A DNA stretch of 64,000 bases, from NCBI GenBank assembly GCA_947625755.1, contig CANQPJ010000001.1, positions 209,330-273,329 on the forward strand, in the 5' to 3' direction. Position 1 is the stretch's first letter, and every line of letters starts with the position of its first letter. The translations under genes and the position numbers were made by a program. Below the pieces are notes generated by a model, which ran no database searches, was not told where the DNA came from, and saw nothing but the letters and a program-made list of their open reading frames with translations. Below, piece after piece: positions 1 through 64,000 of this stretch. The stretch comes from an uncultured Lachnospiraceae bacterium (lineage in GTDB: Bacteria > Bacillota > Clostridia > Lachnospirales > Lachnospiraceae).

Positions 1-180
1 CTGATCATAGAGAGAACCTACCCGAACCATATAGAATTCATCCAGATTACTGGAAAATATGTTTGCAAAAGACAGACGCTCACATAACGGTGTATTCTTA
101 TCTCCTGCCAACTGCAAAACCCTTTTATTAAATTTCAGCCAGGACAACTCCCTGTTATCATAACATTTACTAACTTTCAC
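1..180 (-). CDS. ppk: Polyphosphate kinase, N-terminal part (runs off the left window edge)
   Basis: Minus-strand translation from a GTG at 180: [72 protein letters not shown] and ERL.F..I.SSNLDEF.MVRVG are PPK1 N-terminal signatures; GGAAGGTAGG lies upstream. Absent from the supplied ORF track. Confidence 0.9.
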
Positions 181-185
181 CTATC

Positions 186-1259
186 CTACCTTCCCAAACA
201 TATATCAAGCATTTCCGCCTGATTTAATATCTCATCCTCCGTATCTATAATTTTTTTCTTTCCCGCAATATCCTTTAACAAACATTTATTAATTTTTCCA
301 TTTTGAATTGCCATCATATATCCAAACTGTTTTTTACAAATTAACTTTGCAGCCTCTACTCCCAGTCTGGATGCAAGAATCCGGTCATAAGCGCTGGGAT
401 TTCCTCCTCTTTGAATATGTCCAATAACAGATGTTCTGACTTCTGCATCCATCTGGTCCTTTAATTGTTTTTCCAGATTTTGTGCCGAATCTGATATTTC
501 TTCTTTCTGTCGTTTTTCTATAAAAGCCTTTTTTGATAATTTATTCTCTTCCAAAGTCAGTATTCCTTCAGCAGCTGCAACAATAATTCCTCTTTTTCCC
601 TGACTAAACTTTTTGTTGATATGGTCTTTCACTTTTTTTATGTCGTATGGTATTTCCGGTATTAAAATCACATCCGCTCCTGTTGCTATTCCTGCGTTAA
701 TAGTAAGCCAGCCCGCTTTGTTCCCCATAACCTCAACAATAAAAATCCGATTATGGGACACAGCAGTGGACTTTAAATTATCCATATATTCTGTTGCTCT
801 GTCTATCGCTGATGAGAACCCAAAAGTCATATCTGTTCCAAAAATATCATTGTCAATAGTTTTTGGCAGCGTAATGATATGAAGTCCTTTTTCACTTAAA
901 AGATTCGCTGTTTTATGGGAACCGTTACCTCCTAAAATAACAAGACAATCTAACCCCATCCCTTTATAATTTTCTACCATACACCCGACTTTTGTTTTTC
1001 CATTTTTATATTCATCATTTATTTTTTTAAAAGGCTGTCTGGAAGAGCCAAGAATGGTTCCGCCCTGCTTTAAGATATATTCGAAATCGGAAAGATTCAT
1101 TTTGGCAGAATTTCCTTCAATTAATCCTGTATAACCGTCTTTAATTCCATATATTTCCACCTTATTTTTCGACTTTTTATACAATCCTTTTACCAGACCA
1201 TACATTGCCGCATTGAGAGCCTGACAGTCGCCGCCACTGGTTAAAATGCCTATTTTCAT
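186..1259 (-). CDS. 6-phosphofructokinase family protein
   Basis: MKIGILTSGGDCQALNA, GGNGS, PKTIDND and IQRGGNPSAYDR motifs. Confidence 0.92.
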   Translation of the reverse strand: MKIGILTSGGDCQALNAAMYGLVKGLYKKSKNKVEIYGIKDGYTGLIEGNSAKMNLSDFEYILKQGGTILGSSRQPFKKINDEYKNGKTKVGCMVENYKGMGLDCLVILGGNGSHKTANLLSEKGLHIITLPKTIDNDIFGTDMTFGFSSAIDRATEYMDNLKSTAVSHNRIFIVEVMGNKAGWLTINAGIATGADVILIPEIPYDIKKVKDHINKKFSQGKRGIIVAAAEGILTLEENKLSKKAFIEKRQKEEISDSAQNLEKQLKDQMDAEVRTSVIGHIQRGGNPSAYDRILASRLGVEAAKLICKKQFGYMMAIQNGKINKCLLKDIAGKKKIIDTEDEILNQAEMLDICLGR

Positions 1260-1381
1260 TTTATTTCTCCTTATAAATTTTTTAGAAAATATTTTAATTC
1301 CTTTTTATTATTTCCATCTAAAGAAAATTTATAAGGTTAATATAAAATCTAATATACAATTTATCTTAAAAAAAATATTAT

Positions 1382-3115
1382 TTATACTTCTGTCATTTTG
1401 TACAAATCATAATAAATTCCATGTTTTTCCATTAGTTGTGCGTGTGTTCCCTCTTCTTCGATTCCTCTGTCTGTAAGAACAAGAATTCTTTCCGCATTTC
1501 GAATCGTTGATAATCTGTGCGCAATAACCAATGTCGTTCTGTTTTTCGCCAGTTTTTCCATGGATTCCTGTACAATTTTTTCGCTTTCATTATCCAGTGC
1601 TGATGTAGCTTCATCAAAAATTAAAATCGGTGGATTTTTCAAAAAAACTCTTGCGATAGATAATCTTTGTTTCTGTCCACCGGACAGCTTTATTCCCCGC
1701 TGTCCAATATCTGTATCAAATCCATTGGGAAGCTCCATAATAAAATTATATGCGTTGGCTTCCTTTGCCGCCTTGATTACTTCATCTCTGGTTGCATCAG
1801 GTCTTCCATATTTAATATTGTCATAAATGGTACCGGCAAAAAGATATACATCCTGTTGTACCATGCCGATATTATCACGAAGCGATTTCAACTTAACATC
1901 CCGAATATCCTGCCCGTCAATTAATATTTTTCCACCGGATACCTCATAAAATCTTGGAATCAAATTGCATAAAGTAGTTTTTCCTGCTCCGGAAGAGCCG
2001 ACCAATGCAATGTATGAGCCTGCATGGATACTCAAATAAATATGCTTTAACACTCTATGCGCATTGTCATGATAACGAAAAGAGACATCTTCGAATACAA
2101 TGTTTCCTTTTACTTTTCCTATATCTCTTGCATTTTCTTTATCTTTTATTTCGGGTTTTAACATAAGAATCTGTCGAAACCTTTCATATCCGGAATATCC
2201 GTTCTGAAACTGTTCTGTAAAATCAATTAATGTCTTCACCGGTTCAGTAAAAATATTAATATATAATAGAAATGTCAGTAAATCAGTAATATTAACCATA
2301 TTTTTTGTAATCATGACTCCACCCGAAATGATTACAATCAGATTAATCATTGTAGTAAATGCCGTCAGTCCTGAATGATACCCACCCATATATTTATAAC
2401 TGTTCTTTTTGGCAGACAAAAACCCATCATTTCCAATTTTAAATTTCTGATTTTCTATTTCCTCATTGGCAAATGATTTTACTACGCGGATGCCTGAAAG
2501 ATTGTCTTCTATCTGCTCATTGATTTCTGCAATTTTCACCCGGTTCATTCGAAATGCACGCTTCATCTTTTTGTTAAAAAAATAAGCATACAATATCATA
2601 ACGGGTATCAAAACAAACGCTGCAACAGCTAATTTCACATTAATGCTTAAAAGAATTGCCAACGCACCGATAATTTTAATAAAAGAGATTGTCAAATTTT
2701 CCGGGCCATGATGTAATAATTCCGTTATGTCAAACAAATCAGAAGTAATTCTGGACATTAACTGTCCCACTTTCTGGTCATCAAAAAACGAAAACGGCAT
2801 TTTCTGAAAATGGGAAAATATCTCTGCTCTCATGTCATATTCCATTTTCGCTCCCATTACATGCCCATAATATGAGATATAGTAATTGCAATAACACTGT
2901 ACTAAAATAAGGGTGGCAACAATAACAGCAATAACCATCAGACTCTCTATGGCACTCTCCTTATCCATATATATTACGGTAGAAGTTACATATCTGACCA
3001 CCAAAGGAATCACTAATGCAATGGCTGATGCCATAATGGCAAAAAACATATCGGCAAAAAAGACTCCTTTATAGGGTTTGTAATAACTTATCATCTTTTT
3101 TAGATTTTCTTTCAT
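1382..3115 (-). CDS. ABC transporter, fused permease and ATP-binding protein
   Basis: N-terminal TM domain; Walker A GSSGAGKTT, LSGGQKQRLSIARVFLKNP, FDEATSALD. ATG at 3115 preferred over the GTG at 3124. Confidence 0.93.
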   Translation of the reverse strand: MKENLKKMISYYKPYKGVFFADMFFAIMASAIALVIPLVVRYVTSTVIYMDKESAIESLMVIAVIVATLILVQCYCNYYISYYGHVMGAKMEYDMRAEIFSHFQKMPFSFFDDQKVGQLMSRITSDLFDITELLHHGPENLTISFIKIIGALAILLSINVKLAVAAFVLIPVMILYAYFFNKKMKRAFRMNRVKIAEINEQIEDNLSGIRVVKSFANEEIENQKFKIGNDGFLSAKKNSYKYMGGYHSGLTAFTTMINLIVIISGGVMITKNMVNITDLLTFLLYINIFTEPVKTLIDFTEQFQNGYSGYERFRQILMLKPEIKDKENARDIGKVKGNIVFEDVSFRYHDNAHRVLKHIYLSIHAGSYIALVGSSGAGKTTLCNLIPRFYEVSGGKILIDGQDIRDVKLKSLRDNIGMVQQDVYLFAGTIYDNIKYGRPDATRDEVIKAAKEANAYNFIMELPNGFDTDIGQRGIKLSGGQKQRLSIARVFLKNPPILIFDEATSALDNESEKIVQESMEKLAKNRTTLVIAHRLSTIRNAERILVLTDRGIEEEGTHAQLMEKHGIYYDLYKMTEV

Positions 3116-3167
3116 ATTATACACCTGTCTCCATTTTCATAAAAAACTTATCTCTGATTTTGAATGA

Positions 3168-3202
3168 TAAAATGAGAGCGTCAGAAACACGCTCTCATTT
3201 AA
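3168..3202 (-). terminator. Rho-independent terminator-like hairpin after icd
   Basis: Inverted repeat ATGAGAGCGT...ACGCTCTCAT in the icd/ABC transporter gap. Confidence 0.7.
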
Positions 3203-3241
3203 ATTTTAGTATTTTTTTGTTATTTCACATAAATAGGCAAT

Positions 3242-4450
3242 TTATAATAAACTTTCTAAAGTCTTTCTAACAGCCAAGATAAAATCCTGTGTATTTAATT
3301 TTTTCTTATTTTCCAGTGTTGAAATAAGATATAAATCGCCTGTCATTTCACCATTTTCAATCGTGTCTATACATGCCTTTTCAAGCTTATCCGCAAATGC
3401 TTGCAAATCCGGAAGATTATCAAGCTCGCCTCTCTTTCTCAATGCGCCTGTCCATGCAAAAATTGTTGCAATCGGATTGGTTGATGTTTCTTCTCCTTTC
3501 AGATACTTGTAATAATGTCTCTGTACAGTACCATGGGCTGCCTCATATTCGTAGTATCCCTTCGGTGAAACAAGTACAGATGACATCATGGAAAGAGAAC
3601 CAAAAGCTGTAGCAACCATATCTGACATAACATCACCGTCATAGTTCTTACATGCCCAGATATATCCTCCCTCTGATCTCATAACACGGGCAACCGCATC
3701 ATCAATCAGAGTATAGAAATATTCAATGCCGGCGGCATCAAACTTCTCTTTATATTCTGCCTCAAAAATATCATTAAATATATCTTTAAATGTATGATCA
3801 TATTTCTTTGAAATAGTATCCTTCGTGGCAAACCATAAATCCTGTTTTGTATCAAGAGCAAAATTGAAGCAGCTTCTTGCAAAACTCTCAATGGAATCAT
3901 TTAAGTTATGTATTCCCTGAATAATTCCTGCTCCTTCAAAATTATGAATCAGTTCTCTTGTTTCCTCTCCGGATTCATTTGTATATACCAATTCAGCCTT
4001 ACCTGCAGCCGGTATTTTCATTTCTACTCCCTTATATACGTCACCGTATGCATGTCTTGCTATTGTAATTGGCTTTTTCCAGTTCTGAACATATGGCTCA
4101 ATTCCTTTTACGATAATTGGAGCTCTGAATACTGTACCATCAAGAATTGCACGAATTGTTCCATTCGGGCTTTTCCACATTTCTTTTAAATTGTATTCAG
4201 GCATTCTTGCAGCATTCGGGGTGATTGTTGCACACTTTACAGCTACACCATATTTCTTTGTAGCTTCCGCAGAATCAAATGTTACCTGGTCGTTTGTTTC
4301 ATTTCTGTAATTTAATCCTAAATCATAATATTCAGTCTTTAAATCTACAAATGGCAATAACAGTTCATCTTTAATTAATTTCCAAAGAATCCTTGTCATC
4401 TCGTCTCCGTCCATTTCCACCAATGGGGTCGTCATTTTAATCTTTTCCAT
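3242..4450 (-). CDS. icd: NADP-dependent isocitrate dehydrogenase
   Basis: [53 protein letters not shown]. Confidence 0.95.
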
Positions 4451-4545
4451 TTTGTATCCTCCTAAAAATAAACCTGTAGTATCCTCGTAGATTATAACTA
4501 AATTTTCTGATAAAGTAAATAAAATCGTTTTAACTTTTTATAATT

Positions 4546-5445
4546 TTAATATAATAATGCTCTATTTATATTAACTTTTCCCCAGCCCTGCCGATTTCGG
4601 TCCATTTTCAAATCATCTGCCGTCTCTTTTAAGATTTTTTTACATTCTACATTAGACAAATAACTGTTTTGAGACAGCATAAGGCAAACTGCGCCTGTAA
4701 CAATGGGAGTTGCCATAGACGTTCCACTTTTTGCAACATAAAAATATTTCTTTTGCCACAGATTGCAGCAACTGAAAATACCATTGGCAGGTGCAACAAT
4801 ATCCGGTTTTAAAATACACTGCTTTGTCGGACCTCTTCCGGAATAATGAAAAGTAATCTTTCCGTTTACAATCATTTTAAAATTGTCGTTATCCGCACCA
4901 ACTGTAATAATTTTTTTGCAGTCCCCGGGGGTAGATATGGAGCTGGGTCCCGGTCCGTTATTTCCGGCTGCCGCCACCACAACATACCCCATGTCCCAGA
5001 GCAGTTCCACTTCATCGAGCAATCTTTTATTTTCCTTTTTATTATTTCCCAACGTTCCAAAAGAAATATTTACTATTCTGACTCCATACTCTTTTCCATG
5101 GTCGACAATCCAGTGCATTCCCTCTATTACATCATTCTCTCTTCCCATTCCTTTTTCATTTAACACTTTCAGGGAAATGATTTGCGCCCCCGGCGCCACT
5201 CCTTTCATTAATTGATTCGACATTCTCCCACTTCCACAGATAATTCCTGCCACATGAGTTCCATGACCTTCATCATCATAAGGATATGTCCTGCCATGAA
5301 TAAAATCCTTAAAATAAACAATTTTATTATTTAAATCCGGATGACTGCTTACTCCACTGTCCAAAACTGCGACCACAGTTCCTTCTCCGGTAATTCCTCT
5401 TGCGTGTATTCTGTCTATTCCCAAATCTGCTCTTACCTTTCGCAT
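4546..5445 (-). CDS. Subtilisin-family (S8) serine peptidase without a signal peptide
   Basis: Catalytic triad motifs VAVLDSGVSSHPD, GHGTHVAGI, SGTSMATPIV; N-terminus MRKVRADLGIDRIHARG is not a signal sequence. Confidence 0.93.
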   Translation of the reverse strand: MRKVRADLGIDRIHARGITGEGTVVAVLDSGVSSHPDLNNKIVYFKDFIHGRTYPYDDEGHGTHVAGIICGSGRMSNQLMKGVAPGAQIISLKVLNEKGMGRENDVIEGMHWIVDHGKEYGVRIVNISFGTLGNNKKENKRLLDEVELLWDMGYVVVAAAGNNGPGPSSISTPGDCKKIITVGADNDNFKMIVNGKITFHYSGRGPTKQCILKPDIVAPANGIFSCCNLWQKKYFYVAKSGTSMATPIVTGAVCLMLSQNSYLSNVECKKILKETADDLKMDRNRQGWGKVNINRALLY

Positions 5446-5643
5446 GATTTCCCCCTAATATATAATTGATTCCCTTGTAAAAATCTGTATTTCTTATCAA
5501 AATCCAATCTTTATAAACAAATGATTAATTATTGCTATCACTTTAGTATATGCCTTTATTTATTGCTGTTTAAAATATTTTGTAAACAAGACATGCCATG
5601 TCTCATATTATTTAGTGTAAGTAAAATATTAGGGAGATTAAAC

Positions 5644-5892
5644 ATGAGTGATTTAGCAGCAACAAACTGTGGATGCGGTTGTGAAGGAGGAAACAATAAC
5701 TGTTTATTCCTTATTCTTATTCTTTTATTCTGTGGTGGAAACGGTAATGGTTGTGGAAACAGCGGTTTGTTTGGCGGAAATGATTGTTGTTCAACAATCA
5801 TCTGGTTGTTCATCTTATTAAGCTGCTGTGGCTGTGGAAACGGTTCATCATTCTTTGGTGGAAACGGTAACGGTTGCGGTTGCGGCTGCTAG
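5644..5892 (+). CDS. Small Cys/Gly/Asn-rich protein of unknown function (82 aa)
   Basis: MSDLAATNCGCGCEGGNNNCLFLILILLFCGG...GGNGNGCGCGC; AGGGAGA ribosome-binding site just upstream of the ATG at 5644; resembles proteins often labelled chorion class high-cysteine in Clostridia. Confidence 0.8.
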   Translation: MSDLAATNCGCGCEGGNNNCLFLILILLFCGGNGNGCGNSGLFGGNDCCSTIIWLFILLSCCGCGNGSSFFGGNGNGCGCGC

Positions 5893-6074
5893 TTGATAAC
5901 GCTGATTTTTATGAGTATGACCTGCAATGTCTGCTGACAAATATGTTGTACCGGTATTATGTGAGCAATATTAATTTTTTAATTTTGCTCCTGTGTATTA
6001 GCATTTAAGTTTATTTTTAGGCATAGACTTAATTAACCGCAGATGCATTATTGTTAATGGAGGGTTACAGCCTG

Positions 6075-6524
6075 ATGGACAAAAACCAAATGAAACAAAC
6101 AAAATTTGATTCTATGGTAACTACCCCGACCATGCAGTTGGTTAAGGCTGTAATCCCTTACATTGACAATCCTATCGGAACGTATCTTGGAATGTTCATT
6201 AAATTTATCGAATTACAGAATGCTGCCATGATAAACAGCAATGAAACGATTGCTGCCATGAATGCTGACAAGCATAAGGGAATGGAAAACCTGATGGAAG
6301 ACATTATGGATTTTATGGGAGATGAAACCCGGGAAACTTTTGAAAATATGAAAAGCATGATGGAAATGATGGAATCAATGAATGATATGGATATGAATGA
6401 AGATATGATGAATGCATTTATGGGGTCTGCTTTTAATGGAAATACGAGCAGCCCCTTTGGTGAAAATGATGATATAAATTCATCGCCAATAAACTATGAG
6501 GAAGGATTTAATGAATATGAGTAA
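6075..6524 (+). CDS. Uncharacterised Met/acidic-rich protein
   Basis: MDKNQMKQTKFDSMVTTPTMQLVKAVIPYIDNPIGTYLGMFIKFIELQNA...; GGAGGG ribosome-binding site 10 nt before the ATG at 6075. Confidence 0.75.
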   Translation: MDKNQMKQTKFDSMVTTPTMQLVKAVIPYIDNPIGTYLGMFIKFIELQNAAMINSNETIAAMNADKHKGMENLMEDIMDFMGDETRETFENMKSMMEMMESMNDMDMNEDMMNAFMGSAFNGNTSSPFGENDDINSSPINYEEGFNEYE

Positions 6525-6807
6525 TAATAAATGGATGGATGACCCGGTATTAAATGGGATTTCCAATGAAAAACTTGAAATTTTAACAAAAATAATCGAA
6601 GGTGCAAAAGGTATGGAGCCAAAGCAAATGCTTACATACTTTATTCAGCAGGCAAATATGGCAGGGAAAAAGGGAATTAATTTTTCCAATGCAGAAACAG
6701 ATTTAATTTTAAATGTTTTAAAAGAAAACATGTCGCCGGAAGAAATCAAAAGAATTGATATGATAAGACAAATTGTAAATTCAATATCAAAAAAACGAAC
6801 ACGATAA
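6517..6807 (+). CDS. Uncharacterised small helical protein
   Basis: MSNNKWMDDPVLNGISNEKLEILTKIIEGAKG...; overlaps the stop of the preceding ORF; GAGGAAGG ribosome-binding site; ATG at 6511 also possible. Confidence 0.75.
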   Translation: MSNNKWMDDPVLNGISNEKLEILTKIIEGAKGMEPKQMLTYFIQQANMAGKKGINFSNAETDLILNVLKENMSPEEIKRIDMIRQIVNSISKKRTR

Positions 6808-6813
6808 TAAATA

Positions 6814-6846
6814 AAGTGGGTTCGGAATATTACCTGAACCCACTTC
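6814..6846. terminator. Bidirectional terminator between convergent genes
   Basis: AAGTGGGTTC...GAACCCACTT perfect 10-bp stem. Confidence 0.8.
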
Positions 6847-6854
6847 AATAATAA

Positions 6855-9269
6855 TTATTTCATAACAATATTAATAATTTTTCCAGGTACATATATTTCT
6901 TTCACAATGTTACCTGTTAATTTGTCTGCAATTGCTTCTTTTCCTGCTGTGATGGCATTTTCTTTTGAAACGTCCACAGGTACACGGATAACTCCTTTTG
7001 TCTTTCCATTTATCTGGACAGGAATCTCTATTTCATCATCCTTCATCAGTTCTTTGTCTGCTGTCGGCCATGTATTATTTTCAAATACACTGCCTGCATT
7101 TCCCAGCCTTTCCCAAAGCTCTTCCGCAATATGCGGTGCAAAAGGCGCAAGAAGTGTTGTAAAGACCTGTATTGTTTCTTTATCTACTCCTCCCTCTTTC
7201 TTTGCAATTTCATTGAATTTATTGTTAAATTCCATAAATCCAGAAACAACTGTATTCAGACTAAAGTCCTCCAGACGTCTTGTAATCGTGTCAATCATCT
7301 GATGACGTGTCTTAATCATTTCTTTTGTCGGCTTAATATCTTTTTCAATACTGTCCACCGCCAGTTTCCAGAATTTTGTAATAAACCGGTATACGCCATC
7401 AATTCCACGCTCATCCCATTCAGAATCAAGTTCAGGCGGTCCCACAAACATTTCATATATTCTCAGGGAATCACATCCATAATCTCTTACCAGATCATCC
7501 GGTGAAACAACATTTCCTTTTGACTTACTCATTTTAATACCGTTTTTTCCGGTAATCATTCCCTGATTAAACAGCTTCGTAAATGGTTCTTCAAAATCAA
7601 CCACGCCGATGTCATATAAGAATTTTGTATAAAATCTTGAATAAAGCAAATGAAGTACAGCATGCTCCACACCGCCGATATACATATCAACCGGTAAATT
7701 ATCATGTGCTTTCTGCTTTGAGACAAGTTCCTTATCATTTTTATTGTCCACGTATCTTAAAAAGTACCATGACGAGCCAGCCCACTGCGGCATTGTATTC
7801 GTTTCACGCTTTGCCGGTTTTCCACAACAAGGGCATGTAGTATTTACCCACTCCTCAATTGCCGCCAGCGGTGATTCACCGGTACCTGTAGGCTCATAGG
7901 AATCTACATCCGGCAGCAATAACGGCAACTGGTCTTCCGGTACCGGAACAGGTCCACAGTCCGGACAATGTACAATCGGAATCGGTTCTCCCCAATACCT
8001 TTGTCTTGAAAATACCCAATCACGTAGCTTGTAGTTAACCGTAGCCTTACCAAATCCCTTTTTTTCAATGATATGTGGAGCCTCTTTTTTAAGAACTGCT
8101 GACTCCATGCCATTCCACTCACCGGAATTAATCATCGTTCCTGCAGCCTCTGTGTAGGCTTCCGTCATATTTTCAATTTCTTTTCCATCTTTTGCAATAA
8201 CCTGAATAATAGGAATATCAAATTTCTTTGCAAACTCGAAATCTCTATCATCATGGGCAGGTACACACATGATAGCACCTGTGCCATAATCTGCTAATAC
8301 ATAATCTGATAGCCAGATAGGTACTTTTGCTCCATTTAACGGATTTATGGCATAGCTGCCTGTAAATACACCCGTCTTTTCCTTTCCCTGCAGTCTGTCT
8401 ACCGACGACTTGTTCGCCGCCATCTTAATATATTCTTCTACTGCATCTTTCTGTTCCGGCGTAGCCAGACTTTTTGCCATGGCATGTTCCGGGGCAAGCA
8501 CCATAAAAGTAGCTCCGTAAAGTGTATCCGGTCTGGTTGTGTAAACAGTAATTGCATTATCCGTATTTTCCACTTTAAAATCGACTTCTGCACCATAGGA
8601 CTTGCCAATCCAGTCTGTCTGCATCTTCTTTACTTTTTCAGGCCAGTCTAACTTATCCAAATCCGACAGTAGTCTTTCCGCATACGCAGTGATTTTTAAC
8701 ATCCATTGTTTTAAATTTTTCTTTGTAACTTCAGCGCCGCATCTTTCACAGCAGCCGTTTACAACTTCCTCATTTGCAAGACCTGTCTTACAGGAAGGGC
8801 ACCAGTTAATCGGCATCTCTTTCTGATAAGCAAGACCTTTTTTAAACATTTGAACAAAAATCCATTGGGTCCATTTATAGTAATCAGGATCTGTTGTATT
8901 CACTTCCATATCCCAATCATAAAGTGCAGAAATTTCATTAATCTGTCTCTTGATATTTTTAACATTCTCTGCAGTAGAAATAGATGGATGCGTCTTCATT
9001 TTAATAGCATAATTTTCTGCCGGAAGACCAAATGCATCCCAGCCCATCGGATGAATTATGTGATAACCGTGAAGCATCTTATATCTGCTCCAAACATCAC
9101 TGATTACATATCCTCTCCAATGTCCTACATGCAGTCCGGAACCGGATGGATAAGGAAACATATCCAGACAGTAATATTTTGGTTTTGACTTGTCAGCGTT
9201 AATAGGATTTATGTCCCAGTTATGACGCCATTTTTTTTCAATTTCCTTATGATTATAAGGTATTGCCAT
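6855..9269 (-). CDS. leuS: Leucyl-tRNA synthetase
   Basis: MFPYPSGSGLHVGHWRGYVISDV, KMSKSKGNVVSPDD. Confidence 0.98.
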   Translation of the reverse strand: MAIPYNHKEIEKKWRHNWDINPINADKSKPKYYCLDMFPYPSGSGLHVGHWRGYVISDVWSRYKMLHGYHIIHPMGWDAFGLPAENYAIKMKTHPSISTAENVKNIKRQINEISALYDWDMEVNTTDPDYYKWTQWIFVQMFKKGLAYQKEMPINWCPSCKTGLANEEVVNGCCERCGAEVTKKNLKQWMLKITAYAERLLSDLDKLDWPEKVKKMQTDWIGKSYGAEVDFKVENTDNAITVYTTRPDTLYGATFMVLAPEHAMAKSLATPEQKDAVEEYIKMAANKSSVDRLQGKEKTGVFTGSYAINPLNGAKVPIWLSDYVLADYGTGAIMCVPAHDDRDFEFAKKFDIPIIQVIAKDGKEIENMTEAYTEAAGTMINSGEWNGMESAVLKKEAPHIIEKKGFGKATVNYKLRDWVFSRQRYWGEPIPIVHCPDCGPVPVPEDQLPLLLPDVDSYEPTGTGESPLAAIEEWVNTTCPCCGKPAKRETNTMPQWAGSSWYFLRYVDNKNDKELVSKQKAHDNLPVDMYIGGVEHAVLHLLYSRFYTKFLYDIGVVDFEEPFTKLFNQGMITGKNGIKMSKSKGNVVSPDDLVRDYGCDSLRIYEMFVGPPELDSEWDERGIDGVYRFITKFWKLAVDSIEKDIKPTKEMIKTRHQMIDTITRRLEDFSLNTVVSGFMEFNNKFNEIAKKEGGVDKETIQVFTTLLAPFAPHIAEELWERLGNAGSVFENNTWPTADKELMKDDEIEIPVQINGKTKGVIRVPVDVSKENAITAGKEAIADKLTGNIVKEIYVPGKIINIVMK

Positions 9270-9297
9270 AATTATTTCCTCCTAAAATGTATATGAA

Positions 9298-10677
9298 TTA
9301 GTTTTTATTTTTTTCTGTTTTCTTTTTTGATGTTTTCTTTTTTGCTGCTTTCTTCTTTAATGTTTTTTTCTTAACCGTTTTTGCCGGTTTCTTTGCCGCA
9401 GGCTTTGTCTTCTCTTCCTTCGATTTTGTGGTCTCTTCTTTGACCTTTAATTCACACATCACCTGACAGGAACCGATATTTCCGTATGGGTCTTTTGCTT
9501 TGACCACTACTACAGCCTTTTCATCTATGCGTAATTGTTCTTTTTCTATTGTATATACTTCCGTATCAACAACACTTTCATCCGTAGTGACACTGCTCTT
9601 TACCATATCCACAATAGCTTTGACATTTTTTTCTATATTAATGTCATTTGGATGAGCACTCTTTACTTCAAGCGTAAAAAGAGATTTACTGCAGCTGACT
9701 TTTGGCGGAGTCGTATCCACGATTTTTATTTTCTGCGTAATTTTATATTTTGTACCGTTTTTTGCCTTATATCTATATTTTATCTGATAAGTTCCAACCT
9801 TGGAATAATCTATTGTATTATATTTTAATTTTCCTGTAATAACTTTTCCTTTTTGATTTAAGGCGATAATATTTCCTAAATAATCTGGCTTATGACCTCT
9901 TTCTACTGTAATAGTATTCAGACCTTTTACAACACTGCCATTCTTAATCTTTTTGTATGGATTATTCTTATCCGGGTCTGTCGGATCCCAACCACAATAT
10001 TTATATAATGATACAAAAGAATCCGGCGACATAGGTAATACACCCTGTTTTTTTCCTTTTACAATCACCACTTCGGTGCCTTCTTTGCAATGACTATATA
10101 CCCATGCTGCGTCTTTTGCAGATAAAAGTATGCTTTTTCCATATGCAGCAGCATTTCCCAGTGATTTGTAAGATGCCTTTGAAAGACAATAATCATATTT
10201 TTCTCTATAGATAGAAGAATGTATCCATACGCCTCTGCCCAGTCCGGTATTATACTTATGCCAGCCCTGATATATATCCAGCCATAAATATTTTTTTCCT
10301 GTTTTAAATTTTCCTTTCGGCAGATTTTCCCCTAAACAGCATCTTAAAACTTTGATTGGTTCTTTTGATTTTTTATCCTTTGAATACTGATAAACAATTA
10401 CTGCGTTTAATCTTTTATTTACTTCTATATAATACCTGTCAGATTTCTCATTTTCTTTTTTTTCTGACTGTTTTACACCCTTACCGCTATTGCCGGCAGT
10501 TTTATCTGCCTCTTTTGTAACCTTATTTTGAATCAGCATAAGACCACCAAAAATAATACCGGCTACAACCAATATTTCAATAACTGTAATTGCAATATTT
10601 TTAAATTTTTTACTCGTGATAATCTTTTTTATATCCAATTTGCTACCCCACTGTTTTTCACAGAAAAAAGTTTGCAA
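9298..10677 (-). CDS. Membrane-anchored L,D-transpeptidase-like protein with Ig-like region and Lys-rich tail
   Basis: N-terminal TM; YYIEVNKRLNAVIVYQY...KVLRCCLGENLPKGKFKTGKKYLW...IHSS resembles YkuD; later DTTPPKVSC Ig-like segment; C-terminal KKKAAKKKTSKKKTEKNKN. A TTG at 10638 after GTGGGG is an alternative start. Confidence 0.7.
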   Translation of the reverse strand: MQTFFCEKQWGSKLDIKKIITSKKFKNIAITVIEILVVAGIIFGGLMLIQNKVTKEADKTAGNSGKGVKQSEKKENEKSDRYYIEVNKRLNAVIVYQYSKDKKSKEPIKVLRCCLGENLPKGKFKTGKKYLWLDIYQGWHKYNTGLGRGVWIHSSIYREKYDYCLSKASYKSLGNAAAYGKSILLSAKDAAWVYSHCKEGTEVVIVKGKKQGVLPMSPDSFVSLYKYCGWDPTDPDKNNPYKKIKNGSVVKGLNTITVERGHKPDYLGNIIALNQKGKVITGKLKYNTIDYSKVGTYQIKYRYKAKNGTKYKITQKIKIVDTTPPKVSCSKSLFTLEVKSAHPNDINIEKNVKAIVDMVKSSVTTDESVVDTEVYTIEKEQLRIDEKAVVVVKAKDPYGNIGSCQVMCELKVKEETTKSKEEKTKPAAKKPAKTVKKKTLKKKAAKKKTSKKKTEKNKN

Positions 10678-10690
10678 GGAAACTTACAAA

Positions 10691-10754
10691 AACCACCTTA
10701 ACCCTATGCATACCAGTTTATTATACAACATTGTATGCATTTTTCAAGGTGGCA
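10691..10754 (-). terminator. Two-tier inverted repeat after the HAD gene, with an embedded promoter-like sequence
   Basis: Minus strand CCACCTT-N5-ATGCATAC-N19-GTATGCAT-N6-AAGGTGG-TTTTTG; TTGAAA-N16-TATAAT lies inside. Confidence 0.6.
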
Positions 10755-10818
10755 TCCTTTATATTTCTGAAATAAAATAACAGTTCAGCTATGTACTATC
10801 CGGCAGTTAAACGGACCG

Positions 10819-11505
10819 TTATAAAATATCCGGTTTGTTCTTACTCCAATCCTCAATATATATATCAACAATAGATTTTATTTTTTCTGTATCACATTCA
10901 GCCGAGAAATCATATACTCCTATGGTGCCGATTCCTTCATTGTGAGCTGTGTTTAATGAATAAAATGCATCATCAAGCAAATAGGTTGTCTTTGTATCAC
11001 TTCCCATGGCTCTCATTGCCCGATAAAATATCTCCGGCTTGTCTTTTCCGCTGCCCACTTCGCTGGCTGTATAGATTTTTTTAAAATATTTATGGAGTCC
11101 TAATCTGCGAAATGCCGCCTCAATCATCGGCTTGTCTGTAGCTGTAGCCACTGTCATGGGAATCCCTTTTCTATATGCCTCTTTGATAAAATCCAGCACA
11201 CCTTCTTTTGGCATGGCATCTCTGGCATAAAACGTATACACCATGGCATTGATGCCATCAATAATTTCCTTATCTGATTGCTCAATACCATGACGTTCTC
11301 TCAAATATTGTGCGGTTTCCAACATTGTCTGCTCAAACATGATACTTGCCAGATCATAATCAATTTCAATCCCCAGACTATTCAAATAATGCTCTCCGGC
11401 ATTCATCCATATAGACATAGAATCCAGAATAGTTCCATCCACGTCAAAAATTAATCCTTTAACCATCTGCCTCCTCCGTGTTATCCATTCATATTCATGG
11501 TCCAC
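10819..11505 (-). CDS. HAD-family hydrolase (phosphatase/phosphoglucomutase-like)
   Basis: GLIFDVDGTILDSM, TVATATDKPM, KPEIFYRAM, YLLDDA. Confidence 0.88.
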   Translation of the reverse strand: MDHEYEWITRRRQMVKGLIFDVDGTILDSMSIWMNAGEHYLNSLGIEIDYDLASIMFEQTMLETAQYLRERHGIEQSDKEIIDGINAMVYTFYARDAMPKEGVLDFIKEAYRKGIPMTVATATDKPMIEAAFRRLGLHKYFKKIYTASEVGSGKDKPEIFYRAMRAMGSDTKTTYLLDDAFYSLNTAHNEGIGTIGVYDFSAECDTEKIKSIVDIYIEDWSKNKPDIL

Positions 11506-11535
11506 TTTTCGCAGTTTTCTCCGGCATCGCTGATA

Positions 11536-12306
11536 TTACCTTATTGCGTCTTTCATGCTTTTGACATATGCACCTACATATGGAACAGATTCCCTGCCAT
11601 ATTCAGCTACGATTTTAACAATAGCACTTCCCACAATCGCCCCGTCAGCATACCGGCATACATTTGCTGCCTGTTCCGGCTTGGCAATACCAAATCCAAT
11701 AGCGCATGGCACATCTGTTGCCTCTTTTACCAGCTTTGTCATTGCGCCTAAATCCGTTGTGATTTTCTGTCTGATTCCTGTCACTCCCAGAGACGATACC
11801 ACATATACAAAACCCTGTGCAGATTGCGCTATTTCTGTAATTCTTTTTTCTGATGTAGGAGCAATCAACGGAATCAAATCCACACCGGTCTTATCGCAAT
11901 ATGGAGCAAGCTCATCCCTTTCCTCAAATGGACAATCAGGAACAATCACTCCTGATATACCACATTCTACACACCGATTCATAAATTTTTCTGAACCATA
12001 ACGATAAATAACATTTACATAGGTCATAAATACCAGTGGTATGTTTACAATACCTTTTAATTCTTTTATGGTATCAAATAATTTATCTGTTGTACAGCCT
12101 GCCTTCAATGCCCTAAGGTCAGCTTCCTGAATAACCGGACCTTCCGCAATAGGATCTGAAAAAGGGATTCCGATTTCAATTAAATCCGCACCATTCTTTT
12201 CCATTTCTACGATTAACTTCTTTGTCGTCTCTAAATCAGGATCTCCCCCTGTTACAAAGGCTATAAACGCTTTTCCATTCTTAAACGCATCACTTACTTT
12301 ACTCAT
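11536..12306 (-). CDS. trpA: Tryptophan synthase alpha chain
   Basis: [31 protein letters not shown]. Confidence 0.97.
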
Positions 12307-13483
12307 ATATTTCTACTCCTCTATATCTCGCTATTGCAGCAACATCTTTGTCTCCACGTCCTGAAACATTAATTACAATTACTTTATCCTTATCCAGTGT
12401 AGGTGCATATTTCATGGCATATGCAATGGCATGGGAACTTTCAATTGCAGGAATAATTCCCTCAACTCTTGATAAATATTCAAATGCTTCCACTGCTTCC
12501 ACATCTGTAATCGGAACATATGTGGCTCTGCCTGTATCATGCAGATTTGCATGCTCCGGACCAATTCCCGGATAATCTAATCCGGCAGAAATAGAATAAA
12601 CCGGCGCTATCTGTCCGTCATCATTCTGACAGAATAATGACTTCATTCCATGAAAGATTCCTTCTGTTCCATTGGCAATGGTTGCTGCATTCTTTGGATT
12701 ATCTACGCCAAGACCGGCAGCTTCACAGCCAATTAAAGCAACCTCTTTATCTTCAATAAAATGATAAAATGCACCCATAGCATTGGAACCGCCGCCTACA
12801 CATGCAATAACTGCATCCGGCAGTTTTCCTTCTGCCTCCATAATCTGCTCTTTTATTTCCCGGCTGATTACACTCTGAAAATCTCTGACAATCGTAGGAA
12901 ACGGGTGTGGTCCCATAACGGAACCTAACACGTAAAGTGTATCATCCATACGGTTCGTCCATTCCCGCATTGCTTCATTGACAGCATCTTTCAGCGTCAT
13001 TGTTCCACTGGTGACCGGATGAACTTTTGCCCCCAGCAATTCCATTCGGAAAACATTAAGAGCCTGACGTTCGCAATCCTCTTTTCCCATATATATCTCA
13101 CATTCCATATCCATCAGAGCAGCCCCTGTAGCGGTTGCCACACCATGCTGACCTGCTCCGGTCTCTGCGATAACTCTTGTCTTTCCCATCTTCTTTGCCA
13201 AAAGAATCTGACCTAAAACATTGTTGATTTTATGGGAACCGGTATGATTTAAGTCTTCTCTCTTTAAGTATATTTTCGCTCCCCCTAAATCTTTGGTCAT
13301 CTTTTCTGCATAATACAGAAGGGAAGGTCTTCCTGCATAATTATTAAATAATTCCTGTAATTCTTTGTTGAATTCCGGGTCATTTTTGTAATGATTATAT
13401 GCTTCCTCCAATTCGTTTACAGCTGTCATCAGCGTTTCCGGAACATATTGACCGCCATGTATACCAAATCTCCCTTTGCTCAT
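12299..13483 (-). CDS. trpB: Tryptophan synthase beta chain
   Basis: [40 protein letters not shown]. Confidence 0.98.
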
Positions 13484-13531
13484 TTTTATTTCCTTTCTTT
13501 TCTTTCAAATTCTTTGTTCTGTTTTATTATT

Positions 13532-14305
13532 TTACCGGCTTAACTCCTGTAACATTTCTTTTTTATTTTCTGCTCTCATAAAAGTTTCCCCAATCAGGAC
13601 TCCATTTACATGAGCTTTCCGCAGTCGCTTTATATCCTCATTGGTTTGGATCCCACTTTCTGCAATAAATAAAATGTTATCAGGAACCAGCTTCCTCAAC
13701 CGCTCGCTATTGCCAATATCCACATGAAATGTTTTCAAGTCACGATTATTGACGCCAATCATTCTGGCGCCGGATTTAACTGCTTTTTGTATTTCTTCTT
13801 CATCATGCGCTTCTACTAAAGCAGACATCCCTAAATTATCGCATATTTTGATATATTCTTCTATAGTTTCCTGATTCAAAATGGAACAAATTAAAAGAAT
13901 GCAGGATGCACCGTGTATTTTTGCATCATAAATCATATATTCATCAATAACAAAATCCTTTCGGATTAAAGGCACAGATACATTTTCACTGATTTCTTTC
14001 AGATATTTCTTATCCCCTTTAAAATAATCAGGTTCCGTTAATACAGAAATACAATCGGCACCAGCCCTTTCATAATCTTTTGCAATCTGTACATAAGGAA
14101 AATCTTCTGCAATAATTCCTTTGGATGGAGAAGCCTTTTTGACCTCGCATATAAAACTAATATCTTCCTTTGCAATGGCTTTTTCAAATGAAAAATCACC
14201 TTTTGGCATATTCACAGCCTGTTGTTTGACAGCCTCCAATGGTATCTGTTGTTTTTCCTTTTCCACTCTTATTTTAGTGGCTTCTACTAATTTATCTAAA
14301 ATCAT
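13532..14305 (-). CDS. trpC: Indole-3-glycerol phosphate synthase
   Basis: ISFICEVKKASPSKG, LIRKDFVID, GVNNRDLKTF; ATG at 14305 after AGGAGCAGGAAA; monofunctional length. Confidence 0.95.
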   Translation of the reverse strand: MILDKLVEATKIRVEKEKQQIPLEAVKQQAVNMPKGDFSFEKAIAKEDISFICEVKKASPSKGIIAEDFPYVQIAKDYERAGADCISVLTEPDYFKGDKKYLKEISENVSVPLIRKDFVIDEYMIYDAKIHGASCILLICSILNQETIEEYIKICDNLGMSALVEAHDEEEIQKAVKSGARMIGVNNRDLKTFHVDIGNSERLRKLVPDNILFIAESGIQTNEDIKRLRKAHVNGVLIGETFMRAENKKEMLQELSR

Positions 14306-14374
14306 TTTCCTGCTCCTATCTTTGATAAATATATCATGAACAAAACATTTCTGCCTGTCGGCTGTACAAATCAT

Positions 14375-15403
14375 CTAGTTATTTGTTGCTCCAATATATT
14401 CTTCCAGTTTCTTCAATGCCGCCCCGCTGTCAATCATCTCTCTTGCCACATCAATTGCATCTGCGTATGAAATGTTCTCTCTCTGAATATAAATGCAGGC
14501 ACCGGCATTAAGCAATACTGCGTCTCTCTTTGCTCCCTGTAATTTTCCACTTAAAATATCTTTTGTGATTTGAGCATTTTCGGCTCCGTCTCCACCTTCC
14601 AAGTCTGATTTTTTACAAATCGCAATTCCATAATCTTCCGGATTGATTTCATATAGACGTGTTTTTCCATCTTTAATTTCACAGACTGTTGTTTTTGCAC
14701 TCGGTGTAATCTCATCCATTGTATCCTGTCCGAAAACAACCATACCTTTTTTTACCCCAAGTTTTATTAACACCTGGGCAACCGGCTCAACCAGACTTTC
14801 CTCATACACGCCGATAATATCGCTTTTTGCATCTGCCGGATTGGTTAAAGGTCCAAGTATATTAAATACCGTACGAATACCAAGCGCACCTCTTACCGGT
14901 CCCACAAAACGCATTGCTGTATGATATTTCTGTGCAAATAAAAAGCAGAATCCTATTTTTTCCAGTATTTCCTTACTTTTTTCCGGTGATATTGTAATGT
15001 CTGCCCCCAATGCTTCCAATACATCTGCCGCACCGGATTTACTGGATACGCCTCTGTTCCCATGCTTTGCTATCTTACAGCCCGCAGCAACTGCCACAAA
15101 AGCAGATGTAGTTGAAATATTAAAAGTATTTGCCTTGTCTCCTCCGGTACCAACAATCTCCAAAACATCCATATCATGTTTCAGCTTCAGTCCATTATCG
15201 CTCATCCCTTGGGCAGAACCTGAAATTTCATCAATCGTCTCACCCTTCATTCTAAGAGCCACCAGATATGCACTAATCAGTGTATCTGATGTTTCCCCAC
15301 TCATAATTTCATTCATAACAGTTTTTGCCTCGTCAAAAGTCAGATTCTGTCCCTCTACTAATTTTCCAATAGCTTCTTTAATCATTTTAAAATACCTCCT
15401 CAT
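14375..15403 (-). CDS. trpD: Anthranilate phosphoribosyltransferase
   Basis: VGTGGDKANTFNIST, KHGNRGVSSKSGAADVLEALG; probable start at the internal Met MIKEAIGK. Confidence 0.96.
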   Translation of the reverse strand: MRRYFKMIKEAIGKLVEGQNLTFDEAKTVMNEIMSGETSDTLISAYLVALRMKGETIDEISGSAQGMSDNGLKLKHDMDVLEIVGTGGDKANTFNISTTSAFVAVAAGCKIAKHGNRGVSSKSGAADVLEALGADITISPEKSKEILEKIGFCFLFAQKYHTAMRFVGPVRGALGIRTVFNILGPLTNPADAKSDIIGVYEESLVEPVAQVLIKLGVKKGMVVFGQDTMDEITPSAKTTVCEIKDGKTRLYEINPEDYGIAICKKSDLEGGDGAENAQITKDILSGKLQGAKRDAVLLNAGACIYIQRENISYADAIDVAREMIDSGAALKKLEEYIGATNN

Positions 15404-15413
15404 ATTTATTTCT

Positions 15414-15983
15414 TTATTTTAAAAAATTTGCAACAATTTTCTTTCCATCCGGCGTTAATACGGACTCCGGATGAAATTGTAAACCATATATATCATAATC
15501 CCTGTGTTTTACAGCCATAATCTCATGATCTTTTTTGTCAATCGCTATGACTTTTAATTCTTCCGGAATAGTATCCGGGTTTGCTGACAGGGAATGGTAT
15601 CTTGCCCCTTGAAACGTTTGGTTCAGACCCTGAAAAATCGGCACATCCTCTAATATGGTTATCTCACTCTGTTTTCCGTGCATCAATTTTTTTGCATAGG
15701 TTACTTCTGCTCCAAACACTTCACATATGCTCTGATGTCCCAGACAGACACCAAGAATTGGATATTCTCCTTTTAATTTACTCACAACTTCTTCACATAT
15801 TCCCGCATCTTTTGGTTTTCCGGGACCGGGAGATAATATAATGTGGGAGGGATTTAATTTTCTAATCTCCTCTATGGTATACTCATCATTTCTCACTACC
15901 ATCACATCTCCATCTGACAACTCCCCGACCAACTGTACAAGGTTATATGAAAAACTATCATAATTATCAATTAGCAATACCAT
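15414..15983 (-). CDS. trpG: Anthranilate synthase component II (glutamine amidotransferase)
   Basis: LLIDNYDSFSYNLVQ, LGVCLGHQSI, GLQFHPESV. Confidence 0.95.
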   Translation of the reverse strand: MVLLIDNYDSFSYNLVQLVGELSDGDVMVVRNDEYTIEEIRKLNPSHIILSPGPGKPKDAGICEEVVSKLKGEYPILGVCLGHQSICEVFGAEVTYAKKLMHGKQSEITILEDVPIFQGLNQTFQGARYHSLSANPDTIPEELKVIAIDKKDHEIMAVKHRDYDIYGLQFHPESVLTPDGKKIVANFLK

Positions 15984-17440
15984 TATTGATTCACCTCGTT
16001 TCCTCGCTTAATTGCATCCATCACTGCTCCGGCTTTGTGGGCGCATTCCATATATTCATTTTCCGGAACACTGTCTGCCACAATTCCTGCGCCGGCTTGA
16101 ACAAATACCTTATCTCCCTTCTTTACAGCGGTTCTGATAGCAATACAGACATCTAAATTTCCGGACAAATCAATATATCCGATAGCACCGCCATATACAC
16201 CTCTTGGTTCTTTCTCTAATTCATCTATAATCTCGCAGGCTCTGAATTTTGGAGCTCCGGATAATGTTCCTGCCGGAAGCAGTGCTGATACAGTATCACA
16301 GCTATCCTTATCTCCCCGCAGTTTTCCACAGACAGTTGATGCTATATGCATTACCTTGGAAAATCTGTGAATCTTCATATAGTCCTGAACATATACGCTG
16401 CCATATTCAGCAATTCTTCCAATGTCATTCCTTGCCAAATCCACTAACATATTGTGCTCTGCCAGTTCTTTTTCATCCTTTAGCAGACCTGCTTCTAATT
16501 CCTTATCCTGCTCATCCGTCTTGCCTCTTGGTCTTGTACCTGCTACAGGAAATGTCGTAAGTTTTCCGTCAACCAGCTTAACCATTGTTTCCGGTGAGGC
16601 TCCGGCTATCTGCATATCTTCCGACTGAATAAAATACATATACGGAGAAGGATTCGTCGTCCTAAGAACCCGGTAAGCACTCATCAGGCTTCCCTTATAG
16701 TCAGCCTCAAATCTTCTGGAAATAACTCCCTGAAAAATATCTCCTTCTTTGATATACCGTTTTGTTTTTTCAACCATTTCACAATACTCTTCTTTGGAAA
16801 CATTGCATGTAAATTCTACATTTTCTGTCACATGATTTTCCGGTATCTGTTCCTGTTCCTGAATTAATGCAATCATTTTTTCGATTTCCAGCATTGCCGC
16901 ATTATATCCCTGCTTTCCATCTTTTGCTTTCATGTTGGCAATAATCATGATTTTTTGCCTGTAATGATCAAAAGCAATAATTTTATCAAATAACATCAGA
17001 TGATAGTCATCTACATCACTTGCCTTAATCTTTAGTTTAGGCTCGGCATAACCAATCATCTCATACCCGAAATACCCGACAAATCCTCCTGTAAAGGATG
17101 GCATTCCCTGAATCTTTGGAGATTTATATTTTTCTAACTGTTCTCTTAATCCTTCCATGGGATCCATGGTTACAGTTGTTTCAATCTCTCCGCTCTTTTG
17201 TGTCACCCTTCCATCTTTACAGGTAATATGAAGTACCGGCTCATATCCGAGAAATGAAAATCTCGCCCACTTTTCTCCACCTTCTACGCTCTCCAGCAGG
17301 AAAAAGTTCTTTCCACACGCTTCCATTTTTCTTAAAAGTGTAATTGGTGTAATTACATCCGCATAAATTTCCCTGCAAATAGGAATCATACTGTAATCAT
17401 CTAAAAATCCTTCAATTTCTTCAAAACTCTTTGTCTCCAT
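15983..17440 (-). CDS. trpE: Anthranilate synthase component I
   Basis: SPSPYMYF-type motif ([10 protein letters not shown]), [33 protein letters not shown]. Confidence 0.96.
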
Positions 17441-17494
17441 ATATCCTCCTTCTTCTCTGGCAGGCTATTTTTGCTATCATATACATTAAAAATA

Positions 17495-17787
17495 ATAAAA
17501 AAAGCTTTTGTCCCCTTCAAATAAAGGGACAAAAGCTATTATAAACTTCTGCGGTGCCACCCAAATTAATGTATAACACATTCACTCATAGCATACCATC
17601 ATATGCTTACCTCTTTAACGGTAGGTATCCGTCAGCATCTACTCACCACAGCGCAACCGACTGCAATATTCAAGCTGCCCTCTCAAGTCCATTCATTGCC
17701 GTTTGTTTGTTGTCTCACACCACCCGACAACTCTCTGAAAAACATCCCAGTCAACTACTTACTCTTGATCAACGGTTTAACTATTCT
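17495..17787 (-). promoter_or_regulatory. T-box leader of the trp operon, Trp (TGG) specifier
   Basis: Minus strand T-box TGGGTGGCACCGC (17551-17563), terminator AGCTTTTGTCCC...GGGGACAAAAGCTTTTTTT (17495-17537), Stem I region with GAATGGAC placing TGG at 17689-17691. Confidence 0.92.
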
Positions 17788-17793
17788 TTAAAT

Positions 17794-17822
17794 AGTTTAA
17801 CGCACTCAATTTACAATGTCAA
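17794..17822 (-). promoter_or_regulatory. Sigma-A-type promoter of the trp operon
   Basis: Minus strand TTGACA (17817-17822), 17-nt spacer, TAAACT (17794-17799); followed by the T-box leader. Confidence 0.75.
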
Positions 17823-17843
17823 CATAATTTTTATTCACCGGCT

Positions 17844-19919
17844 TTATTTATTTTTTTCATCCACCTGTGCTGCCTGTACATCCGGCGGAGCCTGCTCATA
17901 TCTTGAAACCACATATTCAAAATCAGCGCTTCCTCCCGTGATAGAACGAAGAGATGTGGAATAGCCGTATAATTCAAGCATTGGAACTTCCGCTTCAATC
18001 ACCTGTTTTCCATCTTCAGGAGTCATATTTAATATCCGACCACGTCTCTTGTTCAGATCGCCCATAATGTCTCCCGAATATTTATCCGGAGCAGTTACTG
18101 TGAGCATTGCAATAGGCTCTAACAATATCGGACTTGCTTCCATAAATCCTTTTTTAAATGCCAGTATTGTCGCCATCTTAAATGCCATCTCGGAAGAATC
18201 AACCGGATGATATGAACCGTCAATTAATGTAGCTTTGACGCCAACTACCGGATAGCCTGCCAGTGGTCCTGACTTCACACACTCCTGCAGACCTTTTTCT
18301 ACTGCAGGAAAGAAATTACGCGGTACTGCACCACCAAAAATTTTTTCTTCAAATACATATGGTTTTGATAAATCACCGGAAGGTTCAAATTCCATAATAA
18401 CATCACCGTACTGCCCGTGTCCTCCGGATTGTTTTTTATGCTTTCCCTGCACCTGGGCTTTCTTTCGTATCGTCTCTCTAAAAGCAATCTTTGGTTTTTC
18501 CAGTTCCACTTTTACCTTATATCTGTCTTCCAGTTTTGAAACAGCAATCTGTATCTGCTGTTCTCCGATTCCATAAAGTAATGATTGCTTATTTTCATCA
18601 TCAATCACGGATTTTAAAGTCAGGTCCTCAATACATAACTTGGTAAGTGCCTGTGCAATTTTATCTTCATCTCCCTTATTGACAGGGCGATATGCCATAT
18701 ATGTATAAGGCTTTGACATCGTTGTCGGATGATATTCAATAGGCCACTTGCGTGTAGAGAGTGTGTCTCCCGTTCTGGTACTGGCTAACTTGCCAATAGC
18801 ACCAATGTCTCCGGAATATAATTCTGAAACCTCAATAACATTTTTTCCACGCATAACATATAACTTATTTAATTTTTCCTCAACATTCTTTGTGGCATTA
18901 TATACGGTATCTCCAGCTTTCAATATGCCTGTACGAACCTTAACCAATGAATATTTGCCGACAAAAGGATCCATAATTGTCTTAAAAACATAAGCTGACA
19001 CCGGCTTTGCATAATCAAAATCTGCAGCAACCTCTTCTCCGGTATCAACATTGGTAGCTTTTTTTAGAACTTCAGCTTTATCTGCTGATGGAAAATATTT
19101 TTCACATGTTTGAAGGAAGCTGTTTACTCCCTGACAGCTCACGCCGGATCCAATCTGAACCGGAACAATATCACAGCTTATGACACTTTTTCTTAATGCC
19201 TGTGAAATTTCCTGATATGTAAATTCTTCACCCGAAAAATACTTATCCATTAACTCTTCATCGGACTCTGCAACAGCTTCCATCAACTGTTCCCGAACCG
19301 GTTCCAGATCTGCAGTCACGGACTCCGGAATATCCATCTCTTCATAATTTCCGGCGTTATCCATAAATTTACGTCCGCTCATTTTTACAACATTCACATA
19401 TCCGGTTAATTTTTCTCCATCCATAATCGGTAAATGAAATGGCGCAATTTTCTTTCCAAATGTTTCCTTTAGCTGTTCTACAGTATCCATATACTTGGCA
19501 TTAGGATCATCCATATTTGTAACGAAAAAAATACGGGGAATCTTTCTCCTTTCACAAATCTCCCACGCCTTAATCGTACCAACCTCTACACCTGCCTTGC
19601 CATTTACGACAATAACAGCTGCGTCTGCTACACTCATGGCATCTTCCATCTGTCCTACAAAGTCAAAATATCCCGGTGCATCCAATATATTAATCTTTAA
19701 ACCGTTCCATTCAACCGGTATAACCGATGCGCTGATGGAAAACTTTCTGTTAATCTCTTCCTTATCATAGTCAGAAATTGTGTTACCGTCTTCTATGCAT
19801 CCTTTTCTGGAAATTGCACCTGTAGCAAATGCCACTGCTTCTGCAAGTGTAGTCTTTCCCGCCCCTCCATGACCGAGAAATACAACGTTTCTGATATCCG
19901 ATGTTTTATAAACATTCAT
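17844..19919 (-). CDS. Elongation factor G-like GTPase (paralog type)
   Basis: GHGGAGKTTLAEA, DAPGYFDF, EF-G C-terminal domains; ATG at 19919 after GGAGG. Confidence 0.92.
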   Translation of the reverse strand: MNVYKTSDIRNVVFLGHGGAGKTTLAEAVAFATGAISRKGCIEDGNTISDYDKEEINRKFSISASVIPVEWNGLKINILDAPGYFDFVGQMEDAMSVADAAVIVVNGKAGVEVGTIKAWEICERRKIPRIFFVTNMDDPNAKYMDTVEQLKETFGKKIAPFHLPIMDGEKLTGYVNVVKMSGRKFMDNAGNYEEMDIPESVTADLEPVREQLMEAVAESDEELMDKYFSGEEFTYQEISQALRKSVISCDIVPVQIGSGVSCQGVNSFLQTCEKYFPSADKAEVLKKATNVDTGEEVAADFDYAKPVSAYVFKTIMDPFVGKYSLVKVRTGILKAGDTVYNATKNVEEKLNKLYVMRGKNVIEVSELYSGDIGAIGKLASTRTGDTLSTRKWPIEYHPTTMSKPYTYMAYRPVNKGDEDKIAQALTKLCIEDLTLKSVIDDENKQSLLYGIGEQQIQIAVSKLEDRYKVKVELEKPKIAFRETIRKKAQVQGKHKKQSGGHGQYGDVIMEFEPSGDLSKPYVFEEKIFGGAVPRNFFPAVEKGLQECVKSGPLAGYPVVGVKATLIDGSYHPVDSSEMAFKMATILAFKKGFMEASPILLEPIAMLTVTAPDKYSGDIMGDLNKRRGRILNMTPEDGKQVIEAEVPMLELYGYSTSLRSITGGSADFEYVVSRYEQAPPDVQAAQVDEKNK

Positions 19920-20084
19920 ATCATATACCTCCTTATAATTTATATTGCACCACTTTCTCCGGTGGTAAATTGTAATATCCGATGTGCCTTCGCTCACACT
20001 ATATGTATATATTTTACTCCATATAATATTCCAATACAAGAAAGGTTATTTTTTTAACAAAGGGAGATATTTATCACTTATCTC

Positions 20085-20133
20085 TTGACCATTTAACTTT
20101 AAAGCGTTAAACTTTAACGTGTTGAAGTTAAAT
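20085..20133 (+). promoter_or_regulatory. tyrA promoter with overlapping nested palindromes
   Basis: TTGACC-N17-TAAACT; ATTTAACTT...AAGTTAAAT enclosing CGTTAAA-C-TTTAACG. Confidence 0.65.
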
Positions 20134-20186
20134 AGGATTTATATTTGAAAATCTATCTTTTTTATTTAAAAATTAGGAGAATATTT

Positions 20187-21293
20187 ATGAGAAATCCAGA
20201 CAAATTAACTTATGGTTTTGTAGGAATCGGTCTTATCGGTGGTTCTGTGGCAAAAACGCTGCGCCGAGTGTACCCCGGCTGCAAAATTATTGTCTATAAT
20301 AGAGGTGCCAAACCACGTGTTATGGCTATGAACGATGGCACCGCCAACATTGCCGTAGAACAGGTGGACAAAACATTTCACGAGTGTGATTATATTTTTC
20401 TTTGTACACCGGTAGAACATAATATAAAATATTTAAAAATTTTAAAAGAAATTATAAAAGAAGATTGTATAATTACAGATGTAGGAAGTGTAAAAAATAA
20501 TATTCATGAGGCTGTTTCTGCCTTAAATATGGAATCTAATTTTATTGGCGGTCATCCAATGGCAGGTTCTGAAAAAACCAGTTATGAATATTCCAATGAC
20601 AGACTTTTAGAAAATGCCTACTATGCGATTACTCCTACGGATACCGTAGCTGATAAATATGTTGAAGAATATACAAAAATAGTGAGTGATATTGGTGCAA
20701 TTCCTATTCGAATTTCATATCAGGAGCATGACCGCGTAGTTGCTGCAATCAGTCACCTGCCGCATCTTATTGCTTCCAGTCTTGTAAATTTAGTAAAACA
20801 CAATGACAGTAAGGCAGAATACATGAAGACGATTGCTGCCGGCGGATTTAAAGATATTACACGAATTGCCTCTTCTTCCCCTGAAATGTGGGAACAGATT
20901 TGTATGACAAACAATGTTAATATCAGCGAAATACTTGGATTATACATTGAAGATTTAAAAAAATTACAAAAGGAACTGGATATAAAGAATGGGCAGGCTA
21001 TTAATAATATGATAGCTGAAAGTCGTGATTATCGTGATAATCTGGAAGAACATAATAACAGTATTATACAAAAAAGTTATAGTATTTTTTGCGATATTAT
21101 TGATGAATCCGGCGCTATAGCTACCATTGCTACAATTTTAGCCACAAATAGTGTCAGTATTAAAAATATTGGTATTATTCATAACCGTGAACATGAAGAA
21201 GGTGTGTTAAAAATTTCATTCTATGATGAGGCTTCAGCCAATAAGGCTGTAGAGCAGCTGGAACGCCACAGATATAAGATTTTTAAGCATTAG
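20187..21293 (+). CDS. tyrA: Prephenate dehydrogenase with C-terminal ACT-like domain
   Basis: YGFVGIGLIGGSVAKTLRR, CTPVEHN, GGHPMAGSEKTSYEYS; C-terminal ISFYDEASANKAVEQL region; ATG at 20187 after AGGAG. Confidence 0.9.
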   Translation: MRNPDKLTYGFVGIGLIGGSVAKTLRRVYPGCKIIVYNRGAKPRVMAMNDGTANIAVEQVDKTFHECDYIFLCTPVEHNIKYLKILKEIIKEDCIITDVGSVKNNIHEAVSALNMESNFIGGHPMAGSEKTSYEYSNDRLLENAYYAITPTDTVADKYVEEYTKIVSDIGAIPIRISYQEHDRVVAAISHLPHLIASSLVNLVKHNDSKAEYMKTIAAGGFKDITRIASSSPEMWEQICMTNNVNISEILGLYIEDLKKLQKELDIKNGQAINNMIAESRDYRDNLEEHNNSIIQKSYSIFCDIIDESGAIATIATILATNSVSIKNIGIIHNREHEEGVLKISFYDEASANKAVEQLERHRYKIFKH

Positions 21294-21337
21294 TGCAGAT
21301 TATATGGATATAATGATAAAGTACTCCAAAAAATACA

Positions 21338-21410
21338 GAGGTGCGAAAAAGCAGTTATACTTGCAAATCCGCACCTCATATGAGAGTTCCCCCGGGGAAC
21401 TCTTTATTTT
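21338..21410 (+). terminator. Tandem hairpins/terminator after tyrA
   Basis: GAGGTGCG...CGCACCTC (21338-21377), then AGAGTTCCCC-C-GGGGAACTCT-TTATTTTT (21383-21410). Confidence 0.75.
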
Positions 21411-22285
21411 TAAAACGTATATCTTTCCAAAACTTTTTTTAGATGATGCCCATAAGGTGATTTTCCGTAGTTATCAATAGCCTTTTGTAATTCATCATTA
21501 TCTATCCACCCATTGTTAAAAGCAATTTCCTCCGGTGCGGAGATAATAATTCCCTGAATACTCTCTATCTGCTTTACAAAAGTTGCCGCATCCAACAGAG
21601 ATTCCATGGTTCCTGTATCAAGCCATGCAAAACCCCGTCCTAAAAGTTCGACATCCAAAAGGTTTTCTTCCAAATACATCTTATTTAAATCTGTTATTTC
21701 CAGCTCTCCTCTGGCACTTGGTTTTACCTTTTTTGCCTTTTCAACTACATGATTATCATAAAAATACAAACCTGTTATTGCAAAATTTGATTTTGGATTT
21801 TTTGGTTTTTCTTCTAACGACACAACCTTTAAATTATCATCAAACTCCACAATTCCAAATCTTTCAGGATCATCTACCAAATAGCCGAATATTGTCGCTC
21901 TTCCCGTATTTTCATATGCTTTTTTTAAACGTTTCACCAGACCATGACCATAAAAAATATTGTCTCCCAGAATCATGGCGCAGCTGTCATCTCCGATAAA
22001 TTCTTCTCCAAGTATAAATGCCTGTGCCAATCCATCCGGAGAAGGCTGTTCCTTATAGCAAAGATGAATGCCAAATCTGCTTCCGTCTCCCAAAAGATTT
22101 TTAAAATTAGGCAAATCCTGTGGTGTGGATATTATAAGAATATCCCGGATTCCGGCAAGCATCAGTGTTGATAAGGGATAATAAATCATCGGCTTATCAT
22201 ATATCGGCAGCAGCTGTTTACTTGTAACACTCGTCAGCGGATAAAGTCTTGTTCCGCTTCCACCTGCTAAAATAATTCCTTTCAT
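21410..22285 (-). CDS. rfbA: Glucose-1-phosphate thymidylyltransferase
   Basis: [46 protein letters not shown]. Confidence 0.96.
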
Positions 22286-22286
22286 A

Positions 22287-24041
22287 TTATTCCACCTCAA
22301 TTTCTATTCTATCGCTAATAAGAATTCTGTCCCGGAAATCTTTATCCAAAATACTGTTTGTCATTTCCTGTTTTCTCACAGTAGTATAAAGTCCCTCTTT
22401 ATTCTGATATATCATAAGGTTTGCGCCGGAAGGAAGTTTATCTGTCTCAAATACATAAAAATCTCCCTCTTTTGCAATGGCATAGCGTTTATTATCTTTA
22501 ATATTAAAGAAAAATATATCTTTTACATCCTCCGGATCGTTAATTCCCAAAAGATATTTAGAGCCTGACTGCAATAGTGTAAATCTGTTTTTCTTTTGAA
22601 TGGTCAAAATAGAATATCTGGAATTAAATGTAATGATTTTATCTCCCACTGTCATAGTGGTGACCTTTGACAATTTTTCCATAATTCTTGGTGTGTAGTA
22701 TGTTTTTTTGCCGTCCCGGATACATATCGTATTTAACACATATGTAGAGTACGGCAAATCTGTTATATCCGCCCTTCTCTCTTCTGCATCATATGATAAA
22801 TAAGTTCTCTTCTGGCTGAAATATCTATTATAAGTGAACACTTTTTCCACCGAAATTGCTTCTTTTTCCTCTAATCCAACCAAAATCTGAAAATCTACAT
22901 AAATTCTTCCACTATCCTCCGATAATCCCTTCACGGACAAAACATTATTATTTCTTAAAACTGAATTATATACATATGGGTCTAATTTTTTTACATTTAT
23001 ATCCTTAAACGTAAGTTCATTTTTAATAAAATCATAAATCTGTCTGTATCGTTTTGCAAAAATTCTCTCTGTGATGTATTTTGTCAATACCGGAATATCG
23101 GAATTTGCAATTAAATGTACAAAAAAAGCCTTGTACTGCATCAGATAGCAACGGTATCTATGACACACTTTCTTGAAATCCTCATAGTCATTTTCCGTGT
23201 TCTCCGGATCTGCAATCGTATACAGCGGATAATACAATCTGATAAAACTATGCTCCCATATTGCTTTATTATACTGCATGCTCTTTTTAAATTCCTGAAT
23301 GCTCAACTTTATCTGTGACTGAAAGGAATCACATCTGTCCGAAATCATAGGAAATTCTGCTGTCTGGTCCGTAAGTGATATTTTTTCATCATTGGTCTTT
23401 TTTCGCCAAAAATACACGACATCTGTAAGCACACTGATTTTTTTTGCACGCATTGCTGCCTTATATACGAATATTCTGTCCGCTATCAGAAGATTGGCTG
23501 GCATTTCAATTTGATTTTCCCTGATGAAATCCATTCTGTATACAGCATTCCAATAAAACACCTGATTCGTAAAAGACTCTTTTTCCTCATCCGTAGTCAA
23601 AACCTTATCTTCCACAAATACATTATTTTCATGTGGTGCAATCAGGTATGTGTTCATAAACGCATTGGTAAGCTTCATTGGCAGTCCCGATGCAAAATCA
23701 GAACCATCCTGCTCTATCCTTGCAATCAGCTTTTTGTAGGCGCCGTCAGCAACAACATCATCTGAATCAACCAATGCCAGATATTTACCCTTCGCTTTTG
23801 CAATACCTATCTGTGAAGAAATAGCTCCTCCGGAATTAGGCTTTTCAATGAGATGAAATTGTGGCTTATCCTTTATAAATTCTTTGATAACCGATACGGA
23901 ATTATCCGTACTGGAATCATCCACAATCAGCACTTCATAGGAATCAATTTCCTGCTTTTCAATAGAACTGAGACAATCCTCAAGGTATTGTTCATTATTA
24001 TAACTTAACACTACTACAGAAAGAGTCACTTTATTTTCCAT
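22287..24041 (-). CDS. GT2-family glycosyltransferase with long C-terminal extension
   Basis: [45 protein letters not shown]. Confidence 0.9.
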
Positions 24042-25125
24042 TCTGAAAATACTCCTTTATTCTACTACATATATCTAATGCCTGATTTTCTGTTAAATCA
24101 GCATACATTGGAAGACATAATATATTTTGAGATACTTCCTTTGCAATCGGGGTTGTATTATAATCTTGGAACAATGGCATGTCATTCGTTGCCGGATAAA
24201 AATATCTTCTTGAGTAGATTCCCGCCTGTTCCATATATTTCATCAATCCATCAGCTGAAAATTTACTGTCACTGACAAACACCGGATAATAACCATAATT
24301 GTATTCTACATCATCCCGTCTTTGCAGCAATATCAGAGAGGAAATATCCTTTAATTCATCATCATATATCTCGGAAATTTTTCTTCTTTTCTTAATATTA
24401 TCATCTATATGTCGCAAATTAACAATTCCCATGGAAGCGGAAAATTCATTCATTTTTGAATTGACGCCATTGTATACTGTAAGCGCATCTGATATACCAA
24501 AATTGGAACGCGCCACAACTTCTTTAAGCATCTCTTCGGACTGTAATACTGCCATTCCGCCTTCAATAGAATTAAATACTTTCGTACCATGAAAACTGAA
24601 CATAGATGCATCGCCGTAAGTTCCAATATCTTCCCCTTGAACCCTGACTCCAAAGGCATGCGCCGCATCATAAATAACTTTCAAGTGATGTCTGTCAGCA
24701 ATATCCTGTATTTTTTTCACATCACAGGGAGAACCGTATACATGCACCGGAACAATCGCAACAGTATCAGGAGTAATTAATTCTTCGATTTTATCCGCAT
24801 CAATATTATAATCTTTCCTGTTAATGTCACAGAATACCGGCTTATGACCCGAATTCAGTATTGCCAATGTAGTTGAAACAAACGTAAACGGTGTTGTTAT
24901 GATTTTCCCCGGCTCTATGCAGGATAAAAGATTCTGCAGCATCATATGTCCGTTGCACTGTAAATCAATATGCTGGTAATTATATTTTTCTTTGATTACT
25001 TTCTTAAACTTCTGATACTTTGGTCCAAAGTTTGTTATGTGTTTTGTCTCCCAAATAGATTTTATCTCTTCTATATATTCCTCATATTCAGGCAACGCAG
25101 GTCTGGTAACAAATATTTTTTCCAT
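24031..25125 (-). CDS. DegT/DnrJ/EryC1/StrS-family sugar aminotransferase
   Basis: VYDAAHAFGVRVQGEDIGTYGDASMFSFHGTKVFNSIEGG (PLP-lysine motif); ATG at 25125. Confidence 0.92.
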   Translation of the reverse strand: MEKIFVTRPALPEYEEYIEEIKSIWETKHITNFGPKYQKFKKVIKEKYNYQHIDLQCNGHMMLQNLLSCIEPGKIITTPFTFVSTTLAILNSGHKPVFCDINRKDYNIDADKIEELITPDTVAIVPVHVYGSPCDVKKIQDIADRHHLKVIYDAAHAFGVRVQGEDIGTYGDASMFSFHGTKVFNSIEGGMAVLQSEEMLKEVVARSNFGISDALTVYNGVNSKMNEFSASMGIVNLRHIDDNIKKRRKISEIYDDELKDISSLILLQRRDDVEYNYGYYPVFVSDSKFSADGLMKYMEQAGIYSRRYFYPATNDMPLFQDYNTTPIAKEVSQNILCLPMYADLTENQALDICSRIKEYFQNGK

Positions 25126-25127
25126 CG

Positions 25128-26414
25128 CTAATACCTCCAGTCCATGAGTGCTGTCACGCAATCCAAATCAAAAACCGGTATGCCGCATTTCTTTGACACA
25201 TCATATCTTTCTCTGAATGAATCATCAATAAATATAGCATCTTTATGTTTAATGTAATCACTTTTCAATGTATTATCCTTAATGTGAATAATGTTGTGGA
25301 AAAGGGATTTATCAATATGATATTTTTGTAATGACTGTTCTATATCTTTTGCATGTCTTGTCAGTAACTCAATTTTTTTGTTTTTATTCAAACACTGATA
25401 AATAAACGCGATTACCTCTGTGTTGACCGTATCTTTATACGTTACAGTATCATCAAAATCAATATATACATAATTGTAGTCAATATCTAATATATACTTA
25501 TTAGAAAAAGCCCTGTCAACTTCCGCATGGTTTAACAGATTTGGTATCGCCTTAACCTGATAGCCCATCAGCTGGTATACTGTATTTAGAATGTAGTTAA
25601 ATCCCCTGACACGGCTGGTAGACATGCTTCCGGCAACACGCGGCGCCATTTCCAGCAATTTGAAATGTCCTTTTGCATCAAGTTTTACTTGGAAAAACCA
25701 CACTCCATTCAACGATACTTTTTTGTTAATGCTTTCAGCAATCTGCTTTACTTCATCCGGCAGTTTCACCGTGACGGAATGTACACTGATGCCGGTTTTA
25801 ATACGTTTTCTCTGACGCATCGAAGCAGCAATCAATTCTCCCCGGCTGTCGGTAAAGCAGTCAATCGTATATTCATCTCCAGGCAATAATTCAGAAATTA
25901 CATATTCATCTGCCTTCTTTCGGAGAAATTCAAGGTCATCCATTGTGTTTATTTTCATAATTCCCTGCGAGCCCTGTCCAATATCAGGCTTTGCAAACAG
26001 CGGCAGGTCATTTTCAGTTATTTCATCAATGTGATATGTCTTTGGTATATACCATTCTCCTGCCAGTTTTTCATATGTTTTCTTTTTAGAACGTGCCATG
26101 TCGCACGCCTCTTTTTCGGAGGTGGCAATTTTACATTTTATCTCTTCTCTGTGTTCTGACAGATAAAGAATCACATCATCATATGCGGGGATTAACACAT
26201 CTATATGCTTCTCTTGTATAACAGCATTTAATTCTTCCATAAAAGTATCAGCGGTAATAAAAGAGATTCCCTGTATATAGTTTTTATACACCATTCTTCC
26301 ATGAGAAGAAACAGAACTCAATCCATATAAATTAATATGTTTGTCAAACTTTAATGCATTATGCACCTCTAATCCAATCTCTGAACCACATGGAAATACT
26401 AAAACATTAATCAT
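25128..26414 (-). CDS. ATP-grasp protein fused to a C-terminal HAD-like domain
   Basis: MINVLVFPCGSEIGLEVHNAL; ATP-grasp region PLFAKPDIGQGSQGI...WFFQVKLDAKGHFKLLEMAPRVAGS; HAD DFDDTVTYKDT...IFIDDSFRERYD. Confidence 0.85.
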   Translation of the reverse strand: MINVLVFPCGSEIGLEVHNALKFDKHINLYGLSSVSSHGRMVYKNYIQGISFITADTFMEELNAVIQEKHIDVLIPAYDDVILYLSEHREEIKCKIATSEKEACDMARSKKKTYEKLAGEWYIPKTYHIDEITENDLPLFAKPDIGQGSQGIMKINTMDDLEFLRKKADEYVISELLPGDEYTIDCFTDSRGELIAASMRQRKRIKTGISVHSVTVKLPDEVKQIAESINKKVSLNGVWFFQVKLDAKGHFKLLEMAPRVAGSMSTSRVRGFNYILNTVYQLMGYQVKAIPNLLNHAEVDRAFSNKYILDIDYNYVYIDFDDTVTYKDTVNTEVIAFIYQCLNKNKKIELLTRHAKDIEQSLQKYHIDKSLFHNIIHIKDNTLKSDYIKHKDAIFIDDSFRERYDVSKKCGIPVFDLDCVTALMDWRY

Positions 26415-29199
26415 CTTTATCCTCTTTCAAAACAATATCCAAAACCTTCTCGCAAGAATGTCCGTTACAGTATTTTGACATACTGTCGCAAAACTCACGT
26501 AACTTTTTAGAATGTTCATAATCATATTGTTCAATATTTTCTATCGCCTCAATCAGGCTGTCATTATTCTGAAGAATCGGACCAGGTAATGTATCCATTC
26601 CAACATAGAGACCTCGGGTTTCATTGATGTATTCTTCCAAATCATACGCATAGAACAATATCGGTTTCTTTGCGCTGGCAAAATCATAGAATACGCTGGA
26701 ATAATCAGTAATGAGAATATCCGCAATGCAAAGTAACTCCATAACATCTTCTTCCCCACTGACATTTAGTAAAAAATCTTTATACCTGCTATCTATCTCC
26801 AAACTGTCAGCAATTAAGTGATGCAGTTTTACAAGCAGAACATACTCCCCGCTGAATTTTTGATACAACTCTTCAATATCAAACGGAAGCTCAAAATCAT
26901 ACCCTCTCACATAGTCTCCCTGCAAATCTCTCCACGTAGGTGCATAAACAATCACTTTTTTTCCTCGAATTGCAGGATACTGTGCAAATAATCTGTCCTT
27001 TGCCTTATTTTTTAATTCGTCTTTATAAAAAATATCGTTAATCGGATACCCTTCCTTGATTAAAGTCTTTTTAAATCGAAAAGCATTTACCAGCTTGTCC
27101 GCACCATAATCATTGTCCGCCAAAAAATAATCCCAGTTCTGACTTTCCTGATAAAGATTTCCAAATGCCTGTTTTTCCGGTCCCTCGCACTCAATATCAA
27201 ATCCCAGTTTTTTCAGTGGAGTACCATGCCATGTCTGCAGATAAACTGTCTCCTGCCTCTTTTGTTTTACCGGGAAGAGAATGTTATTCACCCAATATTT
27301 TGCTTTTGCCAGATAGTAAAAGTATTCAGAAGTTCCTCTCTCTACCAGAATCGGATTTCCCGGAATACGTTTACTGTCTACATCAGGGTATGCCCATACA
27401 AATTTAAAATCAGAATATTTTGGATTGGAAATCATATATTCATATAAATATTTCGGATTTCCCGTATAATTTTTTCCAAGATTTGCCTCGAAGAATATCA
27501 AATGATCATCTGCTTCTTCATTTTTGAGCGTCTCAAAATATTTTTCCCGACCTGTCTGGAATTTAATTCCCTTCTCGTATTCATCCACTGATGTATGCCA
27601 TGCATTTAGATTATACTGATTGATTCCAAGATAGAAAGATGTAACCATATCTTCGGGCATATAGCACGTATAAAGGTATCTTTCTTTTGTAGAATAATCA
27701 GCATTCTTTTTTACCAGAAATCCTGTCTCTTTATAACCACCGACATATTGAATACCCAATCGGAAATTTAAACGGGCATTGTAGTACATATTTTCATGCA
27801 ATTTGTCCATATCAATTATAATACTGTCAGTTATGGTTCTATCTGCTCTGTCAAATGTTTTTTCATGAAGGACAAAATTGTTCTTTGCATAATTATCCGT
27901 AACATACAATGTATATTTTTTAATCTTTGACAACAGCGAATAAACCTGTATGTCAAGTATGATTTTCCCATCTTTTTCCGATACGTCACAGTCTGATGTG
28001 AACGTGTTTGTTGCCAAATCAAAATCATATTTTTCATTGTATAAATAATGATTGTCTTTGTTACAAATCAATAATATCTGCCGATCAAAGAAAGTGAGTA
28101 CATTGCCGTACGCTTCACTTAAAATATAATCCTCTGCCGCTCTGGTTTTTGGCTGTATAATCTTAATCCAGTTTGTTTCCAGTTTATTTCCATTCTTTCC
28201 GTATATCTCAAATTCTAATAAAAATCTGTCAATCAGATTAATCTCCCGATCCAGAAGGCTGTTTACATTTTCTATCACGACTTGAGTATCCGTAGGTATT
28301 GACACAACTTTCTCTCTTTCATTGGTCTTTAAATCTTTAATATATAATATAAATTCACTGCATTTTTTATAGTTTTCATTCAGATTAATCAGTAATTTAT
28401 TTTCGCTTGCCTCGTATGAAATCTTGTCGATATATTTATATTTTGGTTTCAATTCCTGTATTTTTACTTTCAGTTTTCCCGGTTCAAAGATATAACAATT
28501 ATCAGGCTCTGCAATATACAGTCTGGATAAATCCTCCCGGATTGTTATTGTTTGGTCTGATATATTTTTTGTGACAATAGGAATATAACAGTCTTCTTTT
28601 AACAAGAGTATCTGCATTTCTCCGTTTTCTTCAAAAAGAGTATATATATCATTAACTTCCACTCTGTCACTTGAAATCTCAAAAGATTTTATAATCTCAT
28701 ATTTATTATTGACAAACAGAAGTCTTTTCTTGTCATCCCGATTTTCTTTGTTCGAACAAAACATATGGAAATCAATCCGCAGACTGTTATCCACCACATC
28801 AAAAGCAACCAACGCATATTCTGCATCGGCTGTACTATATTTTTTATCATTTACTTTTACAAAATGCTCTCCAATCTCAAAATCAAATTCTTCTCCTTCA
28901 AAAGTGGCTGTAATGGAATACCCCTCCACCAGAAGTTTAAAATTCTTATTTCTGAGCATAGTCAGGGAGGCATTGTTTAGAGGCAAATATACCTTTCCTT
29001 CTTTGCTTTTCGTTTTTTTATTATTTTGAGTTTCTACAAATGTCCATGGATTATGAAATTTAGCAGGAGTTTCCATTACGATATTATTATTTTCAATATA
29101 TATTTTTATTTCCGGTTTTAAGGAACTCCTTAATTTTCTCCCCAGTTTACTTTTTATAACACTGAAATAAATCCGTTTAAATATCCTTTTTATTATCAT
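26407..29199 (-). CDS. CDP-glycerol glycerophosphotransferase family (TagB/TagF-like) protein
   Basis: TWHGTPLKKLGFD, VIVYAPTWRD, LLVKLHHLI, DILITDYSSVFYDFASAKKPILFY. Confidence 0.92.
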   Translation of the reverse strand: MIIKRIFKRIYFSVIKSKLGRKLRSSLKPEIKIYIENNNIVMETPAKFHNPWTFVETQNNKKTKSKEGKVYLPLNNASLTMLRNKNFKLLVEGYSITATFEGEEFDFEIGEHFVKVNDKKYSTADAEYALVAFDVVDNSLRIDFHMFCSNKENRDDKKRLLFVNNKYEIIKSFEISSDRVEVNDIYTLFEENGEMQILLLKEDCYIPIVTKNISDQTITIREDLSRLYIAEPDNCYIFEPGKLKVKIQELKPKYKYIDKISYEASENKLLINLNENYKKCSEFILYIKDLKTNEREKVVSIPTDTQVVIENVNSLLDREINLIDRFLLEFEIYGKNGNKLETNWIKIIQPKTRAAEDYILSEAYGNVLTFFDRQILLICNKDNHYLYNEKYDFDLATNTFTSDCDVSEKDGKIILDIQVYSLLSKIKKYTLYVTDNYAKNNFVLHEKTFDRADRTITDSIIIDMDKLHENMYYNARLNFRLGIQYVGGYKETGFLVKKNADYSTKERYLYTCYMPEDMVTSFYLGINQYNLNAWHTSVDEYEKGIKFQTGREKYFETLKNEEADDHLIFFEANLGKNYTGNPKYLYEYMISNPKYSDFKFVWAYPDVDSKRIPGNPILVERGTSEYFYYLAKAKYWVNNILFPVKQKRQETVYLQTWHGTPLKKLGFDIECEGPEKQAFGNLYQESQNWDYFLADNDYGADKLVNAFRFKKTLIKEGYPINDIFYKDELKNKAKDRLFAQYPAIRGKKVIVYAPTWRDLQGDYVRGYDFELPFDIEELYQKFSGEYVLLVKLHHLIADSLEIDSRYKDFLLNVSGEEDVMELLCIADILITDYSSVFYDFASAKKPILFYAYDLEEYINETRGLYVGMDTLPGPILQNNDSLIEAIENIEQYDYEHSKKLREFCDSMSKYCNGHSCEKVLDIVLKEDKDD

Positions 29200-29259
29200 A
29201 ATTTAATCTCCTAATGCATATTCAATTAATTTTACCATAATATGGAATTCTTTTCAATT

Positions 29260-30570
29260 CTAATAAATGCTGTCAAGAACCTCAAAATAAGTCTCAAATG
29301 TCTTTCTGCAGCACATTGGATTATTAATAACAACACCTTCCAGTTTTAACCCTGCCATGGCAAAGCTCATAGCCACACGGTGATCCTCATATGTATCAAT
29401 TTCTGCACCATGTAATGTTTGAGGAACAATCAAAACATTTGTCATATTGTTTTCTTCTATAATTTCTGTCCAGCATCCTATCTTTTTTAGTTCATCTGCC
29501 ATTACCTGCACCCTGTCTGATTCCTGTTTTCTGATATGAGCAATATTTAAAATCTTTGTTGGAGTTTCTGCAAAGGCGGCAACAACTGCCATTGTCAAAG
29601 CCTGATCGGAAAAATCTGACATATCCAGCTCGATGCCATGATAAGATTTTATTCCTGTGGCATCTATCTCTACCGCATCTGCCTCTTCTCTTAATATGCA
29701 TCCTAACTGTTTAAGTATGTATAAAAATTTTACATCTCCCTGCATGGAATCCAGATGGATTCCTTTCACTTTACTTTTAACCCCCAGTAATAACGCCATC
29801 GCATAAAAATAACATGCAGCGGACATATCCGGTTCAATTTTATATTCCTTTTTGGAAAAACACTGCTTTTTAATTACATATTTCTTTAATTCTTCCCCTG
29901 TTTTTTCTTTTGCGTTTTCTATTTCTACATACTTTATTCCAAACTGTTCTAACATTCGTAAGGTAATCTTAATATATGCTCCATTAATTCTGGAACCTGT
30001 AAGTGTAATATTTAATCCATTTACAGCGCCGGCAAGCAGCAGGGCGCTGGCATATTGACTGCTGTCCGTGGTATCAATACTAATATCGGGCTGTTTTATT
30101 CCCTTTGAATGAATCTCAAAAGGAAAATGACCTTCCTGCTCCAGACAATGAATAATTACGCCTTTCTCCCGTAAACTCTCCAAAAGACGACTCATCGGAC
30201 GTTTTTTCATCTGTTCGGATGATTCTAAAACATAATCACCACCACATACTGCAAGAAGTACCGTCATAAATCTTGCGGCAGTCCCTGCACTACGCACATT
30301 GATTGTCGCATGGGGATTTGGAATACAACCGTTTTCTCCTTTTATTGTCACCTGTTTTCTTTCTTCGTCAATATCAAGCTGAAATCCCAGCCGGTCCAGG
30401 CAATCTAAAAAGGCTCTGGAATCATCACTGAATAATACCCCTTTTAGTTTACAGCTTCCATTAGACATTGCCGCCAGCATTAACGCTCTGTTGGTAATAC
30501 TTTTGGAACCCGGAACCTCCACATTAATATTCTTTTTTTCCGTCACTTTTTTTACAATATATTTTTCCAT
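29260..30570 (-). CDS. aroA: 3-phosphoshikimate 1-carboxyvinyltransferase (EPSP synthase)
   Basis: VPGSKSITNRALMLAA, RSAGTAARFMT, DHRVAMSFAMAGL. Confidence 0.96.
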   Translation of the reverse strand: MEKYIVKKVTEKKNINVEVPGSKSITNRALMLAAMSNGSCKLKGVLFSDDSRAFLDCLDRLGFQLDIDEERKQVTIKGENGCIPNPHATINVRSAGTAARFMTVLLAVCGGDYVLESSEQMKKRPMSRLLESLREKGVIIHCLEQEGHFPFEIHSKGIKQPDISIDTTDSSQYASALLLAGAVNGLNITLTGSRINGAYIKITLRMLEQFGIKYVEIENAKEKTGEELKKYVIKKQCFSKKEYKIEPDMSAACYFYAMALLLGVKSKVKGIHLDSMQGDVKFLYILKQLGCILREEADAVEIDATGIKSYHGIELDMSDFSDQALTMAVVAAFAETPTKILNIAHIRKQESDRVQVMADELKKIGCWTEIIEENNMTNVLIVPQTLHGAEIDTYEDHRVAMSFAMAGLKLEGVVINNPMCCRKTFETYFEVLDSIY

Positions 30571-30585
30571 AGTCTTTTCACACCT

Positions 30586-31623
30586 TTACTGTATAAACAT
30601 TGCATCGCCAAAACTAAAAAATCTGTATTTTTCTTTCACTGCCTCATCATATGCCTGTAAAACATTTTCTCTTCCTGCTAATGCTGATACCAGCATCAGT
30701 AATGTAGACTCCGGTAAATGAAAATTTGTAATCAGACAATCGATTGCTTTAAACTGATAACCCGGATAAATAAATATCTGGGTCCAGCCACTTCCCGGAT
30801 GAACTATACCCTTTTCATCGGTAACCGTCTCAAGTGTTCGCGTACTGGTAGTTCCAACAGCAATAATCCTTCCACCATTGGCACGACATTGATTTATCAT
30901 CTCTGCATCCTTTGTGTCTACCATGTAAAATTCCGAATGCATATGATGCTCCAGAATATTTTCCACCTTGACCGGACGGAATGTTCCCAACCCTACATGT
31001 AACGTAACATGAGCTATTTTTACACCTTTTTTTTCTATCTCATCTAACAATTCTTTGGTAAAATGAAGCCCTGCTGTTGGTGCGGCAGCTGATCCCTCGT
31101 ACTTGGCGTAGACCGTCTGATACCTGTTTTTATCCTTTAATTTATGAGTGATATATGGTGGTAACGGCATTTCACCTAGTTGATCCAGTACTTCTTCAAA
31201 AATTCCCTGATATTTGAATTGTATCAGTCTGTTTCCTTCCTCTACAATATCTACAACTTCACCTGTTAAAAGCCCTTCGCCAAAATTAATGACTGTTCCT
31301 ATTTTGCATTTCTTTCCGGGTTTTACCAAAGTTTCCCAAATATCATTTTCACGGCGTTTCAGAAGAAGCACCTCAATCCTTGCATCAGTTCCCACTTTAC
31401 TTCCATAAAGTCTTGCCGGCAGAACTTTTGTATCATTAATTACAAGGCAGTCACCTTTATTTAAATAGTCAATAATATCTTTAAATATATGATGTTCGGT
31501 ATTACCTGTTTTTTTATCCAACACCATTAATCTGGAACTGCTTCTATCTTTCAACGGATCCTGTGCAATCAGTGCTTCCGGCAGTTCATAATAATAATCA
31601 TGCAGACTCATTTGTTGTTTCAT
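30586..31623 (-). CDS. queA: S-adenosylmethionine:tRNA ribosyltransferase-isomerase
   Basis: [58 protein letters not shown]. Confidence 0.97.
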
Positions 31624-31683
31624 AATCAAAATCCTTTTCTAAATTTCCTACTGTATTTTTCATTCAACCGGTTTTACAAGCTA

Positions 31684-32130
31684 TTACAACGCTTCGCTAT
31701 CCAGCACAATGGTAAACGGTCCATCATTCACTAACTGCACTTTCATATCAGCGCCGAAAACTCCCCGTTCAGTCACCGGAACCTGTCTCCTGCACTGTTC
31801 AATAATATATTCATACATCTTATCTGCCATATCCGGCGCTCCTGCTTTCGTAAAAGACGGTCTGTTTCCTTTTTTACAATCGGCATAGAGGGTAAACTGG
31901 GAAATCAAAAGAAGCTGACCGTTTACATCAGAAAGCCCCAGATTCGTCTTTCCGTTTTTATCATCAAAAATGCGCATATTACAGAGTTTTTTGATCATTT
32001 TATCTGCAATTTCTCTCGTATCTGTTTCCGAGACCCCAATCAGAACAAGAAACCCTTTTCCAATCTTTCCAACGATTTCATTTTCTACAGTTACAGACGC
32101 TTCCGTTACCCTCTGTATCACAAACTTCAT
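31684..32130 (-). CDS. dtd: D-aminoacyl-tRNA deacylase
   Basis: [49 protein letters not shown]. Confidence 0.97.
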
Positions 32131-32169
32131 GAAAATCTAATCTCCTTTCACTCCCTGTTTTAGTAGAAC

Positions 32170-32215
32170 AGAAATGAGAGAGAAACTATTATCTGTCGCT
32201 TCTCTCTCATTTTTC
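32170..32215 (-). terminator. Terminator after pheT
   Basis: AAATGAGAGAGAA...TTCTCTCTCATTT hairpin. Confidence 0.8.
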
Positions 32216-32239
32216 AAATATAAAATGATAGTAAATACC

Positions 32240-34657
32240 CTATCCCCGAAGCTGAATACCCAATTCCTCCAGCCCATTCAGGATTTTTTTCATTGCACCT
32301 GCAACATCACTTTCTTCAAGGGTTCTGTCTTTTGCCCGGAATATAATATTGTAAGCAACAGACTTAAAGCCCTCTTCAATCTGGTCGCCTTCATAAATAT
32401 CAAACAGTTGATAACTCTCAAGAATTTTACCTCCACGCTGCTCAATAATCTGCTCAATCTGTCCCACCAGTATTTCTTTTGGAGCCACCATAGAGATGTC
32501 TCTTGATACAGCAGGAAATTTCGCAATTCCAACGTATTTTTTATCAAAATCAGCCATTTTATAGATGTAAGGCATATCAATAACAGCTACATAAACCCGC
32601 GTCTTCATATCATAATTTTCGCAGACACTAGGATGTACCTCTCCCAAATATCCAATCACTGTATTTTTATACACAATGTCTGCCTGACGTCCCGGATGTA
32701 AAAACGGTTTTCCTGCTTTTGCATCATACCGGATCTTCTTATTCATTCCTACCTGACCTAAAAATTCCTCAACGACGCCTTTCATGGTAAAGAAATCTCC
32801 ATCCCCGTAGAAACCAAGTGTAAACTGCATTCTCTCATCCGGAAGGTCTGTGATAGGAACTTCCTTTGGAAGATATATGTTACCCATTTCAAAAAGTCTT
32901 ACGTCCTTATTTCTCCTATTATAGTTAGTAGCAAGGGACGTTAATATACCGTTAAGGGACGTAGTTCGCATCACACTGAAATCTTCCCCTAAAGGATTTG
33001 AAATTTCTACTGTTTTTCTCAATTCACTATCCGGCGGTAATAACAGTTTGTCAAATACCTTCGGACTTTCGAAGGAATACGTCATTCCCTGGGAGAATCC
33101 ACAATACAGTGCAACACTTCTGGCAATCTCGTCAATTTTTAATTTATCAGATAGTTTTCCTGTTGTTGCCTCTCCACTCGGAAGTGTTGTCGGAATCTTA
33201 TCATATCCGTAAAATCTGGTAATTTCCTCTGCAATATCACACATTCCAAGTAAATCCTGCCGGAAGGTAGGTACTGTAATAGTTTTCGTGTCTGCATCGT
33301 ATTTCAGTTCTAATGCAGGGAAATAAGAAACCATCTCCTCTTCCGTCAAGTTCAGTCCAATTAAATTATTTACATAATCCGGATCAAAAGGAATGGTTTT
33401 CTCCTTATTTTTCTCCGGATATACATCAACGATACCTTCTACTACTTCTCCGGCGCCTAACTCTTCAATTAACTGACATGCTCTATTGATTGCCGCTTCA
33501 GCATTATTTGGGTCAAGACCTTTTTCAAACTTGCCGGAAGCATCTGTCCTAAGCCCTGCCCTTTTTGATGAAAGGCGGATATTGGTTCCATCAAAACACG
33601 CTGCTTCAAACAGCATATCATGCACATCATCTGTTATCATGGAATTTTCACCACCCATGATACCTGCAAGACCAACAGCCTTTTCACCATCGCAAATCAT
33701 AAGCATATCGTGGTCCAATTCCCTCGTTTGTCCATCGAGGGTTACAAACTTTTCTCCATCCTGCGCACGTCGAACAATAATTTTATTATCCGTAATTGTA
33801 GAAAGGTCATATGCATGCATCGGCTGTCCAAACTCTTCCATAACATAATTTGTAATATCTACCAGATTATTAATAGGTCTGATACCACAGGCGGAAAGCC
33901 TTCGCTGCATCCATTCCGGTGATGGTGCAATCTTTACGTTTCTTACAACTTTTGCACAATATCTCGGACAAAGTTCAGGGTCCTGTACCTCTACGGAAAT
34001 ATAATCATTGACATCGCCTGCTGTTCCAACTGCCTTTACTTCAGGTGCTATAAATGGTTTTCTAAAGGTTGCGGCTGCTTCTCTGGCAATACCAATCACG
34101 CTGTAGCAGTCCACTCTGTTAGATGTTATCTCATATTCAAATACAGTCTCGTGCAGCCCCAATACTTCAATAGCATCCGCACCTACTTCCACGCTGTCAT
34201 CAAAAATATAAATTCCATCTTCCGGTGCTTCAGGATAAAAATCTCTTGTGGAACCTAATTCCTCAATCGAGCACATCATACCATTGGACTCTATTCCACG
34301 TAATTTTCCTTTTTTTATTTTAATTCCACCCGCTTTTTTAGAACCATCATGACCTCCTGCCACTTTACCTCCGTCTAAAACTACAGGTACTTTCTGTCCT
34401 TCTTCTACGTTTGGTGCTCCGGTTACAATCTGTATTATCTCTGTTCCAATATTTACCTGACAGACAACCAATTTATCTGCGTCCGGATGCTTTTCTATTT
34501 TTTCAATCTGTCCTACAACAATTTTGTCAAGGTCTGCGTCCAAACGCTCAAACCCTTCGCACTTTGTACCGGATAATGTCATTGCATCCATGTATTCCTG
34601 ATCCGTACATTCAAGTTCAGGAACATATGCTTTAATCCATGATAATGGTGTATTCAT
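32240..34657 (-). CDS. pheT: Phenylalanyl-tRNA synthetase beta subunit
   Basis: MNTPLSWIKAYVPE; tRNA-binding domain VVGQIEKIEKHPDADKL. Confidence 0.98.
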   Translation of the reverse strand: MNTPLSWIKAYVPELECTDQEYMDAMTLSGTKCEGFERLDADLDKIVVGQIEKIEKHPDADKLVVCQVNIGTEIIQIVTGAPNVEEGQKVPVVLDGGKVAGGHDGSKKAGGIKIKKGKLRGIESNGMMCSIEELGSTRDFYPEAPEDGIYIFDDSVEVGADAIEVLGLHETVFEYEITSNRVDCYSVIGIAREAAATFRKPFIAPEVKAVGTAGDVNDYISVEVQDPELCPRYCAKVVRNVKIAPSPEWMQRRLSACGIRPINNLVDITNYVMEEFGQPMHAYDLSTITDNKIIVRRAQDGEKFVTLDGQTRELDHDMLMICDGEKAVGLAGIMGGENSMITDDVHDMLFEAACFDGTNIRLSSKRAGLRTDASGKFEKGLDPNNAEAAINRACQLIEELGAGEVVEGIVDVYPEKNKEKTIPFDPDYVNNLIGLNLTEEEMVSYFPALELKYDADTKTITVPTFRQDLLGMCDIAEEITRFYGYDKIPTTLPSGEATTGKLSDKLKIDEIARSVALYCGFSQGMTYSFESPKVFDKLLLPPDSELRKTVEISNPLGEDFSVMRTTSLNGILTSLATNYNRRNKDVRLFEMGNIYLPKEVPITDLPDERMQFTLGFYGDGDFFTMKGVVEEFLGQVGMNKKIRYDAKAGKPFLHPGRQADIVYKNTVIGYLGEVHPSVCENYDMKTRVYVAVIDMPYIYKMADFDKKYVGIAKFPAVSRDISMVAPKEILVGQIEQIIEQRGGKILESYQLFDIYEGDQIEEGFKSVAYNIIFRAKDRTLEESDVAGAMKKILNGLEELGIQLRG

Positions 34658-34703
34658 CTATTCATTCTCCTTTCAAATCTACCATATATAATCTGAAAAC
34701 CTG

Positions 34704-35723
34704 CTAGAACTGGTTTAAGAAACGGTCATCATTCTCATATAATAATCTCATATCATCTATTTCATATTTCAATAATGCAATTCTTTCCAGTCCGACTCCA
34801 AAAGCAAATCCCTGATATTCATTTGGATCTATTCCACTCATTTCAAGAACATGAGGATGAACCATACCGCATCCAAGAATTTCAATCCAGCCTTCACCCT
34901 TACAGAATCTGCATCCTTTTCCACCACATTTAAAGCAGGTAACGTCTACTTCTGCACTTGGCTCTGTAAATGGAAAGTGATGTGGTCTGAATTTAATCTG
35001 TGTATCCTTTCCAAATAATTCTTTTGCAAACTGTTCCAATGTTCCCTTCAAATCTGCCATTGTAACATTTCTATCAATTACAAGCCCCTCAATCTGATGG
35101 AAAGACGGCGAATGTGTTGCATCCACCTGATCTGACCGGAACACTCTGCCCGGTGATACAATTCGAATCGGCGGCTTGGTATTTTCCATAACTCTTGCCT
35201 GAACAGATGAAGTCTGGGTTCTCAACACAATATTTTTATTAATATAGAATGTATCCTGCTCATCTTTTGCCGGATGGTTCGCCGGAATATTCAAAGCTTC
35301 AAAATTATAGTAATCAAACTCTACCTCCGGACCTTCTACCACTTCATATCCCATGCCAACAAAGATACGCTCTAATTCTTCCAGCGCCAGTGTGTTTGGA
35401 TGTTTATGACCGACTTTATTTTTCTTCGCAGGAAGTGTTACATCAATCACCTCTGCTTTCAGCTTTGCTTCTCTTGCCTTTGCCGCAAGTTTTTCCCTTA
35501 CTTCTTCCATCTTTTCTTCAATGGCTTTTCTTGTATCATTGACTAACTGACCTACCTTTGGTCTTTCCTCCGGTGCCACGTCTTTCATACCTTTTAATAC
35601 TTCAGTAAGCTGACCTTTTTTCCCAAGGATTTCTACCCGGATTTCGTTAAGAATGTCCATATCCTCAGCATTTTTAATTTTTGTAATTGCCTCTTCTTTA
35701 ATTGCCTGTAGTCTTTCTTTCAT
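34704..35723 (-). CDS. pheS: Phenylalanyl-tRNA synthetase alpha subunit
   Basis: [56 protein letters not shown] at 35723. Confidence 0.98.
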
Positions 35724-35787
35724 AATGCTTATCCTTTCTTCTTTATTTTTACCATAAATAATTGTCAAACCACATTTATATAAATAG

Positions 35788-36041
35788 CAAAAATCCCTGC
35801 ATCTAATGATGCAGGGACGAAAAATCTAATTCCGCGGTACCACCCTAATTCTCACGAATTTGTGAACTCTTGTTATGCATAACGCGCATAAAACGTCATT
35901 AACTACTATTATTTCACTAATGCGGCTCCTGTGGGAAATTCGATACATTACCGTTACCTGAAAAACTTTCCAGCCAGTGCGTTTTTCTCTCTGAAGGAAT
36001 AGTCATGCTCTACTATGCACATTCATCGCCTTTTCACAATG
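35788..36041 (-). promoter_or_regulatory. T-box leader of pheST, Phe specifier
   Basis: Minus strand T-box AGGGTGGTACCGCGG (35833-35847), terminator TCCCTGCATC...GATGCAGGGA (35794-35817), GAATTTCCC near 35933-35940 (TTT or TTC, both Phe); promoter TTGACA-N17-TAAAAT at 36047-36075. Confidence 0.92.
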
Positions 36042-36087
36042 AAAATATTTTAGCATAGAAAAAAATCAGTGTCAACCAAGGAATCTA

Positions 36088-37755
36088 TTAACTTACTTTA
36101 AACGAATCCGTATAAACAGTTGTATGCCGATTAAGTGCATCTGTCTTATCTTCATCGAAGTCATATGTTATATCAATCTGTACATTATATTTTACATTCT
36201 CTTCGATTTTGCTCATATCAAGCTTGAATGCTGTATTGGAAATTTTGCCAAAAGTAATTTCCTGAACCGTTTCTCCATTTTCCTTCGTAATTGTCACTCT
36301 TCCGTTCACAAATGTCTCCTCTTTATCACTTACGACAAACGCAAAAATCGTTGAGTCAAGTACACTGACTATGGAGACGTCATCTATGGTTGGAATGACA
36401 GATTTCAACACTTCGATTTTCGTAACATCAGTCACTTCAACATCACCACTTTGCACGAATTCTACGCTGGAAACTTTAATCTCTTTCTTTCCTGCTTCTG
36501 TTGGTGCAGGGAAACTTACAGTATAAACGTTGTCCATTTTCCCGGCTGTTGTAGGAATCTTAATTGAATTGACTGTAATATAACTGATTTTTTCTTTTGT
36601 ATTTGCCTGAATCGTATAAGTTGCCGTTAATTTCTGACCTTTATTTACATAGTATACCTCTTCCCCATTTGCATCCGTAATGGTACAATCTGCAATGGTC
36701 GCTTTGATTGGCACACGGATAATCTGATTGTACTGCTTCGTTTCTGTAACAATCCCGCCAACTCCAAGGTCGTATTGATACTCTACTTTTACTTTGTAAT
36801 CTCCTGCCTCACCGATATCAAATTCTACGGTATTCTTACCGCTCTCAATTTCTTTTTCTGCAATCGGATTGCCTTCATCATCCGTCAGATATGCTGTCAT
36901 CGTTTTCAGTGTGCTATCCATATCTTGTATTACAAACGCTACTGTTATTTTCGAATCTGAAAGCCCGGTCTCAATCTCATCTCCTAATACCGGTGTTTCC
37001 TTTAGCACGTCAACCTTTACTCTGTAGTCTGTCGGAATCTGTCTGCCATTATCCAGCACAATTCCGGTAATGATTATCTCCTGACTGCCCGCACTTTCCG
37101 GTGCCGGAACTGTCACACGGTAACGGCTTTCTTCTATCTGCTCTACATAATATTTCTGACTTCCTATAATAACGGAATTGATTTCCGCAATCGGTGTAAT
37201 CTCTATATTCAACTCTAAAACAATCAGTTCCCCTTTTTTTGGTGTATGATTATATTCCGAATCATTCTCAATATCACAAGTATAATCATTCGGAAGGGTT
37301 GGTGTTTCTAACGGTTCTGTTGTTGGCATTTCGCCGGGTTTTACCGTCGGAGATGTTTCCGGTTTATCATTGGGCTTAACAGTTGCCTGTGTCGTTGGCT
37401 TTTGGTCTGCCTGATTTGATGTCGGGCTCTTCTTTTTCTTTACAATAACCTTACATTTGAATTTTTTCTTCCCCACTTTTGCAATAATGGTTGTCTTCCC
37501 GGCTCTTCGGGCCTTTACAACGCCTTTTTTTGAAACTTTGGCAACCTTCATATTCTTTGATGACCATTTTACCCGAACACCTTTTGCTTTATTTTTTACC
37601 TTCAGTGTCTTTTTCTTTCCTACCGTCAAGATAATTTTTTTCTTATTCAGTCTCACATTTTTTGCTGCAGAAACATCTGTCGAAGTAATTGGTAACATAC
37701 TAATCACAAAAACTACTGTGAACAACACTGTGACGAATCTTTTGATACCGTTCAT
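36088..37755 (-). CDS. Exported protein with Big_2-like domain and Pro/Thr linker
   Basis: Signal peptide; KKIILTVGKKKTLKVKNKAKGVRVKWSSKNMKVAKVSKKGVVKARRAGKTTIIAKVGKKKFKCKV; PTTQATVKPNDKPETSPTVKPGEMPTTEP linker. Confidence 0.82.
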   Translation of the reverse strand: MNGIKRFVTVLFTVVFVISMLPITSTDVSAAKNVRLNKKKIILTVGKKKTLKVKNKAKGVRVKWSSKNMKVAKVSKKGVVKARRAGKTTIIAKVGKKKFKCKVIVKKKKSPTSNQADQKPTTQATVKPNDKPETSPTVKPGEMPTTEPLETPTLPNDYTCDIENDSEYNHTPKKGELIVLELNIEITPIAEINSVIIGSQKYYVEQIEESRYRVTVPAPESAGSQEIIITGIVLDNGRQIPTDYRVKVDVLKETPVLGDEIETGLSDSKITVAFVIQDMDSTLKTMTAYLTDDEGNPIAEKEIESGKNTVEFDIGEAGDYKVKVEYQYDLGVGGIVTETKQYNQIIRVPIKATIADCTITDANGEEVYYVNKGQKLTATYTIQANTKEKISYITVNSIKIPTTAGKMDNVYTVSFPAPTEAGKKEIKVSSVEFVQSGDVEVTDVTKIEVLKSVIPTIDDVSIVSVLDSTIFAFVVSDKEETFVNGRVTITKENGETVQEITFGKISNTAFKLDMSKIEENVKYNVQIDITYDFDEDKTDALNRHTTVYTDSFKVS

Positions 37756-37802
37756 ACAATCTTCCTCCTAAAAAATTTTTCACATTGCATAACGAATGCA
37801 AA

Positions 37803-37834
37803 AACGGGAAGCCTTTATCTATGGCTTCCCCATT
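37803..37834 (-). terminator. Terminator after the large repeat protein
   Basis: GGGAAGCC...GGCTTCCC followed by T-rich DNA on the minus strand. Confidence 0.75.
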
Positions 37835-37971
37835 TTCGTTTTATATATCATATTGTGTCGGCAACTAAACTTCCAGAGTGTCAGATGCTGTATCGATTGT
37901 TTTACTTTCCGAAACCTCTTCCACTGCTGGCACTGCCTGATGTACAATCCTTCTCTGTTGGCTTTTTACAA

Positions 37972-40900
37972 TCAAAACGGCCCATTATAAACGCTTCCGT
38001 CATTACTATCTGAACTTCCGGCTCCGTTTGTTAATGCTGCCGGCGTATCACAGTAAATCAAAACATATTCTGTGCCTGCACTTAACCGAATCCAACCCGC
38101 GCTATATCTCTTGCCCGGATTTACTGATTTCTTTGTCAAAAGAATGTTTAAGTCGTTTAAGTTTTCTATACCAGCTGTCTTTAACGATGTTCCAAGCTTT
38201 ACATAATAAATATATGTACTCTCATCAATAATATATGGATTTGCATTCTGTCCATAGGCTTTTACAATATCTTGCTCGTAGTCATGTGTCTTAAATGGAT
38301 TTGAAGAATATATGACTCCAACCGCATCAATCGTAACCTGATCGTCTTCATCTATACTGTCTACAACTTGTTCTATTGCCTCATCAAACTTCACACTTGT
38401 CTTAAAACTTACGGTATGTCTTCCGTCACTCATATCCTTCTGAGACCAGTTTCCTTCTGTCGGTATGCTTGAAACCAGCTTATCAAAGGCCTTTACCCAG
38501 TTTGCACTTAAATCAATTGCAATGTCTTCAGTCTGTCCTTTTAATAATTCTTCCACCTGTGCCTTTGTGATTTCTTCTAATTTCTCACCATTATCAATAC
38601 TACTGCAGGTCCATCCTTCAAATGCCCATACCTTACTATCTTTATTAGGATTTGGAAGTTCAATCTTACCCGATTCCACACTTTCAATATTGATTTTCTT
38701 CAAATCAATCGCATTTAATTTACCTGCATATTTATTACTGCTGTAATTCAATGTAATGTTTATCAATTCAACTGTTACGTGAATGTTTAATTTCATGCTG
38801 GTTACTGATTGTATCGTGTAAATGCCTCTTGCATTAGCAGATATCGGTGTATCATTAACATCGACCTGTTTCACGCGATATCCCAAATCTGTCTTTATAT
38901 TAAACTGATAAGTATCGCCGTAATTTACCGGTCCTTCTGAAACATTTACTACATCTGCATGATCGTTCGTTTCATCCTCGATAGTAATTTCAACCGGAAT
39001 TTTCTCTACTGTAACTTTAATGGTCGTGTCCCCCGTCACTACGAACGAATAGTCTGTTCCTGAAGACTCAGCCCTCAAGTTTTCTGATTGCTGCGAAACT
39101 ATTTTCTCTACTTTTGTTATACGGTATCCGGTATCCGCAACCACACGGAACCTGAATGTCGTTCCATGTGCAATGCTATTTGTTGTACCTGTCGTTGTAC
39201 AGCTATATCCGGTATCATGCGGTAAAGTAACTTCATATGTGTTGATTGAAACTCCGTTTACCGTTATCTGGCGGTTAGACGTAACATTATCAACGGTATA
39301 GACACCATCTTTATCTTGTATCTCTACACCATCTACCAATACCTGTACTTTGCTGTTGGAATATGGCGAATCAAGATCTATTTTGAAGGAAATACTGTCC
39401 CCATGGCTCACGCTTTTGACTCCTGTAATAGTCTCATCACCATTTTGAGTCTTATATGTGACACCGGTTTGAGGTATGAATGTTACTCCGTATGTATTTT
39501 TTTCGCCTGATGTAACTGTTATTTTAATATTTCCATTAACAGATGGAATAATATATGTTCCTTCATTGACCGGACTAAGTGTTTTCTGATCCTTATCATC
39601 GACAGTATACTGAACGCTTGGTGCTCCATAACCTGTTTTTGATTTAACATGAAACTCATAACGAGTTCCCGCTTCTACTGTTGTGTTCAAATCACTTAAA
39701 ATCTCGTATCCATCCCCACTGTCACCCGACTCTATTTCAACAGTATACTTTTTCCTGACGGTTGTGACTGTAATATTCATCGCTTCAGTTACTTTGTTAA
39801 TCGTGCAAATCCAGTAATCGTCTTTTTTCACCAACTTCAGGTTGCCATCTTCGACCGTAAACGGTTCATTATTCGCATACACTGCGGTAATTTCATATCC
39901 GGCATCTGGGCCGACAACAAAGCTATGTGATGTTCCATAATCAACAGGAACCGATGCATCCAACGGTGTTTTATAACTGCCCTCTGACTCTTCATTCTTA
40001 TAAAACGACGCTCCTGCCGTCTGCGTATGTAAAATTCTGACCTGCTTGGTAGCGCCCGCAACAATGCTAATGGTAACATCTCCTGTGACATTTGAAAGCA
40101 TATATTGATTACTTCCGAGGTTATTAAGAGTCCCCTTATCTGATGTCACTAGTGTTACTACCGGAGGCTCTGCATTTTCATTGGGAAGGACATAAAATGA
40201 ATAATTTCCTCCATGTGGTATGGATGACTGACTCCACATATTGCTTCCCGGAATAATTATATAATTCTTCTCAGCTGGTTCTTGAAATGTCAGGCTATAT
40301 GTCTTTTCTCTGCTTGATACTGTAATCGTCGTCGGTCCTGTTACATTATATTTATATGTATACTCATCACCGTCAGAAGACTCTTCTGAAACGGTTTTAT
40401 TATTTATCATAACTACTGGAACTACATTTTTCCCGGGAGTTATTGCTACTTTAAATGTAATCTCGCCTGCCGGACAAGAAACAGTCTTTCCTGAAAGACT
40501 CTCTCCCCTATCATCCGTAATTGTATAATCATCACCATCAAACGGATACTCTACATCATATTTAACAACTCCGGCTTTCAAATTGAAACTAATATCACCT
40601 GTTCCCAGACTCAAATTAATACTAATTTTATAATTGGGGTCAGCTTCATAACCTGTATTTGACACCGACTGTATGGAAAGGGTATTCCTCTTATATCCTG
40701 TAAGACTATCAATTTTCGGCATTGCCTCTGCCTTAACATAAAATGTAAGACTTGAACTAGACCATGCTTCCGCTTCGTCAGGATATTCTACAACTAATGT
40801 TTTTGTTGACTGTTGATATGTATACGAATAATTTGTTGCAGGCATTTTTTCATCTGGAACCTCTGTAACATCGTATCCGTCTTCATCCACCAGCGTGTAT

Positions 40901-41055
40901 CCCTCTTCTAACTGTATCGTAATCTTTTTAACAGCCGTTGCTGCCGCTCCTGCCCTATTTACCGGCCATGATATTGCCGTAACACAAATTATAATCGCAC
41001 ATAGAATCGCTGTGAGTTTTTTCTCAATGACTCTTGTTTTACGCTTTTTATTCAT
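37972..41055 (-). CDS. Large exported protein with degenerate ~90-aa beta-rich repeats
   Basis: Signal peptide (LTAILCAIIICVTAISWPVNRAGAAA); recurring modules of the form VxYGxxxxFxVxxxxGYxxxxVxVnxxxxxxxxxxYxIxxVTxxxxIxV. Confidence 0.8.
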   Translation of the reverse strand: MNKKRKTRVIEKKLTAILCAIIICVTAISWPVNRAGAAATAVKKITIQLEEGYTLVDEDGYDVTEVPDEKMPATNYSYTYQQSTKTLVVEYPDEAEAWSSSSLTFYVKAEAMPKIDSLTGYKRNTLSIQSVSNTGYEADPNYKISINLSLGTGDISFNLKAGVVKYDVEYPFDGDDYTITDDRGESLSGKTVSCPAGEITFKVAITPGKNVVPVVMINNKTVSEESSDGDEYTYKYNVTGPTTITVSSREKTYSLTFQEPAEKNYIIIPGSNMWSQSSIPHGGNYSFYVLPNENAEPPVVTLVTSDKGTLNNLGSNQYMLSNVTGDVTISIVAGATKQVRILHTQTAGASFYKNEESEGSYKTPLDASVPVDYGTSHSFVVGPDAGYEITAVYANNEPFTVEDGNLKLVKKDDYWICTINKVTEAMNITVTTVRKKYTVEIESGDSGDGYEILSDLNTTVEAGTRYEFHVKSKTGYGAPSVQYTVDDKDQKTLSPVNEGTYIIPSVNGNIKITVTSGEKNTYGVTFIPQTGVTYKTQNGDETITGVKSVSHGDSISFKIDLDSPYSNSKVQVLVDGVEIQDKDGVYTVDNVTSNRQITVNGVSINTYEVTLPHDTGYSCTTTGTTNSIAHGTTFRFRVVADTGYRITKVEKIVSQQSENLRAESSGTDYSFVVTGDTTIKVTVEKIPVEITIEDETNDHADVVNVSEGPVNYGDTYQFNIKTDLGYRVKQVDVNDTPISANARGIYTIQSVTSMKLNIHVTVELINITLNYSSNKYAGKLNAIDLKKINIESVESGKIELPNPNKDSKVWAFEGWTCSSIDNGEKLEEITKAQVEELLKGQTEDIAIDLSANWVKAFDKLVSSIPTEGNWSQKDMSDGRHTVSFKTSVKFDEAIEQVVDSIDEDDQVTIDAVGVIYSSNPFKTHDYEQDIVKAYGQNANPYIIDESTYIYYVKLGTSLKTAGIENLNDLNILLTKKSVNPGKRYSAGWIRLSAGTEYVLIYCDTPAALTNGAGSSDSNDGSVYNGPF

Positions 41056-41173
41056 TTTAATAAACCTCCTGTTTCTACTGGTATATAATCCGTCTTTCTT
41101 TTCTTAATCTTATTATACTCCCAATTGCTAAATAGCATAGGTATAAATTTCCTGATGCGAAGACATCACTTTA

Positions 41174-41323
41174 TTATAAATCCATATCCTGTACATCTGG
41201 ATGGCTTCCTTCATCAAGCGGATCGTTGTCGTCTCCTCCGCCCACAGGAATATCCCACATGATGCCACTTCTCAATTCAAATCTTGTAATTTCTACAGTT
41301 GGTGTTAAATAATGTTTTTTCAT
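41174..41323 (-). CDS. Small acidic peptide (49 aa), unknown function
   Basis: MKKHYLTPTVEITRFELRSGIMWDIPVGGGDDNDPLDEGSHPDVQDMDL; AGGAAA-type ribosome-binding site upstream of the ATG at 41323; a longer ORF from 41419 has no obvious ribosome-binding site. Confidence 0.6.
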   Translation of the reverse strand: MKKHYLTPTVEITRFELRSGIMWDIPVGGGDDNDPLDEGSHPDVQDMDL

Positions 41324-41677
41324 AATTTTATCTTTTCCTTTCTTTCCTTTCTGATGAACAACCTGTACGCATTCATTTCTGACAACATCATAACTTTTCG
41401 ATGGCAACATCATTTTCATGTATTATTACTCAACGTTATGATATTAAAGGCAGTCAGTATATTATTAACATAATATATAGACTATGTCAATGGAAAATTT
41501 AGAAAAAAAATTATATTCTAAATGTCAAGTTTTCCTGACAGGATGCAGGTATTACAATGTACAATTTGTCGTTCATTTCAATTATTGTTTGTTTATGGAA
41601 AAAATGTTATAATTCGTACATATAATATTACATAACCCCCATATACTATACTTTAAAGAAATATTGGAGTATCAGCT

Positions 41678-42541
41678 ATGAAAAAAAGATTAATGACATT
41701 CATATTAAAAATATATGATTTTTGTATCAGAATGACCAGAGACCGTGTAGGAATTTATACTGCCCAGGCTTCATTCTTTATTATTTTGTCAATCTTTCCT
41801 TTTTTGCTGCTTTTTTTAAATATTATTGGTATGACAAACATAAGCTCTGACTCCATTATTCAAATGTTAAATATATATGCACCTGAAACAGTGAAACCTC
41901 TTCTTATCCAAATTATCAAAGAATTATATACACATGTCTCCGGCACAATCATTTCCATTACAGCTATTATGGCAATATGGTCTGCTTCAAAAGGTGTTCT
42001 ATCGCTCATGTTTGGTTTGTATGAAATCAGCAAAATTCATCTAAACAGAAATTATTTTGTGTCCAGATTTATTTCTATGCTGTATACTATTTTATTTGTA
42101 TTCGCAATTATTATCACTATGGTTTTGCTGGTATTTGGCAACAGCATTTTCAAATTTCTGATTTCTTTTTTACCTTTTTTAAAAGAAATCAGTGTGTTCA
42201 CTTTAATTTTAAGATACTTGGTTTCTTTCCTGATACTTTCTATATTTTTCAGTATCATCTACAAAATTGCAAATTTTAAATTATCTACGGTTCGCAAAAC
42301 AATCCCCGGAGCTATGTTTAGTTCTCTTGGCTGGTTGGTTTTCTCTTATGTTTTTTCTATCTATATTGATAATTTTTCCAATATGTCTTATATGTATGGA
42401 AGTTTAACAGCTGTTATCATCATGATGCTTTGGATTTACTTTTGTATCTACATTTTCTTTATCGGCGCTGAAATAAATAAAAAACTTTACCCGGAAACAG
42501 AGGCAAAGTTTTTTCAATCACGCAATATTTCTGAAAAATAA
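41678..42541 (+). CDS. YihY/BrkB-family inner membrane protein
   Basis: Multi-TM protein; AQASFFIILSIFPFLLLFLNIIG, PGAMFSSLGWLVFSYVFSIYIDNFSNMSYMYGSLTAVIIMMLWIYFCIYIFFIGAEIN. Confidence 0.9.
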   Translation: MKKRLMTFILKIYDFCIRMTRDRVGIYTAQASFFIILSIFPFLLLFLNIIGMTNISSDSIIQMLNIYAPETVKPLLIQIIKELYTHVSGTIISITAIMAIWSASKGVLSLMFGLYEISKIHLNRNYFVSRFISMLYTILFVFAIIITMVLLVFGNSIFKFLISFLPFLKEISVFTLILRYLVSFLILSIFFSIIYKIANFKLSTVRKTIPGAMFSSLGWLVFSYVFSIYIDNFSNMSYMYGSLTAVIIMMLWIYFCIYIFFIGAEINKKLYPETEAKFFQSRNISEK

Positions 42542-42543
42542 AG

Positions 42544-43911
42544 TTACAATTCCGTAAGCTGTACTTTATCGTAAAATCTTTTTAATATATTATCAAATGT
42601 CTTCTTTTCTTTTGCCAGTTCGATTGCAGCATTCTGGCTCATTCCGCTTCCATGCCCAAAACCTCCGCCATATATTTTAAAACCATTGCTCTGTTTTTCT
42701 ATATAAATAAAAGCACTGGGAAGCATATCCAATCCGGTTCTGTTTTCTCCATTATTCAGCTGGATTTTCGCATATACGGAACACAATGCCTTTCTTATGT
42801 CATTTTGCTTATTCATAATTATTTGTTTTTCACTTCCATATACAGTAATCTGTGATGCAATTCCCCCTACGCCACGCGAATTGATTTCAATTTGTTTTAC
42901 TTTTCCTATATTACTTCCGGTCAGAGCATAAATACTGTTTACAATTTGTTCAGAAGTCAGTTTTGTTTCCCATCGGAAAAAAGGATAGCTACTTTCATAT
43001 GCTTTTGGACAACTCATAATAAACTTTTTAAACGTATTATGTGACATTAAATTCTGTGCTTTTGTCTTTGTAATATTTTCTCCTTTTAAATAGATTTTCT
43101 TATCTTTTCCCCATATTTTATAATCTGTAGTATATCCACAGGAAGTAGAAAAGTAATATGCATTAATCAGTCTGCCTTTATATTTCATAACAATTCCTGA
43201 CGTTTCAGAAGCTGCTTTATAGCATTTTTCTCCTGCTCTGATCCTATTGTATACCTGAAATTCTGTACTATCATCTGCGACAGCATTATACTTTCTGTAT
43301 TCTTTTGCCTTTGATTTTAAAATATATGTTCTTGCACAAACTGCCTGTGCTTTTAACGCCTCTATCGGTGCCTCTTCTCCCATCTCACTGGAGATTACTC
43401 CTGCAATGTATTCTTCCAGTTCAACGTGATTAACAAGAACCAGCCCCTTCGCGGTTTTATATACATAAAATACACCAGAGTATGTAGGAGATGCATTCTC
43501 AATATTATGTCCAACCAGACGCATTCTTTTTTTTGAGCTGATTTTCAATACATGACTCTTATTAAAATATCGGCTTTTACTGCCTATGTTTACATGTTTC
43601 GCATTTGTTTTATTTCTATAATTTTTTCCATAATATATATCTATATTTTCACTTTTTATTTCTAAATTACCATGATAAATAGATTGGTAATCATTACTCA
43701 TAATAACAATATTGACATATTTTTTCTGATGAGTTTTTTTATTTTGTTGAATATTTTTTTCGTTTTTCGGTTTCGCATTTGCTGTAAGTGCGGTTTTCGT
43801 TCCCTTATCCTCTAATTTTTTTATCTTTATAATTGCCTCCTGACAGCTATAATTTAATATAGAAACACTTAACGCGATAATACAAGATAGAGCCATCAAT
43901 ATTTTTTTCAT
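42544..43911 (-). CDS. SpoIID/LytB-domain protein
   Basis: LEEYIAGVISSEMGEEAPIEALKAQAVCARTYIL; AYYFSTSCGYT; GGGFGHGSGMSQNAAIELAK. Confidence 0.93.
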   Translation of the reverse strand: MKKILMALSCIIALSVSILNYSCQEAIIKIKKLEDKGTKTALTANAKPKNEKNIQQNKKTHQKKYVNIVIMSNDYQSIYHGNLEIKSENIDIYYGKNYRNKTNAKHVNIGSKSRYFNKSHVLKISSKKRMRLVGHNIENASPTYSGVFYVYKTAKGLVLVNHVELEEYIAGVISSEMGEEAPIEALKAQAVCARTYILKSKAKEYRKYNAVADDSTEFQVYNRIRAGEKCYKAASETSGIVMKYKGRLINAYYFSTSCGYTTDYKIWGKDKKIYLKGENITKTKAQNLMSHNTFKKFIMSCPKAYESSYPFFRWETKLTSEQIVNSIYALTGSNIGKVKQIEINSRGVGGIASQITVYGSEKQIIMNKQNDIRKALCSVYAKIQLNNGENRTGLDMLPSAFIYIEKQSNGFKIYGGGFGHGSGMSQNAAIELAKEKKTFDNILKRFYDKVQLTEL

Positions 43912-44002
43912 TTCTCTTCACCTGCCTATACTTATATAGTATATTCATCTTCTGTATGAAATAATCTATTGATTTCATGCAAGTTTCCCCTAACATAAAA
44001 AG

Positions 44003-44213
44003 AACGCAACATATAACAATGCTGCGTTTTCTTCTTATGTATACCTGAGGTGTCGTCCTGTGTTTTGAGTCCTAGCACAAGCCAGGTGGGCAACCGCATC
44101 TAAAGTTACTGTTTTCCACTAAAATGAGGCTTGACATCCCTTTAGAAATATAGGAATCCCTTTCATCAAACTGTAGGTTCAAAATTAACAGGTTCCTTAA
44201 CACTTCAGGCACT
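44003..44213 (-). ncRNA. ssrS: 6S-RNA-like gene (ssrS family) with terminator
   Basis: Minus strand: promoter TTGCAA-N17-TATAAT directly upstream; 5' GUGCCUGAAGUGU (44212-44200) pairs with 3' ACACCUCAGGUAU (44053-44041) at 12 of 13 positions including G-U; large internal region; terminator AACGCAGCAT...ATGTTGCGTT-CTTTTT (44003-44028). Confidence 0.75.
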
Positions 44214-44290
44214 TTTATTATAATCTATCAGACATAGTTTTGCAATAATTTTCAATAGGCAAATTCTGTGATTTTTCGTTAATATTCTAC

Positions 44291-45895
44291 CTATATTTGC
44301 GGACCGGCAGTAACAAGTGCTTTACCTGCTTCATTACCTGTATATTTCACAAAATTCTTATTGAATCTCTCGGCAAGATCTTTTGCTTTTGCTTCCCATT
44401 CTGATACATCTGCATATGTATCACGTGGATCAAGAATTGCAGAATCAACACCCGGAAGTTCTGTCGGAACTTCAAAGTTAAACATAGGAATCTTCTTTGT
44501 CGGTGCATTATTAATATCACCACTTAAAATGGCATCAATAATTCCTCGTGTATCTTTAATAGAGATACGCTTTCCGGTTCCGTTCCATCCTGTATTTACT
44601 AAATAAGCCTTTGCTCCATTCTGTTCCATTCTTTTTACAAGTTCTTCAGCATATTTTGTTGGATGAAGCTCTAAAAATGCCTGACCAAAGCATGCGGAAA
44701 ATGTTGGTGTAGGTTCCGTAATTCCACGCTCTGTACCTGCAAGTTTTGCTGTAAATCCGGACAGGAAATAGTATTGTGTCTGCTCCGGTGTCAGGATAGA
44801 TACCGGTGGTAATACACCAAATGCATCTGCTGATAAGAAAATAACATCTTTTGCAGCCGGCGCTGTGGATACCGGACGAACAATATTTTCAATATGATTA
44901 ATCGGATAAGAAACACGTGTGTTTTCTGTTACGCTCTTATCATCAAAATCAATCTTTCCATCTGCATCAACAGTAACATTTTCTAAAAGAGCATTACGCT
45001 TAATTGCATTGTAAATATCCGGTTCAGATTCTTTATCCAGATTAATAACCTTTGCGTAACATCCACCTTCAAAGTTGAATACACCGTTATCATCCCAGCC
45101 ATGCTCATCATCACCAATCAGTAATCTCTTCGGATCTGTAGAAAGAGTTGTCTTACCTGTTCCGGACAAACCGAAGAAAATAGCTGTATTCTTTCCGTCC
45201 ATGTCGGTATTTGCTGAACAATGCATAGATGCGATACCCTTTAATGGAAGGTAATAGTTCATCATTGAGAACATGCCCTTCTTCATTTCTCCACCATACC
45301 ATGTGTTCAAAATAACCTGTTCACGGCTTGTAATATTAAATAAAACTGCTGTTTCTGAATTTAAACCAAGTTCCTTGTAATTCTCAACTTTTGCCTTTGA
45401 AGCATTATATACAATAAAGTCAGGCTCAAAGTTTTCAAGCTCTTCATCTGTTGGAACAATAAACATGTTCTTTACAAAATGCGCCTGCCATGCTACTTCC
45501 ATAATAAATCTTACAGCCATACGTGTATCTTTATTTGCTCCACAAAACGCATCTACAACATACAGCTTTTTGCCGGAAAGTTCTTCAACTGCTAATTTTT
45601 TGCATGCTTCCCAAGCCTCTTGTGATGCCGGATGATTATCATTTGGATACTCCTCTGAAGTCCACCAAACTGTCTTTTTAGAATTTTCGTCTTCAACGAT
45701 AAATTTATCTTTCGGTGAACGTCCGGTATAAATACCAGTCATAACGTTTACTGTGTCAAGTTCCGTTATCTGTCCTTTTTCATAACCTTCTAATGCCGGA
45801 TTTGTCTCATCTTCAAATAACTGTTCATAGGAAGGATTATGAATGATTTCATTCACACCTGTAATGCCATATCTGCTTAAATCAATTGTTGCCAT
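44291..45895 (-). CDS. pckA: Phosphoenolpyruvate carboxykinase (ATP)
   Basis: [57 protein letters not shown]. Confidence 0.98.
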
Positions 45896-46006
45896 TTCCT
45901 CTACCTCTTTTCTCTAATATCGTCAAATTGATGAACCCGTCTCCTAAAGAATACCGGTCAGCAACTCCACAGTGAATTATAAACGAACCCTTTTGTAATG
46001 TCAATC

Positions 46007-46678
46007 TCAACCGTTTTTAATATTTTTTTCTACTATATCATCTTTACCCTTAAATATACTATTCTCTGCGATTACTCCACGAACACTGGATAATGGATAA
46101 ATATTACAATGTCTCCCAATAACCGTTCCCGGATTCAAGACGGAATTACATCCTACTTCCACATAATCTCCTAACATTGCCCCGAACTTTTTTAACCCTG
46201 TCGCAATATGTTCATCTCCATTCTTGACGACTACCAGAGTTTTATCGGATTTCACATTAGATGTAATGGAACCTGCTCCCATATGGGAATGCGTACCTAA
46301 AATACTGTCTCCAACATAATTATAATGTGGTACCTGAACCGTATTAAACAAAACAACATTTTTTAGTTCTGTGGAGTTTCCTACCACGCAGTTCTTTCCA
46401 ACAATAACCTTTCCTCTGACAAACGCTCCGGGTCTTACTTCTGTACCTGCATCGATAATTAAAGGACCATTCAGTGTGGCAGTCTTGGCAACTGTCACCG
46501 ACTTATGAATCCAAATATCATCTGCCGGATGTTCAAATTCGTCTAACGACAATGTATTTCCTAACTTCAAAATAAAGTCTCCAATATCTGCCAAAACCTC
46601 CCATGGGTAAGTCTTCCCTTCAAAAAGCTCTGCTGCAATCGTTTCATTTAAATCATACATGTCTTTAATTGTATACAT
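46007..46678 (-). CDS. Left-handed beta-helix nucleotidyl/acyltransferase (GlmU C-terminal-like)
   Basis: Hexapeptide-repeat protein: IHKSVTVAKTATLNGPLIIDAGTEVRPGAFVRGKVIVGKNCVVGNSTELKN... Confidence 0.85.
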   Translation of the reverse strand: MYTIKDMYDLNETIAAELFEGKTYPWEVLADIGDFILKLGNTLSLDEFEHPADDIWIHKSVTVAKTATLNGPLIIDAGTEVRPGAFVRGKVIVGKNCVVGNSTELKNVVLFNTVQVPHYNYVGDSILGTHSHMGAGSITSNVKSDKTLVVVKNGDEHIATGLKKFGAMLGDYVEVGCNSVLNPGTVIGRHCNIYPLSSVRGVIAENSIFKGKDDIVEKNIKNG

Positions 46679-46710
46679 ATGAAATCTCCTTCTTTTACAA
46701 TCAGCGTAAA

Positions 46711-48531
46711 CTATTCAACCGTTACGGATTTTGCAAGATTTCTTGGTTTATCTACATTCAATCCTTTTAATACTGTTGTATAATATGCTACTAACTGAAG
46801 TGGTACTACTGCTATCATTGGCATTAAAATATCTTCAAGAACCGGTACCTCTATCACTTCATCCATAACACCTTCATTAAACTCGGTTCCTTTTTTACAT
46901 ACAGTAATGGTAAATGCGCCTCTTGACTTTACTTCCACAATGTTACTTACCATTTTTTCTAATAAGGCTTCCTGTGTTGCCACACTAATAACCGGCATTT
47001 CTTCAGTTACCAAAGAAATTGTTCCATGCTTTAGTTCTCCGGCAGCATAACTTTCCGAATGAATATATGATATTTCTTTTAATTTCAAGGAACCTTCCAT
47101 GCTCAATGTATAATCAAGTCCGCGTCCAATATATAATAAACTAGGTGTTGTGACTAACTTACTGGCTACATACTGACATCTGTCGGAGCATTGCATTGTT
47201 TCCTCAATTACTTCAGGAATTTTTTCCAGTTCTGCTGTCAGCCTCATACATTCTTCCTTGCTGATACAACCTTTTGCATATGCCATTTCAAAAGCAAACA
47301 GATACATAACTGCCATTTGGACAGAAAATGCTTTTGTTGAAGCTACGGAAATCTCCGGACCTGCATGGGTGTAAATAACCATATCTGCCTCTCTGGCAAT
47401 GGATGAGCCTTTCACATTGACAACCGCCAGTACATTTGCTCCTTTTTCATGGGCTAAATGAAGAGCTGCCTTTGTATCTGCCGTCTCACCGGACTGCGAA
47501 ATAACAATAACCAAATCATCCGGTGTGACAATCGGATCTCTATAACGAAATTCTGATGCAATATCTACAGTAACCTCACATCTTGCCAGTTTTTCTATCA
47601 CATATTTTCCTACCATGCCTGCATGCATTGCCGTACCACATGCCACGATAAAGATTTTTCTGATATGCTTTAAACTTTCTTCTGTAATCCCGCATTCTGA
47701 AAGATTTGGCATTCCATCTACAATCCTTGGTGCAATAGTAGTCTTGACTGCTGTCGGCTGCTCATGGATTTCTTTCAGCATAAAATGCTCATATCCTCCT
47801 TTTTCCGCAGCATCCATATCAAGATCAGAAACTTTTATTTCTTTTACAATTTCCTGTCTGTGAACATTACAGAATTCTACTCTGTCAGCCTTAATTGTGG
47901 CAATTTCATTTTCTTCTAACAGATAATAGTTTTTGGTGTACTGCAAAATAGCCGGAACGTCGGAAGCAATGAAGTTTTCTTCCTCTCCAACACCAATAAT
48001 CAGAGGACTATCTTTTCTCACTGCAAAAATTTTGTTTGGAAATTCTCTAAACATAATACCAAGGGCATAAGCGCCTCTGATGTCTTTTAATGCCTTGATT
48101 ATGGCGTCAACCGGGTCTCCATCATAATAAAAATCCAGTAATTTTGCTACCGTTTCCGTATCCGTCTCGCTTTCGAAAGAGTATCCCTTCCCTATCAGAA
48201 ATTTTTTAATATCTTTGTAGTTTTCTATAATTCCATTGTGTACTATAGTTACTCTTCTGCTTCCATGCGGATGAGAGTTAATATCAGATGGTTCTCCATG
48301 AGTCGCCCATCTGGTATGTCCGATACCGCAATGACCGTCCGGTTTATGATTTTCACTTATTTTGTCTCGAAGATTCTGTAATTCCCCTTTAGATTTTTCA
48401 ACAAGAATTTTTCCGTTTTCAAAAACTGCAATACCGGCTGAATCATATCCCCTGTATTCCAGTTTTGATAATGCGTTCAGCAGTACATCCGTACAGTCTC
48501 TCTCTCCCACATAGCCTACAATACCACACAT
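46711..48531 (-). CDS. glmS: Glutamine-fructose-6-phosphate aminotransferase
   Basis: MCGIVGYVGERDCTDVLLNALSKLEYRGYDSAGIAV; SIS domains; C-terminal KPRNLAKSVTVE. Confidence 0.98.
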   Translation of the reverse strand: MCGIVGYVGERDCTDVLLNALSKLEYRGYDSAGIAVFENGKILVEKSKGELQNLRDKISENHKPDGHCGIGHTRWATHGEPSDINSHPHGSRRVTIVHNGIIENYKDIKKFLIGKGYSFESETDTETVAKLLDFYYDGDPVDAIIKALKDIRGAYALGIMFREFPNKIFAVRKDSPLIIGVGEEENFIASDVPAILQYTKNYYLLEENEIATIKADRVEFCNVHRQEIVKEIKVSDLDMDAAEKGGYEHFMLKEIHEQPTAVKTTIAPRIVDGMPNLSECGITEESLKHIRKIFIVACGTAMHAGMVGKYVIEKLARCEVTVDIASEFRYRDPIVTPDDLVIVISQSGETADTKAALHLAHEKGANVLAVVNVKGSSIAREADMVIYTHAGPEISVASTKAFSVQMAVMYLFAFEMAYAKGCISKEECMRLTAELEKIPEVIEETMQCSDRCQYVASKLVTTPSLLYIGRGLDYTLSMEGSLKLKEISYIHSESYAAGELKHGTISLVTEEMPVISVATQEALLEKMVSNIVEVKSRGAFTITVCKKGTEFNEGVMDEVIEVPVLEDILMPMIAVVPLQLVAYYTTVLKGLNVDKPRNLAKSVTVE

Positions 48532-48568
48532 TATATTTTCCTCCTATAAATAATAATATAAATTGAAT

Positions 48569-50683
48569 TTATGCTTTTTTTCCTTTTTTCTTATAAAACT
48601 GCGCTACATAATTGTAGTAGCGGCTCATTTCTCCTGCGTTATTCAGATGGATAACATTATCAAACCTTCCTTTAATAAACGCATTTAGTTTTTCCATGTA
48701 TTCATCTGCTGTAATCTGTCCTTCTGCCACCTGAGTCAGTCCCAGTTCCCAGCTGGCAGTCAACTCCGGATTCAGCAGTGACTTAATTGAGCCGTGAACG
48801 ACTCCGAATATCATTTCTCCTAACTGTGTTGGTGTTATCACCTGTGTCTTTTTGTTCAGGGCAATATATTTAATGTTCGTAAGTTTTTTAATAATTTCAG
48901 CTCTTGTAGCACTGGTTCCTATGCCGCTGCCTTTTATCTGTGCCCTCAAATCTTCATCTTCAATGAGCTGACCTGCATTTTCCATGGCAAGTATTAAAGA
49001 ACCTGATGTATATCTTTTTGGCGGGGTGGTCTCCCCCTCTTTTATATTACATGCAGTTACCGGAATTTTATCCCCCTTTTTCATATTATACAACAAATTC
49101 ATAAATTCTTCATCAAGACTTTGCTCTATATTTTCACTATATTGAATTTCATTATTTTCATTATCATTATTTTTACTGTTTTTCGTTTTGGCAGCTGTGT
49201 TATTATTTTTTTTATCTTTCGGTACCCCTGCAATTTCAAAATAACCTTTTTGAACAAGAATTTTAAAATTAGATGAAAACTGCTCTGTAGTCGTAATTCC
49301 ATCAGAATATGTGGCAGGCATTACACCTGTCAGCATGGCTTTCTTATATATGGCAGGTGGATAAAAGATACTTAAAAAACGACAGACAATCGCCATATAC
49401 ACCTTTTGATTTATCGGTTTCTGCTTTGCCAGTCCTGCCAATCCCTGTCCGGTGGGTATTATGGCATAGTGATCCGTAATTTTTTTGTCATCTACATATT
49501 TTGTTTTCTCCAATCCGTTATATAATCCATTTGCAATGATGTTCTTTGCAAATCCGGCACATGGAACATAATTTTGCAGTCCTCTGATATTTTTATGTAT
49601 CTCTTTTGAAACTGCTGTAGACAGCACTCTGGCATCTGTTCTCGGATAAGTACATAACTTTGCTTCATATAACTGCTGTACGATATTTAAAGTCTCATCC
49701 GGACTGATTTTGAACATCCGGGAACAGTCATTTTGTAATTCCGCCAGATTATATAATAATGGCGGCTGTTTTTTTTCATCTTTTATCGTAACAGACTTTA
49801 TCGTCATTTCCAATGGATAAGGCTGCTCTGTTTGTTCTCCATGCTGTTCTAATCCTTTGATTAATGCCCGGGCTGTGGTTTTTTCTTTAAATCCATTCTC
49901 TTTATACAACAAGGGGGACTCATAAAATCTGGAGCCCTTTACTGCCTTCCACTCTGCATCGATCAATCGTTCTGAAATATCTGCCTGCACTACAACACGA
50001 TAAAATGCAGTCTTTGTAAAGCTTCTGATTTCCCGTTCCCGACTGCAAATCATACCAAGGACGCACGTCATTACCCGACCTACATTAATCGATTTCCATC
50101 CATCTTTTAAATAGTTTTGAATAGAGTTTCCATACTTTAATGTCAAAAGCCTGGAAAAATTTATTCCCATTAAATAATCTTCTTTGGCTCGAAGATACGC
50201 CGCATCAGACAGGTTATCATATTCCTTTAAATCTTTTGCCTCCCTGATTCCCCTTAATATTTCTTCCTCTGTCTGGGAATCAATCCACACACGTTTTTCT
50301 GACTTGTCTTTTACTCCTGCTTCCTGTGCGACCAGTCGGTAAATATATTCTCCTTCCCGTCCGGAGTCGGTACAAACATAAATTGTATCGACATCATCAC
50401 GGTTTAATATGCTTTTTACAATTTCAAACTGCTTTTTTACTCCCGGAATCACCTCATATTTCCAGTCTTTTGGAATAAAAGGTAAATCTCCAAGATTCCA
50501 TTTCTTATATTTTTCATCATATACTTCCGGATAACTCATAGTAACAAGATGCCCTACGCACCATGTTACAATTACCTTATCGCTTTCTATATATCCGTCT
50601 TTTCTCGTCGTATTTAATTTTAATGCCTTTGCAAATTCTACGGCAACACTCGGTTTTTCTGCAATAAATACTGCTTTTTTCAT
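48569..50683 (-). CDS. topB: DNA topoisomerase III (type IA)
   Basis: AVFIAEKPSVAVEFAKAL, CTDSGREGEYIYRLV, LCTYPRTDARVLS, GIGTSATRAEII. Confidence 0.95.
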   Translation of the reverse strand: MKKAVFIAEKPSVAVEFAKALKLNTTRKDGYIESDKVIVTWCVGHLVTMSYPEVYDEKYKKWNLGDLPFIPKDWKYEVIPGVKKQFEIVKSILNRDDVDTIYVCTDSGREGEYIYRLVAQEAGVKDKSEKRVWIDSQTEEEILRGIREAKDLKEYDNLSDAAYLRAKEDYLMGINFSRLLTLKYGNSIQNYLKDGWKSINVGRVMTCVLGMICSREREIRSFTKTAFYRVVVQADISERLIDAEWKAVKGSRFYESPLLYKENGFKEKTTARALIKGLEQHGEQTEQPYPLEMTIKSVTIKDEKKQPPLLYNLAELQNDCSRMFKISPDETLNIVQQLYEAKLCTYPRTDARVLSTAVSKEIHKNIRGLQNYVPCAGFAKNIIANGLYNGLEKTKYVDDKKITDHYAIIPTGQGLAGLAKQKPINQKVYMAIVCRFLSIFYPPAIYKKAMLTGVMPATYSDGITTTEQFSSNFKILVQKGYFEIAGVPKDKKNNNTAAKTKNSKNNDNENNEIQYSENIEQSLDEEFMNLLYNMKKGDKIPVTACNIKEGETTPPKRYTSGSLILAMENAGQLIEDEDLRAQIKGSGIGTSATRAEIIKKLTNIKYIALNKKTQVITPTQLGEMIFGVVHGSIKSLLNPELTASWELGLTQVAEGQITADEYMEKLNAFIKGRFDNVIHLNNAGEMSRYYNYVAQFYKKKGKKA

Positions 50684-50701
50684 TTAATCTCCCGGTAATT
50701 C

Positions 50702-51283
50702 CTAATCAAGTTTATTAATTTCATCCAGTGTCATTGTATAGGAAGGCAGAAATTCTTTAATAAATATGTCAATCTCATCCATTTCCATCTCATCTAATGT
50801 TTTTTTTGTGGCAATTTCCGCTTTTTCGAAATCTGTATTTCCCGTATTTCCTTCCTGAATACATTTAATATATGCAGAAAGTTTGTCCGCAGCCTTTACA
50901 AATCTCCATTCTTCCGTGTCTTCTTCTACTAAAATATCCTTGTATGAATCCCTCATATCTTCGGGAATCTCCGATAACAGCTGGTTTGCAGCAATATGTT
51001 CTACTTTTTTATATGCATCTCTTATTTCCGGTGCGTAATACTTAATCGGCGTAGGAAGGTCTCCGGTAATAATTTCTGTCATATCGTGCAGCATTCCCAA
51101 CATGGCTATATGCTCTGCATTGAGTTCCTTACCGCAACGTACATTTCCAATAACAGCCAGAGCATGAGCAATAATTGCTACTTCCAGACTATGCTCGGCA
51201 ATATTTTCATTGATTGTGTTGCGCATCAGTCCCCAACGGTTAATATATTTCATTCTGGCAAGCATACCAAAAAAGTTGTTCAT
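50702..51283 (-). CDS. YfbR-like HD-domain 5'-nucleotidase
   Basis: NIAEHSLEVAIIAHAL, AMLGMLHDMTEIITGDLPTPIKYY, KAADKLSAYIKC. Confidence 0.9.
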   Translation of the reverse strand: MNNFFGMLARMKYINRWGLMRNTINENIAEHSLEVAIIAHALAVIGNVRCGKELNAEHIAMLGMLHDMTEIITGDLPTPIKYYAPEIRDAYKKVEHIAANQLLSEIPEDMRDSYKDILVEEDTEEWRFVKAADKLSAYIKCIQEGNTGNTDFEKAEIATKKTLDEMEMDEIDIFIKEFLPSYTMTLDEINKLD

Positions 51284-51399
51284 TTTATTTCTCCTTTGCC
51301 GCAAAATAATAATGCATATAGTATATCAAATTTTATCGGAATAAGCCACAGGAAAAGAAAAAGCCCGGACAAAATATCCGGCTTTTCTCTTTTCATCAA

Positions 51400-52890
51400 T
51401 TATATGGATAAAATCTTCTTTACAATCGCTTCCATGCCATCTGCTTTCACTAACCTCTTATGACGGACTTCTGCATTTCTGATTTCCTCGATTGCATTCG
51501 GAACTTTTACATTCCCTATTTTTGATAATTCATCCACGAGTTCAAAATCGCTTAATTTATCATATTTCGGGTCAATGGCATTCATAACGCTTCTTGTAAA
51601 TTTAAACGGACTCGCTGTTGAAGCAATCACAGTTACCGCATCATCTCCTGTTTCATTTACATATTTTTTGTATGTGCATGCGGCTACTGCTGTATGTGTA
51701 TCCATGATATAACCGGTCTTTTCATATGTCTCTTTAATGACAGCAGCAGTTTCTTCCTCTGTAGCATAATTTCCATAAAAATCAGCAAGCTCCGCTTTCA
51801 TCTCATCTGTAATTGTATACTTACCATTTGCTGCCAAACTGGTCATGAACTCTTTGTTTTTTGCCGCGTCATTTCCGGCAATCCTGTAAATTAATCTTTC
51901 AAGATTACTGGAAATTAATATATCCATAGATGGTGATGTCGTAAGAATAAATTCCCTGTTCTTATCATATTCACCGGATTGAAAGAAATCAAATAATACT
52001 TTATTTTCATTGGAAGCACAAATCAGCTTTCCTATTGGAAGTCCCATGTTTTTTGCATAATATGCTGCAAGAATATTACCGAAGTTTCCTGTAGGTACTA
52101 CTACATTTATCTTCTGGTCTTTTGCAAGTTTTCCCTCTGCATATAATTTTGCATAAGCATATACATAATAAGCTATCTGTGGTACAAGACGACCAATGTT
52201 AATAGAGTTGGCTGATGAAAACTGAAATCCTTTTTCATCCATTTCTTTTGCCAGTTCCTTATTTCCAAAAATTGCCTTAACACCACTCTGTGCCTGATCA
52301 AAGTTTCCTTCTATGGCTACAACATATGTGTTATTCCCTTTCTGTGTAACCATCTGCTTTTCCTGTATCGGGCTGACTCCTCCATGCGGATAAAATACAA
52401 TAATTCTTGTTCCTTCGACATCCGCAAATCCTGCCATGGCAGCCTTTCCGGTATCCCCTGAAGTAGCTGTCAAAATAACAATCTCATTTTTCACATTGTT
52501 TTTCTTTGCTGATGTTGTCAGAAGATGAGGCAGTATGGATAACGCCATATCTTTGAACGCAATCGTTTTGCCATGAAATAATTCCAAATAGTATGTGCCG
52601 TCCACTTCTGCCAGTGGAGCAATCTCCTCTGTGTCAAACTTGGAATCATAGGCTTTATTAATACAGTTCTTTAACTCCTCTTCCGTAAAATCTGTCAAAT
52701 ATAATTTCATCACCTCATATGCTGCCTGCTGATATGTCATTTTCGACAACTCCTCGACAGTAACATCAAGTTTTGGGATTTCCGTTGGAACAAATAGCCC
52801 TCCATCATCTGCCAATCCTTTCAAAATTGCCTCTGATGCTTTTAAATATCCGGCTTCACTCCTTGTGCTTTTATAAAGTATTTCTTTCAT
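51400..52890 (-). CDS. thrC: Threonine synthase
   Basis: MKEILYKSTRSEAGYLKASEAILKGLADDGGLFVP; LFHGKTIAFKDMAL; TATSGDTGKAAM. Confidence 0.96.
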   Translation of the reverse strand: MKEILYKSTRSEAGYLKASEAILKGLADDGGLFVPTEIPKLDVTVEELSKMTYQQAAYEVMKLYLTDFTEEELKNCINKAYDSKFDTEEIAPLAEVDGTYYLELFHGKTIAFKDMALSILPHLLTTSAKKNNVKNEIVILTATSGDTGKAAMAGFADVEGTRIIVFYPHGGVSPIQEKQMVTQKGNNTYVVAIEGNFDQAQSGVKAIFGNKELAKEMDEKGFQFSSANSINIGRLVPQIAYYVYAYAKLYAEGKLAKDQKINVVVPTGNFGNILAAYYAKNMGLPIGKLICASNENKVLFDFFQSGEYDKNREFILTTSPSMDILISSNLERLIYRIAGNDAAKNKEFMTSLAANGKYTITDEMKAELADFYGNYATEEETAAVIKETYEKTGYIMDTHTAVAACTYKKYVNETGDDAVTVIASTASPFKFTRSVMNAIDPKYDKLSDFELVDELSKIGNVKVPNAIEEIRNAEVRHKRLVKADGMEAIVKKILSI

Positions 52891-52934
52891 AATATTCTCC
52901 TTATACACTTCCATATGCTGCGCATAAAATGTTT

Positions 52935-53423
52935 TTATTTTGAGTTGTTTATGTAGTTAATCAATCCACCATTACTGATAATTTTCTGCATAAATTCCGG
53001 AAATGCCTGTCCCTGATATTCCGTTCCTTTTGTCTTATTGTAAATTTTCCCGCTGTCAAAATCGATTTCAATCCTGTCGCCTTCCTCAATTTCTCTTGCT
53101 GCCTGTGGACATTCTATAATAGGTAATCCGATATTAATTGCATTGCGATAAAAAATTCTTGCAAATGTTTCCGCAATAACACAGCTCACACCCGCTGCCT
53201 TAATAGCAATGGGAGCATGTTCTCTGGAGGAACCACAGCCAAAGTTTTTAGCAGCAACAATAATATCACCATCTGTAACCTTGTTTACAAACTCTTTATC
53301 AATATCTTCCATACAATGTTTTGCAAGCTCTGCTGCATCCGGTACATTAAGGTATCTGGCTGGGATAATAACATCTGTATCTACATTACTTCCAAATTTA
53401 AATACTCTTCCTTCTGCCTTCAT
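52935..53423 (-). CDS. leuD: 3-isopropylmalate dehydratase small subunit
   Basis: [29 protein letters not shown]. Confidence 0.95.
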
Positions 53424-53433
53424 ATCTTACCTC

Positions 53434-54699
53434 CTATAATCCTAACTCATCCGGTCCGGAAATCTTACCTGTTACTGCACTGGCTGCTGCAACTGCCGGG
53501 CTGGCAAGGTATACTTCTGATTCAGGGTCGCCCATACGACCTACAAAGTTTCTGTTTGTTGTGGCAATGGCTCTCTCTCCTTTTGCAAGAATACCCATAT
53601 GCCCGCCAAGACAAGGTCCGCATGTCGGTGTACTAAGAGCGCAGCCTGCCTTGATAAATATCGAAGCAAGACCTTCTTCAATACACTGTAAATATACAGC
53701 CTGCGTAGCCGGAAAGATAATACATCTGACGCCTTTCTTAACTTCCCTGCCCTCAAGAACCTTTGCTGCAATTCTCATATCTTCAATTCTGCCATTTGTA
53801 CAGGAGCCAATAACCACCTGATCAATTTTCACATTTCCCACCTTGTCAATAGTCTTTGTATTTTCCGGAAGATGCGGAAATGCAACCGTCGGTTGTAATT
53901 TACTCAAGTCGATTGTATATTCTTCATCATACACTGCGTCTTCATCCGGCATATACTCTGTATATTCTTTTATAGAATGTTCTTTCATATATTCGCGTGT
54001 CAAATCATCCACAATAAAAATACCATTCTTTCCACCTGCCTCAATCGCCATATTGGTCATGGAAAATCTGTCATCCATGGAAAGATACTGTACTCCATCG
54101 CCCATAAACTCCATAGAACGATAAAGGGCGCCATCTACGCCAATCATACCAATAATGTGAAGAATAATATCTTTTCCGCTGACCCACTTTGCAGGCTTTC
54201 CCGTTAAGTTAAATTTAATCGCGGAAGGTACTTTAAACCACGCCTTTCCGGTTGCCATGCCGGCAGCCATATCGGTACTGCCAACACCGGTTGAAAAAGC
54301 TCCAAGAGCACCATATGTACATGTATGGGAATCAGCACCAATTACAACATCTCCTGATACTACCAATCCTTTCTCCGGAAGAAGTGCATGTTCAATCCCC
54401 ACTCTGCCGGTCTCAAAGTAGTTTGTAATATTATTTTCTTCTGCAAAATCCTTTACACACTTGTAAAGTTCTGCCGATTTAATATCTTTATTCGGTGTGA
54501 AATGGTCTGGCACTAATGCAATCTTATCCTTGCAAAATACACCATCCACATCCATTTTCTGCATTTCTTTAATAGCTACCGGTGCAGTAACGTCATTGCC
54601 TAAAACTAAATCTAAATCAGCTTCAATTAACTGTCCTGCTGACACACTGTCTAATCCGGCATGTTTTGCTAAAATTTTTTGAGTCATAGTCATTCCCAT
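53434..54699 (-). CDS. leuC: 3-isopropylmalate dehydratase large subunit
   Basis: [53 protein letters not shown]. Confidence 0.96.
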
Positions 54700-54882
54700 A
54701 ACAGTCTCCTCCTTTATCTATTCCTTTCATGTAGGCACACGATAATAGACGAATTTTCATAATCTTTTATATTTTAGACTAAAATACCTTTGTAGTCAAT
54801 GATAATAGCACAAAGAGTTTCCTTGCTTTTAATATAATTGCTTGAAACCCACACTAAAATATGATATAAATTCTATGGACAT

Positions 54883-54972
54883 GGAGACGTACCGAAGTGG
54901 CCGTAACGGGGCTGACTCGAAATCAGTTTACCAGTTTATGCTGGTACAAGGGTTCGAATCCCTTCGTCTCCG
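54883..54972 (+). tRNA. tRNA-Ser (anticodon CGA)
   Basis: Acceptor GGAGACG/CGTCTCC; anticodon arm GCTGA-CTCGAAA-TCAGT; long variable arm; T-loop GGTTCGAATCC. Confidence 0.97.
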
Positions 54973-54977
54973 CTATT

Positions 54978-55415
54978 TTAAAAATAAACATCGATATAGC
55001 ATAGTATAATTCCTATGCTAAACATTGGACCTAAAGGAATACTGTCTTTTAGGTTTTTCTTTTTTCTGACGATTTGCATTCCTCCAATCAGTACGGTAAG
55101 TAGCATTGCAATTACAAACGCCTCCATATTTTTCCTATACCCCAATAATATACCGGATGCCATCATCAATTTAATATCCCCGCTTCCGAATGATTTTTTT
55201 GAAAAGAATAATATAAAAAACATCATCAGGCTGACCGGTAAACTGTCTGATAATACCAAAAAAAGATTCATATCTTTAAAAAAGCATCTCAATACCACTC
55301 CTATGATGCCTAAAATAATTAATAACGAATTGGGGATTCTTTGAAATTTTATATCATTGTATGAGATTACCCCTAACACTACAATGATTATTAAACAATT
55401 GATTTCATTTTTCAT
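54978..55415 (-). CDS. Type IV prepilin peptidase (A24), minimal form
   Basis: VISYNDIKFQRIPN and KKSFGSGDIKLMMASG active-site motifs; no N-terminal methyltransferase domain. Confidence 0.88.
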   Translation of the reverse strand: MKNEINCLIIIVVLGVISYNDIKFQRIPNSLLIILGIIGVVLRCFFKDMNLFLVLSDSLPVSLMMFFILFFSKKSFGSGDIKLMMASGILLGYRKNMEAFVIAMLLTVLIGGMQIVRKKKNLKDSIPLGPMFSIGIILCYIDVYF

Positions 55416-55502
55416 GTAAACTTTATACATTCTTTTTGTTGTGTTTCTATGGATATATTTTTAATATTTTGTAAATAATAATTTTCTGCTATAATTTCAT
55501 GT

Positions 55503-56411
55503 ATGAGATACAATTCACTAAACAATTTTTTAAAAACAAAATATGGCTGTAAAATCTACAAACTTAGTTTATCCTCCGGTCTGTCCTGTCCCAACAGGGA
55601 TGGCACGCTCAGTTCTTTAGGGTGCATTTTCTGCAGTAATGGAGGTTCCGGAGAATTTGCAAGCGACAGTCGTCTGAGTATCACAGACCAGATAGAAACT
55701 GCCAAAACAAAGGTTGCGAATAAAATTTCTAATGGGAAATATATTGCATATTTTCAGTCTTTTACAAATACATATGGGGATATTGATTATCTTAAAAAAA
55801 TCTTTACAGAAGCCATAAATCATCCGGATATTGTGGCATTATCTATTGCTACCAGACCCGACTGCTTATCCGGTGAAGTGTTAGAATTATTAGATACATT
55901 AAATCATATAAAACCTGTCTGGATAGAACTGGGACTTCAGACTATTCATGAAAATACTGCCCGATATATCAATAGAGGATATTCTTTAGAAGTATTTGAT
56001 TGTGCTGTCTCAAAATTAAATAGTTTAAATATCGATATTATTGTTCACCTGATTATCGGACTGCCTTATGAAACAAAAGAAGATATAATATCCAGTGTAA
56101 AATATGTCTGTTCAAAACCTATTTCCGGCATCAAATTACAACTCCTGCATGTATTAAAAAATACCCCTTTGGAAAAGGAGTATTTTTTAAATAAATTTCA
56201 TGTGTTGACTTTGGAAGAATATACGAATATTATTGGAGAATGTTTGTGCAACATTCCGGAAAATATTGTTATTCACCGAATCACCGGAGATGGTCCAAAA
56301 TCGTTGCTGACAGCTCCAAAATGGAGCGCCAACAAAAAACATGTATTAAATTATATTCATCATTATTTGAAAGAATTTGATATTTTTCAGGGAAAATACC
56401 TGAATCAATAA
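55503..56411 (+). CDS. Radical SAM protein, YtqA/YhcC (TIGR01212)-like
   Basis: LSSGLSCPNRDGTLSSLGCIFCSNGGSGEFA; HLIIGLPYETKEDI; GLQTIHENTARYINRGY. Confidence 0.92.
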   Translation: MRYNSLNNFLKTKYGCKIYKLSLSSGLSCPNRDGTLSSLGCIFCSNGGSGEFASDSRLSITDQIETAKTKVANKISNGKYIAYFQSFTNTYGDIDYLKKIFTEAINHPDIVALSIATRPDCLSGEVLELLDTLNHIKPVWIELGLQTIHENTARYINRGYSLEVFDCAVSKLNSLNIDIIVHLIIGLPYETKEDIISSVKYVCSKPISGIKLQLLHVLKNTPLEKEYFLNKFHVLTLEEYTNIIGECLCNIPENIVIHRITGDGPKSLLTAPKWSANKKHVLNYIHHYLKEFDIFQGKYLNQ

Positions 56412-56440
56412 TATATATTCAGCCACATATGTCAATCTTT

Positions 56441-57436
56441 TTAGTATGCATATGTGGTATTATTTTCTGCAGGTGTTTGTCCTGTCTCTAATGCAGGTTC
56501 TGACGGGCTTTCCATTGTTTCTAAAGGATTTTCCGTTTCTACTGCTTCTGATGTCATTTCCGTATATTCTGTTTCATATGTTGCTGTTTCACTCATATAA
56601 GCAGTTTCCTCTTCCGGCAGCTCTGCGTCTGTATCTATAATGACAATGCTGTCTATAATGGAATAATTACTTTTTTCAATTTCGCGAACCAGCTTATCTA
56701 TGTTTTTCCTGCACATTTTATTAACACTGACTTTTTCATTCTTTGCCAGTTTCATGCATAAGACAGCCTTGCCAACGGAAACATTATTCTTTTCAGCTAT
56801 TTTCTTAATTTTATCATTCACTTTTATTTTTTGGTACACAGCTTTGCATTTGATATGTCTAGCATTTAAAGCCTTATGTGTTTCTTTTTTTACTTCCTTT
56901 AATGGCTCTGCTATATCATCATTCTCTGTACCAACAGCGGAAATCAGCATTGCATTGTTTTTTTTCTTAAGATAACCTTCTTTTTTCAGGTTTTTCACAA
57001 CCAGATTCAAAGCTGCTTTATAATCGTCTTCCTCATCCATTTCACTTTTTACATAGTTGACAATTTGTTTTGCATCTTTGTTTACAGCCTTGATTTTTTT
57101 GACACTTCCATCTTTATTGACATCAATACAAAGACTTGGATTGACATCTACTACAATAGAAAATGCCACTTTTTGATTGACACTGTCCATATTACCTAGC
57201 ATTGGATAGAAAAGAATAATTAAAGCAACAAAGCAGGCTGACAAAGCTGCGATTGCCGGAACCTTAAAATATTGAACCCAGTTCTTTTTGTCCTTAAATA
57301 AAGGTCTCTCTTTTCCAAACAACTCTTTTTCACTGCTGATTGGCTCAATCGGTGTATTTAAAATCTTATCTAATATATCAGGAGCCATTTGCTCGAGTTC
57401 CTGATTTAGTTTTTCTCTAATATCTTTTTCCTGCAT
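56441..57436 (-). CDS. RsgI-like transmembrane anti-sigma factor
   Basis: TM segment PAIAALSACFVALIILFY then AFSIVVDVNPSLCIDVNKDGSVKKIKAVNKDAKQIV, typical of the RsgI middle domain; downstream of and co-oriented with a sigma factor gene. Confidence 0.82.
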   Translation of the reverse strand: MQEKDIREKLNQELEQMAPDILDKILNTPIEPISSEKELFGKERPLFKDKKNWVQYFKVPAIAALSACFVALIILFYPMLGNMDSVNQKVAFSIVVDVNPSLCIDVNKDGSVKKIKAVNKDAKQIVNYVKSEMDEEDDYKAALNLVVKNLKKEGYLKKKNNAMLISAVGTENDDIAEPLKEVKKETHKALNARHIKCKAVYQKIKVNDKIKKIAEKNNVSVGKAVLCMKLAKNEKVSVNKMCRKNIDKLVREIEKSNYSIIDSIVIIDTDAELPEEETAYMSETATYETEYTEMTSEAVETENPLETMESPSEPALETGQTPAENNTTYAY

Positions 57437-57445
57437 AATGACCTC

Positions 57446-58018
57446 CTAATCCATAATATTTTCTTTCATTTTTTTCAGTGAACGATTGTATTTCGATAAC
57501 ACTGTAGATAACGGTAATCCGGTCAGTTCTGCAATTTCCCTATGTTTTAAACCATTAATCATATGTAATATTACAATGGTTTTCTCCTGCTCGCCTAAAA
57601 TACTGAAAGCATATTCCAATATCATTCGGTTTTCTACCCCGGAAGTATCATCGCTTATACCAGCCATCCCTTCTGAAACATAGTTCTCCATTTCACTAAA
57701 ATCAGCAGCCCTGTTTTTTCCATATTTTCTGACAAAATCTAAATATTGATTTTTTGCTATGGCGCACATCCATGTCATAGGGGTGCCCTGCTTTTTATAT
57801 AAATGACTGCCATTACGGATTTTTATGTATGTATTTTGCAATAAATCCTCTGCGTCTTCTTTGTTTTTGGTCAATGATAGTAAAAAACCAAAAAGTTCTT
57901 TGTAGCTGGCATAATACAGTTCAGTAAACGCCTGATTATCACCCGATGCGATTTTTTCGAACCATGCTTCATTGATTCTGCTATTCGCATTCTCATTCAC
58001 TTTTTTATCCTTTTTCAT
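57446..58018 (-). CDS. ECF-type RNA polymerase sigma factor
   Basis: AFTELYYASYKELFGFLLSLTKNKEDAEDLLQNTYIKI; LHMINGLKHREIAELTGLPLSTVLSKYNRSLKKMK. Confidence 0.92.
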   Translation of the reverse strand: MKKDKKVNENANSRINEAWFEKIASGDNQAFTELYYASYKELFGFLLSLTKNKEDAEDLLQNTYIKIRNGSHLYKKQGTPMTWMCAIAKNQYLDFVRKYGKNRAADFSEMENYVSEGMAGISDDTSGVENRMILEYAFSILGEQEKTIVILHMINGLKHREIAELTGLPLSTVLSKYNRSLKKMKENIMD

Positions 58019-58235
58019 TGCTTTGTCCTACTTTTTGTTTTTATACTATACTACAATTTATGTCATATTTAGTCAAACACTAATTATATATATGCTTTGG
58101 TAATTTATTGCAAAACACATCATATATTTCTATTTAGGTCCGTTTTCATTGACAGTGCATTTTTCTCCTCGCCTGTTTCCCCCTTATCGTTTTCATATCA
58201 TTCACTTTATTAAATAAATTTTTCACCCAACCTAA

Positions 58236-59528
58236 TTACTTCGTTAATATAAATTTACTGCTCCAATTTCCGTAAGATTTCTTCTTCTTTTTATTCAGTT
58301 TGTATGGTCTTACAGTAACGTAGGCAGGCTTTCCTTCTACTTTTCCTGTATATTTGTTAATATCATAAGAGTACTTTACATTATAGGTATTCTTTAAAGC
58401 TTTCGGTGTTTTAATACGAATCGTGTTCTTCTTTGCTGTATATCTATATTTTTTTCTGCCCTTTTTAATCTGTACCTGATACCCTTTGGCACCGGCTACT
58501 TTACAGAAAGATATGCTGAGTTTCTTTCCCTGATACTTTGCACGTGTCACAACTGTTTTGGAATTTTTAAAACTCTTTGTTGTATAAATTTTTACAAATG
58601 CATCAAATGCTTTTGGATACATTGTAACCTTGCTTTTTAAAGTAACTTCTGATAATTCTGTATTTGAAAAAGCATATCTTCCAATTTTCCTTAATTGTGT
58701 GTTGGCAACTAATTCTGAAAGACGAGATTCTGCAAATGCATATTCTCCAATTGTGCTTACATTTTTGCCTAATTTTACTTTCGTAATATATTTTCTATAG
58801 AATGCTGCCGGTTTAATTGTTAAAACGCTGTCAGGTATTTTAACTTCTGTATTGTCGGAAGTATAGTAATATACTGTTTTTCCATCCGCTGACATTAAGC
58901 ATCCGCTGGACATTCTGCATGCATTATTGTTTTTTGCAATCGTTACCGTATTATCGGTATCTTCATCTATAGCCGCCATAGCATATCCTAAATTATTTGC
59001 TGTTCCGCCAATTTCAATTATCTCTGCACCCTCTCCGAAAGCTGCATACTGATAATTGTCCATTTTTCCTTTTACAATGATTTTCTTTGCTGTGTTAATT
59101 GCAAACGGTTCCATTTTCGTCACGCTTGCAGGAATTGTAAACGTTCCATTAATATTGCCAAAAGCATAACTTTTAATCGTTTTTACCGTATCTGCAATTT
59201 CTACTTTTTCTACATTTTTGATTAAATAGAAACTGTTATTTCCTATGGATGTAATTCCCTTTTCAACAATAATTGTTTTTGCACTTTTCATTGTTTTGTC
59301 TAATCCGGTATCATCCCACATGTCACCGGTTCCACTAATTGTTAATGTTTTTGTTGCAGAATTATAAGAATAATTTGCAGTGTCTCCACAACGTCCTTCG
59401 ACTGTAGTAGCTGCTTCATTTACTTTCTCTGCCGCCTTTGTTACGTTTGCCGGCATTACCACAGGTACTGCCATTGTCATTGCCATTGTTACTGCTGTAA
59501 ATACAGCTAATAAGTTTGATTTTCTCAT
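58236..59528 (-). CDS. Exported BspA-type leucine-rich repeat protein
   Basis: Signal peptide; LTISGTGDMWDDTG; LRR_5-type units (ADTVKTIKSYAFGNI, KLGKNVSTIGEYAFAES, TQLRKIGRYAFSNTELSEVTL); C-terminal Lys-rich Fn3-like region. Confidence 0.88.
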   Translation of the reverse strand: MRKSNLLAVFTAVTMAMTMAVPVVMPANVTKAAEKVNEAATTVEGRCGDTANYSYNSATKTLTISGTGDMWDDTGLDKTMKSAKTIIVEKGITSIGNNSFYLIKNVEKVEIADTVKTIKSYAFGNINGTFTIPASVTKMEPFAINTAKKIIVKGKMDNYQYAAFGEGAEIIEIGGTANNLGYAMAAIDEDTDNTVTIAKNNNACRMSSGCLMSADGKTVYYYTSDNTEVKIPDSVLTIKPAAFYRKYITKVKLGKNVSTIGEYAFAESRLSELVANTQLRKIGRYAFSNTELSEVTLKSKVTMYPKAFDAFVKIYTTKSFKNSKTVVTRAKYQGKKLSISFCKVAGAKGYQVQIKKGRKKYRYTAKKNTIRIKTPKALKNTYNVKYSYDINKYTGKVEGKPAYVTVRPYKLNKKKKKSYGNWSSKFILTK

Positions 59529-59644
59529 TGTTTAAAACCTCCATTTGTTTTTCTTTACACATGTTATACGAAGGGCTTTTAGAAAATATTGCATGAAAAA
59601 AAATTTTTTTCTAATTTTTTTCAGGTTTTCTGATACTGTCATTT

Positions 59645-59740
59645 TTCAGTTTGTTAATTTCACTACAAATTGATAAACTGAAATTAAAAAACAGATACCC
59701 GAAAATGTGTATGAGCACAAATTCGGGTATCTGTTTTTAT
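59645..59740 (-). terminator. Two adjacent hairpins between ilvC and the LRR gene
   Basis: TTTCAGTTTGTTAATTT...AAATTGATAAACTGAAA (59645-59684) and AAAACAGATACCCGAA...TTCGGGTATCTGTTTT (59687-59737). Confidence 0.75.
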
Positions 59741-59767
59741 AAATCCTGCGTATAAAACTGCCTCGGA

Positions 59768-60820
<1,053 letters not shown>

Positions 60821-60856
60821 TTATATTTATATGGTCATACCATATAAGAATCTATT

Positions 60857-61339
60857 TTACTTCTCTCCTCTTGCAAGCCCTGTAATTCCGGTTCTTACAA
60901 GTTCAAGTATTTTATAATCCTCAAGCAAACTTAAAAATGCTGACAATTTTGACTGACTGCCGGTAATCTCAATCATTATACTATCTTTGGCAACATCTAC
61001 AATATTTGCCCTGAAAATTTCTGTGACAGCCATAACCTGCTGACGCTGTATGGCATCCACCTGTATTTTTACTAAAATAAGCTCCCGGGATACAGAACTG
61101 GAAGGTTCCAGAACATCAACCCGCTTCACATCCTCTAATTTAGAAATCTGTTTGACAATTTGCTCTAATATTGCATCATCACCTGCTACCACAATCGTCA
61201 TTCTTGAATATAAAGGATTTTCTGTTTCACCAACAGTTAAACTGTCAATGTTATATCCTCTTCTGCTAAACAAGCCGGCAACTCTGTTTAATACACCTGA
61301 GGTATTGTCAACCAATACTGATAAAACTTTCTTATTCAT
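60857..61339 (-). CDS. ilvN: Acetolactate synthase small (regulatory) subunit
   Basis: KKVLSVLVDNTSGVLNRVAGLFSRRGYNIDSLTVGETE (ACT domain). Confidence 0.94.
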   Translation of the reverse strand: MNKKVLSVLVDNTSGVLNRVAGLFSRRGYNIDSLTVGETENPLYSRMTIVVAGDDAILEQIVKQISKLEDVKRVDVLEPSSSVSRELILVKIQVDAIQRQQVMAVTEIFRANIVDVAKDSIMIEITGSQSKLSAFLSLLEDYKILELVRTGITGLARGEK

Positions 61340-61409
61340 ATGTATTTCCTCTTTTCCCAATCTCTAGTATTTAATCTTATCACATATGGGATTTTTGTCA
61401 ATAAAGATA

Positions 61410-61454
61410 CAAGGCAAAAGAAATCCCTTGATTAACTCAAAAGATTTCTTCTTT
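61410..61454 (-). terminator. Terminator after tRNA-Thr
   Basis: Minus strand AAGAAATCTTTTGA...AATCAAGGGATTTCTTTT hairpin. Confidence 0.65.
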
Positions 61455-61477
61455 GGTTTGTATATATTTTTGTATAA

Positions 61478-61550
61478 AGCTGCTAACGGGATTTGAACCC
61501 GTGACCTCCGCCTTACCAAGGCGACGCTCTACCTCCTGAGCCATAGCAGC
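61478..61550 (-). tRNA. tRNA-Thr (anticodon GGT)
   Basis: Minus strand GCTGCTATGGCTCAGGAGGTAGAGC...CGCCTTGGTAAGGCG...GGTTCAAATCC...TAGCAGC. Confidence 0.96.
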
Positions 61551-61647
61551 TTGTCAAACGACTTTAAAATCATATCATAATGAGGCGGTTTTGGCAATAT
61601 TTCAATGCACGAAAAAAGAAATTTTTTATTAGAAAATAAGATAAGGT

Positions 61648-63831
61648 TTAAACATCCATTGCCACTTTATCAGTTTTATTTTCCCCGGACAGTTTTAGTG
61701 TCACCCGGAAGGATATGCTTCTGGGCGTATCTGTTTTATCAAATTGTATCAGATATGCTCCATTATCTTCGTCTCTCTTTAATACCTTGCCTTTTCCAAA
61801 AACTTTATGCTCTACAATATCTCCCTCTTTAATTTTTTCTATACGATTACCCGTCAAAAATTTTTTCCTCAATCTGATGTAGTCTTCGGCAGCGGTAATT
61901 AATCCTGCGTCCGGTTTTTCTTCATATAGTAAAAGACGCGCATCTATATCTGAAATAAATCTTGATGGGTATCTAGGGGTTCTGTCAAAGTTATGTCCTT
62001 CTGCCTCTGTTATGTATAACTGCTTTTCTGCTCTGGTAATCGCGACAAACGCAAGCCTTCTCTCTTCCTCCATCCCTTCCATCGTTTTAATTTTACCTGA
62101 TGGAAAAATGCCTTCGTTCATACCGCATAAGAATACATAGGGAAACTCTAATCCCTTTGCAGCATGTACGGTCATTAATTTTACTTTATCACCGGTATCT
62201 GCACCATCCAAATTGGAAAATAAAGCAATATGGTCTAAATAATGCTCCAAAGTGCACTCCTCTCCACAGGTTGTCTCATATTCATATACTGCCTGCTTTA
62301 ATTCTGCAAGATTATCCAGTCTTTCCTGACTTCCCTCGGTTCTAAGCATTCTCTCATATCCACTGCTGTCCAATATAGCAACCAGCAATTCAAATACCGG
62401 TTTTTCATGATATTCTCTGGAAAAGTTTTCAATAAGGCTGATAAAACTTTTTGCTTTTGTGCCTCGAAAAATTTCTCTGTCAATATTTGTTACTAATGCT
62501 TCATACAAAGTACATTGATTTTTTTGCGCAAATTCCTGTAAAAAATCAATTCTTCTTTTTCCCATATTTCTTTTTGGTACATTTACAATACGAAGAAAAG
62601 ACAAGTCATCTTTATATGCTATCATCCTTAAATATGATAAAACATCCTTGATTTCCATTCTGCCAAAAAACTGAACACCACTATAGATACGATATGGTAC
62701 TTTATATTTCATCAATGCTTCCTCTATTACACGTGTTACATAATGTGCCCGGTATAATACAGTAATATCCCTATATGCGGTTCCATCGGAATGCAGTTTT
62801 TGTATCTTTTCAGCAATCCATTTTGCCTCTATATGAGGATTTTTGCCATGATAACAGACAACCTTATTTCCGGAATCTAACACCGGAACAAGATTTTTTT
62901 CTATTCGATATACGTTGTTCGAAATCAGTGAATTTGCCACTGCTAATATCTCCGGTGTAGAGCGGTAATTCTTCATCATCATAATTGTTTTTGTGCCCTC
63001 AAAATTCTTATCGAACTCAAGCAGATATTTAACATTCGCCCCTCTCCATGTATATATGGTCTGGTCTGTATCCCCGACAACAAACAGGTTTTTATGATAG
63101 GCACACAGTACGCACATTAACTGATACTGCAGACTGTCTATATCCTGAAATTCATCAATCATAATATATTCCAAACGTTTTTGCCATTTCAATTTTATCT
63201 GCTCGTTTTCTTCAAATATATATAAGGAAAATTTAATCAAATCATTGTAATCTAACCCGAAACACTTTTTTTCCTGATACAAATATCCCCAAAAAATAAT
63301 ATCATCTATGGTTTTGGCATTCTCATATTTTTCTTTCAGATTTTCGAGGGACATATCTATCATATCATGATAATATTCCGGCTCTTTAAAGAGTTTTTTA
63401 ATCTCTATCATATCCCTGGCTTTGCTAAAGGTCTTATCGCGCAACGTAAGTCCTCTCTCCTCATAGATAACTTTTAACATGGAATCTATGTCGCTGTTAT
63501 CCAGTACGATAAAACTCTTTGGATAAGAAACAGCATAACTGTCCTCCTGCAATATAGAGACACAAAAACCATGAAATGTATTAATATAACCGGTATCACT
63601 ATCACCGGTCAGCTTATGAATACGCTGACGCATTTCATTTGCTGACTTATTCGTAAATGTTACACACAAAATATTTCCCGGTAAAATTCCCAGCTCATTG
63701 ACTAAATATGCAAATCTATAAGACAAAGCACGGGTCTTTCCTGAACCGGCGCCTGCAATTACCCGGACAAAACCTTCTGTAGATGTGACAGCCTCTAATT
63801 GTTCCCCGTTTAAATTTTCTAAACTTTCCAT
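61648..63831 (-). CDS. UvrD/PcrA/Rep-family ATP-dependent DNA helicase
   Basis: LNGEQLEAVTSTEGFVRVIAGAGSGKTRALSYR, VGDTDQTIYTWRGANVK, LMTVHAAKGLEFPYVFLCGM; ATG at 63831. Confidence 0.95.
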   Translation of the reverse strand: MESLENLNGEQLEAVTSTEGFVRVIAGAGSGKTRALSYRFAYLVNELGILPGNILCVTFTNKSANEMRQRIHKLTGDSDTGYINTFHGFCVSILQEDSYAVSYPKSFIVLDNSDIDSMLKVIYEERGLTLRDKTFSKARDMIEIKKLFKEPEYYHDMIDMSLENLKEKYENAKTIDDIIFWGYLYQEKKCFGLDYNDLIKFSLYIFEENEQIKLKWQKRLEYIMIDEFQDIDSLQYQLMCVLCAYHKNLFVVGDTDQTIYTWRGANVKYLLEFDKNFEGTKTIMMMKNYRSTPEILAVANSLISNNVYRIEKNLVPVLDSGNKVVCYHGKNPHIEAKWIAEKIQKLHSDGTAYRDITVLYRAHYVTRVIEEALMKYKVPYRIYSGVQFFGRMEIKDVLSYLRMIAYKDDLSFLRIVNVPKRNMGKRRIDFLQEFAQKNQCTLYEALVTNIDREIFRGTKAKSFISLIENFSREYHEKPVFELLVAILDSSGYERMLRTEGSQERLDNLAELKQAVYEYETTCGEECTLEHYLDHIALFSNLDGADTGDKVKLMTVHAAKGLEFPYVFLCGMNEGIFPSGKIKTMEGMEEERRLAFVAITRAEKQLYITEAEGHNFDRTPRYPSRFISDIDARLLLYEEKPDAGLITAAEDYIRLRKKFLTGNRIEKIKEGDIVEHKVFGKGKVLKRDEDNGAYLIQFDKTDTPRSISFRVTLKLSGENKTDKVAMDV

Positions 63832-63955
63832 TAATACACCTCGAACATTTGTTCTTTTTATTATATATATTTTTTTATTTTTAGTCAATACATCTCTTTC
63901 ATATGACAGAAGCTATATAATATAAAAGGGGCTGTAAAAAAAGTCTCTAAAAGGA

Positions 63956-63992
63956 AAACAGCTATGAGCTCGCGCTCATAGCTGTTTTTTGG
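63956..63992. terminator. Terminator-like hairpin at the right edge
   Basis: AAAACAGCTATGAGC-TC-GCGCTCATAGCTGTTTTTT. Confidence 0.7.
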
Positions 63993-64000
63993 TATAATTA

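Follow-up and report, generated by a model that had tools for sequence, protein, structure and literature searches.

In this work, a cluster of four genes was characterised in a 64,000-nucleotide stretch of DNA (the window) from an uncultured Lachnospiraceae bacterium. It is probably a mother-cell module of the Lachnospirales that builds part of the outer layers of the spore, either coat or exosporium, in which ORF1 would form a shell, ORF2 and ORF3 would be its partners and a subtilase of family S8 would be the protease. Direct observation covers the genes and how they are linked, the promoter motifs, and a co-occurrence with the sporulation marker SpoIVA (TIGR02836) that is exact at the level of the genus and of the family. 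Many Lachnospiraceae, which are major gut commensals, pass between hosts as spores. By following sporulation exactly within the family, the cluster offers named candidate genes for the Lachnospiraceae spore surface, adds three protein families for which there is no current model, and is a genomic marker that may separate sporulating from asporogenous gut species.

ORF1 (5644-5892, + strand) starts MSDLAATNCGCGC and encodes a Cys/Gly/Asn-rich small protein of 82 aa with two hydrophobic units. It is followed on the same strand by ORF2 (6075-6524), encoding 149 aa with a predicted all-helical structure and a disordered acidic tail, and by ORF3 (6511-6807, 6511 being the best start), encoding 98 aa predicted to form a small helical bundle. 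Shine-Dalgarno-like sequences are present upstream of all three, and the start of ORF3 overlaps the stop of ORF2 by 14 nt, so that the three co-oriented frames, ribosome-binding sites and overlap given in a preliminary description of this DNA were confirmed. Its statement that the strand is opposite to that of nearby genes also held: the neighbouring genes between about 0.2 and 14 kb all lie on the - strand. By comparing relatives, substitutions were found to be most frequent at the third codon position in ORF1, ORF2 and ORF3 (58/38/172 differences at positions 1/2/3 in ORF1), and thus all three behave as translated genes. The terminator said to close the cassette corresponds to a real hairpin at 6814-6845 (12-bp stem, -19.1 kcal/mol, z -6.1). 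It is placed between the convergent ORF3 and leuS genes, with the better T-rich tail on the leuS strand, and hence probably serves both genes as a bidirectional terminator. A further stem-loop between ORF1 and ORF2 (5963-5990, GAGCAA...TTGCTC, z -3.9), partly kept in close relatives, might restrict read-through or lend stability to the ORF1 transcript. The three linked frames of the cassette as first drawn were upheld, but its extent had to be widened, because ORF2-ORF3 have a separate promoter and the divergent S8 gene is a further member, both of which had been omitted.

The occurrence of the cluster follows that of SpoIVA. In counts uncorrected for relatedness, ORF1 and the S8 gene were each found in 12/12 SpoIVA-positive and 0/11 SpoIVA-negative genomes of the genus; ORF3 was found in 13/13 SpoIVA-positive and 0/20 SpoIVA-negative genomes of the family, the sub-threshold SpoIVA matches of G106 and G233 being scored negative; and among 246 genomes of the order, 77 of the 81 with ORF3 were SpoIVA-positive (p 5e-9 without phylogenetic correction). 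The few genomes with a cluster gene and no SpoIVA match are G164, G182, G194 and G231 for ORF3, three of the four being less than 90% complete, and G258 for ORF1. Some SpoIVA-negative genomes of the genus are incomplete MAGs; those at least 90% complete also lack the cluster. The tree of the neighbouring LeuRS of the genus requires about three changes of state, which means more than one loss or gain; as the genus contains a mixture of two LeuRS types, this tree reflects the species poorly, and it was used only for the conclusion of more than one change. Within the family, the trait is distributed over many genera. Taken together, it is very likely that the cluster belongs to sporulation. On the other hand, ORF3 was not detectable in 103 of the 180 SpoIVA-positive genomes of the order. 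With more than half of them lacking it, the cluster is a lineage-specific accessory and not part of core sporulation. The SpoIVA-negative genus members G001, G003, G009, G011, G016, G019, G021 and G022 have assemblies of 1.1-1.9 Mb, versus 1.8-2.9 Mb for most SpoIVA-positive ones, which suggests that sporulation was lost alongside genome shrinkage.

Conserved linkage across relatives, set beforehand as the test of the preliminary description, was found. ORF1 and the S8 gene occur together at this locus in 12 of the 23 genus genomes, and the order ORF1-ORF2-ORF3 is the same wherever the contig and the motif search reach all three. Most sporulating members of other family genera keep this order, usually adjoining leuS. 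In the order's deeper families, the corresponding locus contains the S8 gene, ORF1-like genes (one or two), an additional ORF2-like gene, ORF2, ORF3 and leuS. Two unrelated sporulation units, ORF2-ORF3 and ORF1/S8, might adjoin by chance, and such a reading would explain why ORF2 has its own promoter and why in G249 and G149 ORF1 lies at least 7 kb from ORF2-ORF3, in G249 still adjoining the S8 gene. However, linkage of ORF1 with ORF2-ORF3 was found in all sporulating genomes of the genus (12/12) and in 10/12 other SpoIVA-positive genomes of the family. Other families of the order also have the set, with S8 and ORF1-like genes, and a chance neighbourhood is therefore unlikely.

The promoter motifs point to the mother cell. 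A motif of the form AC-N15/17-CATAnnnT precedes ORF1 in all 23 loci inspected (12/12 of the genus and 11/11 of the family), with the -10 element 37-46 nt before the start codon; a simulated 220-bp region in which base-neighbour frequencies were kept contains it with a probability of 0.044. In the window this putative sigma-K-type promoter lies at 5586-5611 on the + strand and consists of the -35 element AC (5586-5587), a 16-bp spacer and the -10 element CATATTAT (5604-5611). On the S8 side, the same motif was found on the opposite strand in 11/12 genus loci, and in the window it is AC-N15-CATATACT (5545-5569, - strand). Upstream of ORF2, a CATAnnnT -10 element is present in 20/21 loci (11/12 of the genus and 9/9 of the family), but the AC -35 element accompanies it in only 1 of these 20, the others having mostly an ATA/ATT-type -35. 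The corresponding candidate sigma-E-type promoter in the window lies at 6001-6029 on the + strand, with GCATTT (from 6001) as the -35 and CATAGACT (6022-6029) as the -10 element. As a control, the regions upstream of spoIVA in the same 12 genus genomes have an ATA-type -35 element, the AC form occurring in 0/12. In Clostridioides difficile, a -35 of AC marks sigma-K and one of ATA marks sigma-E, while the -10 elements are similar (PMC3789822). Following this rule, the motifs suggest sigma-E for the transcription of ORF2-ORF3 and sigma-K for that of ORF1 and the S8 gene, both sigma factors being those of the mother cell.

The S8 subtilase gene (4546-5445, - strand) encodes 299 aa and is divergent from ORF1. 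Its product matches PF00082 (Peptidase_S8; E 2.4e-53, 181.8 bits versus a cut-off of 21.8), with apparently complete catalytic motifs (Asp29/His61/Ser; DSG, HGTH, GTSM) and no apparent signal peptide, and its best solved relatives are the subtilisin-like serine proteases 3afg and 9ues. The gene is present as a single copy at this locus in exactly the 12 sporulating genus genomes, and within the genus, as well as in two further members of the family and at six order-level loci, it adjoins the trio or lies close to it. Csp subtilases and YabG of clostridial spores are spore-associated mother-cell proteases, as is proposed for the product of the S8 gene; YabG belongs to a protease family other than S8. 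Since Csp-type S8 proteases work in clostridial germination (PMC3789822), the cluster could be a germination cluster in which S8 has a CspB-like action and is carried or regulated by ORF1-ORF3, which would agree with the divergent arrangement of S8 and ORF1 and the sigma-K-type control common to both. Nevertheless, the S8 protein differs from Csp in scoring far under the cut-offs of the NCBIfam models (72.5 versus 1250 bits for CspBA and 57.3 versus 675 bits for CspC), the csp promoter of C. difficile is of sigma-E, and several genera of the family lack S8 next to the trio. A role in germination is accordingly quite unlikely.

ORF1 is probably a structural protein. It contains 26% Gly, 17% Cys (14 Cys in 82 residues) and 13% Asn, with no Lys or Arg and almost without charged residues. 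It is made of two units, each a short hydrophobic run followed by a Cys/Gly/Asn stretch with CGCGC clusters; the runs (LFLILILLF and STIIWLFILLS) are 9-12 residues long, which is short for a membrane span, and no signal peptide was apparent by eye. The proposal of an envelope or spore component, disulphide-crosslinked or self-assembling, with two cytosolic partners agrees in this respect, as well as with the SpoIVA co-occurrence and the sigma-K- and sigma-E-type promoters; its suggestion of metal binding was weakened. A metallothionein-like metal-binding or redox-buffer role in sporulating cells, with two partners, would account for the 14 Cys and the CGCGC clusters, but the deeper-lineage ORF1-like proteins at the same locus have only 0-3 Cys (for example MNDVAAQGFGGNNLMFLILFLLLFNQGG at L107) and yet keep the hydrophobic/Gly pattern, and in part MSDV-type starts. 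These proteins were matched only modestly (E about 6e-5 to 3e-3 in a small search), and their assignment depends in part on position. Together with the long hydrophobic runs and the near lack of charged residues in ORF1, the low Cys numbers make metal binding very unlikely. It was also considered that the cluster might produce a RiPP or a sporulation killing factor, with ORF1 as the precursor, S8 as the leader peptidase and ORF2/ORF3 as helpers, because a small Cys-rich product and a subtilase occur here with a nearby ABC exporter gene (1382-3124). Inspection of the open reading frames in the conserved neighbourhoods revealed no modification enzyme. Moreover, the exporter gene is present at only 4/9 loci of the named relatives (eight genus relatives and one Epulonipiscium MAG) and is separated from the cluster by the housekeeping gene icd, and it was dropped as a member of the module. 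ORF1 is conserved at its N-terminal end (MSDLAATNCG, invariant across the genus) and shows no leader/core split, and it is present in every sporulating genus member, unlike patchy bacteriocins. We therefore consider a RiPP extremely unlikely and retain ORF1 as a candidate shell protein.

In agreement with the preliminary description, none of ORF1-ORF3 was assigned to a known family, since all Pfam and NCBIfam matches are under cut-off, and the searches against Pfam, NCBIfam, PHROGs, PADLOC and PDB sequences gave at most weak low-complexity matches. Phasin_2, SspE, SocA_Panacea, SinI and phrog_10824 were dropped as sub-cut-off, weak or compositional. The structure model of ORF2 is helical with a disordered tail and has low confidence (pLDDT 54), and its family is almost wholly limited to Lachnospirales. 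ORF3 is modelled as a small helical bundle (pLDDT 81), for which a Foldseek comparison with solved structures gave a best E of 2.8 and named no fold. An enriched ORF3 profile searched across the class matched 8/274 genomes, 6 of which belong to its own order. That ORF2 and ORF3 act on ORF1 has, in our estimate, an even chance. A defence or toxin-antitoxin pair was rejected for ORF2/ORF3, as there is no family match and the distribution is not patchy: in PADLOC, ORF2 had only a weak low-complexity match to SspE (E 0.0013) and ORF3 none, and the Pfam match to SocA_Panacea reached 13.5 bits against a cut-off of 25.7. In deeper lineages, S8 is adjoined by an additional family (about 160 aa) that has an LLEAMKPF motif and a weak likeness to ORF2 (L106 2941-3408; L107 5116-5616; L108 7371-7877; L109 4855-5355; L111 4087-4572). 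A sigma-K-type motif precedes it in 4/5 loci; in the window, no such gene was found close to the trio.

Spore shells built from Cys-rich proteins are already known, and the general role proposed here is of this kind. ORF1 resembles CsxA of the Clostridium sporogenes/botulinum exosporium and ExsY/CotY of Bacillus in being a Cys-rich protein of a spore former, which makes it a candidate disulphide-locked shell protein. Unlike them, it has no family match, is only 82 aa long, is Gly/Asn-rich and carries two hydrophobic units, and its self-assembly is putative. To our knowledge, these systems have no counterpart of the partners ORF2, ORF3 and S8. YjcZ-type proteins of Bacillus are tiny and Gly-rich, with one short hydrophobic run, and are made in sporulation; their likeness to ORF1 is a resemblance only, as no ORF1-like protein matches such a Pfam or NCBIfam model. 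Similar clostridial proteins go by the name 'chorion class high-cysteine', under which a literature search yielded only a silk-moth paper; further searches found no title or abstract on the genes of the cluster. CsxA, ExsY and CotY are unrelated Cys-rich proteins that self-assemble into cross-linked shells, a solution that recurs in spore formers without sequence homology (PMC7333573). CdeC and CdeM of C. difficile are Cys-rich exosporium proteins under sigma-K, CdeM having NGNNGGNNNNC-type repeats and 8.7% Cys, and both are reported absent from Lachnospiraceae (PMC6101409). They share with ORF1 the richness in Cys and the sigma-K control, the latter judged for ORF1 by its promoter motif. CdeM differs in its 161 aa, its RREA repeats and the other genes around it.

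From the above, we infer the timing and location of the module, the self-association of ORF1, the role of its partners and the protease substrate. We hypothesize that ORF2 and ORF3, as small helical proteins, would be made first in the mother cell from the sigma-E-type promoter, and that the paired sigma-K-type promoters would then switch on ORF1 and the divergent subtilase. ORF1 would self-associate via its hydrophobic units at the forespore surface and be locked by disulphides, while the helical pair of ORF2 and ORF3 may hold or place it and the S8 subtilase may trim coat proteins. In a bolder reading, the Lachnospirales would have their own way of building the outer layer, in which ORF1 assembles mainly via hydrophobic runs, Cys cross-linking is a later addition in some lineages, a dedicated helical pair places the shell protein, a co-regulated subtilase matures this protein, and the three small families are undescribed; this fuller picture is tentative, and we hold it somewhat doubtful as a whole. 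Judged by the libraries that were searched, the protein families of ORF1-ORF3, their architecture and their near restriction to one order are new.

Some related observations were made around and beyond the cluster. Depending on the species of the genus, the leuS gene next to ORF3 (6855-9269 in the window; L084, L085) encodes one or the other of two LeuRS types, which are about 45% identical. The genus is divided between these types in the LeuRS tree, and the arrangement looks like replacement at one locus. Elsewhere in the class, single-unit relatives of ORF1 with 32-48 aa occur. The class-wide ORF1-like matches are mostly weak and compositionally driven, and their co-occurrence with SpoIVA (34/38 versus 191/274) is only suggestive. 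ORF1 and its ORF1-like relatives have no significant match in Pfam or NCBIfam. Class-wide single-unit proteins of 36-45 aa without a family model take the form ..WIIILIILxCCC..CGCGC, sometimes in tandem (L126, L127, L132, L133, L136-L138 and the centre of L144). Outside the order, G387 (L120, ~148-3067) carries an ORF3-like gene together with an S8 gene whose product is extended at its N-terminus and an ORF2-like gene in divergent orientation.
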